From Candidatus Bathyarchaeota archaeon (GTDB lineage Archaea; Thermoproteota; Bathyarchaeia; TCS64), in NCBI GenBank assembly GCA_018396865.1, contig JAGTRB010000006.1, positions 1-64,000 on the forward strand: 64,000 nt of DNA, written 5' to 3'. Of this stretch, positions 1 through 64,000 are shown piece by piece (positions within the stretch are counted from its first letter, which is position 1; every line of letters begins with the position of its first letter). A program made the position numbers and the translations under genes. The notes beneath the pieces were generated by a model that did not search any database, was not told the DNA's origin, and saw nothing but the letters and a program-made list of their open reading frames with translations.

Positions 1-1084
1 GTGGTGGCAAATGGAACGATAGGGCCAGAGTCGGGGGTGGACCCCGAGGTGGCCCTGGGAGGGTTTGAGATATTCATATTCGAGGATGCCGAGCTCAGCG
101 GATTCAACTGCACCCTCCACCTGAAATCAGGCGCAACAATAACCTTCACCATAGATGATAGGCAGGTGAACCCGGCCACACCCTATGGAGCCGACGACAC
201 GTTGATAGCCATAGACCTAGATAGCCTACCAGGATTCAATCCTCTTGTTGATAGGGTGGTAGCGATAACCATAACAGATGATGGAATAAGCCACACCCCT
301 CCCACCTATGGAGACACAACCCTGGAGCTAGACGCTGTGGCGACGAGGGTCAGCCTACTACCGGGCTCTATAAGCGGATACAAGTGGCATGACCTGGATG
401 GAGATGGGGTGTGGGCTCGGAGGATGGACGATAACCATCTCAGGCCCTGTCTCAAGCTCCACCACCACAGCCCCTGATGGGTCATACAGCTTTACAGACC
501 TCCTAGCAGGAACCTACACTGTCTCAGAAACCCTCCAAGCGGGTTGGGTTAGGACCTATCCCCCAGCCCCTGGAACCCATACGGTTTACCTCGCCCTAGG
601 CCAGACTGTGACAGGTATAAACTTCGGAAACCGCATACCTCCCGGCTCCATAAGCGGATATAAATGGAATGACGAGAACGGGAACGGTCTTCAGGATGGA
701 GGAGAGACCAGGCTTGGGGGATGGAAGATATTCCTCTCAGGCCCGGTATCCATGTCGACCACCACGGCTAGCGACGGAACATACAGCTTCACGAACCTGC
801 CACCTGGAACCTACACCGTCTCGGAGGAGCTCAAACCTGGATGGCACCAGACATGGCCACCGGGCTCAGTCTACACGATAACCCTAAGCCCTGGAAATAT
901 GACTTCACCAGGCAACAGATTCGGAAATAGAGAGAATCCACCATCGGTGGGGGGAGAGGGGGAAGTTCTTACACCAACCTCATCGGATAGCCCAGCCCCA
1001 GCCATAGTAGCTATATCCCTAGGACTAGCAGCCTACGCAATCATCAAAAAATTGGGAAGAGCCCAAACCCACCATCAAGATTAA
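1..1084 (+). pseudogene. Surface protein with SdrD/Cna-B-like repeat domains, 5'-truncated and frameshifted
   Basis: The reading frame is already open at base 1, so the N-terminus lies outside the window. Two similar domains follow, each starting GSISGYKW and containing LGGW, SGPVS.STTT, DGSYSFT/DGTYSFT, GTYTVSE and FGNR. This is the pattern of SdrD B-like or prealbumin-like domains in cell-surface adhesins. After GDGV (about base 411) the frame moves by +1 and the first domain is about five residues short compared with the second, which fits a deletion of about 14 bases. The C-terminus has a VGGEG motif, a Pro/Ser-rich spacer, a hydrophobic segment (AIVAISLGLAAYAII) and a basic tail, so it is probably membrane-anchored outside the cell. 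Whether the frameshift is biological or a sequence error cannot be told here. Confidence 0.7.
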
Positions 1085-1274
1085 TCCTCCCTTTTTATCG
1101 AAGTTTTCATCATAACCTTAGCAGAATAAATCCCTCGGAAAGAGACGGATATAGGAGACGAGTTCCATCCAACTCCACCTAAATGGCTGAGGAAGGATGA
1201 TCTTCCCTATACTCCTCCCCTTTACCTCTGGTATTCAGCTTTGTTGATCTGAAGACCTCCTTTTCGCTTAATGT

Positions 1275-1790
1275 TTAATTTGAGACTGCTGGGGAGGTCT
1301 CATCCCTTTCGATCTTCTCTTTGGTGATTTTAAACAGCCATTCTACATATTGAATGTCGCCTTCTATGTCCTCGATACTCAGCTTTGCCTCATGGAAACC
1401 CCATACATGTATCTCGTAGGCTATTGCCCATACACCCTCTATTCTTGATTCCCTAAGGGTTTTAGAAAGTTTCCATGAGGCCTTGCTTAGAAGCTCGATC
1501 CACCATCTCCCCTCCTTTTCAGCCCTCTCGCTTTCCGGTAATCCGTAGAGTTTAGAGAGGATCTCGATGCATTCCTCAGCAACCTTATACATCTTTTCGC
1601 TTGCCTGAACAGCATCACCCCTCTCAACATACCTTTTAGCCTCATCCAGATATATCTCTGCAAACCCGATCCTCATAACCATAATATTCTTGGGGTCTAA
1701 GCCAAGCCTCTCAAATATCGAGGAGATGAAAACCTCATCGAAGTCCAAGCCTTTCCTCATAACCTCCTCGATAACATTTTCAGGACTCAT
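1275..1790 (-). CDS. PaREP1 family protein
   Basis: This 171-residue all-helical protein carries the typical PaREP1 segment near residues 46-76 (YLDEAKRYVERGD.VQASEK followed by YKVAEE). The family was named from a repeat family in Pyrobaculum aerophilum and is widespread in archaea; its fold is HEPN-like, but no biochemical role is established. The gene stands alone on the minus strand, downstream of a coiled-coil gene, with about 90 bases between them. I see no RNase-type R-x4-6-H motif that would make it a HEPN ribonuclease. The family assignment is good; the function is unknown. Confidence 0.75.
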   Translation of the reverse strand: MSPENVIEEVMRKGLDFDEVFISSIFERLGLDPKNIMVMRIGFAEIYLDEAKRYVERGDAVQASEKMYKVAEECIEILSKLYGLPESERAEKEGRWWIELLSKASWKLSKTLRESRIEGVWAIAYEIHVWGFHEAKLSIEDIEGDIQYVEWLFKITKEKIERDETSPAVSN

Positions 1791-1879
1791 GTATATTACA
1801 ATGAGATCCTCGACAACAAATAGTTCAGGTAACTATAGGTTTTGTGTAGAAGGATAATCTTTTATCCGCTCTATTCGCA

Positions 1880-2761
1880 CTAATCTATGGTCTTCCCGAC
1901 TATGAGTTCAACTCCTTCCCTTTCAGCCATCTCCCTCATCTCCATCAAGGCATCCCTTCTCGCCGTCAGTATAACGAGGATCTTCCTAGGCTCCCTGGAG
2001 TATTTCTCCCTGGCCAACCCCGCCTTTCTAAGCAGCTTAACCATCTCATCTCTGGACTCCGCGTATCCCGTGGCCTCCCCAACGATCAAGGGCTCCTCAA
2101 GAAAGAGGTTAATCTCCTCCCCCTCAACAAGGCCCCTACCAAGCTCCGCGTCATCAGGTATCTCCCCAAGCTTCCTAAGACTCGCTGTCAGGAACTTCCT
2201 AACAAACTCCTCAAAGGTCAACCCGGCGAACTTGCTCAGCTCCCCGAAGCCGCTTATCATAGCCCCCTCCAGAGAGGTAAACCTCCTCTCAAGAGCATCA
2301 ACCCTCCCCTCAATCCTAGCTTGGCCTTCTTTAAGCTCCTTAACACCCTCCTCCAAAGATCCAACCCTCTCCTCAAGCCTAGACTGACCCTCCTCAACAG
2401 CGGTCATCCTCTCCTCAAGCCTAGACTGACCCTCCTCAACAGCGGTCATCCTCTCCTCAAGCCTAGACTGACCCTCCTCAACAGCGGTCATCCTCTCCTC
2501 AAGCCTGCTTTGACCATCTTGTAGCTGTTTTATGGACTCGAGCATCTTGTTGAAGTCCGCCCTAAGCCTCGCCTGCTCCTTCCTAATCCTGGCCTGCTCC
2601 TTCCTGAGCCTTGTCTGCTCCTCCACCATCTTGGCCTGCTTCTCCGAGAGATCGTCGAGCCTCTTCAGGACCTCAGATAGGCCTAGGTATCCCGCGATGG
2701 TATAGCGGAACTCCCTGTCGGTGTCAAGGAGCTCTAGGAACTCCCTCTTCAAAGACTCCAT
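1880..2761 (-). CDS. Coiled-coil protein with C-terminal PD-(D/E)XK-like domain (DUF3782-like)
   Basis: This is a 293-residue protein. Residues about 30-165 are heptad-rich coiled coil, including near-perfect 14-residue units (EERMTAVEEGQSRL). They are encoded by 42-bp repeats at about 2370-2510. Residues 166-293 form a small alpha/beta domain with EINLF (216-220) and VGEATG (227-232). This is the position of the E-x-K motif in archaeal PD-(D/E)XK proteins of the DUF3782 type, but here the lysine is replaced by Thr231, so nuclease activity is doubtful. A paralogue at 8464-9330 keeps the lysine. Proteins of this architecture are common and uncharacterised in thermophilic archaea. The family call is by motif and architecture only. 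Confidence 0.7.
   Translation of the reverse strand: MESLKREFLELLDTDREFRYTIAGYLGLSEVLKRLDDLSEKQAKMVEEQTRLRKEQARIRKEQARLRADFNKMLESIKQLQDGQSRLEERMTAVEEGQSRLEERMTAVEEGQSRLEERMTAVEEGQSRLEERVGSLEEGVKELKEGQARIEGRVDALERRFTSLEGAMISGFGELSKFAGLTFEEFVRKFLTASLRKLGEIPDDAELGRGLVEGEEINLFLEEPLIVGEATGYAESRDEMVKLLRKAGLAREKYSREPRKILVILTARRDALMEMREMAEREGVELIVGKTID
2370..2510 (-). repeat. 42-bp tandem repeats inside coiled-coil gene
   Basis: Successive near-identical 42-base units encode EERMTAVEEGQSRL, each equal to two heptads. The unit containing cctagactgaccctcctc recurs three times at 42-base spacing, with a diverged fourth at the high-coordinate end. The length preserves both the reading frame and the heptad register. 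Confidence 0.9.
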
Positions 2762-2826
2762 CCTTAAGCAATGATACTAGCCATTTTTAGATATTTAAAC
2801 CTTTAGAATTGTTAATTTTATATTGT

Positions 2827-3054
2827 TTATTTTCTTTTAATTTTTGATATCTGGTTTGTAATTTCCCTTATTTCCATTATTCTTGATCTTATCTCCTCTT
2901 CATCTATATTCTCTATCTTTTCTATGATTCTTGCTGTCTGCTCCGGTATCCTCAGCCAGGCCTCCCTCTCCCTGATGTTATTCGAACCGTCCTCTTGGGA
3001 CAGTGATGAGGTCCGGATAGTCGAGTTAATAGAGTTAGGGTCCATAGAGGGCAT
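2827..3054 (-). CDS. Possible small helical protein, unresolved
   Basis: This is a 75-codon frame with no family I recognise. The C-terminal 45 residues (REAWLRIPEQ through QISKIKRK) are charged and helical and look coding, whereas the first 25 do not. It may be the tail of a decayed gene rather than an intact one. A start-less open frame on the opposite strand (about 3014-3241, containing KDILDELKRDLKHL) overlaps its upstream end and is equally ambiguous. Neither has a clear ribosome site. Confidence 0.3.
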   Translation of the reverse strand: MPSMDPNSINSTIRTSSLSQEDGSNNIREREAWLRIPEQTARIIEKIENIDEEEIRSRIMEIREITNQISKIKRK

Positions 3055-3265
3055 AAATCTAAAGATATTTTAGACGAATTAAAACGAGACCTCAAGCACC
3101 TAAGATTAGGATTATATCCGTCAGAGAAGGCGCGTAGATTATTAGGATCATCAGCCGCTCCTCTGAATAATATCATAGTGCTATGGGAATATATTCGGGC
3201 ATTTTTATATTCGCCTATCAATTATGTGCATAAAAGGTTATAATAATTTTCTTAATCATAATAAA

Positions 3266-3721
3266 TTACAATAATTCGTCAGGTTTTATTAGTGTATTTT
3301 TTAATCCCTTTTCTTTAATAAATTCTTTAAGTTCTTCATCTAGTGTCAACATTTTGATGCCTAGATCGACTGAGGTGGCGTAGAGTATGTTGTCTATGAT
3401 GTCTCTATGGCCTAAAAAGTACAGCCTTAGAGCTCCCCTGAAAACCTCTGCGCCCTCCACCACCCTCAGATATCTGACCCCCTCGATGATGCTCCTCAAG
3501 CCTTCACCGAACCTCTCCACATGGAGAACTCCTCTCTTCGCCAGCCTTATAGCAACCCAGAGCGACTCTAGGATGTTAAAAATCGAATAGTATACCTCGG
3601 CCTTAAGCCCATCCAGCCTCTCGAGGCCTCTCAAGAACTCGACCCCTATATCGATTCCCAGAGTTGGGAGTATGAAGGATGTGTCAAGGAGAACCCTCAG
3701 CGTATCTTCTCTGCTCTTCAA
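3266..3721 (-). CDS. vapC: PIN-domain toxin, VapC-like ribonuclease
   Basis: This 151-residue protein has the PIN-domain layout. An N-terminal VLLDTSFILP carries the first acidic metal ligand, a helical middle follows, then HRDIIDNILYATS and LTLDEEL carry the later acidic residues. PIN toxins cleave RNA with a Mg/Mn-dependent acidic triad. The start overlaps the 3' end of the AbrB gene (3684-3938) by 38 bases, which is the usual antitoxin-then-toxin arrangement and implies translational coupling. It is therefore the toxin half of a VapBC module. The RNA target cannot be inferred. Confidence 0.85.
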   Translation of the reverse strand: MKSREDTLRVLLDTSFILPTLGIDIGVEFLRGLERLDGLKAEVYYSIFNILESLWVAIRLAKRGVLHVERFGEGLRSIIEGVRYLRVVEGAEVFRGALRLYFLGHRDIIDNILYATSVDLGIKMLTLDEELKEFIKEKGLKNTLIKPDELL

Positions 3722-3938
3722 GGCTTATCTCCTCGATCTCTCCAGGGGTGATTGAGGCGAACTTCTCACCTGAAAGGGCAAGCTGAATCGGGTCCTTAAC
3801 AGGCTCCAGAATAAGGTAGCCATCAGAGACCCTTAAGAGAATTCTTTCACCCTCCTTAAGACCGAGAACCTCGACCACAGATTTGGGTAGATAGATTGCA
3901 TACCTCTTTCCGACACGAACCTCCATCTTCAGACTCAT
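3684..3938 (-). CDS. vapB: AbrB/SpoVT family antitoxin, VapB-like
   Basis: This 84-residue protein has an N-terminal swapped-hairpin AbrB domain (VRVGKRYAIYLPKSVVEVLGLKEGERI) of DNA-binding type. A C-terminal acidic extension (GEIEEISLEEQRRYAEGSP) probably wraps the toxin. It is upstream of, and overlaps, the PIN gene. By analogy with VapB antitoxins it should neutralise the toxin and autoregulate the pair. Confidence 0.85.
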   Translation of the reverse strand: MSLKMEVRVGKRYAIYLPKSVVEVLGLKEGERILLRVSDGYLILEPVKDPIQLALSGEKFASITPGEIEEISLEEQRRYAEGSP

Positions 3939-3939
3939 A

Positions 3940-4344
3940 AATGATTACCTGAAAAATAAAATTCAAATCAGAATAAAAACCTATCCCGTAGGATTCACGA
4001 CTAAATTAATATCTATTAAATTAATATCTATTGAGAGCTATAGAGGCCCCGCCGACGCGTTAGGATGATTAGCCTAACATCAAGAGCCAAACCAAGACAA
4101 TCTATGGCACTTGGATTATAGGGCTACACTACACTGAAAACTGGTGACTCTACTTCAGGAGACCACGGGTTGCCTAATTGATTGTCAAGCTTCCCCGATG
4201 AGGTCTTTTTCCATGATGTTTTCACCTCTATAAAAGCTAAACCTCTAGAAAACTTTCGAGAAAGTAGATTCGAGCATTCACATCGTTAAAACTAGTTTCT
4301 TGCAAATATCAGCATATTCTCTTTCAGCAAGCCTGCAGATGAGC
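3940..4344. other. No intact gene; short AT repeat
   Basis: No convincing coding frame was found. At about 4003-4033 a short AT-rich unit, ttaatatctatt, occurs twice in tandem. The part near 4300-4344 may hold more of the decayed PIN gene described next. The rest shows nothing recognisable. Confidence 0.5.
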
Positions 4345-4640
4345 CTGTAAACAACCCTTCTATTCAACTAAAGCCTTTAAAACAGCTGTTTTCCTAATCT
4401 CAGGAAATTATAGATTGAGAAAACTTATTTTCTACTGAGTTAAAGATATATCCAATCCCAAAAGTTTTCTAACAACCCAAGTTATCTCATCCCATTTTAA
4501 TGTTGGGTACATCCTTCAGCTCTTCCTAAAGCCATTTCCGAGAGGAAGTCCCTAGACCCCTTCGTCTCCTATATGACCCTTGATCATAGATGACCGGAGA
4601 TATGAAGATATTTGAATCGATATAAAATTTTAGATCGATG
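4345..4640 (-). pseudogene. Decayed PIN-domain toxin (VapC remnant)
   Basis: Reading the minus strand in three frames recovers consecutive pieces of a PIN toxin: KFYIDSNIFISPVIYDQG (4590-4635), then after a shift RDFLSEMALGRAEGCT, then PTLKWDEITWVVRKLLG, then FPEIRKTAVLKALVE with stop codons between pieces. Together these match the order of VapC: the first acidic residue in IDSN, the helical middle, and the WDE.xWVVRKxLG segment common in archaeal PIN proteins. At least two frameshifts and three in-frame stops make it non-functional. It lies directly downstream of an AbrB-type antitoxin gene, so it is the lost partner of that gene. Confidence 0.7.
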
Positions 4641-4656
4641 TTATGTAAGTCTCTCC

Positions 4657-4935
4657 TCAACTTTTTCTTCTAAAACCCTTTTTATATCTATTTTTCTCGT
4701 TAACCTTTTTCTTTGGGATGGAGCAGAAATCTTCAACGAAGCTCTCCATAACAGGCCTGATAGACAATTCACCCTCCCTGATCTCCGCAGCGATCTCATC
4801 CCTGGGCTCAAGGCCTAGGAGCTCCCTGAAGACCTTAGGAACCACGATCCGGCCCTTAGGCCCAATCCTCCTAACAATTATTCCAACCGTTAAGTAAGAA
4901 AATATACGACTTTTAATTAAAACTTTTACACGCAT
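4657..4935 (-). CDS. AbrB/SpoVT family DNA-binding protein, orphan antitoxin
   Basis: The AbrB signature is clear at residues 22-45 (VRRIGPKGRIVVPK and FRELLGLEP), with a basic C-terminal tail. The ATG at 4935 adds about 20 non-family residues, so translation may begin further in; no internal ATG, GTG or TTG fits, leaving the start uncertain. The gene is 10 bases behind the CHAT-like gene (4946-5788) on the same strand and probably shares its transcript. The toxin gene behind it is decayed, leaving this as a solitary antitoxin or a free regulator. Confidence 0.75.
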   Translation of the reverse strand: MRVKVLIKSRIFSYLTVGIIVRRIGPKGRIVVPKVFRELLGLEPRDEIAAEIREGELSIRPVMESFVEDFCSIPKKKVNEKNRYKKGFRRKS

Positions 4936-4945
4936 TCTGAGAGGC

Positions 4946-5788
4946 TCAGCTTCCTTCCACGGGCTTCAGCCTCATCGAGGCGGCCTCAGGGGGATGGTAG
5001 AGCATAATACTCCTGTAGTAGGGGTCGGGCCCTACGAGTTTCATCACCCTATCAACGGCCTCCTTAACTGACAGCCTTTCGACAAGCAGCGCCCTCAGAA
5101 GTTCCAGGACGGCCCTATCAGTGTGCTCAGCCTGGACCTCACCATCCCATCCTATGAAGGCCTTGGCCCCCTTGTAGAGGAAGGCCTCAGCCATGATGTA
5201 GGGGGCTTCATAGTAAAACCCGTAGCAGCTGTCCAGGATGACTGTGGAGTTCTCAAACCTCCCGGTTGAGGCCTCCTCGAAGAACCATGGCGGAACCGCG
5301 AAGTAGGAGACCTCAGGCCTCCCATATATCCTGGCCACAGCTAGAAGGCCTGCAGCCTGGAGGTCTACATAGCGCTTCTCATCGTAGACCTCTGTGGTGA
5401 ATAGGACCGTACCCTCAGCTATCTTACCCCCTCCAGGGAGATGCCTATAAACCGGTCCTGCGTGAACCCTCAGGATTATGAGCCTATAACCCCTAGAGGG
5501 GAGGAGCCTGTAGAACTCGACGGTCACCCCCTCTGCCCCCACCACATCGACCTCGAACCCCGCCTCAACTAGAAGCCTAGAAGCCTCCTCAATGAACCCC
5601 TGGTTGGGGTGGTGAAGAAGACCATCCACTATCAACGCCTTCGGCTTTGTCTTAGGGCCAGAACCAGACCTTTGAAAATAGATCACTACAATAAGGAGGG
5701 AGAGGGCTATAGTTGAGGAGAGGAGAACCAAGCCCAGCCTCCTGAACCCAGTTTTCTTACCCATCCTACCTCTAGACTTAGAACTCAA
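4946..5788 (-). CDS. Membrane-anchored CHAT/caspase-like protease candidate
   Basis: This is a 280-residue protein. Residues 1-17 are basic and 18-37 hydrophobic, forming an N-terminal signal anchor; the rest is predicted outside. The soluble part has two elements of the caspase-haemoglobinase fold. A beta strand ending in His109 (LIILRVHAG) and a strand ending in Cys188 (VILDSCYG) are followed by AEAFLYKGAKAFIGW. This resembles the CHAT pattern of C-x-G, then an A.aFL..GA.a segment, then W. CHAT and C25 peptidases use exactly such a His-Cys dyad. The assignment rests on motifs seen by eye; a peptidase function is inferred. It is the first gene of a likely CHAT-AbrB transcript. Confidence 0.6.
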   Translation of the reverse strand: MSSKSRGRMGKKTGFRRLGLVLLSSTIALSLLIVVIYFQRSGSGPKTKPKALIVDGLLHHPNQGFIEEASRLLVEAGFEVDVVGAEGVTVEFYRLLPSRGYRLIILRVHAGPVYRHLPGGGKIAEGTVLFTTEVYDEKRYVDLQAAGLLAVARIYGRPEVSYFAVPPWFFEEASTGRFENSTVILDSCYGFYYEAPYIMAEAFLYKGAKAFIGWDGEVQAEHTDRAVLELLRALLVERLSVKEAVDRVMKLVGPDPYYRSIMLYHPPEAASMRLKPVEGS

Positions 5789-6072
5789 TCTCTGACCCTT
5801 CCCTCCCGATGATCCTCAACCCTATTGATCCTAGCCCTTTAAGATAAAAGGGCGGATACGTGGATTTAAACTGAGATTTTTGGAGTTTCCGGCTCAGGAA
5901 AATTATTTATTAGCTTCACCTTTGGGTTTCCATATCTGCAGGAGTTTGATCTTGCCCCCACTCAGCTCAACGCATCAATCAGTTATAACATCTGAGGCGA
6001 AGCGGACTCGAGCCTAGCAAGCTTTATCTGAAGAACCCGGTAACATTTTATCAACTTGAGAAGGGTAGGATT

Positions 6073-7566
6073 TTGAGATACCCTGTCCACCTCTGCCTCC
6101 TCATCTTAATAATCCTATTCACACCCATCAGGGTTCCCTATACTGGAAGGGAAGACCCAGTTGCTGAGGCTGCGGAGGGAGAGTACCTAATAGGTTTAAA
6201 AGGAGCTGATGAGACCGTTATCAACCTCTTGGAGAGGAGCGGCCTCAGAGTCGTCAGAAGAATAGAGGAGATAGGAGTCTTCTTGGTCAGAGTTGAAGCT
6301 GAGGTGGAGATATCAGAGGTTGTCAAGGCCCTTGAGCAGCACCCATCCATAGAATATCTAGAACCCAATTATCTAGTCAAACTCCCAGAAGGGGGCCTAG
6401 GCCCCAGTCTAAAAACCAGCGAGTACACAATCATAACTCCAGAAGGGGCAGTCCAACAGCCCAACGACCCCCTCTACACCTCAGACCCATACACTGGAAG
6501 GGGCCAGTGGAACATGAGGTTGATTGGGATGCCCGAGGCCTGGAACCTGGAGATGGGAACTCGAACCGTCAAGGTGGCGGTTGTGGACACAGGGGTCTTC
6601 TACAGGCACAGGGACCTTCAAGCCAGCTACATGGACGGGGGATACGACTGGGTTAATGGGGACCCGGACCCGGATGACGACTACGGCCACGGCTCCTGGG
6701 TCGCGGGGATAATAGCCGCAGAGACCGGGAACGGGTATGGGGTTGCAGGGATGGCGAGGGTATCCATAATCGCCGAGAAGGTCTTAAACTATAGGGGCTC
6801 AGGGACCATTGCAGACCTGGCCTCGGGGATTACCCACGCAGCCGACCTGGATGTGGAGATCATAAACCTCAGCCTTGGAACGGACTCCTACAGTTCAACC
6901 CTGAAGAGGGCGGTGGAGTATGCAGTTGGGAAGGGCTGCCTGCTTGTGGCTGCCGCTGGTAATAGGGGTACATCCCAGCCCCACTACCCAGCAGCCTTCG
7001 CTGAGGTGATTGCGGTGGCCTCCACATATGGCGAGCCTGAGGATGTGAGGGCCCCATACAGCAATTATGGAGGCTGGATAACCCTATCAGCCCCTGGAGG
7101 CTGGGACCAGGATGGGGACGGTATACCAGAGGCCGGAGAGTAGTGGATAATCTCAACCGATAACAGGTACGACTCCTTCAGGCTTGGAACAGGAACCTCT
7201 GCCTCCACACCCCATGTATCAGGCCTCGCAGCCCTCATCAAGAGCCATCACCCCGAAGCCACGAGCCTAGACATAAGAAGGGTCCTAGAATCCACCGCCC
7301 AGGACAAGGGGGCGCCTGGGAGAGACGACTACTACGGATATGGGAGGATAGACGCCTACAGGGCATTAAAGCAGCCCTTACTAACCTCAGTCGGCGGAGA
7401 AGGAACCATCATAGAAGGCCAGACAGTGGATCCGGTGAGCCCCGGGATGCCCACCCTAACAGCTGCCATAACCATCAAAACAATCCTTGTTGGAATCCTA
7501 TTATTAAGGAGGAGATTTAAAAATGGGGTGGAGTATGGTTGGAGATGGGCTCGGGATGGCTTCTAG
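6073..7566 (+). pseudogene. Secreted subtilisin-like serine protease interrupted by in-frame TAG
   Basis: TTG start at 6073. Residues 1-25 form a signal peptide and about 36-105 an I9-type propeptide. The S8 catalytic domain follows, with Asp172 (VAVVDTGV), His206 (YGHGSWVAGI) and the oxyanion Asn297 (VAAAGN). Codon 357 at 7141-7143 is TAG. Translation of the same frame continues without any other stop to 7566 and includes the catalytic Ser (GTSASTPHVSG, Ser codon 7198-7200), a VGGEGTIIEG motif, a hydrophobic segment and an RRR tail. The part before TAG therefore lacks the nucleophile. Explanations are a recent nonsense mutation, a sequencing error, or readthrough. TAG ends many other genes here, so it is not generally a sense codon. 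Confidence 0.85.
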
Positions 7567-8266
7567 GATGAGGATATCCATAATAACACCTACCTACAAC
7601 GAGGCGGAGAGCCTTCAAGGGTTTATAGAATCCCTAAACATGGCGTTGAGGGGAGGTTATGAGTACGAGGTCATAATCGTGGACGACAACAGCCCCGACG
7701 GAACAGGTGTACTAGCGGAGAAGTTGGCGGAGAGGTATGGATGGATAAAGGTCATCCATAGACAGGGAAAGCTAGGGTTGGGGACCGCATACAAGGATGG
7801 GTTCAAGCATGCCTCAGGAGACCTCATAGTCTCTATTGACGCAGACCTCAGCCACAACCCTGAGGATATACCAAAGCTGTTGGAGGCTGTGAAGGATGCG
7901 GACATAGCCATAGGAAGCCGACTCATCGAGGGGGGGAAGATCGAGGGGAGGAGTCGATGGAGAGACCTCATGAGCATCACAGCCAACGGCTTCATAAGGA
8001 TGCTCACAGGCCAGCCCATAAAAGACTGGACAAGCGGATTAAGGGTCTACAGGAGGGAGGTCCTAGAGGCCATACTGCCAAAGGTAGCCTGCAAGAAGTG
8101 GGACTACCAGTTCGAGGTCCTGTACAAGGCGCTAAAATCAAGCTACAAAGCCATAGAGGTCCCAATAACCTTCAGGGAGAGGGCCGCTGGAAGAAGCAAA
8201 TTCGACCTCAAAGAAGCCCTAACCTTCATGAAATCAATAATCCAAGTCTACCTCAATCTCAAATAA
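7523..8266 (+). CDS. Dolichyl/polyprenyl-phosphate mannosyltransferase-like GT2 enzyme
   Basis: This GT-A family 2 glycosyltransferase of 247 residues has PTYNEAES at the N-terminus, DDNSPDGT (nucleotide binding) near residues 54-61, DADLSHNP (DXD-type metal site) near 106-113 and an RERAAGRSKF segment near the end. These are hallmarks of DPM1. It transfers a sugar, typically mannose, from a nucleotide sugar to polyprenyl phosphate at the inner membrane face, feeding N- or O-glycosylation. No C-terminal membrane helices are present, so this is the short soluble type. A strong AGGAGG site precedes the ATG at 7523; an alternative ATG at 7568 lies just after the stop of the upstream subtilase frame. 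Confidence 0.85.
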   Translation: MGWSMVGDGLGMASRMRISIITPTYNEAESLQGFIESLNMALRGGYEYEVIIVDDNSPDGTGVLAEKLAERYGWIKVIHRQGKLGLGTAYKDGFKHASGDLIVSIDADLSHNPEDIPKLLEAVKDADIAIGSRLIEGGKIEGRSRWRDLMSITANGFIRMLTGQPIKDWTSGLRVYRREVLEAILPKVACKKWDYQFEVLYKALKSSYKAIEVPITFRERAAGRSKFDLKEALTFMKSIIQVYLNLK

Positions 8267-8463
8267 CCACTAAACCCCTTAATCTTCAAACCGTCAAAGT
8301 AAGCCTAAAGAATCTTAATCTAATTCAATCGCTTTAGAGATTTAAATCGAAAATAAGAGCCCACTAACTCAGGCGAGTATCCATAAAGAAGCCCTCTTAA
8401 AGTTCCATCAAGAGATGAGACAGGTTTAAAAGCCAGCCAACAATCTTTTATTCTAGCATCTGT

Positions 8464-9330
8464 ATGAGCCTCACGCCTGAGCTTAGAGCCTTCATAGTAG
8501 GAGTAGTAGAGGAGAGAGTAAGTGAACTGAAGGTTACAAGAGAAGAGTTTGAGAAGCTAAAAACCGCTGTAGAAAAAAATACAGAAGCAATAGAGAAATT
8601 AAGTTTTGCAGTAAATAAGCTAGCGGAAGCACAAAAGAAAACAGAGGAAAGAATAAATGAATTAGCGGAAGCACAAAAGAAAACAGAGGAAAGAATAAAT
8701 GAATTAGCGGAAGCACAAAAGAAAACAGAGGAAAGAATAAATGAATTAGCGGAAGCACAAAAGAAAACAGAGGAAAGAATAAATGAATTAGCGGAAGCAC
8801 AAAAGAAAACAGAGGAAAGAATAAATGAATTAGCGGAAGCACAAAAGAAAACAGAGGAAAGAATAAATGAATTAGCGGAAGCACAAAAGAAAACAGAGGA
8901 AAATGTTTCTGCACTTGCTAAAAGGATTGAGTCATTGGCCGTTGAGGTTGGCAAACTGTCAGAGGCTGTGGGGTTCTCGTTGGAAGATTTAGGCAGGGAA
9001 CTCCTCCCGAGCAGACTTAGGGAGATGGGGATCGATGTAATGGCACTCGAGCGCAGGTACTTCGTTGTGGATGGGGAGGAGGTTGAGGTCAACCTATGCG
9101 GTGAGGGGGTGTGGAATGGGAGGAAGGTGCTTGTCGTTGGAGAGGTCAAGTCTAGAATCTATAGCAACGATGTGGGAAAGTTCAACGCTCAAGCCGAGAA
9201 GATCGTTAGACATACGGGCAGGGAGATATTCAAGCTGATGTTCGGCTTTGCCGTTCATCCCTCAGCCATAATAGAGGCGGAGAGCCAAAACATATCCCTC
9301 TTCACGGCTTACAGGCCAAGCAGAGTTTAA
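8464..9330 (+). CDS. Coiled-coil protein with C-terminal PD-(D/E)XK-like domain (DUF3782-like)
   Basis: This 288-residue paralogue of the gene at 1880-2761 begins with a short helix (SLTPELRAFIVGVVEERV). A coiled coil follows with seven copies of a 14-residue unit (LAEAQKKTEERINE), then a C-terminal domain from about residue 160. That domain carries EVEVNL (206-211) and GEVKS (226-230), matching the E-x-K half of a PD-(D/E)XK nuclease site; the usual upstream Asp is Asn210. Family members are uncharacterised archaeal proteins thought to be nuclease-like. It stands alone between non-coding stretches with no ATPase or methylase next to it. Confidence 0.72.
   Translation: MSLTPELRAFIVGVVEERVSELKVTREEFEKLKTAVEKNTEAIEKLSFAVNKLAEAQKKTEERINELAEAQKKTEERINELAEAQKKTEERINELAEAQKKTEERINELAEAQKKTEERINELAEAQKKTEERINELAEAQKKTEENVSALAKRIESLAVEVGKLSEAVGFSLEDLGRELLPSRLREMGIDVMALERRYFVVDGEEVEVNLCGEGVWNGRKVLVVGEVKSRIYSNDVGKFNAQAEKIVRHTGREIFKLMFGFAVHPSAIIEAESQNISLFTAYRPSRV
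8620..8902 (+). repeat. Seven 42-bp tandem repeats in coding sequence
   Basis: The unit beginning ttagcggaagcacaaaag recurs at about 8620, 8662, 8704, 8746, 8788, 8830 and 8872, essentially without mismatches. Each unit encodes two heptads. The near identity implies very recent expansion or ongoing homogenisation. Confidence 0.95.
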
Positions 9331-9566
9331 ATCACAGCCATATAAGAACCCTAAATGTTAAGACCGAAGATACCTGTTCTTCTTTCAAAATTCATGAGTA
9401 AAAATTAGGTCCGCTTCTATGTGGGTTTCGGTTCCCCTCTCTTATCAATCCTGATATCTGAAGATTTTCCCAATACTTATAGGAAGGCCGATAATGTTCA
9501 ATGAAAATATGACGAGTTCAGCCTTAAGCTTTTTCCCGTTTAGCATTTCAGTTTAGAAGTTAGTGG

Positions 9567-11261
9567 TTATGCCTTCCATATCTCCCTGTGGAATTCCTTA
9601 AACCCTTCTGGGAAGTCCCAGGGGTCGATGATGAAGTCTAGGACTGCTGGGAAACCCTTTAGGTTCTGGTTTAGGGCCTCCCCTAGGGCTGGCCTGACCT
9701 CTTCGGGGTTCTTGACCTGCAACCCGAAGCATCCGCAGGCCTTTGCGATGGATGCGAAGTCGGGCTGGGCCTCGAAGTCCACAGCTATGTAGCGCTCACC
9801 TAAAGCCCTTTCATGGAGTTTTATCCATCCGAGGCTGTAGTTGTTCAGGATTATCCATGCTACTGGTGCCTCGTACTGGACTGCTGTGGGCAGTTCCTTC
9901 ATGAACATCTGGAAGGCCCCGTCCCCGGTTATGCAGATGACCTTCCGTTCAGGGGCTACTAGTTTGGCCCCTATGGCTCCCGCGACGCCGAAGCCCATAC
10001 ATGTCTGCTCAGCCGGGGCCACACAGCCGTCGATGTCCAGAACCCTGTAGTAGGGCCAATAGTATGACCATAGGTCCTGGGATCCGTTCTCATTGACCAA
10101 AATGGTCCCTCTCCCGAAAACCCTGTTCGCCTCGTAGACCACCCTCTTCGATTTCAGGGGAGTGGAGGAGGCCATGCATTCCTCATGAACCTCCCTCTCA
10201 AAGGCCTCCTTGGCCTCGAGGATGCTCTTCACCCTGGGCATCTCCTCAAGGGGCTTCCTCGTAACCCTCTCCCTGATTATGGATAGGAGGTCCTGTAGGA
10301 AGAGCTTCACATCCCCAATCACCGGTACATCTGGTATCCAGTTTCTCCCGATCTCGTAGGGGTCGATGTCAACCTGGATGAATCTGGCCTCCTCCGGATA
10401 GTACCTCCAGGAGGATGTCTGGAACTCCTCATTCCTGGAGCCCAGCGAGATCAACAGGTCGGCGTCTTGGTAGACCCTTCTCCCAACTCTAGTCCTATAT
10501 AGGCCGACTAGGCCAAGGGATAGTGGATGATCCTCAGGGATTATTCCCCTACCAGAGGGGGTGGTGAGGACGGGTATCCCTAGGAGCTCGCAAAGCTCGA
10601 GGAGTTCGCGATGGGCTCCGGAGGTGTGGGCTCCCCCACCAGACACGATAACCGGCCTCTCAGCCTCCAGTAGAAGCTCCGCGGCCTCCCTAACCCTCTC
10701 CCATTCAGGCCTAACCCTCAGGGGCCTTGTTGAAGGTATATAGTGAGTTTGCTGAGTTTGGGAGATCCCGACATCGAAGGGTATGTCCAGATAGACGGGG
10801 CCTGGCTTCCCGTTCGAGGTTATGGAGAAGGCCCTCCTCAAAGCCCAGGCAGCCCTCTCCGCCGAAGGCAGCCTGTAAGCCCACTTGGTTATGGGCCTCA
10901 GCATATCCATCTGTGGGGCCTCCTGGAAGGCTCCCATCTCTTCGGTAGAAAGGCTCGATGAAGAGCCCAAGATGATGAGTGGCGCACAGCTCGATTGGGC
11001 CTCCAGAACCCCTGGGACCAGGTTCGCGACGCCTGGCCCTGGACTGCCGAAGCATACTCCGGGCTGGCGGGTGAGCTTCGAGTAGGCCATGGCCATGAAG
11101 GCTCCTGAGCACTCATGCCTGACGAGGATGGGCCTGATCTCCCGATGGTCGTAGAGGGAGTCGTAGAGGGCTCTAGGATTCCCCGGGATGCCGAATACGA
11201 ACTTCACCCCCTCGGCTGAGAGGCCCTTAACGATTACATCCCAGCACCTCTCAACACTCAA
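9567..11261 (-). CDS. Thiamine-diphosphate-dependent enzyme, acetolactate synthase-like
   Basis: The frame opens at 11279, but the TTG at 11261 has an AGGTG site about 8 bases before it and fits the family N-terminus (SVERCWDVIVKGL). Seen in order are a Pyr domain with the catalytic glutamate in VRHECSGAFMA, a central domain (ERPVIVSGGGAH), and a PP domain with GDGAFQMFMKELPTA (about residue 450) ending in the NN of the ThDP/Mg motif. This is the layout of acetolactate synthase, benzoylformate decarboxylase and oxalyl-CoA decarboxylase relatives. No regulatory subunit or other branched-chain amino acid gene is adjacent, so a catabolic decarboxylase or carboligase is as likely as IlvB. Substrate unknown. 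Confidence 0.8.
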   Translation of the reverse strand: MSVERCWDVIVKGLSAEGVKFVFGIPGNPRALYDSLYDHREIRPILVRHECSGAFMAMAYSKLTRQPGVCFGSPGPGVANLVPGVLEAQSSCAPLIILGSSSSLSTEEMGAFQEAPQMDMLRPITKWAYRLPSAERAAWALRRAFSITSNGKPGPVYLDIPFDVGISQTQQTHYIPSTRPLRVRPEWERVREAAELLLEAERPVIVSGGGAHTSGAHRELLELCELLGIPVLTTPSGRGIIPEDHPLSLGLVGLYRTRVGRRVYQDADLLISLGSRNEEFQTSSWRYYPEEARFIQVDIDPYEIGRNWIPDVPVIGDVKLFLQDLLSIIRERVTRKPLEEMPRVKSILEAKEAFEREVHEECMASSTPLKSKRVVYEANRVFGRGTILVNENGSQDLWSYYWPYYRVLDIDGCVAPAEQTCMGFGVAGAIGAKLVAPERKVICITGDGAFQMFMKELPTAVQYEAPVAWIILNNYSLGWIKLHERALGERYIAVDFEAQPDFASIAKACGCFGLQVKNPEEVRPALGEALNQNLKGFPAVLDFIIDPWDFPEGFKEFHREIWKA

Positions 11262-11485
11262 ACCTTGACACCTGAGCAATCTTAGAGGCGTGTAGTCCTT
11301 AACTCTGTCGGAGAGATTTTTAGGATTGAGGGCTCGAGGTCAATCCTCAGTGGATGCTTAGGCTTTGGGAATGCTCCTCTTATGCTTCGCCTTTCTGTGT
11401 TTTATGTGGTGGGACATGCTTAAAAGCTGCCTGTAAAGAGTTATTGGAGGGCCTTAAGGCCATTAAACGGGTCAGGTGAGGAGGC

Positions 11486-11851
11486 TTGGATGAGGAGATA
11501 GAGAGGCTCAGGTTGAAGAGGATGCTTGAACTCCAGAGGATGCTGAAGGAGAGGGAGGAGAAGAGGAAGATTGAAAAACCAGACCCTAGAAGCATACTGG
11601 GCCGATTCTTCAGGGATAGGGCCTGGGAGGTCTATGAGGCTGCCTGGGACCAATTTCCGACGGTCATGCCTCAGGTCGAGCGGGCCCTCGTTGAGGCCAT
11701 CTCCTCCGGAAGAATAAACCAGGAGATCGACGGGGAGAGCCTCTACTACTTCCTCAGAGGGATAGGGCTGCCAGTACGCCTGAAGACCACGATAAGGTAT
11801 AAGGAGCATGGAGAGCTCAAAACCCTAGAACAGAAGCTCAAGGAATTCTAG
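11486..11851 (+). CDS. PDCD5-like DNA-binding protein
   Basis: TTG start preceded closely by a GGTGAGGAGG-type site. The 121-residue protein has a charged N-terminal helix (DEEIERLRLKRMLELQRMLK), as in archaeal PDCD5/TFAR19 proteins. A helical bundle follows with VERALVEAISSGRI, then a C-terminal LPVRLKTTIRYKEHGE strand region. Archaeal members bind double-stranded DNA, but their cellular role is unclear. It is a single gene between the convergent ThDP enzyme and DASS transporter genes. The C-terminal third is longer than in the best known members, so the assignment is moderate. Confidence 0.6.
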   Translation: MDEEIERLRLKRMLELQRMLKEREEKRKIEKPDPRSILGRFFRDRAWEVYEAAWDQFPTVMPQVERALVEAISSGRINQEIDGESLYYFLRGIGLPVRLKTTIRYKEHGELKTLEQKLKEF

Positions 11852-12060
11852 GCCAGATTAAATACATGAACTGATACTCGGGATCAGAGATTTCGGTTTT
11901 AATAATGAGTTCTATTAAATTCTTTTTGGTATTTGTTTAATTATTTCACCTTTTCGAGTCGATATCCAATAGATGGACGCCCCGTAGAGGAGATTAATGA
12001 GGGTGGGTTCATCTATTATTGGGAAGGGAGATTCTTTATTTAGTAGCTGTCAGTTCCATC

Positions 12061-13506
12061 TTAACCCAAGATGAGGGAGGCAATAGGATAGCAGATAAAG
12101 GTGAAGATAAAGAGGGTGGGGATGATCATATAAGCCCCATAGCGGGCCATATAGCTTGTGGATACCCATCCACTGCCGACCGCCAAGGCTGTGGAGATGG
12201 TGGCCGAGGGTAGGATAAATGCATAGCTTGACGCTGCGGCTATTGTGACCCCTAACGCCGCCGGATTGCCCACTCGTGCTGAAGCGGCCACGGGTACCAT
12301 TATGTTGTATACTAAGGTCATGGATAGCATATTAGACATCACATTGGTCTGCAATATCACCCAGAGCAGGGTGATGGACAGAAAGACATGGAAGGGCACA
12401 TCAGTAACTAGAGGCTTAAAGGTTGAGGTGAGAAGCTCCGGTATCCCCGTCTCCGGTTTTCCCAGAGCGACGCCCAAAACCATGATCGCTGCAACGAGGG
12501 GAACCGTCCCCCATTCCACGCCTTTCATCCACTGTTGAAAGGTCATCAAAGGCTGACCCTTGACCTTGATGATACACAGCAGGCATGAGCCGACTATAGC
12601 CGGAACCGCGAAACCCATCCTGTCGAAATAGGCGGAGATATGAGGGAGAACGCCTCCAGATATTCCCGGCATCATCCAGCATACAATCACCGTGAGAAAG
12701 ACTCCCAAAGACAATTTTTCCTCCAACTTCATGGGACCCACCTTCCTCCTCATTTCGCCTATATACTCATCGTTGATTTGGGTGAATCTACTCATATCGG
12801 GGCGTACCGCATAGCGGAGAACACAGAGAATCATCAACCAAGTTATCAATCCCGTGGGGGTCCCGAACATCACCCATTGGAGAAAGCTCACAGCTTGGCC
12901 TAGGTCTCTTCGGATCCACTCTATCACCACTATGTTACCTGAGAAGCCGATAGGGGTTATAGCAGAAGAGGCAGTGGCAGCCCAGGCAATTCCCATCATG
13001 ACCATGGCGGCGGAGCCTTCCCCTTTCTTGTATCCTAACGCCTCGAGCATCGGCGCAACAATGGCCATGAAGATGATGCAGGTAGCTATCGAGGATATGA
13101 ACGAGCTCACGAGGGTACAGGCGAGCAAAAGCATAGAAATGAGCCTCCAGGGATGACCCACGACGAAGGACCTGGTTAAAAACCATATTGCGAGCCTGTT
13201 TATGACACCAGTGGCTCTGAGGCACTCGCTAATGCCGAAGCATCCGATCAGGAAAGAGACAACCCAGCTGCCAATGGATGCTGCAAACACCTCCTGAGGT
13301 GGCATAATCCCTATCAATGTCAGAAGAGCCATGCACATGAAGCTGGGGTAATCTAGACCAACTGTCACCCACCAGATTATGGTGGATAAAAAGAGGCCAA
13401 GGGTTCTCATGCCTAGGGGTGTGAGGGGCTCTTTGGGTGGGAGCAGAAGGAGAACGAGAAGGGCTACAACTCCGATCACGAACCCTATAAGCTGTCTATC
13501 TCTCAT
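12061..13506 (-). CDS. DASS/SLC13 family anion transporter
   Basis: This 481-residue integral membrane protein has about 11-12 hydrophobic segments. Segments such as SSFISSIATCIIFMAIVAPM and the matching C-terminal VMSNMLSMTLVYNIMVP resemble the paired re-entrant SNT-like regions of divalent anion:Na+ symporters, which take up dicarboxylates or sulfate. It lies between unrelated genes in its own transcription unit, so the anion cannot be inferred from context. The surrounding organic-acid metabolism makes a carboxylate plausible. Confidence 0.8.
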   Translation of the reverse strand: MRDRQLIGFVIGVVALLVLLLLPPKEPLTPLGMRTLGLFLSTIIWWVTVGLDYPSFMCMALLTLIGIMPPQEVFAASIGSWVVSFLIGCFGISECLRATGVINRLAIWFLTRSFVVGHPWRLISMLLLACTLVSSFISSIATCIIFMAIVAPMLEALGYKKGEGSAAMVMMGIAWAATASSAITPIGFSGNIVVIEWIRRDLGQAVSFLQWVMFGTPTGLITWLMILCVLRYAVRPDMSRFTQINDEYIGEMRRKVGPMKLEEKLSLGVFLTVIVCWMMPGISGGVLPHISAYFDRMGFAVPAIVGSCLLCIIKVKGQPLMTFQQWMKGVEWGTVPLVAAIMVLGVALGKPETGIPELLTSTFKPLVTDVPFHVFLSITLLWVILQTNVMSNMLSMTLVYNIMVPVAASARVGNPAALGVTIAAASSYAFILPSATISTALAVGSGWVSTSYMARYGAYMIIPTLFIFTFICYPIASLILG

Positions 13507-13757
13507 ATGGCTACCCCCTTATCCATCTCCTTTCCATATCACCTCACATTCTCCCACTACCTCCAAAGCCTCACATTAATTGCTTGATAGATTCGTTTGA
13601 ATGCATTCAATTAAATTTTATTTAGCTTTATTGCTCAACATTTAACTCCAAGAGGTCAGATCAGAATTTCTAGAGGGTTATATAGGCTAAAGATGAGCCT
13701 TCAGAAAACTTGTCATGAACTCAAAGGATCGACTTTGTGGATCCGATTTTAGAAAGG

Positions 13758-13797
13758 GTTTTTAAGATCATCCCTTTCTAATTTTTTGACTAGGTGG
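13758..13797 (+). promoter_or_regulatory. TATA box and ribosome site for ferritin-like gene
   Basis: gtttttaag at 13758-13766 lies about 35-40 bases before the ATG at 13802, and AGGTGG at 13792-13797 is 4 bases before it. Spacing fits an archaeal promoter with a short leader. No obvious metal-regulator palindrome is visible. Confidence 0.5.
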
Positions 13798-13801
13798 TTT
13801 T

Positions 13802-14284
13802 ATGGGGAAGAAGGGAAGGGAGATAGTGAAGGTCGATGTGGAGAAACTTTTAGAACTCCTGAAGAGGGCCTATGCGGACGAGTGGATAGCCTACTACAGC
13901 TACAAGTGGGCCGCCGACATGGCTGAGGGGTTGAAGTCCCCCATCCTGGCCGAGGTGGTTGACAAGATAGCGGATGAGGAGGAGGAGCATGCCGATGAAT
14001 TGGCTGAGAGGATCATAGAACTCGGGGGAGAGGTCCCCAGAGACTTCGAGAGGCTCTACGACCTCGCCAACTGTAAGAAGGTCAAATATCCACAGGATGT
14101 GAGAGACCTGAAGGGGATGCTGGAGGCCCTAGTAGAGGCCGAGGGATGCGCTATAGAGGTGTACAACAATATAATAAAGTTCCTGGGACCATGCTACGAC
14201 AAGGATGTAAGGACCTTCCACCTCATCCAGCACATCCTATCCGAGGAGATACAGCACGAAGAGGCCTTCCAAAACCTAATCTAA
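13802..14284 (+). CDS. DPS-like ferritin-family protein
   Basis: This 160-residue four-helix protein has the ferroxidase pattern of ferritin-like proteins: an acidic residue in helix A (YADEWIAYYSY), then EEEEHADE in helix B, LVEAEGCAIEVY in helix C and LSEEIQHEEAF in helix D. Archaeal DPS-like (DPSL) proteins of this length oxidise and store iron and detoxify peroxide in the cytoplasm. Cysteines at NCKK, EGCA and GPCYD are not in the usual thioferritin spacing as far as I can judge. Single gene with its own promoter. Confidence 0.75.
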   Translation: MGKKGREIVKVDVEKLLELLKRAYADEWIAYYSYKWAADMAEGLKSPILAEVVDKIADEEEEHADELAERIIELGGEVPRDFERLYDLANCKKVKYPQDVRDLKGMLEALVEAEGCAIEVYNNIIKFLGPCYDKDVRTFHLIQHILSEEIQHEEAFQNLI

Positions 14285-14397
14285 CCCCACATTTTTTATA
14301 TAGATCTAATTTGACCCCCTAAAAGGTGGAATATTAATCATCTTTTAAGATCTCCTTCATAAAGCTTCATAAGATTTATACTATTTGAACCTAAGTC

Positions 14398-16044
14398 TTA
14401 AACTCTCTTTATAGAATGTCTTAGGATTTTTCCTGGGAGAGCCCCTGTGTGCATCCCTCTTCTCACTACGACCCCGCCGTTCACTATAACATATTCTATT
14501 CCCTCGGGGTACTGGTAGGGGTCTAGATATGTGGCCCTGTCCCTAACCCTTTCCGGGTCGAGTATAATGATGTCTGCCCACATTCCGACCTTCAAGAGGC
14601 CTCTGTCCAAGAGGCCGACCCTCTGGGCTGGGAGGGAGGCCATCTTTCTCACAGCCTCTTCAAGGGTGATGATTCTACCCCCTGTATCCCTGAGATCCTC
14701 ATTTCCCATCCCCCTGACGTATTTTCTTATGATCATAGGGAACGCCCCATAGCTCCTGGGATGCATCATCCCTCTCCCCAACGCTCCATAGGGGGCGAGA
14801 GCGTAACCGTCTGACCCTATCATGGAGGATGGATGCCTCAGTACCGTGCGTATATCCTCCTCATTATAATAGTATCCTATGATGCTGCCTGAGGTCTCCT
14901 CCTCTATTAGGAGGCGGAAGTATGCCTCGAATGGGTCTATACCTTTCAGCCTCGCTATCTCGTCGATGCTTCTACCTATCAGGTCTCGGTTCCTCCTGCA
15001 AGAGGAGAGGATTATCCTGTCCCACATCCCCCTCTTAACGAGGCCGCATGGGCCCGGCCCTGGAACCCTCTCCTCCAACATGTCCATCATGATCCTTCTA
15101 CGGATGTTGGGGTTCCCGAGCCTCTCCATCATCCTCTCAGCCCCACCCTCCTGGGCCCAGGGAGGAAGTAATGCGCTCACTCCGGTACTTCCAGCTAGGT
15201 AGGCGTGGAGGTCAAAGGTTATATCCAACCCCCTAGCCCTAGCTTCGTCGATGATCCTCAATGTCTCCCTGGACCTTCCCCAGGCCCCTATCTTCGCAGG
15301 GTGGTGAGAGATCTGAACTGGTATCCCAGCCCTCTCGCCTATCTCCACGGCCTCGAGAACCGCCTCGATGAGGGTCTCCCTCTCACCCCTCACATGGGTG
15401 GCATAGAACCCCCCGTATTCAGCCACGACCCTGCAGAGCTCTATGAGCTCCCAGGTCTCCGCAAACCTCCCAGGTGGATAGACAAGCCCCGAGGAGAGGC
15501 CGAAGGCCCCTGCCTCCATAGCCTCGGCCACGAGATACCTCATCTCCTCCATCTCCCCTTCTTCGGGAGGGCGGTTCTCATACCCCATAACGCTCTTCCT
15601 AACGGTTCCGTGGCCCACCAAGGTGGCAACATTCACTGAGACCCCCATTCTCTCCAGGTGTTGTAGGTACTCCGAGAAGGATGACCAATCCAATTCGATG
15701 CCTAATTCTGCTAAGGTCTTTCTGGCGGACTCGGCGGCTTCTCCCTCGGCTGGGGCGGCTGAGTCTCCACAGTTCCCTATGACCTCCGTGGTCACGCCTT
15801 GGCGGACCTTGCTCTCAGCCATTGGATTAACCAGCAACACAAAGTCGGAGTGAGAATGTATATCTATGAAGCCGGGGCATACAACCATGCCCCTCGCATC
15901 TATCTCCTCCCTAGCGGCCGCAGCTGAGCTCTGAACCCTCAATATATCGGAGATTCTTCCATCAATGATTCCGATATCCGCCCTGATCCAGGGATTGCCA
16001 GAGCCATCGATGATTCTTCCGCCCTTTATTAACAGGTCATACAA
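14398..16044 (-). CDS. D-aminoacylase / N-acyl-D-amino-acid deacylase family amidohydrolase
   Basis: This is a full-length (548-residue) amidohydrolase. The metal site HxH is in GFIDIHSHSDF (His63, His65). It is followed by EVIGNCGDSAAP (the Cys metal ligand typical of D-aminoacylases), GHGTVRKSVMG, ATHVRGE, IQISHH-like PVQISHH and IGSDGYAL. The C-terminus returns to the small beta domain (GLLKVGMWADIIILDPE). Such enzymes deacylate N-acyl-D-amino acids or cleave D-peptides in the cytoplasm. It fits the amino-acid and peptide scavenging theme of the neighbourhood; dihydroorotase or hydantoinase are less likely given the NCG motif. Confidence 0.88.
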   Translation of the reverse strand: MYDLLIKGGRIIDGSGNPWIRADIGIIDGRISDILRVQSSAAAAREEIDARGMVVCPGFIDIHSHSDFVLLVNPMAESKVRQGVTTEVIGNCGDSAAPAEGEAAESARKTLAELGIELDWSSFSEYLQHLERMGVSVNVATLVGHGTVRKSVMGYENRPPEEGEMEEMRYLVAEAMEAGAFGLSSGLVYPPGRFAETWELIELCRVVAEYGGFYATHVRGERETLIEAVLEAVEIGERAGIPVQISHHPAKIGAWGRSRETLRIIDEARARGLDITFDLHAYLAGSTGVSALLPPWAQEGGAERMMERLGNPNIRRRIMMDMLEERVPGPGPCGLVKRGMWDRIILSSCRRNRDLIGRSIDEIARLKGIDPFEAYFRLLIEEETSGSIIGYYYNEEDIRTVLRHPSSMIGSDGYALAPYGALGRGMMHPRSYGAFPMIIRKYVRGMGNEDLRDTGGRIITLEEAVRKMASLPAQRVGLLDRGLLKVGMWADIIILDPERVRDRATYLDPYQYPEGIEYVIVNGGVVVRRGMHTGALPGKILRHSIKRV

Positions 16045-16073
16045 TCTTGATACATTCTAATTTTGATGGTTAT

Positions 16074-16532
16074 TTAAATTTGAGATCGATCATTTCTGGG
16101 TGCCTTTTCTAGGTTCTCCCTCAGATAATTTAATAATTCTTCGAAGTAGGTCCTGCTGAGGCGCGGCCCCCTCCCTATCCCAGGGCACTCCTCGGTGTAG
16201 GAGAACCTTAAGCCCCTGCCCAAGACCCTCTCAAGCTTGAAGGGGTAGAAGCGGCATATTACGGGCCTAAGCTCATAGATAGAGCATAGATTATCCTTTA
16301 GAAAGACGCATCTACCATTCTCCTTTCTCATCACATATTTGAAAGGGCCCTCATCCTCAACATCCAGGACGAACTTCTCTATCCCGATAGAGGCCTCCTC
16401 AGATATCCTTCTAGCCTCGGCCTCTAGGAGAAGGATCCTCCTCTCCCTAGAACCGGTATCCATGCAGCACAGGGAGCATCTTAAACACCTGAAGCGTACA
16501 CCCTTAGGATACTCAAACCTCAAGGCTTCCAC
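16074..16532 (-). CDS. YkgJ-type cysteine-cluster protein
   Basis: This 152-residue protein has the CxxCxxCC motif (Cys16, 19, 22, 23; FRCLRCSLCC) near the start. Further Cys are in GRCVFLKDNLCSIYELRPVICRFYPF and EECPGIG. This is the UPF0153/YkgJ family, proposed to bind zinc or iron; the function is unknown. It is encoded just upstream of, and co-directional with, the D-aminoacylase (29 bases apart), so they may be co-transcribed. Confidence 0.85.
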   Translation of the reverse strand: MEALRFEYPKGVRFRCLRCSLCCMDTGSRERRILLLEAEARRISEEASIGIEKFVLDVEDEGPFKYVMRKENGRCVFLKDNLCSIYELRPVICRFYPFKLERVLGRGLRFSYTEECPGIGRGPRLSRTYFEELLNYLRENLEKAPRNDRSQI

Positions 16533-16674
16533 ATCTCAAGGAGGCTGGTTCCGTTTTCATCCTCGACTTGGGCAAACATTTTTCAACCATCCCGCTTTAA
16601 AAGATTCACCCATGCCTCCGTCCGTGAGGAGAACATTATAAACCTGTGAGAGAATCATTTCACAGGTGGGATTT

Positions 16675-16998
16675 ATGCTCTATGAGTGGCGGGTATATGA
16701 GGTGGTACCCGGGAGGATGGGAGCTCTGCATGAGAGGTTTCAGAGGACCGCCCTCAGGCTCTTCGAGAAGCACGGGATTAGGGTTGTGGGCTTCTGGGAG
16801 GCTTTCGTTGGAACCTCAAACGTCCTCTACTACATGATAGCCTGGGAGGACGCCTCCCAGATGGAGAGAGCTTGGAACTCCTTCAGGTCCGACCCGGAGT
16901 GGATTAAGGCGAGGCAGGAGACGGAGAGGGAAGGCCCCCTAGTTGAGAGGATCCATAACATCCTCCTGAGGCCGACTCCCTACTCCCCCATGAAGTAA
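16675..16998 (+). CDS. NIPSNAP family protein
   Basis: The frame opens with GTG at 16666, but that codon is part of the ribosome site AGGTGGGA; the ATG at 16675 gives the family start LYEWRVYEVVPGRM. This is a ferredoxin-like alpha/beta barrel-dimer fold protein with GFWEAFVGTSNVLYYMIAWED and a final RIHNILLRPTPYSPM, typical of NIPSNAP proteins. Biochemical role unknown. Divergent from the cysteine-cluster gene and not part of an obvious operon. Confidence 0.8.
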   Translation: MLYEWRVYEVVPGRMGALHERFQRTALRLFEKHGIRVVGFWEAFVGTSNVLYYMIAWEDASQMERAWNSFRSDPEWIKARQETEREGPLVERIHNILLRPTPYSPMK

Positions 16999-17110
16999 GA
17001 ACCTTCAAAACCTGGGGAGCTAAAAACCCCAATTTTTTCAAAAGGATTATCGAGGGCTTCAAACCAGGAGACTTTCATATTTGAATTTTTGCTGGCAAGT
17101 TCTTACAGAA

Positions 17111-17617
17111 CTACTCTATTGGAATCTTCTCCCCTATGCCATCCTCCTTCTTAGGTAGGTGGACCTCCAATATCCCATTCCTGTAGGTGGCCCTTACGGC
17201 CTTGGGCTCAACCCTAGATGGAAGCTCCAGCTCCTTGTGATACCTCCCGTAGGGGGAGTCCGCGCGGATGGTCAACCTCTCCTCTGTGGCCCTGAGGTCT
17301 ATCTTATCCCTCTCCGCCCCCGGAAGCTCGGCCATGACCTTCACCTCCCCCTCCAACTCGATTACGTCGACGAGGGGCTCCCTCTCCTCCTGTGATGATG
17401 GGGCCATACGTCTCCTGAACCTCCCCAGCCCCTCAGCCTTTACCCCTTCAGGGGTAAGGTGGATGCTGAAGGGCTCCCCCGCCACTAGGCCGCTTATATT
17501 CACCTCGAAGTCTATGGGCCAGAGGCCCCTCCGCCTCCTACTCCAACGGGACATCCAGCCTCGAGGACTGAGATGAGGCCTCCCTGATAATCCTTTCCCA
17601 TCTAGAAGCTCAGCCAA
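17111..17617 (-). CDS. Hsp20/alpha-crystallin small heat shock protein
   Basis: The alpha-crystallin domain occupies residues 82-157 (VIELEGEVKVMAELPGAERDKI), with the hallmark NGILEVHLPK at 147-156 and a C-terminal EKIPIE that supplies the I-x-I docking motif. It holds unfolding proteins in an oligomer. The N-terminal 80 residues are basic and longer than usual, with a possible later start at Met22. Transcribed alone. Confidence 0.85.
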   Translation of the reverse strand: MAELLDGKGLSGRPHLSPRGWMSRWSRRRRGLWPIDFEVNISGLVAGEPFSIHLTPEGVKAEGLGRFRRRMAPSSQEEREPLVDVIELEGEVKVMAELPGAERDKIDLRATEERLTIRADSPYGRYHKELELPSRVEPKAVRATYRNGILEVHLPKKEDGIGEKIPIE

Positions 17618-17734
17618 ACGGAATATGAACAGGTGAAATCTGCAATGCAGCTGAGTTCGATCATGATTTAAGCCTTAAGGCCGCATCCCTACCTCCCCCG
17701 CTGATGGTATAGCTTTTAATTCACCATTTTCTAG

Positions 17735-18910
17735 GTGGCTTTGGGTGCTGCTTTGAGGATAACTAAGGTTGAGATCATCCCGGTTGATGTGCCCAGGAGC
17801 AGGGTGTTATCACTATCCCATTATGGGAGGCTTGGGGAGGGGAGGCCAGTGGAGTTCGTCTTGACCAGGATCCACACGGATGAGGGGATAACTGGCCTCG
17901 GTGAGTGCCCACCGCTCCCTCCCCTGTCCCCGGAGTCCCAGCCGGTGATAGTGGAGGTCCTCAGGAACTGGATAGTTCCGAACATCTTGGGGCTGGATCC
18001 CTTCGACCTGATGGAGATATGGCGTAGGATGGACCATTATGCTCCCACATATCCCATGGCCAAGGCTGCTGTGGACATGGCTCTATGGGATATCATAGGA
18101 AAGAGTCTGGGGCTCCCCCTATACAGGCTTCTAGGTGGGGGAAAGCCAGTTAGGATCCCCCTGGTTGGGCTTATAGGGTTGGGATCCCCTGATGAGGTTG
18201 TTAAGGATGCCGAGAGATATGTCTCAGAGGGTTATAGAGGGCTGAGGCTGAAGATAGGGCCTGGAAGGGATGTGGAGTGCGTCAGGGCCTTAAGGGAGGC
18301 CTTCGGAGGAGAAGTCGACATAAGGGTGGATTGCAACCAGGCCTACTCGAAGGCCGGTGCGGTCAGAGTTATAAGGGCTCTTGAGAGGTTTGAGGTCGAG
18401 CTGGTCGAGCAGCCAACCCCCTGGTGGGACTTCAAGACCCTAGCCGAGGTCGCCAAGAGGGTTGACACGCCCATAATGCCCCATGAGTCGATCTACCTCA
18501 TCTCGGATGTTAAGGCCCTCCTAGAGATGGAAGCGATAGGGGTTTTAGGCTTGAAGACCTACAGGCCAGGGGGAGGCGTGACCAGCGCGAGGAGGCTGCT
18601 GGAGGCGGCTAGGGTGCTTAACCTCCCCTGCCTCATGCATGATGATGTTGAGCTGGGGATCTCCCTCGCGGCGGCAGCCCACATCATCTCGGCCTATAGC
18701 GGGGTTATAACCCACCGCTGCGAGCTCTCAGGATATCCTGAATGGCTGGAGGATGATGTGGTCACCAGCCCCATGAGGTTCACCGATGGCCATGCAGAGG
18801 TTCCAGACGGGCCAGGCCTAGGAGTCGAACTCGACCCAGAGAAGGTTAGGAGGTACTCTAAGAAGGGGATAGTAGAGCTCCCCCAGGGGGGAGGGTTAAA
18901 AACCCTATAG
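17735..18910 (+). CDS. Enolase-superfamily enzyme (mandelate racemase/muconate lactonizing type)
   Basis: 391 residues. The capping domain is followed by a (beta/alpha)7 barrel with RLKIG (Lys173, the KxK position), DCNQAYS (Asp199), LVEQPTPWW (Glu225), PHES (Glu251) and LKTYRPGG (Lys274). Two catalytic lysines on opposite sides and three acidic metal ligands define the MLE subgroup, whose members are cycloisomerases, racemases (dipeptide epimerases) or acid-sugar dehydratases. The first lysine of KxK is Arg here. Substrate unknown. It faces a convergent creatininase-family gene. A TTG or GTG start just inside 17735 is possible. Confidence 0.82.
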   Translation: MALGAALRITKVEIIPVDVPRSRVLSLSHYGRLGEGRPVEFVLTRIHTDEGITGLGECPPLPPLSPESQPVIVEVLRNWIVPNILGLDPFDLMEIWRRMDHYAPTYPMAKAAVDMALWDIIGKSLGLPLYRLLGGGKPVRIPLVGLIGLGSPDEVVKDAERYVSEGYRGLRLKIGPGRDVECVRALREAFGGEVDIRVDCNQAYSKAGAVRVIRALERFEVELVEQPTPWWDFKTLAEVAKRVDTPIMPHESIYLISDVKALLEMEAIGVLGLKTYRPGGGVTSARRLLEAARVLNLPCLMHDDVELGISLAAAAHIISAYSGVITHRCELSGYPEWLEDDVVTSPMRFTDGHAEVPDGPGLGVELDPEKVRRYSKKGIVELPQGGGLKTL

Positions 18911-18949
18911 GGGTCTTATCCTCCTTTTCAGCTCATCCTCTTTCCGAGT

Positions 18950-19708
18950 TCACTCCAGCTTCATATCCTCCTTTAAGGCCTTGACGATGCGCTCCGTGAC
19001 TATGGGTATGAGCTTCTCGGCCAGCTCGGCCCTTGCGAGGGTTGGATCCCCTATCCCTCCATCTAGATACTCGTCCTCGAAGTATGCTGCTGATGGGGCC
19101 CTGGTCAGGGGGCGGGTTGGAGCCTGGAACTCGTGTCTCTGCCTCTGCCTCTTCATCTTCTCCCTGTCGACCAGGTCTGGCCTGAAGTGGAGGATCATGC
19201 TCGTCTCATAGTAGCAGGCGTGGCCGTATGGTACGCCTGGAAACCACTCCTTAACCAGGTCGGCGGCGAAGCTACTCCAGCCCACGAAGTAGACCTTAAG
19301 GCCTATCTCCCTCTCTATCATCATCTTGGCCAGCTCGATGGGGGCCATATTTCCCCCATGATAGTTGATGATCAAGAGCCTCCTCCCACCATGCTGCTTC
19401 ACGCTCCAGGCGATATCCCTGAGAACCTGGAGGTAGGTCTCCTCCCTGAGGGTTATGGTCCCAGGGAAGTGGATGTGGTGGAGGGACTGGCCGTAGACGA
19501 GGGTGGGGAGGACGACCATCCTGAGCCCCTCGGAGTGGAGGGCCAGATACTTGGTCAACTCGTCGGCCCTTATGCTGTCCGTGGAGAGGGGTAGATGGCT
19601 GGAGTGCTGCTCAATACTCGCAGTGGGTAGTACTATGAAGTCGGCCTCCTTGAAGGCCTCCCCGGCCTCCTCACGGGTCATATCCCAGAGCAGAACCTTC
19701 CTCGACAT
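18950..19708 (-). CDS. Creatininase family amidohydrolase
   Basis: 252 residues with the family metal-site motifs: LPTASIEQHSSHLPLSTD near residue 30-45, and INYHGGN with a following acidic residue near 115. The family includes creatininase, and archaeal members such as ArfB and MftE-like proteins hydrolyse cyclic amides. The exact substrate is not identifiable. No riboflavin or F420 genes are adjacent, so the ArfB role is not supported by context. Confidence 0.85.
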   Translation of the reverse strand: MSRKVLLWDMTREEAGEAFKEADFIVLPTASIEQHSSHLPLSTDSIRADELTKYLALHSEGLRMVVLPTLVYGQSLHHIHFPGTITLREETYLQVLRDIAWSVKQHGGRRLLIINYHGGNMAPIELAKMMIEREIGLKVYFVGWSSFAADLVKEWFPGVPYGHACYYETSMILHFRPDLVDREKMKRQRQRHEFQAPTRPLTRAPSAAYFEDEYLDGGIGDPTLARAELAEKLIPIVTERIVKALKEDMKLE

Positions 19709-19884
19709 ATCCCTACGAACTAGAGATTTCTATATCAACAGAAAAGACTTTGCAGGAGGGCCTAAAGCATGGAATATGTTTAGAGAGGAATCTATATTTG
19801 AATAGACGAAGTTTATAAATGGGTGCATGAGCTCAGCCTAATGGCGTTCTCATTCTAAAGGGACAGGTGGTCTCTTTGAAGGGA

Positions 19885-21054
19885 TCATCTGCGCTCTTTG
19901 ATCCTTAGGGCTGGGATCAGATTCGCTAGAAGCAGAGCAGATGAGAGGTAGAAGCAGGTGGGGATCCCGTAATCATTCATTATTGAAGACATTATTATCG
20001 GGCCTAGGACGGAGCCCAGGTCGAAGGAGGTCCTATATGTGCCTATGGCCACGCCTCTGAGGGGTTCAGAGACGGACTCGCCGGCTATGACCGGGCTGAC
20101 GATCCAGATCGCCCCGGTGGTGATCCCTAAGAGGAACATGAGGATGGCCAAGGGGAGGAATGAGGAGGCCATGTTCAAGGCTAATGCTAGGAGGGATGAG
20201 GCTGCTAGGCCAAAGATTAGGATAGGTCGTCTGCCTATCTTATCCGAGACAGTCCCCATGATGGGGACCGAGACCACGTGGCCTATGGACCTCATCCCCA
20301 TCAGGAGGCCTACCTCGGTCAGGGAGAGGCCTACGCCCTCATTGGCGTGGATCGGGAAGACAGTGAAGAGGACCCCCTGGGTCAATATGAACTCTGAGAA
20401 GATGACGCAGCAGGCGATCAGGAGATTCCCGCTGCCCAGCACCTCCCTCATCGATGATAATGATATGGGTGGGGCCTCAGAAGCCCTGGATCGGGCTCTG
20501 AGGCCCGATAGAGGAATCAGCATGAGCAGAGCTCCAACAACGATCAATGAGGATAGTAAGAAGCTTGACCTGAAGCCCAGTATGGAGATGGTGTATCCGC
20601 TCATCATGGACCCCACGATGCTGCCGAGGAACTCTATGCCTTGAAAGAGGCCCATGGCCCCTCCCCTATGCTCAGCTCCGGAGACATTGATGACATAGGT
20701 CATGGCCACCCCGAAGAAGAAGGGGGGGCCCAGCCCGGATAGGATGCGGGCTAGGATGAGCTGGATCGGGGTGGATACAAAGGAGCAGAGGAGGTTGCCG
20801 AGGGCTATGAGAAGGAGGCCGAAGACCATAAGCCTATAGTATCCAACCCTGAGGAGTATGAAGCCACTTGGGATCTCCAAGAAGACCCTGCTTATCCAGT
20901 AGCCGGCCACCGCCAGGCCTATATAGAGCCCTGAGGCCCCGAGGCTCTTAGAGAAGATGGAGAGCAGCGGGTTGACGAGGCTTGAGCCTACCATGGTCAG
21001 GAGGCCCACAGCACAAAGCAGGATATAGGGCGTCCTGAACTCTCTAGATGACAT
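19885..21054 (-). CDS. MFS transporter
   Basis: 389 residues with 12 predicted transmembrane segments. The MFS motif A occurs between segments in the second half (GTVSDKIGRRPIL), and ARILSGLGPPFFFG resembles motif C/antiporter signatures. A small-molecule exporter or uptake carrier; substrate unknown. One of four MFS carriers in the window, all on the minus strand. Confidence 0.82.
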   Translation of the reverse strand: MSSREFRTPYILLCAVGLLTMVGSSLVNPLLSIFSKSLGASGLYIGLAVAGYWISRVFLEIPSGFILLRVGYYRLMVFGLLLIALGNLLCSFVSTPIQLILARILSGLGPPFFFGVAMTYVINVSGAEHRGGAMGLFQGIEFLGSIVGSMMSGYTISILGFRSSFLLSSLIVVGALLMLIPLSGLRARSRASEAPPISLSSMREVLGSGNLLIACCVIFSEFILTQGVLFTVFPIHANEGVGLSLTEVGLLMGMRSIGHVVSVPIMGTVSDKIGRRPILIFGLAASSLLALALNMASSFLPLAILMFLLGITTGAIWIVSPVIAGESVSEPLRGVAIGTYRTSFDLGSVLGPIIMSSIMNDYGIPTCFYLSSALLLANLIPALRIKERR

Positions 21055-21157
21055 CCGACAAAGGTCAATGTTCGGGATTTAAACCTTATCAGGCTTAAAT
21101 TAAAGCTATAAAAATAACCCTCATACTCTAAATATCGTAAATTTTCCGATCATTAAA

Positions 21158-22144
21158 TTAAATCATTTTATCTTTTTGTTCTGGTACAAGGTTTGGAGGT
21201 GTTTTTCCTTCAAGAACCGCCCTAACATTTTCTATACACATTAAAGCCATAGCTCTCCTAGTCTCAGCAGTATATGATCCTATGTGGGGTGTAAGAACCA
21301 CATTATCCATATTTATAAGTTCACTATTCCTTTGAAGGGGTTCTTTTTCAAATACATCTAATCCCGCCCCGGCTATCCACCCCTCTTTTAAGGCTTTGCA
21401 CAGGGCCCCCTCATCTATTACCTGTCCCCTTGAAGTGTTTATTATATAACTTGTTGGCTTCATCATCTTAAACTCCCTCTCCCCTATAAATCCCCTCGTT
21501 CTTGGAGTTAATGGGACATGCACTGATATGAAGTCGGAGTTTCTCAAGAGGGCCTCAAGGTCTGCATATTTGACCCCTAGATGCTCCTCGGCCTCCCTTT
21601 TTGGCTCGACATCATAGTATATGATCTTCATGTTGAAGGCCCTGGCCCTGGCAGCCACCTCATAGCCTATGCGTCCTAGGCCTATTATCCCCAAGATCCT
21701 CCCGTTGAGGTCCCTCCCCATCTGAAGCCGCTCCCTATCAGGCCTCCACCACTCCTCCCTAGTGTACCTATCCGCCCTTATCAGCCCCCTTGATAAGCAG
21801 AGCATGAGGCCTATGGTGAGCTCGGCGACCGCGGAGGATAGGACCCCAGGCGTGTGGGTCACATAGATCCCCCTCCTTGTGCAGGCCTCTACATCCACCG
21901 TGTCGTAGCCAACACCATACCTCGCGACGATCCTGAGCCTTGGAGCCTGGTCAAGGAGCCAATCACCCACAGGCTCAAGGCCCAACACCATCGCCTCGGC
22001 CTCCCCGACCTCCACCGGAACCACCTCGCCCATTCTGAAAGTTCTAAAAGAGACATCGGCCATACCTCCTAACATCTCCTCGAAGAGCCCCGGGTTGTCA
22101 GCCCCCACCCCAGGAGATACCAAGACCAAGGGCTTAAACCTCAA
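21158..22144 (-). CDS. D-isomer-specific 2-hydroxyacid dehydrogenase
   Basis: The frame is open to 22240, but TTG at 22144 has GGTGGGG just before it and a TATA-like tatatatt about 30 bases upstream, and gives the expected start RFKPLVLVSPG. Seen in order are the N-terminal flavodoxin-like part, the Rossmann fold with GIIGLGRIGYEVA, the catalytic Arg in INTSRGQVID, Glu in the DVFEKEP region and His in TPHIGSYT. NAD(P)-dependent reduction of 2-oxo acids (glyoxylate, hydroxypyruvate or phosphoglycerate class). No ACT or SerA C-terminal domain, so glyoxylate/hydroxypyruvate reductase-like is more likely than SerA. Confidence 0.85.
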   Translation of the reverse strand: MRFKPLVLVSPGVGADNPGLFEEMLGGMADVSFRTFRMGEVVPVEVGEAEAMVLGLEPVGDWLLDQAPRLRIVARYGVGYDTVDVEACTRRGIYVTHTPGVLSSAVAELTIGLMLCLSRGLIRADRYTREEWWRPDRERLQMGRDLNGRILGIIGLGRIGYEVAARARAFNMKIIYYDVEPKREAEEHLGVKYADLEALLRNSDFISVHVPLTPRTRGFIGEREFKMMKPTSYIINTSRGQVIDEGALCKALKEGWIAGAGLDVFEKEPLQRNSELINMDNVVLTPHIGSYTAETRRAMALMCIENVRAVLEGKTPPNLVPEQKDKMI

Positions 22145-22363
22145 AGTATAAACCCCACCAGTAGTAGTGAAGAAGCCAATATATAGAATTGAGGATAGGC
22201 TGATTCTAGAACCCCAGATAATCTCAAAACTTTCACGCACTGATTTTTCACGATCTCAGCCTCATAGCAACCTAAGCGATATGTTTATGTATGCATATCA
22301 TCGATCATCCTCAGAGCCTCAGCCTGGGTATAGGGAGGCTTCTGGAGCAGGTGAGCCGGATCT

Positions 22364-23287
22364 TTGGATGATTCGATAATTAGGGATGGGTGGGGGCGCC
22401 CCGTCAACAACCTGCGGATATCCCTAACCCAGAGGTGCAACTTCAGCTGCTTCTTCTGCCACAGGGAGGGGGAGGATGATGCGGATGGTGAGGCAACCTT
22501 AGAGGAGGTGGAGAGGATCGCAGCCATAGCATCCAAACTTGGGATAAGGAGGTTCAAGTTGACAGGTGGGGAGCCCCTGATGAGGGGGGACATCCTCGAG
22601 CTTGTAGAGAGAGTATCCAGAATCGGTGAGGAGGTCTCGATGACCACAAACGGCTCCCTCCTGGCGGATAAGGCCTCGGAGTTGAAGGAAAGGGGGCTAA
22701 GGAGGGTGAACATAAGCCTCCACTCCCTCAGGAGGAGGACCTTCCAATGGATAACTGGACGCGATGCCCTGAGGGAGGTGGAGGAGGGGGTTGAGGCGTC
22801 AGTTGAGGCTGGCCTCAACCCGGTCAAGCTGAACATGGTCGTCATGGAAGGAGTTAATACTGAGGAGATACCGGAGATGATATATTACTCCAAGAGTAAG
22901 GGCGCCATACTCCAACTCATAGAGTTCCAGCCCATACAGGATGGGGCTGCCCACTGGAATAGGTTCTACTACGACCTAAAAACCGTGGAGGAGATTCTAG
23001 ATAAAATGTCAGAGAGAATTGTTGAACGTCAGCTACACAGGAGGAGGCAGTATCACCTAAGAGGCGGGGGGGTGGTGGAGGTGGTGAGGCCCATGCATAA
23101 CACCGAGTTCTGCAGATACTGTACGAGGATGAGGGTGACCTCGGACGGGAGGCTGAAGCCATGCCTCATGAGGAACGACAACCTCGTGGAACTCGCCTCC
23201 CTGATGAGAACTGGAGCCTCTGATGAGATGCTCATAAAGGCCTTCAAAGAGGCGGTGGCCAGGAGAGAGCCCTACTGGAGGGATTAG
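22364..23287 (+). CDS. moaA: GTP 3',8-cyclase MoaA
   Basis: TTG start 8 bases after an AGGTGAG site. Radical SAM enzyme with Cys25/29/32 (CNFSCFFC) for the SAM-binding cluster. The second cluster has the MoaA-specific C-terminal cysteines (FCRYCTRMRV and LKPCL). GGEPL and the MTTNGS segment are present. It makes 3',8-cyclo-GTP, the first step of molybdopterin synthesis. The protein ends YWRD rather than the bacterial GG. First gene of a six-gene cofactor operon. Confidence 0.93.
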   Translation: MDDSIIRDGWGRPVNNLRISLTQRCNFSCFFCHREGEDDADGEATLEEVERIAAIASKLGIRRFKLTGGEPLMRGDILELVERVSRIGEEVSMTTNGSLLADKASELKERGLRRVNISLHSLRRRTFQWITGRDALREVEEGVEASVEAGLNPVKLNMVVMEGVNTEEIPEMIYYSKSKGAILQLIEFQPIQDGAAHWNRFYYDLKTVEEILDKMSERIVERQLHRRRQYHLRGGGVVEVVRPMHNTEFCRYCTRMRVTSDGRLKPCLMRNDNLVELASLMRTGASDEMLIKAFKEAVARREPYWRD

Positions 23288-23288
23288 G

Positions 23289-23531
23289 TTGAAGATAAGG
23301 ATCAAATACTACGCCTCACTGAGGGAACTCGTCGGCACCCCATCGGAGGAGCTCAACCTAGAGGATGGGTCAAAGATAGAAGACCTGATGAGGAAGATCA
23401 TGGAGATCCACAAGCCACTGAAAGAGGTGAAGAGGATCCTCATAGCGGTGAACGAGGATTATGTGGAGATGAATGAAAACCTGAGGGACGGCGACCTAGT
23501 CGCCCTCTTCCCGCCTGTGAGCGGTGGTTGA
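23289..23531 (+). CDS. moaD: Molybdopterin synthase small subunit MoaD
   Basis: An 80-residue beta-grasp, ubiquitin-like protein (KIRIKYYASLRELVG at the start, LFPPVSGG at the end). The terminal Gly-Gly becomes a thiocarboxylate that donates sulfur to precursor Z. TTG start one base after the moaA stop, with moaE overlapping its 3' end by 8 bases, so translation is coupled. No MoeB/ThiF-type activating enzyme is encoded in the window. Confidence 0.93.
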   Translation: MKIRIKYYASLRELVGTPSEELNLEDGSKIEDLMRKIMEIHKPLKEVKRILIAVNEDYVEMNENLRDGDLVALFPPVSGG

Positions 23532-23952
23532 GATGATAGAGATCAAGAGGGAGGACTTCTCTATAGATGAGGCTTTAGGTAGGCTGCTTAAACCTGGTAT
23601 TGGGGCTGTGGTCATCTTCCTAGGGGTTGTCAGGGGCGAGTCTAGGGGGAGGGGCGTTGATGGGGTGGATATAGAGGTTTATAATGAGATGGCGGTGAGG
23701 CAGCTTGAGGCCATTAGGAGGGAGGCCCTGGAGAGGTTTGGGGTGGATGAGGTTCTCATAATCCACAGGTTTGGAAGCCTCAAGGCGATGGAGAGGATCA
23801 TGATGATAGCCGTCGGGGCGGCCCACAGGGCTGAGGCCTTCGAGGCCTGCAGGTACATCATAGAGAGTATCAAGAGGAGGGTTCCCATATGGAAGAAGGA
23901 GGTCACATCGGAGGGGGATTTCTGGGTAGAGGAGACCTGGGAGGCGGGATAA
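23524..23952 (+). CDS. moaE: Molybdopterin synthase large subunit MoaE
   Basis: 142 residues with the MoaE pattern: GAVVIFLGVVRG near residue 27-38, LEAIRREALERF, IIHRFGSL, and the active-site VPIWKKEV near the C-terminus that receives the MoaD tail. It converts cyclic pyranopterin monophosphate to molybdopterin together with MoaD. Overlaps moaD by 8 bases; the next gene follows after 5 bases. Confidence 0.93.
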   Translation: MVEMIEIKREDFSIDEALGRLLKPGIGAVVIFLGVVRGESRGRGVDGVDIEVYNEMAVRQLEAIRREALERFGVDEVLIIHRFGSLKAMERIMMIAVGAAHRAEAFEACRYIIESIKRRVPIWKKEVTSEGDFWVEETWEAG

Positions 23953-23957
23953 ATCCG

Positions 23958-24389
23958 ATGAGGATGGTCGACATCTCCGCTAAGGAGGAGATCCGGCGGG
24001 TGGCGGAGGCTGTTGGGAGGATAGAGCTGAAGGGAGAGACCATCGAGGCTATAAGGAGGGGAAGGGTGGAGAAGGGGGATCCCCTCGCCGCTGCCATGGT
24101 GGCGGGGATAATGGCTGCAAAGAGGACCCCTGAACTAATACCCCTATGCCACCCGATACCGTTATCCTCCGTCGAACTAGACTTCAAAGTGGGGGAGGGG
24201 TTCATAGAGGCCAGGTGCACCGTGAAGGCCGAGTACAAGACCGGGGTTGAGATGGAGGCCCTAACGGGGGCCACCGCAGCCCTACTAACCATCTGGGACA
24301 TGGTCAAGTACCTGGAGAAGGATGAGGAAGGCCAGTATCCATCGACGAGGATCAAGGAGATCAGGGTGGTGGAGAAGAGGAAGGGTTGA
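23958..24389 (+). CDS. moaC: Cyclic pyranopterin monophosphate synthase MoaC
   Basis: The frame is open further upstream, but the ATG at 23958 just after the moaE stop gives the canonical MVDISAKEE start. Conserved LIPLCHPIPL, KAEYKTGVEMEALTG and IWDMVKYLEK segments hold the active-site His, Lys and Asp. It converts 3',8-cyclo-GTP into cyclic pyranopterin monophosphate. Confidence 0.95.
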   Translation: MRMVDISAKEEIRRVAEAVGRIELKGETIEAIRRGRVEKGDPLAAAMVAGIMAAKRTPELIPLCHPIPLSSVELDFKVGEGFIEARCTVKAEYKTGVEMEALTGATAALLTIWDMVKYLEKDEEGQYPSTRIKEIRVVEKRKG

Positions 24390-24393
24390 GGGG

Positions 24394-24891
24394 ATGGAGG
24401 AGCATAGGAGGGATCAGAGGGTCGAGGCGACCTGCGCCGTCATAGTGACGAGCGACGCCAGGAGGCCCGAGACCGATGAGACCGGTAGGGAGGCGATCAA
24501 ACTCCTTGAGGAGGCAGGCCACAGGGTAAAGACCTATATGATATTGAGAAACGAGGTGGAAGAGATCAGGGAGGCCGTATCGAAGCTCATAGAGAGGGAT
24601 GAGATACAGGTGGTCATAACCAGCGGGGGAACAGGGATAAGTAGCAGAGACAACACGATAGAGGCGGTCCAATCGATCCTAGAGAAACGGATAGATGGAT
24701 TCGGGGAGCTGTTCAGGAGGCTTAGCTATGAGGAGATAGGGGAGGCAGCCATCCTCAGCAGGGCGACGGCGGGCATAGCCAAGAGGAAGCTCATAGTCTG
24801 CCTTCCCGGTTCCAGGAGAGCTGTGGAGCTAGGGCTGAGGAGGATAGTCATCCCAGCCTTGGGCCATATCCTATGGGAGGCGAACAGGTGA
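24394..24891 (+). CDS. moaB: Molybdopterin adenylyltransferase MoaB/MogA type
   Basis: ATG at 24394, 4 bases after the moaC stop. A Rossmann-like MPT-binding fold with VIVTSDARRPETDETG, the TSGGTGISSRDNT signature (residues about 86-98) and the final LPGSRRAVELGL. Archaeal MoaB adenylates molybdopterin before metal insertion, the role of MogA in bacteria. The next gene starts 5 bases downstream. Confidence 0.92.
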   Translation: MEEHRRDQRVEATCAVIVTSDARRPETDETGREAIKLLEEAGHRVKTYMILRNEVEEIREAVSKLIERDEIQVVITSGGTGISSRDNTIEAVQSILEKRIDGFGELFRRLSYEEIGEAAILSRATAGIAKRKLIVCLPGSRRAVELGLRRIVIPALGHILWEANR

Positions 24892-24896
24892 GAGTG

Positions 24897-26105
24897 ATGA
24901 GGCCCTTCAAACGCCTAATTTCGAGGGAGGAGGCCCTAGCCATAATATCGGCCAATGTCAGACGCGTCGATAGGGTTGAGAGGATCCCCATAGAGGCCTC
25001 GGAGGGGAGGGTTCTAGCGGAGGACATTATAGCCGACTTCAATGTGCCACCCTTCAGCAGGGCCGCGATGGATGGATACGCCGTCAGGGCGGAGGACACA
25101 TACGGAGCCTCCACATACACCCCGAAGAGGCTGAGGCTGATTGGAAGGCAGAATGCCGGGGAGTGGTTTGAGGGTGAGGTGGGCAAGGGAGAGTGTCTAG
25201 AGGTGGCAACTGGAAGCCCCGTACCGAGAGGCAGCGACGCCGTGGTTCCGATGGAATACATAGTGCTGGAAGGTGGCGTAGTGGAGGTGAGGAGGCCAGT
25301 CCATCCCGGGGCCAACATCTCACCCGAGGGAGAAGACATAAAGAGGGGTGAGACGGTCATGAGGCTAGGGGAGGTCCTAACCCCTGGAAAGGTGGGAGCC
25401 CTTGCAGCCCTGGGAAGAGGCTCAGTGCTGGTCTACTCAAAGCCCTCCGTCGCGGTCATCCCGACGGGCTCGGAGGTGAGACCACTCGGCAGCCCGCTGG
25501 AGAGGGGACAGGTCTATGACACCAACTCCTACACCCTCTCAGCCCTCATATCAGCCCACGGATGCATCCCCAAAAGATTCCAAGTGATCCCAGACGAGCC
25601 TGAAGCCATAAGAGCAGCTCTCAGGATGGGGCTGAGTCAAGACCTGATCGTCTTCACGGGCGGGAGTTCCGTAGGAGCCCGAGATCTCCTGGTGGACGCC
25701 GTGGAGGAGGTGGGGAGAGTTCTATTCCACGGAGTCCAGGTGAAGCCGGGAAAGCCAACCCTCTTCGGAATTGTAGAGGATAAGCCAGTCTTCGGGATGC
25801 CGGGATACCCAACCTCATGCCTAAGCAACGCCTACATATTCCTCATCCCAGCCCTCAGAACCCTCGCAGGGCTACCACCATATAAGCCGAGAATGGTGGA
25901 GGGGAGGATGGCTGAGAGGGTTGTCGCATCCACTGGCAGGGAGCAGTTCCTAACAGTTAGGGTCAGGGATGGGCTGGTATACCCAGCCTTCAAGGAGTCT
26001 GGAGCCATCACGAGCATGGCTCACGCCGACGGATACATAATAATCCCGATAAACGCCGATGTCATAGAGGAGGGCGAGGAGGTAATGGTCACCCTACTAG
26101 AATAG
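24897..26105 (+). CDS. moeA: Molybdopterin molybdenumtransferase MoeA
   Basis: The open frame begins at 24873, but ATG 24897 has AGGTGAG immediately upstream and follows the moaB stop. MoeA domains appear in order: FSRAAMDGYAVRAED, the ATGSPVPRGSDAVVPME segment, HPGANISPEGED, then the MoaB-like domain (IPTGSEV, YDTNSYTL, FTGGSSVGARD, KPGKPTLFG, GMPGYPTS) and the C-terminal barrel. It inserts molybdate or tungstate into adenylated molybdopterin. It ends the operon; the metalloenzymes using the cofactor are not in the window. Confidence 0.93.
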   Translation: MRPFKRLISREEALAIISANVRRVDRVERIPIEASEGRVLAEDIIADFNVPPFSRAAMDGYAVRAEDTYGASTYTPKRLRLIGRQNAGEWFEGEVGKGECLEVATGSPVPRGSDAVVPMEYIVLEGGVVEVRRPVHPGANISPEGEDIKRGETVMRLGEVLTPGKVGALAALGRGSVLVYSKPSVAVIPTGSEVRPLGSPLERGQVYDTNSYTLSALISAHGCIPKRFQVIPDEPEAIRAALRMGLSQDLIVFTGGSSVGARDLLVDAVEEVGRVLFHGVQVKPGKPTLFGIVEDKPVFGMPGYPTSCLSNAYIFLIPALRTLAGLPPYKPRMVEGRMAERVVASTGREQFLTVRVRDGLVYPAFKESGAITSMAHADGYIIIPINADVIEEGEEVMVTLLE

Positions 26106-26169
26106 AAAAGGGGAAATACCAAACTCTGAGAATGCAGTCGCTTTATGAGACCTCCTATTTTCATAAAAT

Positions 26170-26463
26170 TCATCTTTTTAAAAGCCTGATCCCCAACGCC
26201 CTGAGCATTATGAGAAGGCCCATGATTATGGCGAGTAGAGCGATGAAGTTTATACCAAGAAGTTGTGTAAGCCCCCAAGCAACCAAAACTAGTCCAAGGA
26301 GGAGCCTTGCCATCCTCCAACCTCTAAGGGAGGAGCCGATATGAAATCCTTGTTTATACTGTGTTCGGGTAGGACCTCCCTCTGAGTGGAGGGGGAAGCC
26401 ACACTCGATGCAGAATCTCGCATCGTCGGGGTTCATCCTACCACATCGGGAGCAGTAGACCAT
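26170..26463 (-). CDS. Zinc-ribbon membrane protein
   Basis: Start taken at the Met of MVYCSRCGRMNPDDARFC, the second Met in the frame, because archaeal zinc-ribbon proteins begin this way. Four cysteines in two CxxC pairs (YCSRCG and FCIECG) form a zinc ribbon. After a short linker there are two hydrophobic segments (LLLGLVLVAWGLTQLLG and FIALLAIIMGLLIML). Small proteins of this kind are abundant in archaea and have no assigned role. Convergent with moeA. Confidence 0.7.
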   Translation of the reverse strand: MVYCSRCGRMNPDDARFCIECGFPLHSEGGPTRTQYKQGFHIGSSLRGWRMARLLLGLVLVAWGLTQLLGINFIALLAIIMGLLIMLRALGIRLLKR

Positions 26464-26687
26464 CGATCCCTCCCTCACCCAAGATGATCGAGCCGCGATT
26501 AATCTCTTACCACAGTCTAGAGATAACGACTTAAATCTAGAAAGGGTATCTTAAAAGGAATTTTTAATGGAACTTAACGGGTTAGGATATTCTCTACAGC
26601 TATATATAACAAAGTTAAGATGAAGATGAATATTAGGTTCGAAATTTTCATAAGTAACACATTAAAATAGGCCATTATTCAAAACTT

Positions 26688-26697
26688 GATTATAAAT
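26688..26697 (+). promoter_or_regulatory. TATA box upstream of the PyrI-PyrE gene
   Basis: gattataaat, with transcription expected to start near 26722. No upstream gene on this strand is close, so this is the likely promoter of the fusion gene. Confidence 0.45.
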
Positions 26698-26845
26698 CGG
26701 GAACGGCCGTAGCCTCATGCAAGGCATTGACGTTATAGGTAGTTAGAGAACTCTCAGGATGTTAGGTATCTGCGATGGTGTAGGCTTGATAGCTCATCAT
26801 CTCCATAAGATTTTTCTTGCTCCTTGGTGCCTTTCAACCGGGGCT

Positions 26846-28072
26846 TTGTCAGATAGGCAGTTGCTGGTGAGCAAGATAGAGAACGGGATAGTGATAGATC
26901 ACATTCCCGCTGGTAAGGCATTCCTCGTCCTGAAGCTCCTGAGGCTCGACCCCTCCGCAAGGGTTCTCCTCGCGATAAATGTGGATAGCAGGCGCCTAGG
27001 GGTTAAGGACATAATCAAGGTTGAGGGGACATACCTCACCTCCAGGGAGATAGAGCTGATCGCCCTCGTGGCTCCAACAGCGACCCTCAACATCATAGAG
27101 GGTTGGGAGGTGAGGGAGAAGAGGCCATTGAGGGTTCCCGAGGAGATCAAGGGGGTCTTCAAGTGCCCCAACCTCCTATGCCCCACGAACTCAAGATACT
27201 CTCCCCCCAGGCAGGTTTTCAGGGTTGAGGCTGGGGGGAGGGTGGAGGAGACGAGGCTCCACTGCCAACACTGCGGCTCCATCCTCTACTACAGCTCCAT
27301 CCTTGAACAGATCGAGGGGGGAACCATAAGCCTGGAGGGTGGTGGGCTGGTCTCGAAGGGGAAGATAGAGAAGGTCTTCCTGGATCTCCTCCTTAGGAAG
27401 GGTGCTCTCCGCCTCCCCCCCAGCGCGAGGGAGCCCTTCATATTGAAGAGTGGCCGCCCCTCACCCTACTTCATAAACTTGGGGGTTCTCACGGATGGGG
27501 AGAGCCTAGCCATATTGAAGTGGGCTTTCGCAAGCTACATAGCCCTCTTAATGGAGCAGGGGGAGATAGAGGACTTCGAGTACATATTCGGCCCTAGCTA
27601 TAAGGGGATAAGCCTCGCAGCCCTAGCCTGTGAGGGGCTGAACGAACTCTACGGAATGGAGAAGCGTTACATGTATGACAGGAAGGAGGAGAAGGCCTAT
27701 GGAGACACCTCCGCGGATAGGGTGATCGTGGGTGCGGGATTCTTCAAGCCGGGCCAGAGAATACTCGTCGTCGACGACACCATAACCACAGGAGCGACGA
27801 AGATGGACACATTCGAGAAGCTGAAACTCCTCGGGCCCCACAAGGTTGTAGGCCTAGTCATAGCGGTCGACAGGCAGGAGAGGATGGGGGACGCAGAGAA
27901 GGTGGAGGAGAAGGGAGCGGCGGAATACATAGAGGAGGAGATAGGAGTTAAGGTCTACTCGATCCAAAATGTGAAGGGGATATACCGAATCATAAGGGAT
28001 AGCCTCGACGAAGACATGAGGCGCCTCTGGGTCGAATACTACGCTAAATATGGAACAATATCCTTGGAGTAG
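26846..28072 (+). CDS. Fused aspartate carbamoyltransferase regulatory chain (PyrI) and orotate phosphoribosyltransferase (PyrE)
   Basis: The frame opens at ATG 26759, but homology to PyrI starts at about the TTG at 26846 (SDRQLLVSKIENG), used here. The first 150 residues are a complete PyrI: the allosteric domain (IDHIPAGKAFLVLKLL, LAINVDSRRLGVKDIIKVEG) and the zinc domain with four Cys (CPNLLC and CQHC). From about residue 170 a full OPRT follows: FILKSGRPSPYFIN, a GPSYKGISLA segment and the PRPP loop VVDDTITTGATK. PyrI regulates PyrB allosterically; PyrE makes OMP from orotate and PRPP. The two domains are joined in frame with no stop. No pyrB is in the window. Confidence 0.88.
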   Translation: MSDRQLLVSKIENGIVIDHIPAGKAFLVLKLLRLDPSARVLLAINVDSRRLGVKDIIKVEGTYLTSREIELIALVAPTATLNIIEGWEVREKRPLRVPEEIKGVFKCPNLLCPTNSRYSPPRQVFRVEAGGRVEETRLHCQHCGSILYYSSILEQIEGGTISLEGGGLVSKGKIEKVFLDLLLRKGALRLPPSAREPFILKSGRPSPYFINLGVLTDGESLAILKWAFASYIALLMEQGEIEDFEYIFGPSYKGISLAALACEGLNELYGMEKRYMYDRKEEKAYGDTSADRVIVGAGFFKPGQRILVVDDTITTGATKMDTFEKLKLLGPHKVVGLVIAVDRQERMGDAEKVEEKGAAEYIEEEIGVKVYSIQNVKGIYRIIRDSLDEDMRRLWVEYYAKYGTISLE

Positions 28073-28163
28073 GATCAAAAAAATATAAACTTATGTAAAC
28101 TGTTGGCTCCCTCTTCACTCTCGCACTATAAAAAAAATAGGATGATTTTGTAATTTTAGTTTC

Positions 28164-28523
28164 TCACTTCTTGGTCGTTATTGTGTACTTGCATCCCAGA
28201 GGTGCTAGAGCCTCATCTATCTTCTGTATGAGCCTATTAAGCTCATCCATTGTGGGCTCCTTAAACCACTCGAAGAAGAAGTCGTACTCCCCTAGAAGCT
28301 CTCCCGACTTGCTTATCAGCTTGCCGCAACGCTCAACAGGAACCTCTATTCCCAGCGTGGTGCCGAAGTAGGCCGCGACACCCGTCTCGCTGCTGAACAT
28401 TGGGAGTTCCTGGGCGATGATGGTGTCCATTATGCAGACCTCAGGCATCTCCAAGGCTATCTTCTCAAGCGCCCTAATGGCCTCCAGGGTGGGGGGACCA
28501 TAAATCTTTATGTAGCTCCTCAT
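28164..28523 (-). CDS. Conserved-looking hypothetical protein
   Basis: 119 residues, mixed alpha/beta, no signal peptide or membrane segment. Recognisable features are an N-terminal SYIKIYGPPTLEAIRALEKIA strand-helix, Cys30 in VCIMDT, VERCGKLISKSGEL and the FFFEWFKEPTMDEL segment. Codon usage and length look real, but I do not recognise the family. Transcribed divergently from pgk. Confidence 0.6.
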   Translation of the reverse strand: MRSYIKIYGPPTLEAIRALEKIALEMPEVCIMDTIIAQELPMFSSETGVAAYFGTTLGIEVPVERCGKLISKSGELLGEYDFFFEWFKEPTMDELNRLIQKIDEALAPLGCKYTITTKK

Positions 28524-28779
28524 TCAGAATCTCCTCCAAGAATATCTCGATAAATGTTAATAAATATTTATGTGATCCCTACAGCCCAGCGAGGGGAAAA
28601 CTCCCTTGAGGACATATAGAAGGAGATTTATTGAGACCTCAAGTTGAGTTTTCAAAATCTCGGTTGATTTTTATCCCCGGCGTCAATAACTAGGCCTTAC
28701 CTCCCTCTTAGGCTCTCTGAGATGAAATAGATTTATAGTTGATCCATTAAACTCTAGGGGAGGCTTGAGGGGTCTCCCT

Positions 28780-30009
28780 ATGGTATATGACTTCTTGACC
28801 CTCGACGATGTTGAGGTCGAGGGTAAGAGGGTCTTCCTCAGGGTTGATATCAACTCCCCCCTCGATCCCTCCACAAGGAGGATCCTCGACGACTCCAGGA
28901 TAAGGGCGGTTGTGGACACCCTAAAGGATCTGGAAGGGGCTAGGGTGGTCCTCGGAGCCCACCAGAGCCGCCCTGGAAGCTATGACTTCACCTCCTTGGA
29001 GCCCCATACGAGGGTTCTCCAGATGTATCATAGGGGGAAGGTTACCTTCATCGACGACATATTAGGGCCTAGGGCCAAGATGGCTATAGAGGCCCTAAAG
29101 CCTGGAGAGGTGCTGGTCTTAGATAACCTTAGGATGGTGCCGGAGGAGAATAAGAGCATGCCTCCGGAGGAGCTTGCGAAGACCGAGCTGGTGAGGTCTC
29201 TCGCCCCCTACTTCGACCTTGTGGTGAACGACGCCTTCGCCGCTGGACACAGGAGCCAGCCAAGCCTAGTTGGCTTCGGGGAGGTCCTACCGATGGTGGC
29301 GGGGAGGCTCATGGAGAGGGAGCTGAGGGCCCTCAACAGGGTTCTGGAGAACCCGGCCCGGCCCTGCATCTTCGTCTTGGGAGGCGCTAAGGTTGAGGAC
29401 AGGCTCCCGGTTATCAGGAGGGTGCTAAGGGATGGAATAGCCGATAAGGTTCTGCTTGGAGGCCTTGTTCAAGATCCCTTCCAGCTGGCAATGGGCCGAA
29501 TGTCCAAGAGGCTTGAATCCATAGATGAGAAGGGTAGGGCCCATGTCAAGGAGGCCGCTGAGCTTATTGAGAGATACGGGGAGCATATAGAGCTACCCGT
29601 GGACCTCGCCCTGGACGTGAGGGGTGAGAGGGTTGAGGTGAGCGTGGAGAAGCTGACAGGCGAGACCAACATATATGATGTGGGCCTGAACACCATAGCC
29701 AGATTCTGCCATTATATAAAAACTGCCGGAACAGTCGTCGCTGAGGGCCCTCTGGGGATGTTCGAGAGGAGGGGGTTCGATATAGGGACAAAGGAGGTTC
29801 TCAGAGCCATGGCCGAGGCGAAGGGATTCACATTAGTAGGAGGGGGACACCTCGGCTCCATGGCCTCCATGCTTGACTTGGAGAGCAGGATGGGACATGT
29901 CAGCACGGGGGGAGGAGCCATGCTCACCCTACTAGCCGGAGAGACTATGCCGGTGATAGAGGCCCTTGAGAGAGCGAAGAGGAGGTATGAAGGAGCTTTT
30001 ACCCGTTAA
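28780..30009 (+). CDS. pgk: Phosphoglycerate kinase, archaeal type
   Basis: About 410 residues. The start is taken at ATG 28780 (VYDFLTLDDV); a TTG at 28765 is in frame. N-terminal substrate domain: VFLRVDINSPLD, GAHQSRPG, NDAFAAGHRSQPSLVGF. C-terminal nucleotide domain: FVLGGAKVEDRLPV, AEGPLGMFE and VGGGHLGSM followed by STGGGAMLTLL. Catalyses 3-phosphoglycerate + ATP to 1,3-bisphosphoglycerate + ADP in glycolysis/gluconeogenesis. The HQSRP variant and length match archaeal forms. A tRNA gene follows 32 bases downstream. Confidence 0.95.
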   Translation: MVYDFLTLDDVEVEGKRVFLRVDINSPLDPSTRRILDDSRIRAVVDTLKDLEGARVVLGAHQSRPGSYDFTSLEPHTRVLQMYHRGKVTFIDDILGPRAKMAIEALKPGEVLVLDNLRMVPEENKSMPPEELAKTELVRSLAPYFDLVVNDAFAAGHRSQPSLVGFGEVLPMVAGRLMERELRALNRVLENPARPCIFVLGGAKVEDRLPVIRRVLRDGIADKVLLGGLVQDPFQLAMGRMSKRLESIDEKGRAHVKEAAELIERYGEHIELPVDLALDVRGERVEVSVEKLTGETNIYDVGLNTIARFCHYIKTAGTVVAEGPLGMFERRGFDIGTKEVLRAMAEAKGFTLVGGGHLGSMASMLDLESRMGHVSTGGGAMLTLLAGETMPVIEALERAKRRYEGAFTR

Positions 30010-30010
30010 G

Positions 30011-30022
30011 GTTAAAAAATTC
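30011..30022 (+). promoter_or_regulatory. TATA-like box for tRNA-Pro
   Basis: gttaaaaaattc lies 20-31 bases before the mature tRNA 5' end and directly after the pgk stop, so the tRNA can be transcribed independently. Confidence 0.4.
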
Positions 30023-30041
30023 CTCAGCCCCTAAAGTGACG

Positions 30042-30117
30042 GGGGCCGTGGTCCAGCTTGGTCTAAGATGCGCGGCTTGGGCCCGCGAGGTCCCCGGTTC
30101 GAATCCGGGCGGCCCCA
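30042..30117 (+). tRNA. tRNA-Pro (TGG)
   Basis: Acceptor GGGGCCG (30042-30048) pairs with CGGCCCC (30110-30116), discriminator A. The anticodon stem CGCGG/CCGCG encloses loop CTTGGGC with anticodon TGG at 30078-30080. The T arm CCCGG-TTCGAAT-CCGGG is perfect; the D stem is weak (3 pairs) but acceptable. No intron, CCA not fully encoded. Confidence 0.93.
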
Positions 30118-30172
30118 CCTTCAAATCTTCAGAATCCTCATCTTCTCTGACGTTAAGAATGGAGAGCCTCGT

Positions 30173-31450
30173 CTATCCCAGAGCCCTTAGGTTCATCTTA
30201 AGGATGATGGAATCTCCGCTACTTGATATCACGAACAGGATTAGGGACATCCAGATGGTGAGGCCTACAGCTATCACGGAGGCTAAGGCTATCGACTCCT
30301 TGAGGCTGAACCTCGTGTTTGGAGAACTGAATTTAAGAAGGAAGGACTGAGGATCGTTTCCATCATTGTAGGTTAAGCCAGCCACATATATACTGTCTCC
30401 ATCCACCGCAACTGATCGGGCTAGATCCCAGCCAGCCCCTCCCCAAGTCGCTCTCCAGAGTGGTACTCCACCAACGTCGAACTTTATTAATGTGGCATCC
30501 GATTGACCCTTGCTCAGAGTGTGGCCTGCTGCGTAGATATAGTCTCCCCCGGCTGCGACATCCCAAAAATAGTCTTCCTCTGGGCCTCCCATGATGCAGC
30601 TGGATTTAAGAACTCCATCCTCACCGTAAACCAGAAGGACGCTGTCCGCGTTCCCGGAAAGGTTTTGAGCGAAACCAACTTGGTAGATATGCCCTCTCGA
30701 GCTTGTCAAAGACCAGCAGTAGTTCTCAACACCTAATCCCCAAGCCCTACTCCAGATTACACGGCCCTCTGGATCGAGCTTCATTAGGAAGAACTCCGTC
30801 CTCCTCAATCCATGGGGTTCAAAGGGTTGAACCAGCCTAGTCCCACCCAGGTAGATTCCCCCATTTAAGGTTAAGGCCCAGCAGTAGTCCGCTCCGCCTC
30901 CACCGCTCCAGCTCCATTGTAAGACACCCTCAGGGTTGTACTTCAGTAGGAAGGGGCTTGTGGGGGTTGGAGGCAGCCCCCCGACATAGCCTGAGACGTA
31001 TATTGCTCCCTCCTCATCCATGGCGACACCCCTCCCACTCGTGCCCTCTGACCCCCTCCAGACCTCAGCCAATTTGAGAGAGCCGTCCAGATCATACCCG
31101 AGGAGGACTGACCAGGCTCTGCCGTTAATCGAGGCCAAGCCCGCTATGTATATTCTCCCCTTCGAGGCCGCTATGCCCCCTGCGAAGTCGTGGGAGGGGC
31201 CTCCCCAAGTCCTGTTCCAGATAAGCCTCCCTCCAGAGGAGTACTTTAAGAGGTATATGTCCTCCCTACCCGAGCCGTAGCTCGTGGTTGAGCCAGCAAC
31301 ATAGACCTCTCCATTATGAACCGTGACACCCCTTGGAAATTCCAGGCCAGTTCCTCCCCATAAGACACTCCACTCTAAGGAGAAGGAGTAGGGAAGCCTC
31401 TCAGCGGCCCCATTCTCAAAGAGCCAGAGACCTATGAAGAGAGATTCCAA
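30173..31450 (-). CDS. Secreted beta-propeller-like (SBBP/delta-60-type repeat) protein with C-terminal anchor
   Basis: 425 residues. At least six repeats of about 45-55 residues contain a YVAGxT/YIAGL-type strand, LLKY/LIKFD, a W.R.WGG or WSRAWG strand and a D.AxGVA-type start (for example WNRTWGG, WRATWGG). This is the SBBP/beta-propeller pattern of secreted proteins. The C-terminal segment SVIAVGLTIWMSLILFVI followed by a short tail is a membrane anchor. The TTG at 31450 cuts into the hydrophobic N-terminal region; an in-frame extension (KRTLKFLLALTLL) completes a signal peptide but lacks a normal start codon, so the start is uncertain. Function unknown. Confidence 0.7.
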   Translation of the reverse strand: MESLFIGLWLFENGAAERLPYSFSLEWSVLWGGTGLEFPRGVTVHNGEVYVAGSTTSYGSGREDIYLLKYSSGGRLIWNRTWGGPSHDFAGGIAASKGRIYIAGLASINGRAWSVLLGYDLDGSLKLAEVWRGSEGTSGRGVAMDEEGAIYVSGYVGGLPPTPTSPFLLKYNPEGVLQWSWSGGGGADYCWALTLNGGIYLGGTRLVQPFEPHGLRRTEFFLMKLDPEGRVIWSRAWGLGVENYCWSLTSSRGHIYQVGFAQNLSGNADSVLLVYGEDGVLKSSCIMGGPEEDYFWDVAAGGDYIYAAGHTLSKGQSDATLIKFDVGGVPLWRATWGGAGWDLARSVAVDGDSIYVAGLTYNDGNDPQSFLLKFSSPNTRFSLKESIALASVIAVGLTIWMSLILFVISSSGDSIILKMNLRALG

Positions 31451-31630
31451 CAGGGTTAGGGCTAAGAGGAACTTGAGAGTCCTCTTGAGGGGATGGTTAT
31501 GAATTAACGGGACTTTCCCAAGTTCTGCAGCTCCAAAGAAAAGTTAAAAATTCGACTGTTAAAAAGATTAACTTTCCATTCAATCTAAGAGCTTGTCGGG
31601 AGGAGACCCCACGGCCCCAGCATATCCTAA

Positions 31631-31640
31631 AATTATAAAT
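31631..31640 (+). promoter_or_regulatory. TATA box of tRNA-Cys
   Basis: aattataaat sits 25-34 bases before the tRNA 5' end, preceded by a purine-rich BRE-like stretch. Confidence 0.6.
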
Positions 31641-31664
31641 CCTGCCATTCGATTCCTTATCTTG

Positions 31665-31737
31665 GCCGGGTTGGCTGAGTGGTATAGGCGGCTGCCTGCA
31701 GAGCAGCTTCACGGGGGTTCAAATCCCTCACCCGGCT
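31665..31737 (+). tRNA. tRNA-Cys (GCA)
   Basis: Acceptor GCCGGGT pairs with ACCCGGC (31730-31736); the discriminator is T, as expected for tRNA-Cys. Anticodon stem GCTGC/GCAGC with loop CTGCAGA, anticodon GCA. T arm GGGGG-TTCAAAT-CCCTC contains one G-T pair. No intron; CCA not encoded. Confidence 0.93.
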
Positions 31738-31844
31738 TTAAAGTATAATTAATAACATATTTATTTCAAGGAGGACCTCTGCCTAGGGGAACCACTAGTT
31801 CAGGGAGTTACTTTCCATGAAATTCTAAGTGTTTAGGGGCGGAG

Positions 31845-32171
31845 GTGAATGGGCTGGGGGTGTTATACGAGGAGAGATCGTATAGGCTGCTGTTTCCAAG
31901 TCACTTTAGGATCTATGAGGATGTGGTGGATGCCTACTTCTTCCCTTACCGGCACACTATTCCCATCTCGGACATCGAGAAGGTTGAGATAATAGAAGGG
32001 ATCCCCTGGTATATCGGCTGGGGGCTGAGGCTCAATCCATTGAAGAGGAGGCTATACTTTGCAATCCATCATGGTAGAAGCGTACTGATCAAGAGGCATT
32101 CTGGATTCTGGAAAGAGATAGTATTATCAGTAAAAGATCCACAAAGGTTCATCTCACACATTAAACTCTAA
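31845..32171 (+). CDS. Small PH-like-domain hypothetical protein
   Basis: 108 residues with a GTG start. Strand-rich with HTIPISDIEKVEIIEG, LKRRLYFAIHH, VLIKR, and a final helix SVKDPQRFISHIKL. This pattern (IPLSDIxxVE ... V.I......F.iSv.dP..F...I) is that of bacterial/archaeal PH-like domain proteins. No membrane segment. Function unknown. Confidence 0.55.
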   Translation: MNGLGVLYEERSYRLLFPSHFRIYEDVVDAYFFPYRHTIPISDIEKVEIIEGIPWYIGWGLRLNPLKRRLYFAIHHGRSVLIKRHSGFWKEIVLSVKDPQRFISHIKL

Positions 32172-32304
32172 CGATCTATCTCTATTAAGACCATAAGACT
32201 AGTTGAAGGTGTGGTCGGCAGAATCATCGGCGTTTCATTAAAGCTCTTTTGGCATACCTTAACGGCCTGACAGTACTCAAGTTGTTTATAACAACTCTCT
32301 GGTG

Positions 32305-32805
32305 CTAAAAGAGAAGACTAATTTCCTGAGTTCCTGATTTTATATACCTCATTATTATCTCGGTTGCCTCATCACCGAGGCTTAAATATTCCTGTCTCGT
32401 TATTCCGGAGTATTTTGAGGCGTACTCGTCAGCCTCTTCCTCAAACTGATGCCTTAATGGTCTATGTATGAAGAGGAGGTAGAGGCCCTGGGAATCCTGT
32501 AAGTAGTGTTTGAACTCATGAGCCACCATGAAGCGAATATATGGTTCAAACTTGTTATAGTCACTTCTCAGGGGCAGCTCAAACCAGGCTGGAATCAATA
32601 TGCGAGGCCCATCCAACAATTTAGGGATGTATAATGCATATAGGTTAGGCATCCCGAAGACCTTCTCAGCCGTCCAGTAAAGGGGTGGGGGGGTTATGCT
32701 CTCCCTTTGAGAGAGGTCCGAGAGGATTTTATCGACGAGACCCCTCAATATCTCGACTTTAACATCCGGTACGGGAGGCAATACCCTCATGCCCATAGAA
32801 TCCAC
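32305..32805 (-). CDS. Putative small zinc metallopeptidase (HExxH)
   Basis: 166 residues. HEFKH (His96-Glu97-His100) is followed 22 residues later by EEEADEYASKY, which can supply the third zinc ligand. This is the arrangement of small gluzincin/ImmA-like peptidases. There is no signal peptide, so it is probably cytoplasmic. Isolated gene with no regulator adjacent; substrate unknown. An in-frame ATG at codon 4 or 6 is an alternative start. Confidence 0.6.
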   Translation of the reverse strand: MDSMGMRVLPPVPDVKVEILRGLVDKILSDLSQRESITPPPLYWTAEKVFGMPNLYALYIPKLLDGPRILIPAWFELPLRSDYNKFEPYIRFMVAHEFKHYLQDSQGLYLLFIHRPLRHQFEEEADEYASKYSGITRQEYLSLGDEATEIIMRYIKSGTQEISLLF

Positions 32806-33101
32806 CAGGTTTAATAATCCTTTAAGCCCAGCCTTTGGCTGAGACCGAAAGAATAAGCCACTTTCATGATTGAATCCTTAGCGGGGTTTTATTCCTTGCC
32901 TTAAGGCCATTATGAACCTCTGATTATCCTTAACTCCTGCCAAGTATGAAGCTTCTCAATGACATCTAATCTTTGGCCCATAGCTTCTACGCTCATCCCC
33001 TCTCACGGGCAGCCCCGCACCTTTATGCCAATAATCGAATTCGTTAATTAAAAAATGGGTATTATATGTTCAATTTTATTTTTCAGTTTTAGTATGTCTT
33101 A

Positions 33102-33731
33102 TTACTGCTTTGGGAGTCTTCCTACCTTGTACCTTTTCATTACTAATCTGTATAGTGATTCGCTGAACTCCTCAGGCCATGTGAATCTCTTGTTTATCAG
33201 CTGGACCATCTCCCTTCCAAGCTCCCAGGCCGATTTCATCGCCCTCTCATCCCTTCTTATCTCTCCGGGCTCGTATCCGAGGCCGTCTATGGTGTCAGCC
33301 AAGAGCATGCGGTGGCTTCTCAAGGCCTCGATGATGACATCCAAGGCTCGAGTCTTCCCCTGCCTACCTGCTACTACCACGGCGGCTCCGATCTTGTTCA
33401 TAAGCCTCTTCTTTGGATACTGTAGGGCGTAAAGCCTGTCCAGGAAGGTCTTCGCCTGGCCTGTGACCGACCAGAACCAGACAGGTGACCCCACAACTAT
33501 CCCATCTGCCTCCTCAAGCTTCTTGTATATTGGCTGCATATCGTCATGGATGTGGCATCGTCCATCCTCCATGCACCTCCCGCAGGCGTCACAGAACTCT
33601 ATCCTCTTATCGGCGAGGGTTATAAGCTCAGTCTCAGCCCCCTCGCTTCGAGCTCCTGCGAGGACCTCTCCCACCAATATCTCGGTGTTTCCTCCCCTTC
33701 TCGGGCTACAGACAACGCCCACAACCTTCAA
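33102..33731 (-). CDS. Iron-sulfur flavoprotein / NADPH-dependent FMN reductase family
   Basis: 209 residues of flavodoxin-like fold: the FMN phosphate loop CSPRRGGNTE at residues 8-17, then a compact cysteine motif Cys47-x2-Cys50-x2-Cys53-x5-Cys59 (FCDACGRCMEDGRC), as in archaeal iron-sulfur flavoproteins, then GSPVWFWSVTGQAKTFLDR. Such proteins transfer electrons, possibly in oxidative-stress defence. Monocistronic. Confidence 0.85.
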   Translation of the reverse strand: MKVVGVVCSPRRGGNTEILVGEVLAGARSEGAETELITLADKRIEFCDACGRCMEDGRCHIHDDMQPIYKKLEEADGIVVGSPVWFWSVTGQAKTFLDRLYALQYPKKRLMNKIGAAVVVAGRQGKTRALDVIIEALRSHRMLLADTIDGLGYEPGEIRRDERAMKSAWELGREMVQLINKRFTWPEEFSESLYRLVMKRYKVGRLPKQ

Positions 33732-33974
33732 AGGTTATCCCTCTTAAGGGATAGAGTGGACCAACTTGTAAACCTTCTTATATACATAGGGGATACCTTA
33801 AGACAATAAATAGAAGGTGATTTTAGTTATAAATAAAAACACCTCATGTTAAAAAACCTCTGCAAAAATATATTAGAAAGGTTTCCTGCTAATGTCAGAA
33901 AATTTTTAAACTTAAAATTAAATCTCTCATTAATGAAACGTTCGTGGATAATAGATTTCTAAAGCATGATGGAT

Positions 33975-34304
33975 TTATTCTATTAAGTCCATGAGGAGAT
34001 CTTTAATCGGTTTCTCCAGTGCACCTCTTATATTATTTAGAACTTTTCTACCTTCGTCTGTTATTGAATAGTGTTTTAGTTTTCTTCTGCCTTTCTGCAT
34101 CCATTCTCCTATTATCAACCTCTTCTCCTCCAGCTCATATAGAAGGGGATATATGACCCCAGGGGTGTAGGGCTGCCCAGTTATCCTTCTCATCTCCTTT
34201 GTCAGCTTGTATCCAGACATCCCCTCCCCGAGGAGGAGCCACAGTATTATGGCCCTGCTCAAACCTCTGATGGTCGCCTTTACAAGCCTCTCCTCCCCGC
34301 TCAA
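33975..34304 (-). CDS. PadR family transcriptional regulator
   Basis: 109 residues; winged helix with ILWLLLGEGMSGYKLTKEM, TPGVIYPLLYELEEKRLI and the wing GRRKLKHYSITDEG. PadR proteins are dimeric ligand-responsive repressors. It is divergent from a second PadR gene (34421-34750) with 116 bases between them, so the shared intergenic region probably carries operators for both. Confidence 0.9.
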   Translation of the reverse strand: MSGEERLVKATIRGLSRAIILWLLLGEGMSGYKLTKEMRRITGQPYTPGVIYPLLYELEEKRLIIGEWMQKGRRKLKHYSITDEGRKVLNNIRGALEKPIKDLLMDLIE

Positions 34305-34420
34305 CCCAAAGCCCCCATGGATAGGGCATCTATCCGAAGATGGAAGCTATTATTAAACATATTACCTAAAGAATTGAAGATTTATTACCTCGTTACTAGC
34401 ATTTATTTTGAATATCTGAG

Positions 34421-34750
34421 ATGGTTCAGATCCATCAGTCCTTCCTGAGGAGCCTCCATGGACCCATAATCCTATGGCTCATATCCCTTAGGCCTAGGCA
34501 TGGATATGGGATCATGAAGGAGATCAAGAAACTGACAGGGAGAGGGGCTGGGCCGAACACCGTATATCCATATCTCCACAGGCTGGAGGAGGAGGGATTC
34601 ATAGTCGGGGAGTGGGTGGAGGTGAGGGGGAGGAGAGTGAAGCGGTACTCGTTGACTAAGAGAGGCGAAGACCTCTTAGGGAGGATTCGAGAGCTCTTTA
34701 GGAGGCAGATAAGGGGGCTCATCACTTATCTTCTACATGAGGGGCGCTGA
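34421..34750 (+). CDS. PadR family transcriptional regulator
   Basis: 109 residues with ILWLISLRPRHGYGIMKEI, GPNTVYPYLHRLEEEGFI and the basic wing RGRRVKRYSLTKRG. It is a paralogue of its divergent neighbour. Its 3' end is about 100 bases from the radical SAM gene on the same strand, which it might control. Confidence 0.9.
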   Translation: MVQIHQSFLRSLHGPIILWLISLRPRHGYGIMKEIKKLTGRGAGPNTVYPYLHRLEEEGFIVGEWVEVRGRRVKRYSLTKRGEDLLGRIRELFRRQIRGLITYLLHEGR

Positions 34751-34848
34751 GCCTCCATAGGCACCTACGGGAAAGGAACTTCTGGAAATGTTTTAATAGC
34801 TCCAATATTTTGAATTTTGATATATTTTAGCCCTGTGGGGTAGTCTCC

Positions 34849-36432
34849 ATGGGACGAGGCAGCAGAATAGTCCTGACGGCTGATAGAACCCTAATGAGCG
34901 GATATAACGGGCACATCTTCTTGGGCTTCAGCGCCTGCGTCCCGAGGGGCATCATCCCTGACAGGCTCTACTTCTCCATATTCTGCCCCCCGGTGGAGGC
35001 CGAGGGGGACGGCTCAGCGAGGCTCGCCCCCTGCGGAACCAGAAAGATCGAGGCAGCCCTCCTAGAATATGGGTTCAGGAGGGAGGATGTGATCGTGGCT
35101 CACCCAGAACATCTCGGGAAGGCGGTGGGCCCCGAGACTAAGGTTTTGGGGATCACAGAGAACGATCCATTGGGGATAGGCCCAGCCACCTCGACCTTCA
35201 CCCAGCTCTTTGGAGGGGAGGCCTACATGGCCCTGAAGTTCAGGGAGCTCCTCATGCATCCATCCATAAAGCTTTACAGGCCCAAGATCATCGTCGGCGG
35301 ACCTGGGGCATGGCAGATAGACGAGGAGGCTAGGAGAAGGCTTGGAATAGACTGCGTGGTGGTAGGGGAGGGGGAGAAGGTGGTGGGACCATTATTCGAG
35401 AAGGCGGTGAGGGGGGAGAGGATACCCGAACGGGTAGAGGGGGAAGCCGTAGAGGTTGAGAGGATACCGGTGATCAGAGGGGCCACCATAAACGGGATCA
35501 TAGAGATAGCGAGGGGGTGCGGGAGGGGATGTGCCTTCTGCATCCCCACACTCCAGAACTACAGGTGCCTCCCGATAGAGCACATCCTCAAAGAGGTGGA
35601 GGTGAACAGGAGGGCTGGAAAGGATCCCCTACTACACGCCGAGGATGTGCTGAGATACGGAGCGAAGGGGCTGGAGATAAACAGGGAGGCAGTCGTCGAC
35701 CTCTTTAAGGCGGTTAAGGGTTATCCGGGGGTGGAGAATGTTGGGATAAGCCACTTCGCCCTTGCATCAGTGGTAGCTGCCCCTGACCTAGTCGAGGAGA
35801 TATCGAAGATACTGGGAGCCGGCGAGAGGGGAAGATTCATTGGAGGACAGACGGGCATAGAGACGGGGAGCCCCCGGCTCATCAGGAGGCATATGCTCGG
35901 TAAATGCAAGCCCTTCCAGCCCGAGGAATGGCCCGAGGTCGTCCTCAGAGCCTTCGAGATACTCTCAGAGAACAGCTGGGTTCCATGCGCCACCATCATC
36001 CTGGGCCTGCCCGGTGAGACAGACAGGGACGCTGAGGAGACCGCTAGGCTGGTTGAGGAGCTAAGACCGTTCAAGAGCCTTATCGTCCCACTGTTCCTTG
36101 TCTCAGCCGGAGGCCTAAAAAGGGATTCGGAGTCCTTCACCCTGGAGAAGATGACACGGGTTCATGGGGAGGCCTTCATAAGGTGCTGGGAGCACAACAT
36201 ATACTGGATACCCGAGATCTTCAATGAGAGGCTAAAGGGAAGCATCAAGAATAGAATTATAAGGAGAGGCCTAAATCTGATAGTATCATATGGGTTGAAA
36301 AAGGGTAAAGAGCTCATAAAAAGATGCAAGGAAGAATATGATTATGACATAAAGGCTATGATAAAGGACTTCAGAAAAGGTACGGTTGAAGTTGATCAGA
36401 TAAGTGCATTACCACAAATTCAAAGATATTAA
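34849..36432 (+). CDS. B12-binding-domain radical SAM protein
   Basis: 527 residues. The N-terminal half contains a Rossmann-like cobalamin-type region (KVLGITENDPLGIGPATSTF, IIVGGPGAWQ, CVVVGEGEKVV). The radical SAM cluster motif follows at Cys224/228/231 (ARGCGRGCAFC), then TGIETGSPRL and ILGLPGETDRDAEETARL. Homologues form an archaeal family of unknown reaction; class B radical SAM enzymes often methylate. A helical basic C-terminus of about 70 residues ends the protein. Context: preceded by a PadR pair; no substrate gene is evident. Confidence 0.85.
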   Translation: MGRGSRIVLTADRTLMSGYNGHIFLGFSACVPRGIIPDRLYFSIFCPPVEAEGDGSARLAPCGTRKIEAALLEYGFRREDVIVAHPEHLGKAVGPETKVLGITENDPLGIGPATSTFTQLFGGEAYMALKFRELLMHPSIKLYRPKIIVGGPGAWQIDEEARRRLGIDCVVVGEGEKVVGPLFEKAVRGERIPERVEGEAVEVERIPVIRGATINGIIEIARGCGRGCAFCIPTLQNYRCLPIEHILKEVEVNRRAGKDPLLHAEDVLRYGAKGLEINREAVVDLFKAVKGYPGVENVGISHFALASVVAAPDLVEEISKILGAGERGRFIGGQTGIETGSPRLIRRHMLGKCKPFQPEEWPEVVLRAFEILSENSWVPCATIILGLPGETDRDAEETARLVEELRPFKSLIVPLFLVSAGGLKRDSESFTLEKMTRVHGEAFIRCWEHNIYWIPEIFNERLKGSIKNRIIRRGLNLIVSYGLKKGKELIKRCKEEYDYDIKAMIKDFRKGTVEVDQISALPQIQRY

Positions 36433-36446
36433 TAAATTACTATATT

Positions 36447-36599
36447 TTAATGATTTTTATGATTGATATGAAGCATATAACATCCAATAATGGTGATTAA
36501 AACAAATGGTATTAAAATTAAGTAAATTTTCAGTGGAATTGAATTCTCTATTATCGTCCCTCCTACTCCTCCGAAGACCTCAAATCCAGCCGAGCCAGG
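36447..36599 (-). pseudogene. C-terminal fragment of a membrane-anchored surface protein
   Basis: A start-less frame ending at 36447 reads AGFEVFGGVGGTIIENS, then a hydrophobic run (YLILIPFVLITIIGCYML), then HINHKNH. This is the layout of archaeal C-terminal anchors: a VGG motif, a membrane segment and a short polar tail. No N-terminal part of such a protein exists upstream; instead the HEPN remnant overlaps it. It is a displaced gene end. Confidence 0.5.
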
Positions 36600-36812
36600 C
36601 GCACAGCAACGATGGTCAAGGGCGTCATGAGGTCATGGGCCCCAGGGGGCCTCTCTCTTCTTTTTGCCATTATAGCAGCCTTAAAGCACTTCTCGAGTGC
36701 CTGCTGAGCTGCGAATAGAGCCCAGTTCGGCCTTCCCTCTCGGAGAGCTGACTCTGCCTCTTCTAGGTCGATGATAGCGCCGTCATACCAGGTCTCTGGC
36801 CTCCTCTCTCAT
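36563..36812 (-). pseudogene. Frameshifted HEPN-domain protein remnant
   Basis: ATG at 36812 reads REEARDLV and hits TGA; one base over, the frame continues IIDLEEAESALREG, WALFAAQQALEKCFKAAI and PPGAHDLMTPL to a TAG at 36563. The aaQQA-EK-lKA and HDL segments are diagnostic of HEPN domains (toxins or accessory subunits usually paired with MNT nucleotidyltransferases). It is shortened at the C-terminus by some 30-40 residues and lacks an MNT partner. Decayed toxin-antitoxin or defence relic. Confidence 0.75.
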
Positions 36813-36940
36813 ATTAACCCCCTCGGGAGGCTTCAGTTCCATATCTGTTTTTTCTCATGGATCCTTTTAGAATCTTCTGTTTGGACATCTCTCGAAATAG
36901 GAGAGACAATGGTTTATGTTTGGTTCAGAAAAAAGGTTAT

Positions 36941-37150
36941 TCAGGATGACTGCCTACCAGCCTTCAGTCTCTCCAGCCTCTCGTTTATGTACTTTAACCG
37001 TGTTTCAAGTGCCTCTTTTGCCCTCTCTAACATCCTTACCTCTTCCTCAACCGAGAGGTAGAGGGGCATACAGCAGAATCTGGGGTGGATATGTCTGGTG
37101 TAGGGGGGAGCGTGGCAGTGGTAGTGGTGATGTTCATTGGGATGGCACAT
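36941..37150 (-). CDS. Small His/Cys-rich coiled-coil protein (DUF5320-like)
   Basis: 69 residues. The N-terminal third has seven or more His and three Cys (CHPNEHHHYHCHAPP and HIHPRFCC), which suggests metal binding. The rest is one coiled-coil helix (VEEEVRMLERAKEALETRLK). Small archaeal proteins with a metal-rich head and such a coil are seen in the DUF5320 group; function unknown. A strong TATA box lies at the distance expected for a leaderless transcript. Confidence 0.65.
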   Translation of the reverse strand: MCHPNEHHHYHCHAPPYTRHIHPRFCCMPLYLSVEEEVRMLERAKEALETRLKYINERLERLKAGRQSS

Positions 37151-37173
37151 GGTTCTCGATTTAAAGAGACAAA

Positions 37174-37188
37174 GTTATATATATAAAT
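37174..37188 (-). promoter_or_regulatory. TATA box for the His/Cys-rich small gene
   Basis: On the minus strand atttatatatataac lies 24-38 bases before the ATG at 37150, the spacing of a leaderless archaeal transcript. Confidence 0.65.
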
Positions 37189-37213
37189 GTTACTTATTCT
37201 AGCTGCGGGGATC

Positions 37214-38485
37214 CTATCCCCTCTGGAGCTTAGAGGACTCCTCAGAAGAGGGTTTTTTAGTCAATTGCCTCGAGGCGATGGCTGGTCCTAGGAAGGCCGC
37301 GACCAGGATAGTTCCAATGACTATTGGAACTGCAAGGTCAGTGTAGATCTCGGGCCTCGGGAAGAACCTCCTGTTCGGGTCGAAGATCATTGGGAGTTGA
37401 GACATGACGAGGACCGGGAGGCCCTGGGCGAAGATGATGCGGCTTATCACCTTTTCTTGGGCCGTGAAGCCGGGGAGCCTCCCCAGTGCCGTGGCAACTG
37501 CGTATCTAATGATGAGGATCAGGGTCATAACTCCAAGCCCGAGTAAGGTATGCTGGAGGGAGAGGGTAGCGGTGAGGCCTATGTAGACGAAGTAGAAGGA
37601 TTTTATCATGAAGGTTATCTCCTCATGGAACTCCCTCAACCTCCTCTTATCTATCCTGACATCGCTCTCAACCCCCAACCTCCTTATAATGTATCTGGAG
37701 TTTGTCATAGCCAGGCCCAGGGTTAGGGCTGCTATGGGGCCTCCACCCTCACCTACAAGACTCTCCGCCATGATGTAGGTGGGGAAGAGCGCCGCTATGG
37801 TGAGGATATAGTTGAAGGGCTTACCCCTGAGCCTATCCAGCACCTCAGCCCATATTAGGCCGATGGCGAATCCCAAGAGGGAGGATAAGAAGAGGACATA
37901 GATGATCTCTTTAAGAACGTCTGTGGGAGATATTGTCGGCGACATGACCATACGGATGAGGGCTATTGAGGTTATGATGCATATTGGATCGGAGAGTATG
38001 GACTCCATAAGGAGGGTGACGCGGCAGCTCTCAATATCAGGCACGATACTCTCCATGCCGTTGAGGATGGATGAGACCGCGATGGTGCTGGCGCCCCCGA
38101 TCATAGCTCCAAGAAGTATAGCCTGCAGAAGGGTAAACATCTGGGGCATGAGGAGATTTAGGAAAAATCCCACTGAAAAGACGATTGAGAGGAATGTTGC
38201 AACCGTTAAGAGGACCGATTTCACCATATTCCTAGCCACTAGAATTATGTCTATGTTTATCCCTGCGTCGAAAAGGATGATGCAGAGGGCTATCACGCTC
38301 ATCAAAGGCGAGACGGAGAGGAAGACCTCCCTCTCGAAGTATCCGAATACTGGGCCGAGAAGGATCCCGAAGGCTAGAAGCCAGATCATATCCGGCACCC
38401 TCGTCTTGGTGTAGAAGAGGCCGCTGACATAGCCAAGGAAGATGGTCGAGGAGAAGAGGAGGAGCAGTTTACCGGCATCCAACAA
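37214..38485 (-). CDS. Cation:proton antiporter (CPA1/NhaP-like)
   Basis: 423 residues with 11-13 transmembrane segments. Signature features are LFDAGINIDI in the fifth segment region, GGASTIAVSS, and ESILSDP (the ES/DP motif with the ion-binding acid of the NhaP group). It exchanges Na+ or K+ for protons across the membrane and maintains ion and pH balance. A basic cytoplasmic tail follows the last segment. Single gene, 63 bases upstream of the small His/Cys-rich protein gene on the opposite reading side. Confidence 0.82.
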   Translation of the reverse strand: MLDAGKLLLLFSSTIFLGYVSGLFYTKTRVPDMIWLLAFGILLGPVFGYFEREVFLSVSPLMSVIALCIILFDAGINIDIILVARNMVKSVLLTVATFLSIVFSVGFFLNLLMPQMFTLLQAILLGAMIGGASTIAVSSILNGMESIVPDIESCRVTLLMESILSDPICIITSIALIRMVMSPTISPTDVLKEIIYVLFLSSLLGFAIGLIWAEVLDRLRGKPFNYILTIAALFPTYIMAESLVGEGGGPIAALTLGLAMTNSRYIIRRLGVESDVRIDKRRLREFHEEITFMIKSFYFVYIGLTATLSLQHTLLGLGVMTLILIIRYAVATALGRLPGFTAQEKVISRIIFAQGLPVLVMSQLPMIFDPNRRFFPRPEIYTDLAVPIVIGTILVAAFLGPAIASRQLTKKPSSEESSKLQRG

Positions 38486-38683
38486 CTCAAGTCCTCCCTA
38501 AAATAGCCACCTAGAGGATTAAAAAGACGTCGAAAGGGCCTAAATGAAGATCCTCTCAGCAAGCCCTAAGAGCGAGAAAAATAAAGCTGGGACTGGAGTC
38601 CGAGACCTTAGATACGGGCTCTCCCCAATCAAAAGGGGATTATGCCAGATGTTTTAGAGATATGAAAGAGGCATTTTTGCAGC

Positions 38684-39067
38684 CTAAAGCTCTTTCTCGA
38701 AGTGTATGCGATAGAAATTGATGAGATCATCCATCACGGCCTTACGGGCCATCAGGGCCTCTATCCCAGCCTTTAGAAAACGAGCTCCGGCCTCTGTCAC
38801 CCTGTAAACCCGCCTGTCAGGCCCTGAGATGTTCTCATCCCATGTCGATTCCAAAAGGCCTCTGCTCTCCATCCTCCTCAAGATGGTGTAGACGGAGCCG
38901 GATTCCAGCCTCCCGGGCTGGACGAAGCCACGCCTCTGGAGCTCCTCCATGAGCTGGTATCCGTGAGAGGGCTTCTCATAGAGGAGCCTTAGGAAGAGGA
39001 ACTGTATCCATCCCCTCTCCGGGAAGTGGTGGCACCTCTCTGCTGATCTTCTGCCACAGCCGCACAT
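38684..39067 (-). CDS. PadR family transcriptional regulator with Cys-rich N-terminus
   Basis: 127 residues; MCGCGRRSAERCHH precedes a PadR winged helix (FLFLRLLYEKPSHGYQLMEEL, ESGSVYTILRRMESRGLL, RRVYRVTEAG). The N-terminal Cys/His cluster might sense metal or redox state. It is divergent from the broken MOT1-type transporter gene, so it could have regulated that gene. Confidence 0.9.
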   Translation of the reverse strand: MCGCGRRSAERCHHFPERGWIQFLFLRLLYEKPSHGYQLMEELQRRGFVQPGRLESGSVYTILRRMESRGLLESTWDENISGPDRRVYRVTEAGARFLKAGIEALMARKAVMDDLINFYRIHFEKEL

Positions 39068-39085
39068 CTCAAGGGTTTATAACCA

Positions 39086-39100
39086 TGTTATATTTAAAGG
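39086..39100. promoter_or_regulatory. Shared AT-rich promoter element between PadR gene and MOT1 remnant
   Basis: gttatatttaaagg lies 20-34 bases before the starts of both divergent genes (ATG 39067 minus, ATG 39120 plus), so both promoters overlap here and both transcripts would be nearly leaderless. A repressor binding here could act on both. Confidence 0.5.
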
Positions 39101-39119
39101 GCTTCCAAGGTTATTTAGC

Positions 39120-39541
39120 ATGGAGTATTGTAGAAGGGGGAAGAGAGGCGGACTCAGGTTCAACATTAGGGAGCTTGGAGGGGCTCTGGGAGGCTTTGGG
39201 CCTCTGCACCCCCTATTCCTCTCCTCCGTAAGGGTGTTGGGCCTCAACCCGTATCGATGATGCTGGTCATAGGCGCCTCAAACATCTTGTTGGAAGCCTA
39301 TTATAGGATTCCGCTTCCAATAGAGTCCATGAAGGCCCTCGCGATACACGCCCTAGCAAATCGATGGGATACGAGCTTGATGTTCGCCACAGCCTTCGGA
39401 ACCGCGATCCTATGGCTCTTCCTCTCCCTCTCAGGCCTACTAGATAGGCTGCTCGCCAGGATCTTCACCTGCTCTTCCTCCTTCTCCGTTTGGATGATCG
39501 TGCAAACGGAGAATATTGGGGCTCGATTAGGGCCTCCCTGA
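39120..39541 (+). pseudogene. Split and truncated MOT1/SulP-like molybdate transporter
   Basis: The first frame (39120-39260) reads RFNIRELGGALGGFGPLHPL, a MOT1-type start. A second frame beginning at 39257 (ATGA overlap) continues MLVIGASNILLEAYYRIPLP, then ESMKALAIHALA and GTAILWLFLSLSGLLDRL. Together these match the first quarter of putative molybdate/sulfate permeases (GGxGDxGPLxP and PVQPMKAIAAIAL). Beyond GLLDRL homology stops, and the family needs about 350-400 residues, so it is non-functional. It is interesting beside a molybdenum-cofactor operon 13 kb away. Confidence 0.72.
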
Positions 39542-39647
39542 CCAGGACCTTCTCGGGATCCAATCCCCAGGCTCGCACCATCTCCTTCAGCATCTCAAGC
39601 CTCCCAGCTCTTGTCTTGGACCTTATGAAATAATATGATATTTGGCC
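39465..39647 (-). pseudogene. Possible 3' fragment resembling hydrogenase iron-sulfur subunit (MvhD-like)
   Basis: A start-less minus-strand frame reads YYFIRSKTRAGRLEMLKEMV followed by AWGLDPEKVLVREALIEP, with a basic tail. The pattern of R..R...LK..L...GLdPE...... resembles the C-terminus of MvhD/FrhD-like subunits that link hydrogenase to heterodisulfide reductase. No cysteines remain. Weak; may equally be another helix-turn fragment. Confidence 0.25.
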
Positions 39648-39701
39648 TTAGAGGTTGGCCTCAAAGGATTTCTTGATTGTGTTCTAAACTCGATTAATCC
39701 T

Positions 39702-41048
39702 TTAGGAAGCTGGAGGATTATACCATGAGACCTTTCCTATAAGACCATAATACCTTCCATACTTCAAGTAGACAGCCCTGTCGTTGAGGTATCCATATCC
39801 CCATATATCATAGTCGGCCGTCTCTCTATCTCCATTCTCGTCCAGTTTGCACCATCCGCTAGCACCGAAGGTTGTTGATGCAATTATTGGAATAACCTCG
39901 ATCAGTCTCTCTACATCATCAGTCCTAGCCTCAAGGATAGATCTTGCGATGATCCAGGCAATATCATATCTATTGGCCATTATGAAATCTAGATTTTCGG
40001 AAGATAGTTTAAAATATCTCTCATTTAGCCTAGTGTATGAATATGATTCTACTGGAGCTGGGAGAGGGCTGAATATCCCGAGGTGAGCAGCCTCCTCCCC
40101 AGCCTCATCTAAAAAGAATCTGTTCTTCGCTGTATAATGGACCCCGAACCATGGCAGACCATAGAGGATCGGATATTTTTTAATCTCTTTTAATAGCTTA
40201 CAGAACTGGTCAGCGCCTATGACCTGGACAGCCACATGCCCAGGCCCAAAACTTCCGATCAACCTTTGGGCGATCACCTCAGCATCATCTAAATAGCTGG
40301 TGACATTAACCTCCCAGAGAGGTTCGGGAATCAAAATCCTCTCCAGCCTAATCCCACCGCGACGGGTGAACTCATGCTCCAACCTATTGAAGAGTTTCTC
40401 CTCGAACTCCCCTTCGGCTTGAATGACGATGATGGCATTTATGCCCCTGTCTCGTAGCACCTCAGCCAGGACCCGAGCCTGGCTCAAATCATCAGGGCAA
40501 AGCCTAAGAAGGCTGTCTCCACCCCTCGCCAACTGAAAGGAGCTTGCCGATGGGCTGAATAGAAGCATCCCATTAGCCTCAACATATGGCATACTCATGT
40601 AGGTGTGACTGGACCAAGGATGACCTATAACTATGTCGATGCCCATCTTCTTAAACTCCTGAAGATTACCTAAAACTAAACTTATATTTTCCTTATTATT
40701 TCTAACAATAAAATTGAATTTAATATTATAACCTAAATTATTGCAATATTCGTTTATATCTTTTTCAACAATTTCTTTAAAAAACTTTTCGGTTACATAA
40801 TAATCATCGTCGGATGTTGCTGTAACCCCTATATTAATAGTCATATTTTCCATTAACTTATTACTCAAGACATATATCTCTTTTTTTAACTGCTCATTTT
40901 CCATATTTAAAACTTGAAGCTGATTATTAAGCCTATTAATTCTATCCATAAGAAGTGCAGATAACCCCCAACCTAAAACGACTAAAACAATCAAGGAACC
41001 AGTTATCCATTTCATGGACATATTAATAAACTCTCCATCTACTCGCAA
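39702..41048 (-). CDS. Membrane-anchored type-1 periplasmic-binding-protein-like receptor (copy A)
   Basis: 448 residues. An N-terminal signal anchor (ITGSLIVLVVLGWGLSALL) is followed by a coiled-coil stalk (INRLNNQLQVLNMENEQLKK). The extracellular domain is of the Peripla_BP_6/ANF-receptor type: INIGVTATSDDDY, a VIGHPWSSHTYMSMPYVEA segment, LLFSPSASSFQLAR, RLCPDDLSQARVLAEVL. It ends with ASGWCKLDENGDRETADYDI. Members bind amino acids or amides for ABC uptake or sensing. No permease or ATPase gene is near. Preceded by a small secreted-protein gene 24 bases upstream; the same pair recurs at 52841-54621. The first part of the gene is notably AT-rich. Confidence 0.78.
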   Translation of the reverse strand: MRVDGEFINMSMKWITGSLIVLVVLGWGLSALLMDRINRLNNQLQVLNMENEQLKKEIYVLSNKLMENMTINIGVTATSDDDYYVTEKFFKEIVEKDINEYCNNLGYNIKFNFIVRNNKENISLVLGNLQEFKKMGIDIVIGHPWSSHTYMSMPYVEANGMLLFSPSASSFQLARGGDSLLRLCPDDLSQARVLAEVLRDRGINAIIVIQAEGEFEEKLFNRLEHEFTRRGGIRLERILIPEPLWEVNVTSYLDDAEVIAQRLIGSFGPGHVAVQVIGADQFCKLLKEIKKYPILYGLPWFGVHYTAKNRFFLDEAGEEAAHLGIFSPLPAPVESYSYTRLNERYFKLSSENLDFIMANRYDIAWIIARSILEARTDDVERLIEVIPIIASTTFGASGWCKLDENGDRETADYDIWGYGYLNDRAVYLKYGRYYGLIGKVSWYNPPAS

Positions 41049-41072
41049 AAGAAAAGGTACATGCCATAAAAC

Positions 41073-41468
41073 TCAATGCATCACCCAGTCAATATATCCT
41101 GAAACTTGAAGATATGGATTACCGTTGGGATTAGCTATATGTATGGTGGTAGATTGGTCATTACAGGTTATAGTTGGAGAGCTCTTCCCAACTCCTAATT
41201 GACCACTCCATTTTGGAACACCATTTACATATATTGTCACATCCAATTTATATCCAGGAGGAGATATTGTGCTAATATGGACGCAAACTGCATAAGGCTC
41301 ACGTGTAGAATTGAAGCACTCCCCAGGATCTAGTCCCCTATTAAAATACTCATAGTCATGCCATACTAGAGGATCAACCTCTATGGCATTAACTTTCATC
41401 GATAAGAAGATTAATGAAAGAGGCAAAATTAACAATAGAAATAATAACAGATTAAATTTTTTAATCAT
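41073..41468 (-). CDS. Small secreted protein, partner of receptor copy A
   Basis: 131 residues: a signal peptide (FNLLLFLLLILPLSLIFL, probable cleavage near VNA), then a mature beta-rich domain of about 100 residues. Conserved with copy B: PLVWHDYEYF, a G-x-C, REPYAV.VHI, SSPTI.CNDQ, HIAN and the terminal W[VI]MH. Two cysteines shared by both copies may form a disulfide. No family recognised. First gene of a two-gene unit with the receptor. Role inferred only from linkage, perhaps a ligand or accessory of the receptor. Confidence 0.75.
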   Translation of the reverse strand: MIKKFNLLLFLLLILPLSLIFLSMKVNAIEVDPLVWHDYEYFNRGLDPGECFNSTREPYAVCVHISTISPPGYKLDVTIYVNGVPKWSGQLGVGKSSPTITCNDQSTTIHIANPNGNPYLQVSGYIDWVMH

Positions 41469-41544
41469 GTTAACCCCTAAACATTTATAGAATAAAGTTG
41501 CAAATAAATCTTTCTAAGACTCTATGAGTTCCTTCTCTCCTTTT

Positions 41545-41831
41545 TATTAGTTTTATTTGTTATAGTTTGTTATCTGGAGCCATTCTAGAATCCCGAGCTG
41601 GGAATATGAAAAGATCGTTGGAGGTTATCCGGGTATCGCATCAATTACCTTCGAGGCTAATGGTTGATATAAACTCGATGAGAATGGAGATAGAGAAACC
41701 GCTAACTATGAAATCTATGACTACAAATATGTTAATAGCTTACTAACATATGTATTATGTTATTATAATGTAACTCTAGGCCAAGTTTTTGGATCGAATT
41801 TCTATTTTAATAATGTTAAGCATAATTCATG
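41545..41831 (+). pseudogene. Decayed third copy of the receptor gene (C-terminal part)
   Basis: On the plus strand, GAILESRAGNMKRSLEVI continues after a frameshift as PGIASITFEANG, an in-frame TGA (41665-41667), then YKLDENGDRETANYEIYDY. The matching part of copy A is RSILEARTDDVERLIEVIP, IASTTFGASGW and CKLDENGDRETADYDI. The TGA replaces the conserved Trp codon. Only the last quarter of the gene is recognisable. It lies head to head with copy A's secreted partner. Confidence 0.85.
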
Positions 41832-42219
41832 AGTTCAGATTTCCTAGTTCTAAAATTATAATTACTAAATTACCAAAAAATAATCAGAAAATATTGAATT
41901 TTATAGGTCATTAAAAATATTCTCAAGTTTTAGACTACTGCAAAAAAGTTCTCTAGAAATTGATAACTCGTAGATTATTAACAAAAGAGTACCTTCAAAT
42001 ATCATTATATTGGCAGCTATTTGGGGGATAGAGCTAATAGTAAACTGACTTCACAGAACGGCTATAAAAACATCAATAATAACTAGAAAGTTGTAAATAC
42101 TGCAGAATCACGCAACCACCTGAATACCTTTCCCTGTCTTCCTAGCATTTAATATTTCTCCAAATTTAGTATAGGTGGCAGGCTACCAGGTGGCCTAGCT
42201 CAGCCTATATAGGCCATGA
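41832..42219. other. AT-rich stretch without recognisable genes
   Basis: Very AT-rich (in contrast to the flanks), no open frame above about 40 codons with a plausible start and no tRNA-like fold seen. Probably decayed sequence continuing from the receptor remnant. Confidence 0.5.
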
Positions 42220-42591
42220 ACCCTCACCCTGATCTGGGAGTCGAGCCTTATCCTCCACATCCCACTGGTCGTCATATACTGGCTGGCCCTCGCAATCTCG
42301 GGCCAGGCATCGAGGAGAATCCATCTCTACACATTGCTGACGGTGGGATGCACCCTAACCATGGCTCCAGCCTACTGGCCCAATATACATGGGCTAAGGG
42401 ATCCGGGAGAACACGTCCCCGTGGATGTTGAGTACACCAACCTCTTCGGGCGTCCGAATCCTATCTCAAGTTTCATCGGCCATCTGATGGGGGGCCGCAT
42501 CTACTTCCTCTCCAGCCTCTTCGGCCTTCCTATCCTGATCAAGATAATACTGGAGATTATGGGGTTAGGAGGTTTTATACTACTTTCTTGA
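42220..42591 (+). pseudogene. Fragment of an unknown membrane protein
   Basis: A frame with no usual start codon at its head reads SSLILHIPLVVIYWLALAIS and YTLLTVGCTLTMAPAYWPN, then an amphipathic loop, then YFLSSLFGLPILIKIILEI to a TGA. Three hydrophobic segments suggest an integral membrane protein cut at its 5' end (the region before it is broken by stops at 42217 and earlier). Family not recognised. Confidence 0.4.
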
Positions 42592-42731
42592 AGCTGCTTG
42601 TTCTAGATAAGTATGGGGAGTTATGTGAACAGTTGAGGCGGGTTCTAGGCTATCCTGTCCTTTGTGATCGGGCTGAGGCCGTCATGCTGCTACGTGGGAA
42701 GTTCAGAGATGTGCATACTACCATAATCTGA
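42588..42731 (+). CDS. Possible 47-residue ORF overlapping the membrane fragment
   Basis: A TTG start overlaps the TGA of the preceding frame (TTGA). It reads KLLVLDKYGELCEQLRRVLG, then YPVLCDRAEAVMLLRGKF. It has coding-like composition but is short and unmatched to any family; it may be the N-terminal stub of a truncated gene. Confidence 0.25.
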   Translation: MKLLVLDKYGELCEQLRRVLGYPVLCDRAEAVMLLRGKFRDVHTTII

Positions 42732-42806
42732 GCTATTTTCATAATTTCTTTGGTTTTTTTGCTTTAAATCCATACTATTTTGGGATTATAACCCAAACTC
42801 ATCCCC

Positions 42807-42888
42807 CTTCCTCTATCATAGACATGTCTAGTCATTCCTTCCTATTGGTTCTCTTCCCTGCAAATTCCTTCCTCTATCATAGATATGT
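42807..42888. repeat. Direct repeat pair
   Basis: cttcctctatcatagacatgt at 42807-42827 recurs with one mismatch at 42868-42888, 61 bases apart. It lies in the non-coding strip between the membrane remnant and an MFS gene. Origin unknown. Confidence 0.7.
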
Positions 42889-42973
42889 TTGACACGATCG
42901 GGGACTCATCAGGCATCCTCGCCACCTCCATTTCTGGAGGGTGGAAAACCGTTTCAAGGGGTTCCTTCAAAAT

Positions 42974-44224
42974 TTAATCGTATCCTGGTGGTTCCTTAAC
43001 AAAGATTAAAAGTATAGAAAGGGTTACAAGCCCCATTATGGAGTTTATGTAGAAGGGGACACCATACCCAGGCGCGGTGAAGGCCCCTATCTTGAAGCTT
43101 TCAAACCTGTAGAAATCGTAGAGCCACGAGGCCATAACTGGGCCTAGGATGTCGCCCGCGTCGAAGAAGGTCCTATACAATCCGAATAACCTGCCTCTGA
43201 TCTCGTGGGGCGCTAGGTCAGCCCTGAGCGCTCTCAATCCCACGCCATAAACGCTCCACATAAACCCCCTCACAGAGTAGAATATCGATGCAAGATTAAG
43301 GCTCGGGCTGAGGGGGATAATGGCGCCAGATATGCGAGAGGGGATGCCGCCGAGAGCTATGACGGGTTTTCTCCCAAACCTATCAGATGCTTTACCTGCG
43401 ATCCAGCTTGCAGGTAGAGAGATGAAACCCGTCAATGTCATGATCAGGCCTATCTCTATGGGCTCCGCCCCGAACACATCGTTGAAGAAGAGGGCTATTA
43501 TCGGGCGGTGGAAGCCCTCCCCTATCCCTGTGACAAAGGCGCAGAGGAGGAGGATCTTATATACGCTCGGAATCTTAGCATGGCCCCCCTCTTTCTTCTC
43601 CTCCATCCTCTTCTCGGGTTCGGCTCTATCCTCCTTTATCCCGAAGGCTATGAGGAGAGTTGATACCGCGGCGAGGCCAGCGTCGACAAGATATGGAACC
43701 CTGTAGCTGTTTATCTCGCTTAAGCCTAACCTATACAGAGAGAACCACTGGATAGTTCCACCAAAGAGGGGACCTATATTCCTGCCTATCCTACCGCAGG
43801 CCATCACGAAGCCGACGGCCTCTCCCACCCTATCCTCCGGGGCTAGGTCGATCAGTAATGCCTCTGCTGGGACCACCGCGGCCGCAGTCATCGCTCCATT
43901 AATAGCCCTGACTAGGAGAAGCCACTCCCAGGAGGGGACGAATCCCGTCAAGGCCCCGAAGATTACATCCCCTATCAGCCCTATGATTATGAGCCTCTTC
44001 CTCCCGAATCTATCCGAGTATCCTCCGAGGATTGGGGAGAGGATCATGGACATCAACATGAACGAAGATGTGAAGAGGCCTATCAAAGCCACAGAGGCCC
44101 CCAGGGAGAGGGCGTAAAGCGGGAAATATGAGTATGGGATGCCGAAGGCCACGGTCTCTATCAGCTGGTTTATCCCTAGGATAAGGATGGGCCCAGAATA
44201 GATCCGCCTCTTCCCCTCCTTCAT
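42974..44224 (-). CDS. MFS transporter
   Basis: 416 residues, 12 transmembrane segments with motif A after the second (GGYSDRFGRKRLI) and a second copy later (GKASDRFGRKPVI). A cytoplasmic central loop rich in Glu/Lys (DRAEPEKRMEEKKEGG) separates the halves. Substrate unknown; the DAGDILGPVMASWLYDFY segment is typical of drug/sugar-efflux-like archaeal MFS proteins. Confidence 0.85.
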   Translation of the reverse strand: MKEGKRRIYSGPILILGINQLIETVAFGIPYSYFPLYALSLGASVALIGLFTSSFMLMSMILSPILGGYSDRFGRKRLIIIGLIGDVIFGALTGFVPSWEWLLLVRAINGAMTAAAVVPAEALLIDLAPEDRVGEAVGFVMACGRIGRNIGPLFGGTIQWFSLYRLGLSEINSYRVPYLVDAGLAAVSTLLIAFGIKEDRAEPEKRMEEKKEGGHAKIPSVYKILLLCAFVTGIGEGFHRPIIALFFNDVFGAEPIEIGLIMTLTGFISLPASWIAGKASDRFGRKPVIALGGIPSRISGAIIPLSPSLNLASIFYSVRGFMWSVYGVGLRALRADLAPHEIRGRLFGLYRTFFDAGDILGPVMASWLYDFYRFESFKIGAFTAPGYGVPFYINSIMGLVTLSILLIFVKEPPGYD

Positions 44225-44280
44225 GAAATCATCTCAAACCCATAGAAGTTTGGGATAAGGTTTTCTAGATTTTAATCGAG

Positions 44281-45189
44281 CTACATGGCCCTTAGCCTTC
44301 TTATCCTCTCCTCTATAGGTGGATGAGTGGCATATAGGCTGTCCAGGGGGCTTCGGTTCGGGTCTACGAAGAATAGGTGGCTGACAGCCTCGCTCACCTC
44401 CATCCTCCCCCTGTTCTTCTTCATGATCTTCTCTAGGGCTGAGGCCAATCCCTCAGGATACCTTGTAAGCTCAGCTGAGGAGGCGTCGGCGAGATACTCC
44501 CTTCTTCTGGAGATGGCGAACTGAACCAGGCGGGTGACTATGGGGGCGATAACAGCCAGTAATAAGCCTACCACTATTATGATTGCCTCTATTCCACCCG
44601 CCCTCTCCCTTTCACCCCTTCGGCGGCGGAGACCTCCATACCGGAAGCTTCTGAGAATTATGTGGCTTAGTATGGCTGCTAGGCCGACTAGGACTGCTAC
44701 AAGGGTCATGAAGAGAATGTCCCGGTTCCTTATGTGGGAGATCTCGTGGCCTATTACACCCTCAAGCTCCAGCCTGTTCAGCTCCCTCATCAGACCAGTG
44801 GTGACCGCTATGCTCGCATGCTCTGGGTCCCTCCCAGTGGCGAAGGCGTTCATCTCATCGCTGTCAATTATGTATACCTTCGGCGTGGGGATGCCTGCTG
44901 CTATGCTCAGCCCCTCAACCGTATCCCTTAGATACTGGTACTCCCTCCCCTCCGCTGGTCTTGCGTTCACAGAGGCCAGCACGACGCTGTCACCATACAT
45001 GTAGGAACCATAAACATAGATGAATATGAGGATGAGAGAGAGGGGGAGAGATATTATAATTAATTCAGGAGCTAGGAGATAAACAATTACATATACCAAG
45101 AAGAAGAGGATGCTAGCTACCAGCATGGCTAGGAGGATTGAGCTCCTCTTGTTCCTCGCTATCTCATCGTAGAAGCTGAGCCGGCCCAT
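44281..45189 (-). CDS. htpX: M48 family membrane zinc protease HtpX
   Basis: 302 residues: two N-terminal transmembrane segments, then the catalytic HEISH (His148-Glu149-His152) with REYLADASSAEL providing the third zinc ligand, two more hydrophobic segments, and a C-terminal THPPIEERI. It degrades misfolded membrane proteins. The start codon overlaps the stop of lemA by one base, a common pairing. Confidence 0.93.
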   Translation of the reverse strand: MGRLSFYDEIARNKRSSILLAMLVASILFFLVYVIVYLLAPELIIISLPLSLILIFIYVYGSYMYGDSVVLASVNARPAEGREYQYLRDTVEGLSIAAGIPTPKVYIIDSDEMNAFATGRDPEHASIAVTTGLMRELNRLELEGVIGHEISHIRNRDILFMTLVAVLVGLAAILSHIILRSFRYGGLRRRRGERERAGGIEAIIIVVGLLLAVIAPIVTRLVQFAISRRREYLADASSAELTRYPEGLASALEKIMKKNRGRMEVSEAVSHLFFVDPNRSPLDSLYATHPPIEERIRRLRAM

Positions 45190-45749
45190 TAGAACTCGAC
45201 TCTAACGGGTCTTCTCTCGGCCTCTGGGATCTCGAGGAAGGGATGCTTAGCCCTCCCTGCGGCGAACCACTTGCCCGGGATTGTGGTGATCGTGTTGTTA
45301 TACTCCAACACCGAGGAGTTATAGTACTGACGGGCATAGGCTATCTTGTTCTCGATCCCCTCCAGCTGCTCCTGCAGGAGCTTGAAGTTCTCGCTCGCCC
45401 TCAGGGCCGGGTAGGCCTCAGCTATGGCGAAGAGCGACCTGAGGATGCTCGATAACTCGTTGGAGGCCCTCATCTGCTCCTCCCTGCTCCCGCCCCTAAC
45501 CATCCTCTCCCTCGTCTCCGCTATCTTCTCGAAGAGCTCCCTCTCGTGCTTGGCATAACCCTTAACCGTCTCTACGAGGTTGGGGACAAGGTCGTATCTC
45601 TTCTTCAACTGAACATCTATCTGAGCCCAAGCCTCCTCTATCCTATTTGAGAGGACCCTTATCCTATTGTAATAGTAGACGAGAACCATGATGAACGCTA
45701 CTAACACGATTACGAATACTCCAGCCAGGAGCCAGATAACCCAGCTCAA
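45189..45749 (-). CDS. lemA: LemA family protein
   Basis: 186 residues: an N-terminal transmembrane segment (LLAGVFVIVLVAFIMVLVYY), then the helical LemA domain (YNRIRVLSNRIEEAWAQIDV, KRYDLVPNLVETVKGYA, ARQYYNSSVLEYN, FPxx.. region ending PGKWFAAG). Function unknown but repeatedly linked to HtpX-type membrane quality control. Translationally coupled to htpX. Confidence 0.93.
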   Translation of the reverse strand: MSWVIWLLAGVFVIVLVAFIMVLVYYYNRIRVLSNRIEEAWAQIDVQLKKRYDLVPNLVETVKGYAKHERELFEKIAETRERMVRGGSREEQMRASNELSSILRSLFAIAEAYPALRASENFKLLQEQLEGIENKIAYARQYYNSSVLEYNNTITTIPGKWFAAGRAKHPFLEIPEAERRPVRVEF

Positions 45750-45857
45750 AACATCACCCTCAAACCTATGCAGGAAAACCCTCTAGCTCCAAGGTTAAAG
45801 CCTTTTCGGAGAAACACTGAGATATATCGGAAAACTGGTATGAAAGATCTTTCAGTT

Positions 45858-47132
45858 CTAAATAGAGCGCTTGATCTTTCTCCTACTATAGGTCTCCTCA
45901 GCTAGTAGAAGGATGAGGACTGCGTTTATGAAGACCAAAGCGGCCGTGAAATAGAAGGGCATCCTAAGACCATAGTAGTCGGAGATGAAGCCTAAAGCTA
46001 TGGGCCCGATGATGAAGCCCACATCCCCGAAGAGCCTGTATAGGCCCATAGAAAGACCCCTTGGCTCATTTATAGAGGCGTCCGTGGCTAAAGCTAGTGG
46101 GGCCTGGCCAGCCCCGGTGGTCCCTATACCTAGAAGAACCGCAGCTAGTGAAAGCTGGAAGTAGTCGGAGGTCATTGGAAATATTAGCGAGGATGCAGCT
46201 GTAACGATGAGGCTGAATAATATAGTGGGCTTCCTACCATAATAGTCCGTCGAGTAGCCGAAGGGGATAGTCAACAATAGGTTGGTAAAGGTGGCGTAAC
46301 TTATAACGGCGCCTATGGATACTGTGTCGAGTCCTAGAACACCGTCTGCGTAGAGGGGGATCATCGTCCCCCTAATCCCAGTTCTCATGAAGAAGACCGT
46401 GAAGGTAGCGAGGCAGGCCATAGTATAGCTCCTGTTGGAGAGCAGCCTAGAGAAGACCTGCACCGAGAAGGCTAGCTCCCTCCCCTGACCATCTCGGGAA
46501 CTCCCTGTCTCACTGATCCAGATGATGGTTATTATAAGGCTGACCAAGCCCGTTAAGGCGTAGAAGTAGAAGGGGGCTCTCAGATCCCAGATGGCTGCTA
46601 TCATGCCTCCTATAGTCGGGCCAGCTGAAGAGCCAATAAGCATGAAGGCCTGGAAATACCCCATAACCCTCCCCCTCTCCTCTGGCTTCAGGATATCCGC
46701 GAGCAGAGCGGTTCTACCAGTCATCCACATGGAAGATCCAACTCCCTGGATGAGGCGGTATAAAAGGAACTCCCAGAAGCTTGTAGCCAGAGCATTGAGG
46801 AATGAGGCGATGGTGAGAAGGATGGTTCCAAATATCATGATGGGCTTCCTCCCGAACCTATCGGCCGCTATGCCCGTAGGGATGTCGGCTATGAAGCGGC
46901 CTATAGCATACATCGAGATGGCCAAGGAGGCAAGGGCGTAGGAGACATCATAAGACCTAGCATATATGGGTAGAATTGGTGAGACAAGGGACATGCCGAG
47001 GAAGATGAAGAAGGATGGTACATAGAGGGACATTATATCGCTAAGAGCCGAACGTTCACCCAATCTCTGCCACTCCGGGGAGATGACACCTTTCAATGGA
47101 AAAAGCTGATCCCACCCATAAATCTCGCTCAT
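45858..47132 (-). CDS. MFS transporter
   Basis: 424 residues with 12 transmembrane segments after a cytoplasmic N-terminus of about 30 residues. Motif A is present in both halves (AADRFGRKPIM and GYSTDYYGRKPTI), and RLIQGVGSSMWM resembles the antiporter motif. Substrate unknown. Different enough from the MFS at 42974 to be a separate lineage. Confidence 0.85.
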   Translation of the reverse strand: MSEIYGWDQLFPLKGVISPEWQRLGERSALSDIMSLYVPSFFIFLGMSLVSPILPIYARSYDVSYALASLAISMYAIGRFIADIPTGIAADRFGRKPIMIFGTILLTIASFLNALATSFWEFLLYRLIQGVGSSMWMTGRTALLADILKPEERGRVMGYFQAFMLIGSSAGPTIGGMIAAIWDLRAPFYFYALTGLVSLIITIIWISETGSSRDGQGRELAFSVQVFSRLLSNRSYTMACLATFTVFFMRTGIRGTMIPLYADGVLGLDTVSIGAVISYATFTNLLLTIPFGYSTDYYGRKPTILFSLIVTAASSLIFPMTSDYFQLSLAAVLLGIGTTGAGQAPLALATDASINEPRGLSMGLYRLFGDVGFIIGPIALGFISDYYGLRMPFYFTAALVFINAVLILLLAEETYSRRKIKRSI

Positions 47133-47201
47133 ATAGAGTCATATCGAATGGAGAAGGCGCTGGGATTTATGCCGAGGTTGACGACCCGCCAATTATGTCA
47201 A

Positions 47202-47960
47202 TCATGTCTTTCTGGTTTGAGCTTCAAGTTCGAATAGTATGATCTTCCTGAGCCTCCTCCCTTCAACCAGCTCGAGCCTTGAGAGGTGGCCTATCTCGCC
47301 TGTACTCTTAACATGGGTTCCGAAGCAGAAGGTGAGGGAGTAGCCCGGGATCTCCACCATTCTAAGCATCTTTACACCTTTCGGTATCTTCCCGAGAAAG
47401 CCTCTTTTCCTTGGATCCCCGCCGACCTCGATCTCATCTCTATGGGCATAATAGATCCTGATCGGTATATCCTCCTCGACAACCCTCCTGAACTCCTCCT
47501 CGACTCGGCGTAGAACTTCTATGCCGAGGTGAGAGGGCTGGAACTCCAACCTGGTGATATCGGAGTAGACCTTAGGGCCTGCGCCAAATTTCTCAAATAA
47601 CCCGGTGAGGAGGTGCTCTCCGCTGTGCCTCCTCATGTTCAGATATCGCCTATCCCAATCTAACACGCCGTGGACCATTACTCCAGCGGGAAGATCCCCA
47701 TCCACATAGTGGTAGACCTCGCCTCCCCTCCTCACAACCTTGTTCACCCTGATGGCCTGCTGACCGCTGAGTAGGATACCCGTATCTGAGGGCTGACCCC
47801 CCGACTCTGGATAGAAGGCCGACCTATCGAGGAGGACATATCCAGGGCCCGCCCTCAAAACCCTCGCGTCGAACTCCCTGAGATAACAATCCTCAGAATA
47901 CAATGGGACTGTGACTCCGAAGTATCTGAGATCACCATCCTCCCAAGCCAAACTCCCCAC
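47202..47960 (-). CDS. alaX: Alanyl-tRNA editing protein AlaX
   Basis: 252 residues (AlaX-M size). An N-terminal beta-barrel part (DRSAFYPESGGQPSDTG) is followed by the editing domain with zinc ligands His112 and His116 (RRHSGEHLLTG) and Cys212/His216 (FCFGTHVKSTGEIG). It removes serine or glycine wrongly attached to tRNA-Ala. It is free-standing, without an AlaRS catalytic core, in a single-gene unit. Confidence 0.92.
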   Translation of the reverse strand: MGSLAWEDGDLRYFGVTVPLYSEDCYLREFDARVLRAGPGYVLLDRSAFYPESGGQPSDTGILLSGQQAIRVNKVVRRGGEVYHYVDGDLPAGVMVHGVLDWDRRYLNMRRHSGEHLLTGLFEKFGAGPKVYSDITRLEFQPSHLGIEVLRRVEEEFRRVVEEDIPIRIYYAHRDEIEVGGDPRKRGFLGKIPKGVKMLRMVEIPGYSLTFCFGTHVKSTGEIGHLSRLELVEGRRLRKIILFELEAQTRKT

Positions 47961-48065
47961 CGGCCATCTAATGATCAGGATGAGAAGTGATATATCTTGT
48001 ATCTTTCCTCTCTACCTTAGAAAGGGTTATTTTTTAACACCTGTTTTAGAGTTTGGTGCGGTTTC

Positions 48066-48998
48066 ATGGTTCTGAGGCCTGAGGAGCTGAGGGAGAGGTA
48101 TGTTGGTGCTCAGGTGGTGATGGTAACCCCCTTCAGGGAGGATTACTCCATAGATGAGGAGGGGTTGAGGAGGAACACCAGATTCCTCATAGAGAATGGG
48201 GTTCATGTACTTCAGCCCTGCGGAAGCACAGGAGAGTTCTGGTCCCTAACACCAGAGGAACACAAGAGGGTGATCAAGATCGTTGTCGAGGAGGCTAAGG
48301 GTAGAGTTCCAGTCGTGCCTGGAACCTCCCACAGCGGGACGAAGATGACCGTGGAGTTGAGCAGGTATGCTGAGGAGGCTGGGGCAGACGGGGTGATGAT
48401 AGTCCCCCCATATTACGAAATGCCGACGGCGGAGGGAGTCTACCAACATTATAAAGCCGTGGCTGAGGCCATAAAGATAGGGATCGTAGTCTATAACAAC
48501 CCAGGGACGAGCAAGTTCACCATCGGACCTGAGCTGATGGAGAGGCTGGCAGAGATACCTAACATAGTCGCCGTCAAAGAGACGACGGGGGATATGGCCT
48601 TGGCCCTCCGCCTCCTCGACAAGACGGGGTGCAAGTTAACCTATTCAATGGGTACTGGAGAGATCCTAGCACCCTACTTCTATATGTCTGGGGCAAGGGG
48701 GCATGTGACCGGGCTTGGCAACTTCGCGCCTAGGATCGCAGTAGAGATGTACGAACTCGCCATGGAGAGGGACTGGACTGGATTAATGGAGCTCCACAAG
48801 AGGATATTCCCATATCTGGAGCTTAATGAGAGACTGAGCGAGAAGCATGGAGGGAGCATGTATATAACCCTAATAAAAGAGGCCATGAGGATCCTAGGCC
48901 TCCCGGGATGGCCTCCAAGGAAGCCCTTAATAACACTAAAAGAGGAGGAAAGAGAGGAACTCAGAGAAGTCTTAAAAAAGATAGGTATTATCAAGTAG
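48066..48998 (+). CDS. DapA/NAL family aldolase (dihydrodipicolinate synthase-like)
   Basis: 310-residue (beta/alpha)8 barrel. PCGSTGEFWSLTPEE holds the pyruvate carboxylate-binding motif, VVYNNPG the catalytic Tyr and VAVKETTGD the Schiff-base Lys. The family covers DHDPS, N-acetylneuraminate lyase, KDG aldolase and 5-dehydro-4-deoxyglucarate dehydratase. No lysine biosynthesis genes are near. With the enolase-superfamily gene 2.4 kb away and an oxidoreductase in between, a sugar-acid catabolic aldolase is at least as likely as DapA. Confidence 0.85.
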   Translation: MVLRPEELRERYVGAQVVMVTPFREDYSIDEEGLRRNTRFLIENGVHVLQPCGSTGEFWSLTPEEHKRVIKIVVEEAKGRVPVVPGTSHSGTKMTVELSRYAEEAGADGVMIVPPYYEMPTAEGVYQHYKAVAEAIKIGIVVYNNPGTSKFTIGPELMERLAEIPNIVAVKETTGDMALALRLLDKTGCKLTYSMGTGEILAPYFYMSGARGHVTGLGNFAPRIAVEMYELAMERDWTGLMELHKRIFPYLELNERLSEKHGGSMYITLIKEAMRILGLPGWPPRKPLITLKEEEREELREVLKKIGIIK

Positions 48999-49050
48999 AT
49001 ATTTTTATATCTTTAAGTCACCTATTTTCTTTTAACTCCTTTTTCTCGAA

Positions 49051-50142
49051 TCAATTTTCGAGGTGACATCGGAGAAGCATCTTCCCGAAGATCTCCCTAG
49101 ACCTGCAGAGGTCGCAGGAGGTGCAAGTAGCAGCCTCCTGCCTTCCTTCCTTTAACTTCTTGACTAGATCGGGCTCCCTTATGAAGGGTCTGCTCATGGA
49201 TATTAGATCGGCTAGGCCCTTATTTATGATGGCCTCCATGCAGCGGAGGCTCCTGATCCCATTAACCAGGGCCATGGGTGTCGGGAGGGTTGCCTCCCTT
49301 ATCCTAGCGGCGTGCCCAGCAAATGAGGCCTCTGATAGTTCTGGATCCCTAGAGCGCGCTCTGGCCATGAGCTCCACCACCCTTCCTATACCTCCTCCAC
49401 TTATCTCAAGGGCGTCCAGGCCCAAAAGGCACATCTCCTTAGCCACCTTTGCGCTGTCCTCAACAGTGAAGCCCTCGGGGGAGAAGTCGTCGCAGTTGAG
49501 CTTAAGGAGCACGGGTGACCCCCCAACCCTCTTCCTGATCTCCTTGTAGACCTCTACGAGGAGGCGCATCCTATTTTCTAGACCCCCTCCCCACTCATCC
49601 TCACGCCTGTTCACCAGCCTTGACAGGAACTGGGAGATGAGGTAGCCGTGGGCTCCATGTATCTGGATCCCATCGAAACCCGCCTCCATGGCCCTGTCCG
49701 CCGCATCCCCGAAAGCCTCCACGATCTTCCATATCTCTCCTTGGGAGAGGGCTCGGGCCCTCCATCCCTCTCCCAAGTACTCCGATGGGCCTGCCCTATC
49801 AACCATACTCAGGATACCTCCATGGTTCAGCTGGGCGACTATAAGCCCACCCTCACCGTGAACCGCCTCAGTCAGCCTCCTAAGCATAGGTATGTGGATC
49901 TCGCTGCTTATCCCGGCCATGCCGTTATGGACCCTCCCTTCATCTAATATGTACATATGTCCCTTAACGATAAGGCCCACCTCGCCCTCCGCGAGTTTTC
50001 TATAAAGCTCCACCGCCTCCGGGCGGAGAATCCCCCTTTCATCAGCCCAGTAGGTAGTGGTGGCAGACCTTACGAAGCGGTTCCTGAGCCTTATAGATCC
50101 TATCCTAAAGGGTTCGAAGAGAGTTGACATATCAGATCCCAT
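49051..50142 (-). CDS. NADH:flavin oxidoreductase (old yellow enzyme family) with C-terminal cysteine cluster
   Basis: 363 residues: an OYE FMN barrel (PFRIGSIRLRNRFVRSATT, the QLNHGG segment, DGIQIHGAHGYLISQFLS, NRREDEWGG). The protein ends with TCTSCDLCRSREIF and LRCHLEN, the cysteine pattern that binds a [4Fe-4S] cluster in 2,4-dienoyl-CoA reductase-like enzymes. The large flavodoxin/NADPH domain that normally follows is absent. Reduces activated alkenes or similar, possibly taking electrons from a separate partner. Confidence 0.85.
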   Translation of the reverse strand: MGSDMSTLFEPFRIGSIRLRNRFVRSATTTYWADERGILRPEAVELYRKLAEGEVGLIVKGHMYILDEGRVHNGMAGISSEIHIPMLRRLTEAVHGEGGLIVAQLNHGGILSMVDRAGPSEYLGEGWRARALSQGEIWKIVEAFGDAADRAMEAGFDGIQIHGAHGYLISQFLSRLVNRREDEWGGGLENRMRLLVEVYKEIRKRVGGSPVLLKLNCDDFSPEGFTVEDSAKVAKEMCLLGLDALEISGGGIGRVVELMARARSRDPELSEASFAGHAARIREATLPTPMALVNGIRSLRCMEAIINKGLADLISMSRPFIREPDLVKKLKEGRQEAATCTSCDLCRSREIFGKMLLRCHLEN

Positions 50143-50181
50143 TCAAGGAGACGTATCTGGCCTTTGAACTTATCGCGGGAT

Positions 50182-50631
50182 CTAATCCCCCCTTTTTGAG
50201 GCCTCTCGGATCGCTTCTCTAATCCTCTCAGCTATCTTATTCATCTCCTCGCCGCTGGGTCGCTTATAACCCCTAGCCACGCTCTGGATGATGCCCCCTC
50301 GATCCCCCTTGAACCTGGGGATGATGTGGATGTGGAGGTGGGGAACCTCCTGTCCGCTCTCAGGGCCATTATTTATCCCTATGGTTGTGGCTGGAGCCCC
50401 AACAGCTCTCTGTATGCTCCCAGTCAATCTGTGGAGGGCGAGGAAGAGGGCTATGGCATCACCCTCCGAGAGGTTTTCAAGCCTCCCAACATGGGCCTTG
50501 GGGATTAATAGAGTATGGCCTGGGCTGCAGGGGTTGATGTCCAAGAAGGCCAGAACTCTCTCATCCTCATAAACCCTGTGAGCAAAGGCATCCCCCCTAA
50601 TTATACTACAGAATACACAGGGTCGCTCCAT
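50182..50631 (-). CDS. HIT family nucleotide hydrolase
   Basis: 149 residues. FCSIIRGDAFAHRVYEDERV at the N-terminus, HTLLIPKAHV, and the histidine triad HLHIHIIPR. Hydrolyses nucleoside phosphoramidates or dinucleoside polyphosphates; Hint-like by sequence pattern. Cys5/Cys8 (CVFC) could bind zinc. Downstream of the OYE gene's start on the same strand, 39 bases apart. Confidence 0.93.
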   Translation of the reverse strand: MERPCVFCSIIRGDAFAHRVYEDERVLAFLDINPCSPGHTLLIPKAHVGRLENLSEGDAIALFLALHRLTGSIQRAVGAPATTIGINNGPESGQEVPHLHIHIIPRFKGDRGGIIQSVARGYKRPSGEEMNKIAERIREAIREASKRGD

Positions 50632-50705
50632 TAAAACCGCCTATCGGATAGAGACTTATTAAGGATTATATAACATTGGCTCATCTTCTCTAGTATTGAA
50701 ACATA

Positions 50706-51146
50706 TCATAGTGGCTTGGCCCTACCCCCTTCAGAGGCTAGTGCCTCCCTTACTCTCTTATCCCCTCCGATATAGATGAGACTATATGACAATGCAACTG
50801 CTGCGTGTATAGAGTCGAAGAAGGTTAATTCATATTTCTCTCTCAGATCTGCCGCCACCCCAAGGTTGGCCAAAGATAACCCTGGGTATATCGGGTTTAT
50901 ATATAGCCTGACAGCTTCCTCCATAACCCTTAGGGCTCTTGATACCTCCTTATCTTTTAAACCATAAGAACTCATTACAAGAGAGGCCTCAATAGGAGAA
51001 GCTGGAGATATATGGAGCTTATAAATACCCCTTCGAGAATCTCTTAGAATATCCAGAGCTGCTTCGTGGGCTTTTTCTCCCGGTCTCAAAGAGAAGAGGA
51101 AATCCGTCTCGACGAGGATGTTATCTTGCACGTCTTTTCGCCTCAT
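50706..51146 (-). CDS. vapC: PIN-domain toxin, VapC-like
   Basis: 146 residues with acidic metal ligands in ILVETDFLFSL, the middle helix (PIEASLVMSS), FFDSIHAAVA and IGGDKRV, the PIN pattern. The gene start overlaps the AbrB gene by 26 bases. Second intact VapBC-type module in the window. Confidence 0.85.
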   Translation of the reverse strand: MRRKDVQDNILVETDFLFSLRPGEKAHEAALDILRDSRRGIYKLHISPASPIEASLVMSSYGLKDKEVSRALRVMEEAVRLYINPIYPGLSLANLGVAADLREKYELTFFDSIHAAVALSYSLIYIGGDKRVREALASEGGRAKPL

Positions 51147-51369
51147 CCAAAGCCATCTCCTCGGCTTTAGTCCTCATACTTAGATCGTATCTGAAGTCCT
51201 TCAGGATGATCTCTAAAACCTTAAAGGGGTTCTCCATCTTCTCTATGACCACTCTATCCTCAACGAGCATGACCTTCAACTTGTCTCCTGGGTTTATACC
51301 TAAAACCTTCCTGATCCCCTTTGGTAAGGTTATCCTACCTTTTGAATCAAGGTATGCTATTTCAAACAT
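51121..51369 (-). CDS. vapB: AbrB family antitoxin, VapB-like
   Basis: The frame opens at 51417, but ATG 51369 gives the family start FEIAYLDSKGRITLPKGIRK, with LGINPGDKLKVMLVE following. The C-terminal helix (RYDLSMRTKAEEMALDEAKRR) should bind the toxin. Overlaps the PIN gene. Confidence 0.85.
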   Translation of the reverse strand: MFEIAYLDSKGRITLPKGIRKVLGINPGDKLKVMLVEDRVVIEKMENPFKVLEIILKDFRYDLSMRTKAEEMALDEAKRRAR

Positions 51370-51446
51370 TCTCCCACGAAAAATAAATGTGGGTCTTATA
51401 TTTATAAATTGGCCCACCTTCTAAGGAAGGGGATTCTCAAAACTTC

Positions 51447-52637
51447 TTAATACCAGAGGTTCATCTCCTTCCTCCCAATCCCCGCCTCATGTCTGTATAT
51501 GCCTGCCTTGTAGAACTCATTATACTTCCTGAGCTTCTCCTCGTCAATCTCTACCCCTAGGCCTGGCCCCTCAGGAACCTTTAGGGTTCCATGAACGATC
51601 TTGAACTCCTCTTTGATTATGTCTCCTGTCAGGTGGTGGGTTGAGCTGTCGTTGGTCCCTTTGAAGGTCCTCTCCGAGGTTATCAGATGCAGAAGTAGCG
51701 CGTTCCTGGGCCCAAGCTCTGCTGCGCTGCTCTGGCCTGTGACTATGAGGCCTCCAGCCTCCGCGACTGCGCAGACCCTCTTGGCCTCCATCACGCCCCC
51801 TGTGAAGGAGACATTGAGGTGGATGGCGTCAGCGGCCCTATTCTCGATCAGCAACCTCACATACTCTAGGCAGTTGGGACCGTGGCTGTGGGCCTCTATC
51901 GGAACGCCCGTTATCCTTCTTATGTCGGCCATGGCCTCTATACTCCCTGAGTCATAGGGCCAGTGATTGGGGACTGGCTCCTCTACATATGCTGGCTCAT
52001 ACCTGGCTATTCGTTTGAGGAAGTTGATGGCCACAGGGGGAGGATAGGCCCCGTTCATGTCGAAGCAGAGCTGGATCCCTTCGCCCACGGCATCCCTCAC
52101 AGCCCTAACCCTCTCAAGGTCTGTTTTTGGGTCCGTTCCGAGCTTTATCTTGAAGGCCCTCCACCCCCTCTCCACAGCCCTTAAGGCCTCGGCGGCCTGA
52201 GCCTCCGGCTCCTTGCAGGGCATCCAGTACCTGACATGCACCTTCTCGTTCACCTTTCCGCCCCAGAGCTTGTAAAGCGGCTTTCCGCAGCTCTTTCCTA
52301 TTATGTCCCAGAGGGCTCCATCTATGGCTGCCATAGTGTTCGGAGGGACCTCCCACCTTCCCCTAAGAGGGCTTCCTAGCTCAGCCTCTATCCTCTCGAT
52401 GTCGAAGGGGTCTTTTCCAATCAGCTTAGGCCTTAAAATATTGAGTATGGTGTGCTCATCCCCCTCGGTGTTGATCCCGGTGACCCCCTCATCGGTCTCT
52501 ATTATGGTGACTGGATGGATGCTGGCAGAGCGCTTCCCATACCACAGGGTTATAGGTTCATGGAAGGGGACGGCGACCATCAAAACTTTTACATCCGTGA
52601 TCCTCAATCTCTTCACCCGGGTTATCAATCCCACCAA
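51447..52637 (-). CDS. Enolase-superfamily enzyme (mandelate racemase/MLE family)
   Basis: 396 residues. FKIKLG (KxK, Lys163/165), CFDMNGAY (Asp193), AYVEEPVP (Glu219) and an EAHSHGP segment are followed by the LNVSFTGGVMEA strand. The KxK plus three-acid metal site is clear. The second general base is less certain: the expected Lys of the MLE subgroup is replaced by LNVSFTGG and a histidine pair (His250, His252) is near, so it may belong to a dehydratase-like or MR-like branch. Differs from the enzyme at 17735 in all catalytic strand details. Confidence 0.82.
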   Translation of the reverse strand: MVGLITRVKRLRITDVKVLMVAVPFHEPITLWYGKRSASIHPVTIIETDEGVTGINTEGDEHTILNILRPKLIGKDPFDIERIEAELGSPLRGRWEVPPNTMAAIDGALWDIIGKSCGKPLYKLWGGKVNEKVHVRYWMPCKEPEAQAAEALRAVERGWRAFKIKLGTDPKTDLERVRAVRDAVGEGIQLCFDMNGAYPPPVAINFLKRIARYEPAYVEEPVPNHWPYDSGSIEAMADIRRITGVPIEAHSHGPNCLEYVRLLIENRAADAIHLNVSFTGGVMEAKRVCAVAEAGGLIVTGQSSAAELGPRNALLLHLITSERTFKGTNDSSTHHLTGDIIKEEFKIVHGTLKVPEGPGLGVEIDEEKLRKYNEFYKAGIYRHEAGIGRKEMNLWY

Positions 52638-52840
52638 AACATATTAGAATTATGAGAAGAGTTCGAATTGGGATAGGCCTCTAAAAATCTTGCTGATAAT
52701 TTCTAGGTCAGGCCCTCCAGTTCGTCATTCAAGTTTAATATGATGTCTAAGTAACTCTCCCTCCTTTCAGGTATCTTATGCCTTCTTCTATCGCTTTCAG
52801 GGTTATCAAGGTTGGTAAAGCGGTTCCCGAGTGAATTTAT

Positions 52841-54187
52841 TTAGTTTGGTGAAGTGAGACGGGATGGGTTATCTTTATACCAGAAGATCTTGCCTCTCAG
52901 CCCATCGTATAGGCCGTATTTGATATAATCCACCCTTCCATCGATATATCCGTAGCCCCAGATCTCATAATCAGACATCTCTCTATCTCCATTCTCGTCT
53001 AGTTTACACCAGCCGCTGGCTCCAAAGGTCTTCGATGCTATCTCAGGGATAACCTCAAGCAGTTTTCCGACATCGGTGGTCCTGGCCTCAAGGATTGCCT
53101 CAGCGATTATAAAGGCGATGTCATATCTCGAGGCCATATCAAGATCAAGGGGCTCAGCAAACAATGTGTAGTATCTCTCATTTAGCATGGAGTATAACGG
53201 CGATTCCTTCACCGTTGGTAGGGGGCTGAAGATCTTGAGGTGAGAAGACTCTTCCGGGGCCTCTTCTATGAAGCCCTTATTTTTAGCTGCGAAGTGACTC
53301 CCGAACCAGTATAGATCGTAGAGGGTTGGATAGTCCTTCGCCTGTCTAACAATCTCTCTCAGAGCACTTTCACCAGCCCCTATGAGCTGAACCGCTATAC
53401 TCTTGGAGCCATATCTCGTGACGGCTTCTCTGGCTGATGCCTCAGCCTCATATAGGCAATTGGTAATATTGGCCTCCCAAGGACGACTTATCGGGATCGC
53501 CTTCTCTACCACCCCGCCGTATTTGGAGAACTCGTTCACCAACTTATTGAACAATTTAACTCCCCACTCATAATCTATATATAAGACAATGATTGCATTT
53601 ATTCCCCGACTTCTGAGCATTTCTGCTATAACCCGGGCTTGGGCCATATCATCTGGAGATAATCTGAGGAAATTATCATCGGATCTCGCTAATTGATAAG
53701 AAGAGGCTGAGGAGCTAAAGAGAAGCATGTTATTCTCATTGATGTAAGACATGCTCACGTAACATTGAGATGACCATGGATGTCCTATAATTATATTGAT
53801 TCCAAGATTCTTTAGTTCATAAAGGTTTTCTAGAGCTTGACCTCCAGTACCATTATTATTCTTAATAATGAAATCAAATTTAACGCCATGATTAATCTTT
53901 GAACAATACTCATTCACATCTTTTTCTATTATTTCTTTAAAAAATCTTCTAGTCCTTTCATAATCACGATCACATGCCGCAGTTACACCGATCTTAATGG
54001 TCAAATTTTCCAGCATTTTTCCCTTTAGTTCTGAAATCATTCCTTGCAGTCGCTCTATTTCATCTTCATATAAGTGAAGATGATTAGTGAGCTTATCTAA
54101 ATTGATTATGAGTAATCCGGTGAGACCCCAACTCATGATTACTAAAATTATGAGAGAGAAAATTATTCTTCTTTTTGAACATACCAT
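52841..54187 (-). CDS. Membrane-anchored type-1 periplasmic-binding-protein-like receptor (copy B)
   Basis: 448 residues, the same length as copy A (39702-41048). A signal anchor (IIFSLIILVIMSWGLTGLLI), a coiled-coil stalk (LYEDEIERLQGMISELKG), then the ligand domain with IKIGVTAACDRDY, IIGHPWSSQCYVSMSY, LFSSSASSYQLAR and LRLSPDDMAQARV. The C-terminal ASGWCKLDENGDREMSDYEI is almost identical to copy A. No transporter components adjacent. 44 bases downstream of its small secreted partner gene. Confidence 0.78.
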   Translation of the reverse strand: MVCSKRRIIFSLIILVIMSWGLTGLLIINLDKLTNHLHLYEDEIERLQGMISELKGKMLENLTIKIGVTAACDRDYERTRRFFKEIIEKDVNEYCSKINHGVKFDFIIKNNNGTGGQALENLYELKNLGINIIIGHPWSSQCYVSMSYINENNMLLFSSSASSYQLARSDDNFLRLSPDDMAQARVIAEMLRSRGINAIIVLYIDYEWGVKLFNKLVNEFSKYGGVVEKAIPISRPWEANITNCLYEAEASAREAVTRYGSKSIAVQLIGAGESALREIVRQAKDYPTLYDLYWFGSHFAAKNKGFIEEAPEESSHLKIFSPLPTVKESPLYSMLNERYYTLFAEPLDLDMASRYDIAFIIAEAILEARTTDVGKLLEVIPEIASKTFGASGWCKLDENGDREMSDYEIWGYGYIDGRVDYIKYGLYDGLRGKIFWYKDNPSRLTSPN

Positions 54188-54231
54188 TAGATCTCACCAT
54201 TTAAATTATATAATTAGAAGGTGATCTTGAA

Positions 54232-54621
54232 TTAATGCATGATCCAGTGGACATATCCTGCAACTCGGCTCAAAGGAGGATTGTCATTAAGATTAGCTAT
54301 ATGTACTACTGTATGTTGGTCATTGCAGTTTATGGTTGGGGAACTCTCACCTGCTCCTAGTAAACCACCCCATTTTTTAAGACCACCCACTACTATTGTT
54401 ACTTCGACCTTATACCTGGAAGGCAATATTACATCTATGTGTACAGAAACCGCATATGGATCACGCGAAAACTCAATGCAATAGCCTGGAGGAAACGGCT
54501 GATCAAAATAATCGTACTCATGCCATACTAGAGGCTCAACTTCAGCAGGGACGAGAGGTATCGGTATAATGATAAGAGAGAATAATAATACCAATAGAAT
54601 AAGTTTTAGATAATTCATCAT
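54232..54621 (-). CDS. Small secreted protein, partner of receptor copy B
   Basis: 129 residues; a signal peptide (YLKLILLVLLFSLIIIPIPL) followed by the domain shared with 41073-41468: PLVWHEYDYF, G-x-C, RDPYAVSVHI, SSPTINCNDQ, HIAN and terminal WIMH. The order and orientation relative to the receptor are the same as in copy A. Family not recognised. Confidence 0.75.
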   Translation of the reverse strand: MMNYLKLILLVLLFSLIIIPIPLVPAEVEPLVWHEYDYFDQPFPPGYCIEFSRDPYAVSVHIDVILPSRYKVEVTIVVGGLKKWGGLLGAGESSPTINCNDQHTVVHIANLNDNPPLSRVAGYVHWIMH

Positions 54622-54717
54622 TTTATGACTAAAAAAGAAATTAATAAATTTTTTGTTTCAGCATATCTTCTACCCTCTATGGCTTATTAGAGTATGAGGC
54701 GGGTTCCCTTGAGATGG

Positions 54718-55905
54718 TCATATGGGCTTGAGTCTGGTGAAGGCGGCCAAGGAGCCAGCTGCAAGCAGGGCTGTTGACATAATGAATATCTGAAAGCCAT
54801 AAATATTGAAGAGTTGGCTGCCGAGAATTGGGGCTGGAAATGTGATGAGCGCCATCAGTCCTTGGAGGCTTCCGAATCTTGTGGCCATTCCTGCTGATGA
54901 TTCAAGCCCTGCCAGGTAGGCGTTGAAGGTAGGTATGTAGATCGCGTCTGAGATGGCGTTTACGGCGTGAGAAAGGAGTATTGAAGGAAAGTTATTTGAG
55001 AGTAGATAGCCTATGAAGGCTATGATTTTAATTGTTACTGATAGTATTAGAAGGTTCTTCCTGCCATACCTGTCGCTTATCTTGCCCATGGGTATTTGGA
55101 GGATCGATGTCGCTGCCGAGTAGATGTTCGCCAACAATCCCAGCTGAAGGAGGTCGAAGCTGAAGGTAGTTAACAGAATGCCTAGGAATATGCCTTCTCC
55201 CATGGCACCTTGAAATCTGTGAATGATCGCCGCTGTGTAGAATTTTGGTTGACTTCTCGCCTGTTTGAGGAGATCTGTGATAAACGAGATCGCCTTACTG
55301 CTCGATTTCATTTTTTCTTTGAGGGTCTCTCTAACCCATAAGATGATCATGGATAGAGATACGGATTCTGTTAATACCATTATCGTTATAACCACTCTTG
55401 GGCCTAGGACCTCTCCGATGTAGCCAGCTATGGCTGGGGCGTAGAGGCCGGGGAGGAACCATGTCAGCCCTAAAAGGCCATAGGCGGTCCCCCGGTTTCT
55501 GGGCTCCACCGACTCTGCGACCATGGCTCTGAAGGCGGGCTCCCAGAATGAGCCTCCGATCGCCCAGAGTATTATTGTCGGGACGATGAGGACCCAATGA
55601 TTGGCAACTATAGCTAACACCATACCGACGATGGTCAGCGAGCTTGCTAGGATCATCAGCAGCTTCCTGCCAACGGAGTCGGCTATCCTGCCAGTGATTA
55701 GGAGAAGGGTTCCCCTCATGAGCGTGGAGCAGCTCTGAAGGAGGCCGAGGGTCGGTATCCTGGCCCCTAGGCTTAGGAGGTATGGCTGCCAGATAACCAT
55801 CTGCATGTTCCATCCCGTGTTGGATACCATTTCTGAGGCCGTTAGGACTGGAATATTCCCCTTAAATCTTGTATTCTCTCTGGCTAAACGATTCATGCGG
55901 CCCAT
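54718..55905 (-). CDS. MFS transporter
   Basis: 395 residues, 12 transmembrane segments, motif A in both halves (GRIADSVGRKLLM and GKISDRYGRKNLL). Substrate unknown. Fourth MFS carrier in the window. Confidence 0.83.
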   Translation of the reverse strand: MGRMNRLARENTRFKGNIPVLTASEMVSNTGWNMQMVIWQPYLLSLGARIPTLGLLQSCSTLMRGTLLLITGRIADSVGRKLLMILASSLTIVGMVLAIVANHWVLIVPTIILWAIGGSFWEPAFRAMVAESVEPRNRGTAYGLLGLTWFLPGLYAPAIAGYIGEVLGPRVVITIMVLTESVSLSMIILWVRETLKEKMKSSSKAISFITDLLKQARSQPKFYTAAIIHRFQGAMGEGIFLGILLTTFSFDLLQLGLLANIYSAATSILQIPMGKISDRYGRKNLLILSVTIKIIAFIGYLLSNNFPSILLSHAVNAISDAIYIPTFNAYLAGLESSAGMATRFGSLQGLMALITFPAPILGSQLFNIYGFQIFIMSTALLAAGSLAAFTRLKPI

Positions 55906-55987
55906 CCAAGATTTATTATCCTAATTAATAACCGACTTGATACAGAAGAGTAGAGTGAATAAGCTATCCAGTGGAATTTTAAGATGT

Positions 55988-57394
55988 TTATTGATTTAGG
56001 GGTGAGGCTCCGGGCTGATACCAGCATTTTTGGATTCGAAGCTCTTCAGCTACTCCTGTCTTCTCCAGATGGTTCATTATCTCGTCCGGGGCCATCCTCC
56101 TAGAGATCTTATCCATGTTCGCCAACCTAATCAAGAACTGGGCTAAGACTAAAGCTCCTTCCTTTAGGCCTCTATGGTCTACCTTGTCGACGGTGTCTGC
56201 GCTTGTATGTCCGAAGCCCCTCCCAAGGGCTAGGGCTGCCGGTTCTGTAGCTGAGGCTAATGAGGCCGAAGGTATGGACTGCATGTAGAAGGGCCAGTGG
56301 TCTGAGGCTGTGGAGAGTGTTGTCTCCACCTTCATTTGATATCCAACTTCCTTCGATATGGCTTGGAGGGTCTCCACGAGCTCTGGTGGGCCTGAGACCC
56401 TGAAGGTATGCCTAGCGGCCCTCCCCGCGCCGTCACAGTTTATCATTAGGTCCACCCGATTCATCTCCTCGAGGTGCTTCGCCACATAGCATGTGGACCC
56501 CGTGACCCCTAGCTCCTCGGCTGAGAAGAGGATGAACCTGAGGCTTCTCTTGAATGCCCCTTTAAACTTGGCTAATGCCCTGGCGGCCTCGGCCACGACG
56601 CAAGCTCCTGAGGCATCGTCCATGGCCCCCTGGCTTATATCATGGCCGTCGAAGTGGGCTCCGACTACTATGAACCTGTCTTTGAGGATTGATCCGGGGA
56701 TCTCCCCAACCACATTCCAGGAGGTAGAACCTGGCATTATCCTATCCTCCGTCCTTATCTTGGCCACCACTCTTCCTCTCTCCATCTGGCGGTTGATGAA
56801 GCTCACCGTCTCCCATGAGACCCCCACGGCTGGGATCTCCCCTGCCATTCTATAGGCTGGCCTGAGGCTTCCGGTGGCTGGTAGCTGGCCAGGGTTGTGA
56901 TTCCCGAAGATAAAGCCTCTAGCGCCCATATAGACCCCATAGCCATACTTGGTTCTCCTGTGAACCTCCCTTCCAGAGGGGCCGGGAGCGCTCGTGCAGA
57001 GGACGACCTTGCCTCCGATCTCCTTCTCCCTCCTCTTGAACTCCGAGGGGTCTCCGTTGCCCAGGTCTATGATCTCCCCCTCAACCTCTCCGGGCGGGCT
57101 CAATGGCAGAGATATGGCTGTCAGATCCCTCCTAATCGGCTCAAGCAGCTCCAGCTTCGCGGGCCCTCTTCTCCATCCAGTATAGATGTAGGGATCCGCA
57201 GCCACATTCTCAAGCCCATAATCCCTAAGCCTCCTCACTAAATAGTCTACAGCGAGTTTCTCCCCCTCCGTCCCTGCGAATCTACTTCCAAAATCGTCGC
57301 ATAGGACTAGGAGATTTCTATAAGCCTCGCTGTTGACCCAGATCTCTCCAGCAACCCCAACCTCGATATCCCCTATATTCTTGACCAAACCCAT
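55988..57394 (-). CDS. M28 family aminopeptidase-like zinc peptidase
   Basis: 468 residues. A PA-like insert near residues 120-200 is followed by the M28 metal site: VGAHFDGHDISQGAMDDASG, then SAEELG, INCDGAG and a C-terminal DHWPFYM. Two zinc ions activate water for removal of N-terminal residues. There is no evident signal peptide, so it is probably cytoplasmic, completing degradation of peptides. Single gene. Confidence 0.88.
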   Translation of the reverse strand: MGLVKNIGDIEVGVAGEIWVNSEAYRNLLVLCDDFGSRFAGTEGEKLAVDYLVRRLRDYGLENVAADPYIYTGWRRGPAKLELLEPIRRDLTAISLPLSPPGEVEGEIIDLGNGDPSEFKRREKEIGGKVVLCTSAPGPSGREVHRRTKYGYGVYMGARGFIFGNHNPGQLPATGSLRPAYRMAGEIPAVGVSWETVSFINRQMERGRVVAKIRTEDRIMPGSTSWNVVGEIPGSILKDRFIVVGAHFDGHDISQGAMDDASGACVVAEAARALAKFKGAFKRSLRFILFSAEELGVTGSTCYVAKHLEEMNRVDLMINCDGAGRAARHTFRVSGPPELVETLQAISKEVGYQMKVETTLSTASDHWPFYMQSIPSASLASATEPAALALGRGFGHTSADTVDKVDHRGLKEGALVLAQFLIRLANMDKISRRMAPDEIMNHLEKTGVAEELRIQKCWYQPGASPLNQ

Positions 57395-57517
57395 TAACGA
57401 ACATTATCACATCAACAAAAAAAATTCTTCGTTTTTACATCCCCCTCCTGGTAGAGCCCTAGTGTTTAAAATTTTGAGGAGATTATGCTAAGGAGGACAG
57501 AGTTTAAACTCTTCGGC

Positions 57518-58636
57518 TCACTTTAAGAAGAACTTGTCAAGCTGGTCTCTGGCCCTCTCCCTCTTCTCCTGAAACTCCCTGAGAAAGCTCTTGACCCTCT
57601 CAGCCAGCCTCTCCTTGCACTCTCCGCATATGATGCTTCCAGATCTGCAATCCTCTTCCAGCCTTTTCAGCCTCTCGTCGTCCTCCTCGAAGAGATAATA
57701 GTAGTAGGCGAAGACCGTGCAAATTGAGGGGTCTCCGCCCAGTATCTTTTGCTCCCTTACAGTCGGCCTGCCGCCAGTATAGGCATTCATAACCTTCTGG
57801 GCCGCCCTTTCAGGTTGGTCGATGGTGAAGATGGCCGTCTCGGGCATCGAGGCCGACATCTTCCCCCCTCTCCCAAGCCCTGGCAGGAACTTAGCATGCA
57901 TCTGGGCTGGCTTATAGAACCCAAGATGCTCAGCTATGTCCCTAGTCATCCTCCAGTACGGATCCTGATCTATGGCTGCGGGGATCAGGACCGCCACATT
58001 CCTCCCCTCCCTAACCGACTGGATGAAGCATGGTGCTGCCTGGACCGCGGGGAACCATATTATGCCTATGTTGTCGCTCTCCGTGAAGCCGAAGATGGCC
58101 TTCGCCGTGGAGAAGGTGATGTGCTTGGCTACCTGGAGGGCGAGGCGGTAAAGGTGGTTGATCTGGTTCACATCCGAGATGATGAAGGTCTTCTCTGGAT
58201 TGAGCCCGCAGGCTATGAGATCCAAGGCGTTCTCGTAGGCGTAGCCCACCGTATCATCCAGGCTCAGCTCGGGATGGATCAGGAACTTCTCGTCGTCGGT
58301 CATCTGGAAGTATAGGTCCGCGTCGAAGGCGTCCTGAAGATACTTCGTGAAGAACCAGGGGAGCAGATGCCCAAGGTGGACGGGGCCTGAAGGCCCTCTC
58401 CCGGTATATAGCCCAACGGGTAGGCCGGCCTCGTAGACATCCAGCCACCAGTCCATATCCCTATGGGAGAAGAATATCCCCCTCCTCAGCTGATTGTGGA
58501 GGTATCCGGCGTGCCGCTCTATCCTTTCTAGGAGTTCCTCGGTAATTGGCTTGGTTCCGAACCTCTCTATGAGCTTCTCATAATCGACATCGCCGGAGAC
58601 CTTCCATGGGGTTACGACCATCTCCTCTTTACCCAT
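57518..58636 (-). CDS. trpS: Tryptophanyl-tRNA synthetase, archaeal/eukaryotic type
   Basis: 372 residues, class Ic synthetase. The HIGH-like motif is in PSGPVHLGHL (residues 82-91) and the KMSKS-like motif is KMSAS, as in archaeal and eukaryotic TrpRS. FQMTDDEKF, a QAAPCF segment and IPAAIDQDPYWRMTRD line the active site. Near the C-terminus DCRSG, ICGEC hold three cysteines. Charges tRNA-Trp. Confidence 0.95.
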   Translation of the reverse strand: MGKEEMVVTPWKVSGDVDYEKLIERFGTKPITEELLERIERHAGYLHNQLRRGIFFSHRDMDWWLDVYEAGLPVGLYTGRGPSGPVHLGHLLPWFFTKYLQDAFDADLYFQMTDDEKFLIHPELSLDDTVGYAYENALDLIACGLNPEKTFIISDVNQINHLYRLALQVAKHITFSTAKAIFGFTESDNIGIIWFPAVQAAPCFIQSVREGRNVAVLIPAAIDQDPYWRMTRDIAEHLGFYKPAQMHAKFLPGLGRGGKMSASMPETAIFTIDQPERAAQKVMNAYTGGRPTVREQKILGGDPSICTVFAYYYYLFEEDDERLKRLEEDCRSGSIICGECKERLAERVKSFLREFQEKRERARDQLDKFFLK

Positions 58637-58991
58637 TCATCTTTTCACCTCTCGAGATTGGGGAGATTACCCAGCCTGGAACAACTAAGGGGCTCAGAAA
58701 ATTGGCATTTGAGATATCTTCGAGGTAGGCATCTAAAATCTCTATGAGGCTGGGCTGATCAGAGGGGGGTCTGAGCTTCTCATCCTCTCCTAAAACACGG
58801 CCCTTTTCCAGCCCGGATGATACACGCTCACACCCCTCAACTCTCTGAGGAGTTATACCTAAAGATAAGTTTAAAAATCTTAGCCTTCACCAGGTTATGC
58901 CCTCCTCTGAACTGGTAGCCAATCTCACAGTTTTACAAATTACAAGCCGAGTAGCCGAATTGGTTGGAGAGAATTTTCCCATTACGATCTG
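58637..58991. other. Non-coding stretch with a tRNA-like 5' half
   Basis: No coding frame. Bases about 58945-58975 (gccgagtagccgaattggtt) resemble the acceptor and D arm of a class II tRNA, but no anticodon arm, T arm or pairing 3' end follows. Possibly a relic. Confidence 0.3.
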
Positions 58992-59540
58992 TCAGGTTAG
59001 GGTTTTTGCCATAATTATCCTGTCGATATAAGCCCCATTCCTCTTGAAGAATCGGGGTATGCAACCCACAACACTGTAGCCGAGCTTCTCGTAGAGGTGG
59101 CGAGCCCTGCTATTGCTTGCAAATACATCAAGGATTACGATCTCGATCCCCATTCTCTTAGCTTGATCCTCAGCCTCCTTCATCATCTCAGTGCCTATCC
59201 CAACATCTCTGTATCCTCCCTTGACGGCTATCCCTAAAACCCCAACATGTGCTGAGGAGCCCTTCTCGGGCGTAACCTCAACAAGGCCGATGAATCTTCC
59301 ATCAACCTCCGCGGCGATGGCGACCCGCCTGTCCTTCTCAACATCTGAGAGTAGGCTGGCCAGCCAGTCAACCTCCTCTTCCCTGGTCTTCTTCTCTGTC
59401 GCGGCTATCTCAGCCTTCTCATCTACTAAAGAGTTGATGAACTCTAACATATCATCGAGGTCAGACCAGCGGGGAGCCCTAAGCACAACTGACCTCCCAT
59501 CTCTAGCAACGAAGCTTCTTATGAATGCCCCCTCTCTCAA
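58992..59540 (-). CDS. GNAT family N-acetyltransferase
   Basis: 182 residues with the GNAT core: GLVEVTP strand, VGVLGIAVKGGYRDVGIGTEMM (acetyl-CoA pyrophosphate loop G-x-x-G-x-G/A), VILDVFASNSRARHLYEKLGY. Transfers acetyl to an amine; RimI-like or small-molecule substrate cannot be distinguished. Monocistronic. Confidence 0.88.
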   Translation of the reverse strand: MREGAFIRSFVARDGRSVVLRAPRWSDLDDMLEFINSLVDEKAEIAATEKKTREEEVDWLASLLSDVEKDRRVAIAAEVDGRFIGLVEVTPEKGSSAHVGVLGIAVKGGYRDVGIGTEMMKEAEDQAKRMGIEIVILDVFASNSRARHLYEKLGYSVVGCIPRFFKRNGAYIDRIIMAKTLT

Positions 59541-59614
59541 ATCCTAACCTCCATTACAACCCATTGATAAGATTTGATGATCAGATTTAAGGTCTACATG
59601 AACTTAAAGTACTT

Positions 59615-59696
59615 GGTTATCCTCTTTCCAGTATAGGCGTATGACAATTTTTGGGGCTTTATCGTAGGGTTATCCTCTTTCCAGTATAGGCATATG
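59615..59696. repeat. Duplicated 3' end of phoU
   Basis: The 29-base sequence starting ggttatcctctttccag occurs at 59615-59643 and, with one mismatch, at 59668-59696. The second copy encodes the end of PhoU (AYTGKRIT); the first lies just past its stop codon. A 53-base-spaced duplication of the gene tail. Confidence 0.8.
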
Positions 59697-60306
59697 TCAT
59701 GGACTCTGCGATGTAGCAGGCGTGGTCCGCGATCCGTTCTAGGTATCTTATAGTGAGAGCGTAGGCGATGATTCTCTTTGGGTCTAAATCTTTTGCTTCT
59801 ATCAGAGCCTTGAGATTTTTAATATAGAGGGAGTCGATTTCACTCTCCACGCTTGCGAGCTCCCATATGACGGATTGATCCTCCACCTCCATAAGGCTCA
59901 GGGCTAATGCGACGATCCTCGCAACCCTTCCACTCAACTCATCGATGGAGGGGCCCTCACCGGCGGTCTTCCAAGGGCCTATTGTACGATGGATCTCTGA
60001 GATGTCGAGGGCATATCTTCCGAACCTCTCTATGTCATAGGCGATCTTGATATAGGCCCTGAGGGTTCGGAGATCCTTTGCCATTGGCTGATGAAGGGCC
60101 ATAAGCTCTGTGGCCTTATCCTCAACCTCCTCCGAGAGGATAAGTATCATATTAGACCATGCTTCTATCTGGATATGGGCATCTTCCTGTTTATTGAAGG
60201 CCTCCACAGAGAGTTTTATGGAGTCCATCGCCAATCCACCCATCTTCTGAAGAAGGGTCTTTATCTGTTTCAATCCAACATCTATGGGTTTACTCATCTT
60301 CATCAC
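59659..60306 (-). CDS. phoU: Phosphate uptake regulator PhoU
   Basis: 215 residues in two three-helix repeats, each with an acidic E/D-x3-D motif ([29 protein letters not shown]) and a second-helix [20 protein letters not shown] / [20 protein letters not shown]. It dampens Pst activity and phosphate signalling at the membrane. The start overlaps the end of pstB by 4 bases, making it the last gene of the operon. Confidence 0.93.
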
Positions 60307-61070
60307 CCAAATCTACCGGTTATATAATTCTCAGTCAAAATATTTTTTGGATTTTCAAAAATCTCTTTTGTAGCTCCATATTCAACAAGCTCCCCTAAAT
60401 ATAGAAAGGCCGTGAAATCAGATACTCTAGCAGCCTGCTGCATATTGTGGGTTACAATGACAACGGCATATTCTTCTGCCAGACTCCTGATAAGAGATTC
60501 TATCTTATCGGTGGCTATGGGATCTAGGGCTGAGCAGGGTTCATCCATCAGTATCGCCTCAGGCTCAACGGCTAGGGCTCTGGCTATGCATAACCTCTGC
60601 TGCTGGCCTCCTGAGAGGCTTGCTCCTGATTTTTGGAGGTCGTTTTTTACCTCATCCCATAGATTGGCCATTTTTAATGCCCTCTCCACTGCTGAGTCAA
60701 GTCTCTTTCTATCCTTCACTCCATTTAACTTTAAACCTACTGCGACATTATCATATATTGAAATCATTGGAAATGGGTTTGGTTTTTGGAAAACCATACC
60801 TATCTTCCTTCTTATAGTAACTGGATCTACTTTATCATCATATATATTTATTCCGTTGAATAACACTTTTCCACTTACTTTTGCTCCAGGAACAATCTCA
60901 TGTATTCTGTTAAGACATCTAAGAAGAGTTGTTTTTCCACATCCTGATGGTCCTATTATTGCAGTTACAGCTTTGTCCCTTATTTTCATGTTTATATTAT
61001 TTAATACCTTTTTTGTTCCAAAATATGCATCAAGATTTTCTACTTCAAATTTATATGGATGGTTTGTCAT
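60303..61070 (-). CDS. pstB: Phosphate ABC transporter ATP-binding protein PstB
   Basis: 255 residues: Walker [11 protein letters not shown]-loop [12 protein letters not shown]-like ([12 protein letters not shown]), signature LSGGQQQRL, Walker [14 protein letters not shown] and the switch His in VIVTHNMQ. Energises phosphate import by PstSCA. Overlaps both pstA and phoU by 4 bases. Confidence 0.96.
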
Positions 61071-61906
61071 ATGTATTTCTCCTTCGTAAAAATCCTCAAA
61101 CCTAAATTAATGAAAAGAATTATGGCCGTGAGAACCAGGGCTGAGGCCCAGGCGAGGTTCCTCCAGTTCTCGAAGGGAGATACTGCGAACAGGTAGATGT
61201 TAAGAGCAAGGTTGGCGACGGGCCTATTTAGGCCTGAAAACCACCACCTCCAGTATCCCATCGTGATCAGCACAGGGGCAGACTCCCCCGCGACCCTTGC
61301 TATGGCGAGCAATATCCCAGTTACTATGCCTCTTTTCGCTCCCCTGATTACTATATAGACTAAGGTCCTCCATCTTGAAATGCCCAGTGCAAGTGCGGCC
61401 TCCCTGACTGTGAGTGGAACGATCTTTAGAGCCTCCTCCGTGGTTCTAGTGACGATCGGGATCATTATAATAGCCAAAGCGAATGCTGCGGCCATCACCG
61501 AAAAACCGATATATGTAACGATTAAGGTGTAGCTGAAAATTCCGATTACTATTGAGGGGAATCCGCTTAGAACATCGTTGAAGAGCCTAACAGTTGAGGA
61601 TATTTTAACATCGCCATATTCGCTGAGAAAAATCCCTGACAGAACGCCCAGAGGTACCCCCAGTATAGAGGCCAAGCAGATTGTGATCAGTGTACCCTGT
61701 ATCGCATTTGCGATCCCTCCACCTCGCTCTCCCACCGTGGGCATGGGACTAATCAGGATATCTATGTTGATGTTGGAGGCGCCCTTCGAGAAGATCTCAA
61801 TAATTATGATGAATAGTGGGATTAATGCCACGACTAAGGCTAGCCAGACGAGGGCTTTCATGAAATTATCCAATAATTTTCTCATCTTATAGCTCTCCAT
61901 TGTCAC
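61067..61906 (-). CDS. pstA: Phosphate ABC transporter permease PstA
   Basis: 279 residues, six transmembrane segments, with the permease EAA-type loop [20 protein letters not shown] and [13 protein letters not shown] typical of PstA. Forms the membrane channel with PstC. Overlaps pstC and pstB by 4 bases. Confidence 0.95.
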
Positions 61907-62898
61907 TCCCTCGCAATTCCTCTCATGAGCCTAAGGGCCCTTAGGGTTATCACTCTGGCTAGGATGTTGATTATCAGGGTGACGAGAAACAGGACGAGGC
62001 CCACCTCTATAAGAGCGCTGATGTAAAGGTCGTAGGTAGCCTCGGTGAACTCGTTTGCAATTATGGCTGCCAGGGTGTACCATGCATCGAAGAGGGAGGA
62101 GGGGAAAGCCTGAAACTTGTTGCCTATAACCATCGTTATTGCCATCGTCTCCCCCACGGCGCGTCCCAAGCCCAGGATGACAGCTCCTATCAAACCAGAC
62201 CTCGCATAGCTCATCACTATCTTCACCGTCTCCCATTTAGTTGCACCCAGGGAGATCATCGCCTCCCTCTGGGAGTTCGGAACCGCTGAGAACACATCCC
62301 TCGAAACAGAGGATATGGTTGGAACTATCATTATGGCCAAGATAATTCCACCCGTTAGAACTCCTCCACCGTAGATCGGGCCTGAGAATAATTGTGTAAA
62401 TCCTAAAATTGCCTGGAGATATGGATATACATTGTCTCTTAAAAAGGGAGCCAATGTGAAAATCCCCCAAAGTCCATAAATAACACTTGGAATTGCAGCT
62501 AACAGTTCGACCATGAAAGAGATAATAAAACTGAGCCTTCGAGGCATGTATTCCGAAAGGGCGAGGCCAACTCCTAGGGAGATAGGTACGCCAATAAGGA
62601 GTGCGATGCCTGATGTTACAACGGTGCCGAATGTGAGAGGTAGAGCGCCGAAGACTTGAGAGATGGCTGGATCCCATTCAGTACCTATTAAAAATCCTAA
62701 TCCAAACCTCTGTATTGAAAGCCAGGATCCCTCGATCAACTTAATGAGGATCAAGGCAAGAATTATGAAAACTGAGGATGCGGATGCCCCAGTAAGGAGC
62801 ATCATTATATTGTCTCCCCTGAAGGTGTCTCTAAAATTTTTTATACTCACTGATTCAAATTTATTAGAAAAAATATAATAGTTTTTTATTTTCTTCAT
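61903..62898 (-). CDS. pstC: Phosphate ABC transporter permease PstC
   Basis: 331 residues, six transmembrane segments, EAA loop VPNSQREAMISLGATKWETV and GRAVGETMAITMV, the PstC signature. The N-terminal 35 residues are polar and AT-rich. Starts 2 bases after the pstS stop. Confidence 0.95.
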   Translation of the reverse strand: MKKIKNYYIFSNKFESVSIKNFRDTFRGDNIMMLLTGASASSVFIILALILIKLIEGSWLSIQRFGLGFLIGTEWDPAISQVFGALPLTFGTVVTSGIALLIGVPISLGVGLALSEYMPRRLSFIISFMVELLAAIPSVIYGLWGIFTLAPFLRDNVYPYLQAILGFTQLFSGPIYGGGVLTGGIILAIMIVPTISSVSRDVFSAVPNSQREAMISLGATKWETVKIVMSYARSGLIGAVILGLGRAVGETMAITMVIGNKFQAFPSSLFDAWYTLAAIIANEFTEATYDLYISALIEVGLVLFLVTLIINILARVITLRALRLMRGIARE

Positions 62899-62900
62899 TT

Positions 62901-64000
62901 TTAGCCCAGCAGTTTTTTCCCGTTAAAACTTATCATTTTAATAGTTTCTTCATTGTGTTTTACTATATTCTCAGGTAATGGGACATAATCTAAATCTGCA
63001 GAGTATTTTTGTCCGTCGTGCACTGTCCACCATAAGAATTCTGCAAGGGCTCTAGCTGCAGCCTCATTCATGTTTGGTAAGACATTAAGCTCTTTGTATA
63101 CGATAAAGTATGAAAAGCTCGTTATGGGATAGGCTCCATATGCTTTCGTGTTATTTATAATATTGTCGATGATGGAGACCCTTGACCAGTCCCCGTCGCC
63201 CTTAGGAAGAGATACTGCGGCATGGGAAGCAGCGGTTGCGAATGATTTCAGACCTGGTTCGATAAATTCTCCCGCGGAATTCTTCACAAAGCCCCAAGTT
63301 ATATTGTTCTTTTTAGCATATATGAATTCTACATATCCTAAAGAGTAGGGGTTTTGAGATACCAGTCCTGCCACACCTTCGTTTCCCTTTCCACCAATTC
63401 CAATCGGCCATTTGACAGAAGTTCCCTTACCCACAGTCTTCTTCCATTCGTGGCTTATCTCTGATAGATAATTTGTCCATACGAAAGTCGTTCCGCTTCC
63501 ATCAGACCTATGCACCACCACAATGTCACGATCTGGAAGGCTTATCGTTGGATTGATCTCGACAATTCTAGGGTCGTTCCACTTCCTTATTTTTCCGAGA
63601 TAAATGTCAGCTAAAACCTCACCAGTAAATTTAACTCCCTTTTGGACCCCTGGCAAGTTATATATCGGAACCACGCCGCCTATAATCATAGGTATGTGTA
63701 TAGAATTTGAGGCTGCGTTGGATTGCTCGGGAGTTAGGGTTGCATCGCTGGCAGCAAATTGAACGGTCTTTTCCGTGTGTTGTTTTATTCCTCCACCGCT
63801 CCCTATAGATTGGTAATTCAATTGAACGTTAGGTTTTATTTTATGATATTCTGATATCCATTTGTCTATCAATGGGAAGGGGAAGGATGCTCCTGCACCA
63901 TTTAATGTTATTGTCTGAATTGTTTGAGTTGGATAAAGGTATTGGAAAGTAAAGAAGCCACCCATTATTACTATTAAAACAAATGGTATTACAATTTTAT
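62901..64000 (-). CDS. pstS: Phosphate-binding protein PstS, truncated by the window edge
   Basis: Over 354 residues seen. After a hydrophobic segment, TLNGAGASFPFPLIDKW, FAASDATL, VVHRSDGSGTTFVWTNYLS and a final WWTVHDGQ match PstS, which captures phosphate outside the cell. The Met at 63965 is inside the signal anchor; the same frame continues upstream without a stop (KIVIPFVLIVI) to the end of the window, so the true start lies beyond 64000. First gene of pstSCAB-phoU, all in one direction with overlaps. Any PhoB-like or TATA control region is outside the window. Confidence 0.93.
   Translation of the reverse strand, partial: KIVIPFVLIVIMGGFFTFQYLYPTQTIQTITLNGAGASFPFPLIDKWISEYHKIKPNVQLNYQSIGSGGGIKQHTEKTVQFAASDATLTPEQSNAASNSIHIPMIIGGVVPIYNLPGVQKGVKFTGEVLADIYLGKIRKWNDPRIVEINPTISLPDRDIVVVHRSDGSGTTFVWTNYLSEISHEWKKTVGKGTSVKWPIGIGGKGNEGVAGLVSQNPYSLGYVEFIYAKKNNITWGFVKNSAGEFIEPGLKSFATAASHAAVSLPKGDGDWSRVSIIDNIINNTKAYGAYPITSFSYFIVYKELNVLPNMNEAAARALAEFLWWTVHDGQKYSADLDYVPLPENIVKHNEETIKMISFNGKKLLG

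Follow-up and report, generated by a model that had tools for sequence, protein, structure and literature searches.

A PyrI-orotate phosphoribosyltransferase fusion in Bathyarchaeia as a candidate case of relocated pyrimidine feedback control

Aspartate carbamoyltransferase (ATCase), composed of PyrB and PyrI, is the textbook allosteric enzyme, and PyrI, its regulatory chain, normally keeps the first committed step of pyrimidine synthesis under control. The window, a stretch of 64,000 nucleotides of a Candidatus Bathyarchaeota archaeon (GCA_018396865.1, contig JAGTRB010000006.1, positions 1 to 64,000), contains a gene in which PyrI is joined instead to orotate phosphoribosyltransferase (OPRT, PyrE), a later enzyme of the same pathway. 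In the literature searched, which lies outside most subscription journals, we found no published description of a PyrI-PyrE fusion. What, then, does an ATCase regulatory chain do on OPRT?

Inspection of the reading frame shows that positions 26759-28072 are open and free of stops. Pfam and NCBIfam domains, together with AlphaFold and Foldseek, confirm what the first-pass annotation had read from the letters, namely a single frame with a complete PyrI followed by a complete OPRT. The start that it had proposed, the ATG at 26759, has to be moved, since nothing upstream of 26846 is conserved. Most likely the protein begins at the TTG at 26846, 29 codons further downstream. Nearly all relatives have TTG, GTG or ATG at the equivalent position (ATG in G008, TTG in G017), and their homology and open frame often end just upstream of it, often with an in-frame stop. 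The residue-coding part, 26846-28069, specifies 408 residues, in which the PyrI allosteric domain and the four-Cys zinc domain are followed by a short linker and then by a complete OPRT (Table 1). On the long frame Pfam finds PyrI (E 6e-29), PyrI_C (E 4e-6, above cut-off) and then a phosphoribosyltransferase, and NCBIfam finds ATCase_reg (E 6e-39, residues 33-176) and pyrE (E 4e-30, residues 225-406). The PyrI part scores 133.2 bits against the full-length equivalog TIGR00240, under its cut-off of 148.55. The OPRT part lies right at the TIGR00336 cut-off of 106.8, with 107.5 bits in the genome-wide search and 104.9 in the protein scan. An AlphaFold2 model built with 24 fusion sequences has a mean pLDDT of 84.4; the linker scores lower, with a mean of 62 over the block of residues 161-170. 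Foldseek matches this model to PyrI of S. acidocaldarius (1pg5_B), M. jannaschii and E. coli and to OPRT of yeast and E. coli (E 3e-19); the closest solved relatives of the OPRT part are the Francisella, yeast and Salmonella enzymes.

Table 1. Features of the fusion gene in the window, and the deletion site in a related genome (last line, coordinates of its own locus)
Feature	Position	Strand	Details
pyrI-pyrE fusion gene	26846..28072	+	408 aa, most likely TTG start; start position and frame conserved in relatives; Pfam/NCBIfam domains
PyrI allosteric (nucleotide-binding) domain, residues 2-100	26849..27145	+	PF01948, E 6e-29; median dN/dS 0.07
Asp18-His19 (E. coli PyrI D19-H20, nucleotide site)	26897..26902	+	invariant in 29/29 fused proteins
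PyrI zinc domain, residues 101-158	27146..27319	+	PF02748; Cys107, Cys112, Cys140 and Cys143 invariant in 29/29 fused proteins
Inter-domain linker, residues 159-172	27320..27361	+	family consensus LEGGGLVSKEK; no length change in the order
Bacterial/eukaryal-type OPRT, residues 173-408	27362..28069	+	TIGR00336, E 4e-30; fold match
OPRT catalytic flexible loop YDRKEEKAYGDTSA	27674..27715	+	Y277, D278, R279, K280, E281, K283, Y285, G286 and D287 invariant in A1
PRPP-binding loop LVVDDTITTGAT	27764..27799	+	L307, D310, D311, T314, T315, G316 and T318 invariant in A1
Deletion site in G252, L191 (G252:C45)	3270-3390	-	about 24 codons of fused PyrI left, CTAG-rich scar ctaggctagctagctagg, intact OPRT

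The comparison shows a genuine and ancient fusion with a patchy distribution in Thermoproteota. The first-pass annotation had proposed a search for the same domain order in related archaea, and the architecture was indeed found throughout the host GTDB order, with diverged copies beyond. Full-length copies are present in 22 of the order's genomes (families f1, f2 and f3), nearly always with exactly 408 aa, and the PyrI-OPRT junction carries no indel there. One could argue that assembly has joined two separate neighbouring genes, and broken copies do occur: G008 has a 1-nt frameshift and G017 an N gap, and others are cut off by contig ends. However, more than 20 other genomes share the same in-frame junction, among them the closed or single-contig assemblies CP070784 and G292, and the length is near-identical within the order; an artefact is refuted by this conservation and has a negligible probability. 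The frameshift in G008 concerns one base where PyrI meets OPRT, within a G-rich stretch (L048, about 6500-6600), and is a sequencing error or a true split. Relatives with two separate genes, named beforehand as evidence against a fusion, are absent within the order and exist only outside it.

The wider distribution was followed in a class survey of 257 genomes and a 398-genome draw from the phylum, and beyond Thermoproteota in a pattern-limited scan; MAG incompleteness and clade-structured sampling limit all these comparisons. In the class outside the host order the fusion is present in G049 only; G252, of the same genus, has a deleted form. The remaining class members mostly have a standalone PyrI, whose gene is a divergent neighbour of pyrB in the genomes inspected. 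The phylum draw yielded five further full-length fusions (families f39 and f50), which share 47-48% identity with the window's protein; one lies on a single contig of 1,680,938 bp (G292). G257 also carries the fusion, and the PyrI family model gave only one weak match over cut-off among its 19 order-mates. No fusion match was obtained in G004, G010, G014 and G019, which are 64-85% complete.

Purifying selection acts on PyrI, linker and OPRT alike, with a median pairwise dN/dS of 0.12 in the zinc domain, 0.06 in OPRT and about 0 in the linker. The latter value argues that the linker is not a neutral spacer, although its 14 codons are a small sample. In the nucleotide site the equivalents of E. 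coli V9, I12, V17, D19, H20, K60, N84, I86 and K94 are kept in 28-29 of the 29 fused proteins, and that of V91 is V or I in all of them. One change is consistent, Y89 to Trp (27/29). On the PyrB-facing side Asn111 is kept throughout (29/29), and Glu119, present in 20/20 standalone PyrIs, is found in none of the 29 fused proteins.

The former partner has changed as well. In E. coli PyrB the residues R113, E117 and D236 lie in PyrI-contact or T-state interfaces. So do E109, K164 and E239, for which the contacts E109-N111r and K164-E239 are described (PMC6056424). Every catalytic residue of PyrB is kept throughout the order. The combination E/D109, R/K113, E/D117 and D236 is complete in each of the 29 PyrBs whose genome has a standalone PyrI, including G027 and G049, and in only 5 of the 26 from genomes lacking one. 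G004 is counted among these 26 because no PyrI exceeds the cut-off there. The five exceptions are G000-G002 (the genus of the window), G006 and G017; PyrB of the window's genus retains D109, G110, R113, E/D117, D236 and E239. In f1 and f3 the fused PyrI is the only PyrI. Here E109 underwent 5 steps (0 in the sister families), R113 8 (2), E117 10 (1) and D236 8 (0), despite a smaller total tree length (7.0 vs 8.6), whereas in the sister families the contact and T-state sites are nearly unchanged. Nine contact/T-state residues, taken from a list made from E. coli knowledge before the comparison, accumulated 56 steps against 24.7 expected in conservation-matched columns (0/20,000 draws), or 50 against 22.6 with the window's own genus left out (P 5e-5). 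A stricter set, the literature-cited PyrB residues 109, 164 and 239, points in the right direction with a marginal excess (P 0.07). Seven trimer-contact residues are not enriched (9 steps vs 17.3 expected) and the 13 active-site residues show no step at all. PyrB change is concentrated at the PyrI-contact and T-state sites, not at the trimer contacts. The PyrBs of G257 and G292 are also devoid of the contact motif, and their ancestors may never have had it; in G292 profile search gave no standalone PyrI, and direct reading covered about 1.2 Mb of the 1.68 Mb.

We consider it somewhat probable that OPRT captured the PyrI domain as its nucleotide-sensing regulatory module and that fused PyrI would generally no longer act as an ATCase subunit. 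The accompanying idea that feedback has been re-wired, making OPRT an allosteric enzyme under CTP/ATP control and freeing ATCase, with loss of its allosteric interfaces, we regard as evenly balanced. In the simplest course of events PyrI would have become a sensor on OPRT, the native PyrI would then have been lost in f1/f3, and ATCase would afterwards have lost the constraint on its allosteric interfaces. Of these steps, the comparison shows the fusion and its conservation, the loss of native PyrI and the decay of the PyrB surface. PyrB in these genomes would be an unregulated trimer, like ATCases without PyrI. Binding of CTP, UTP or ATP to the allosteric domain might act through the zinc domain and linker to alter the activity or assembly of OPRT, and feedback on UMP synthesis would then fall on step 5 and no longer on step 2. 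Since the known homologues of PyrI and of OPRT are dimeric, the fusion could be a dimer or a higher oligomer. The earlier proposal that nucleotide sensing may have shifted onto OPRT is supported by sequence comparison, with a kept sensor site, altered docking surfaces on both partners and a strongly selected linker. Capture is further favoured by gene position, since the fusion sits by pyrD/pyrF (G427) or before pyrF (G292) and not beside pyrB, and by G252, which has standalone pyrB and pyrI and has deleted the PyrI half while keeping OPRT. Against it counts that the PyrB contact motif persists in G000-G002, G006 and G017, which have no standalone PyrI, that the invariant Asn111 is the partner of PyrB Glu109 in E. 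coli (PMC6056424), that the constraint on the zinc domain needs another role if PyrB does not dock, and that most genomes without standalone PyrI represent one clade.

Some of these observations can be read in favour of a fused PyrI that is still the ATCase regulatory chain and carries OPRT on a PyrB6-(PyrI-PyrE)6 particle, tethering steps 2 and 5, as the first-pass annotation had also suggested. The retained PyrB residues of the window's own genus, Asn111 and the intact zinc site would fit such a particle, and an ATCase-OPRT complex with a dual role is possible in that genus. For most of the clade tethering is disfavoured, because in most of f1/f3, where no standalone PyrI exists, the PyrI-contact and T-state residues of PyrB are gone. 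The loss of Glu119 from the fused zinc domains, the conventional appearance of PyrB where a standalone PyrI coexists with the fusion (G027, G049) and the lack of linkage between fusion gene and pyrB in the window's genome also speak against it, and overall we find it improbable. We are equally doubtful about PyrI as a purely structural, stabilising dimerisation module whose nucleotide site is kept for stability and not for regulation. The dimeric nature of both partners and the constrained linker and zinc domain agree with such a role; however, the residues contacting CTP/ATP are retained almost completely across lineages that are about 45-50% identical.

The window's genome (G000) allows a closer look at the pathway. 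It encodes a single true ATCase catalytic gene, located on another contig (C11), besides two weaker paralogues. This answers the earlier question whether pyrB occurs elsewhere in the genome; its PyrI-contact motif is kept. The fused PyrI is the sole PyrI of this genome, and the fused OPRT the only one near the family cut-off. Contig C34 has a C-terminal OPRT fragment (L002, 1498-1872, minus strand), about 81% identical to the window's and near a rubrerythrin-like gene; it is either a truncated duplicate or a contaminant contig. With the queries used, the window shows no pyrC, pyrD or pyrF homologue, and across the order none lies less than about 6 kb from the fusion. In G427 the fusion lies between pyrD and pyrF, and in G292 pyrF follows it directly, both as identified by eye from translations.

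Trees set both halves apart from the native genes. A clade on the bacterial/eukaryal side (support 99/99) unites the fused OPRTs with a few standalone relatives (G252, G083, G258), and the split from the PyrE of the class is supported by 100/100, which rules out inheritance from the latter. The fused PyrIs form their own group outside the Bathyarchaeal standalone PyrIs, and a copy of the native PyrI was rejected on this basis, with the caution that the branches are long. G027 and G049 carry both forms. The patchy presence suggests that the fusion spread horizontally. Just upstream of the fusion in G049 lies a decayed PyrE-like fragment with a stop (L181, G049:C38, 1320-1680, minus strand), possibly the native pyrE that the fusion displaced. 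G252 has lost most of the fused PyrI through an internal deletion; OPRT is intact, and the standalone pyrB/pyrI pair is located elsewhere in the genome.

Compared with PyrI of S. acidocaldarius and E. coli, the fused protein shares the allosteric domain, the nucleotide-site residues, the four-Cys zinc domain and the fold, but it is joined to OPRT, has lost Glu119 and is not encoded beside pyrB. Likewise, the active-site loop, PRPP loop and fold are those of yeast URA5, E. coli and Salmonella PyrE and the Francisella enzyme (3mjd), none of which carries the N-terminal PyrI, and the OPRT is of a different type from the archaeal PyrE of other Bathyarchaeia. PyrI is also joined to a pyrimidine enzyme in the PyrB-PyrI fusion (NF009916) of the Thermotoga type, yet there the partner is its own catalytic chain and here another enzyme that acts later. 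OPRT is combined with the enzyme of the next step in UMP synthase and other OPRT-OMP decarboxylase fusions (NF004034), in contrast to the non-catalytic sensor found here. An ATCase regulatory subunit on another enzyme of the same pathway, whose former partner decays at the matching interface, suggests that the control point of pyrimidine feedback may have moved. Since the regulatory subunit has moved and the old partner's interface has decayed, transfer of a feedback point between enzymes becomes directly testable with natural intermediates, in which the sensor is on both (G027, G049) or lost again (G252), and the docking surface is kept (own genus) or lost (the rest).

Directly upstream of the fusion the window contains a molybdopterin cluster (22364-26105; moaA, moaD, moaE, moaC, moaB and a moeA-like gene). 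On the minus strand at 28164-28523 a 119-aa protein with no Pfam match is encoded, which occurs near the fusion in several f1 genomes with 45-97% identity. In genomes of related phyla (L240, L241) compact pyrB-pyrI-pyrC-pyrD/K-pyrE-pyrF operons are present, and their standalone OPRT is 38-39% identical to the fused one.
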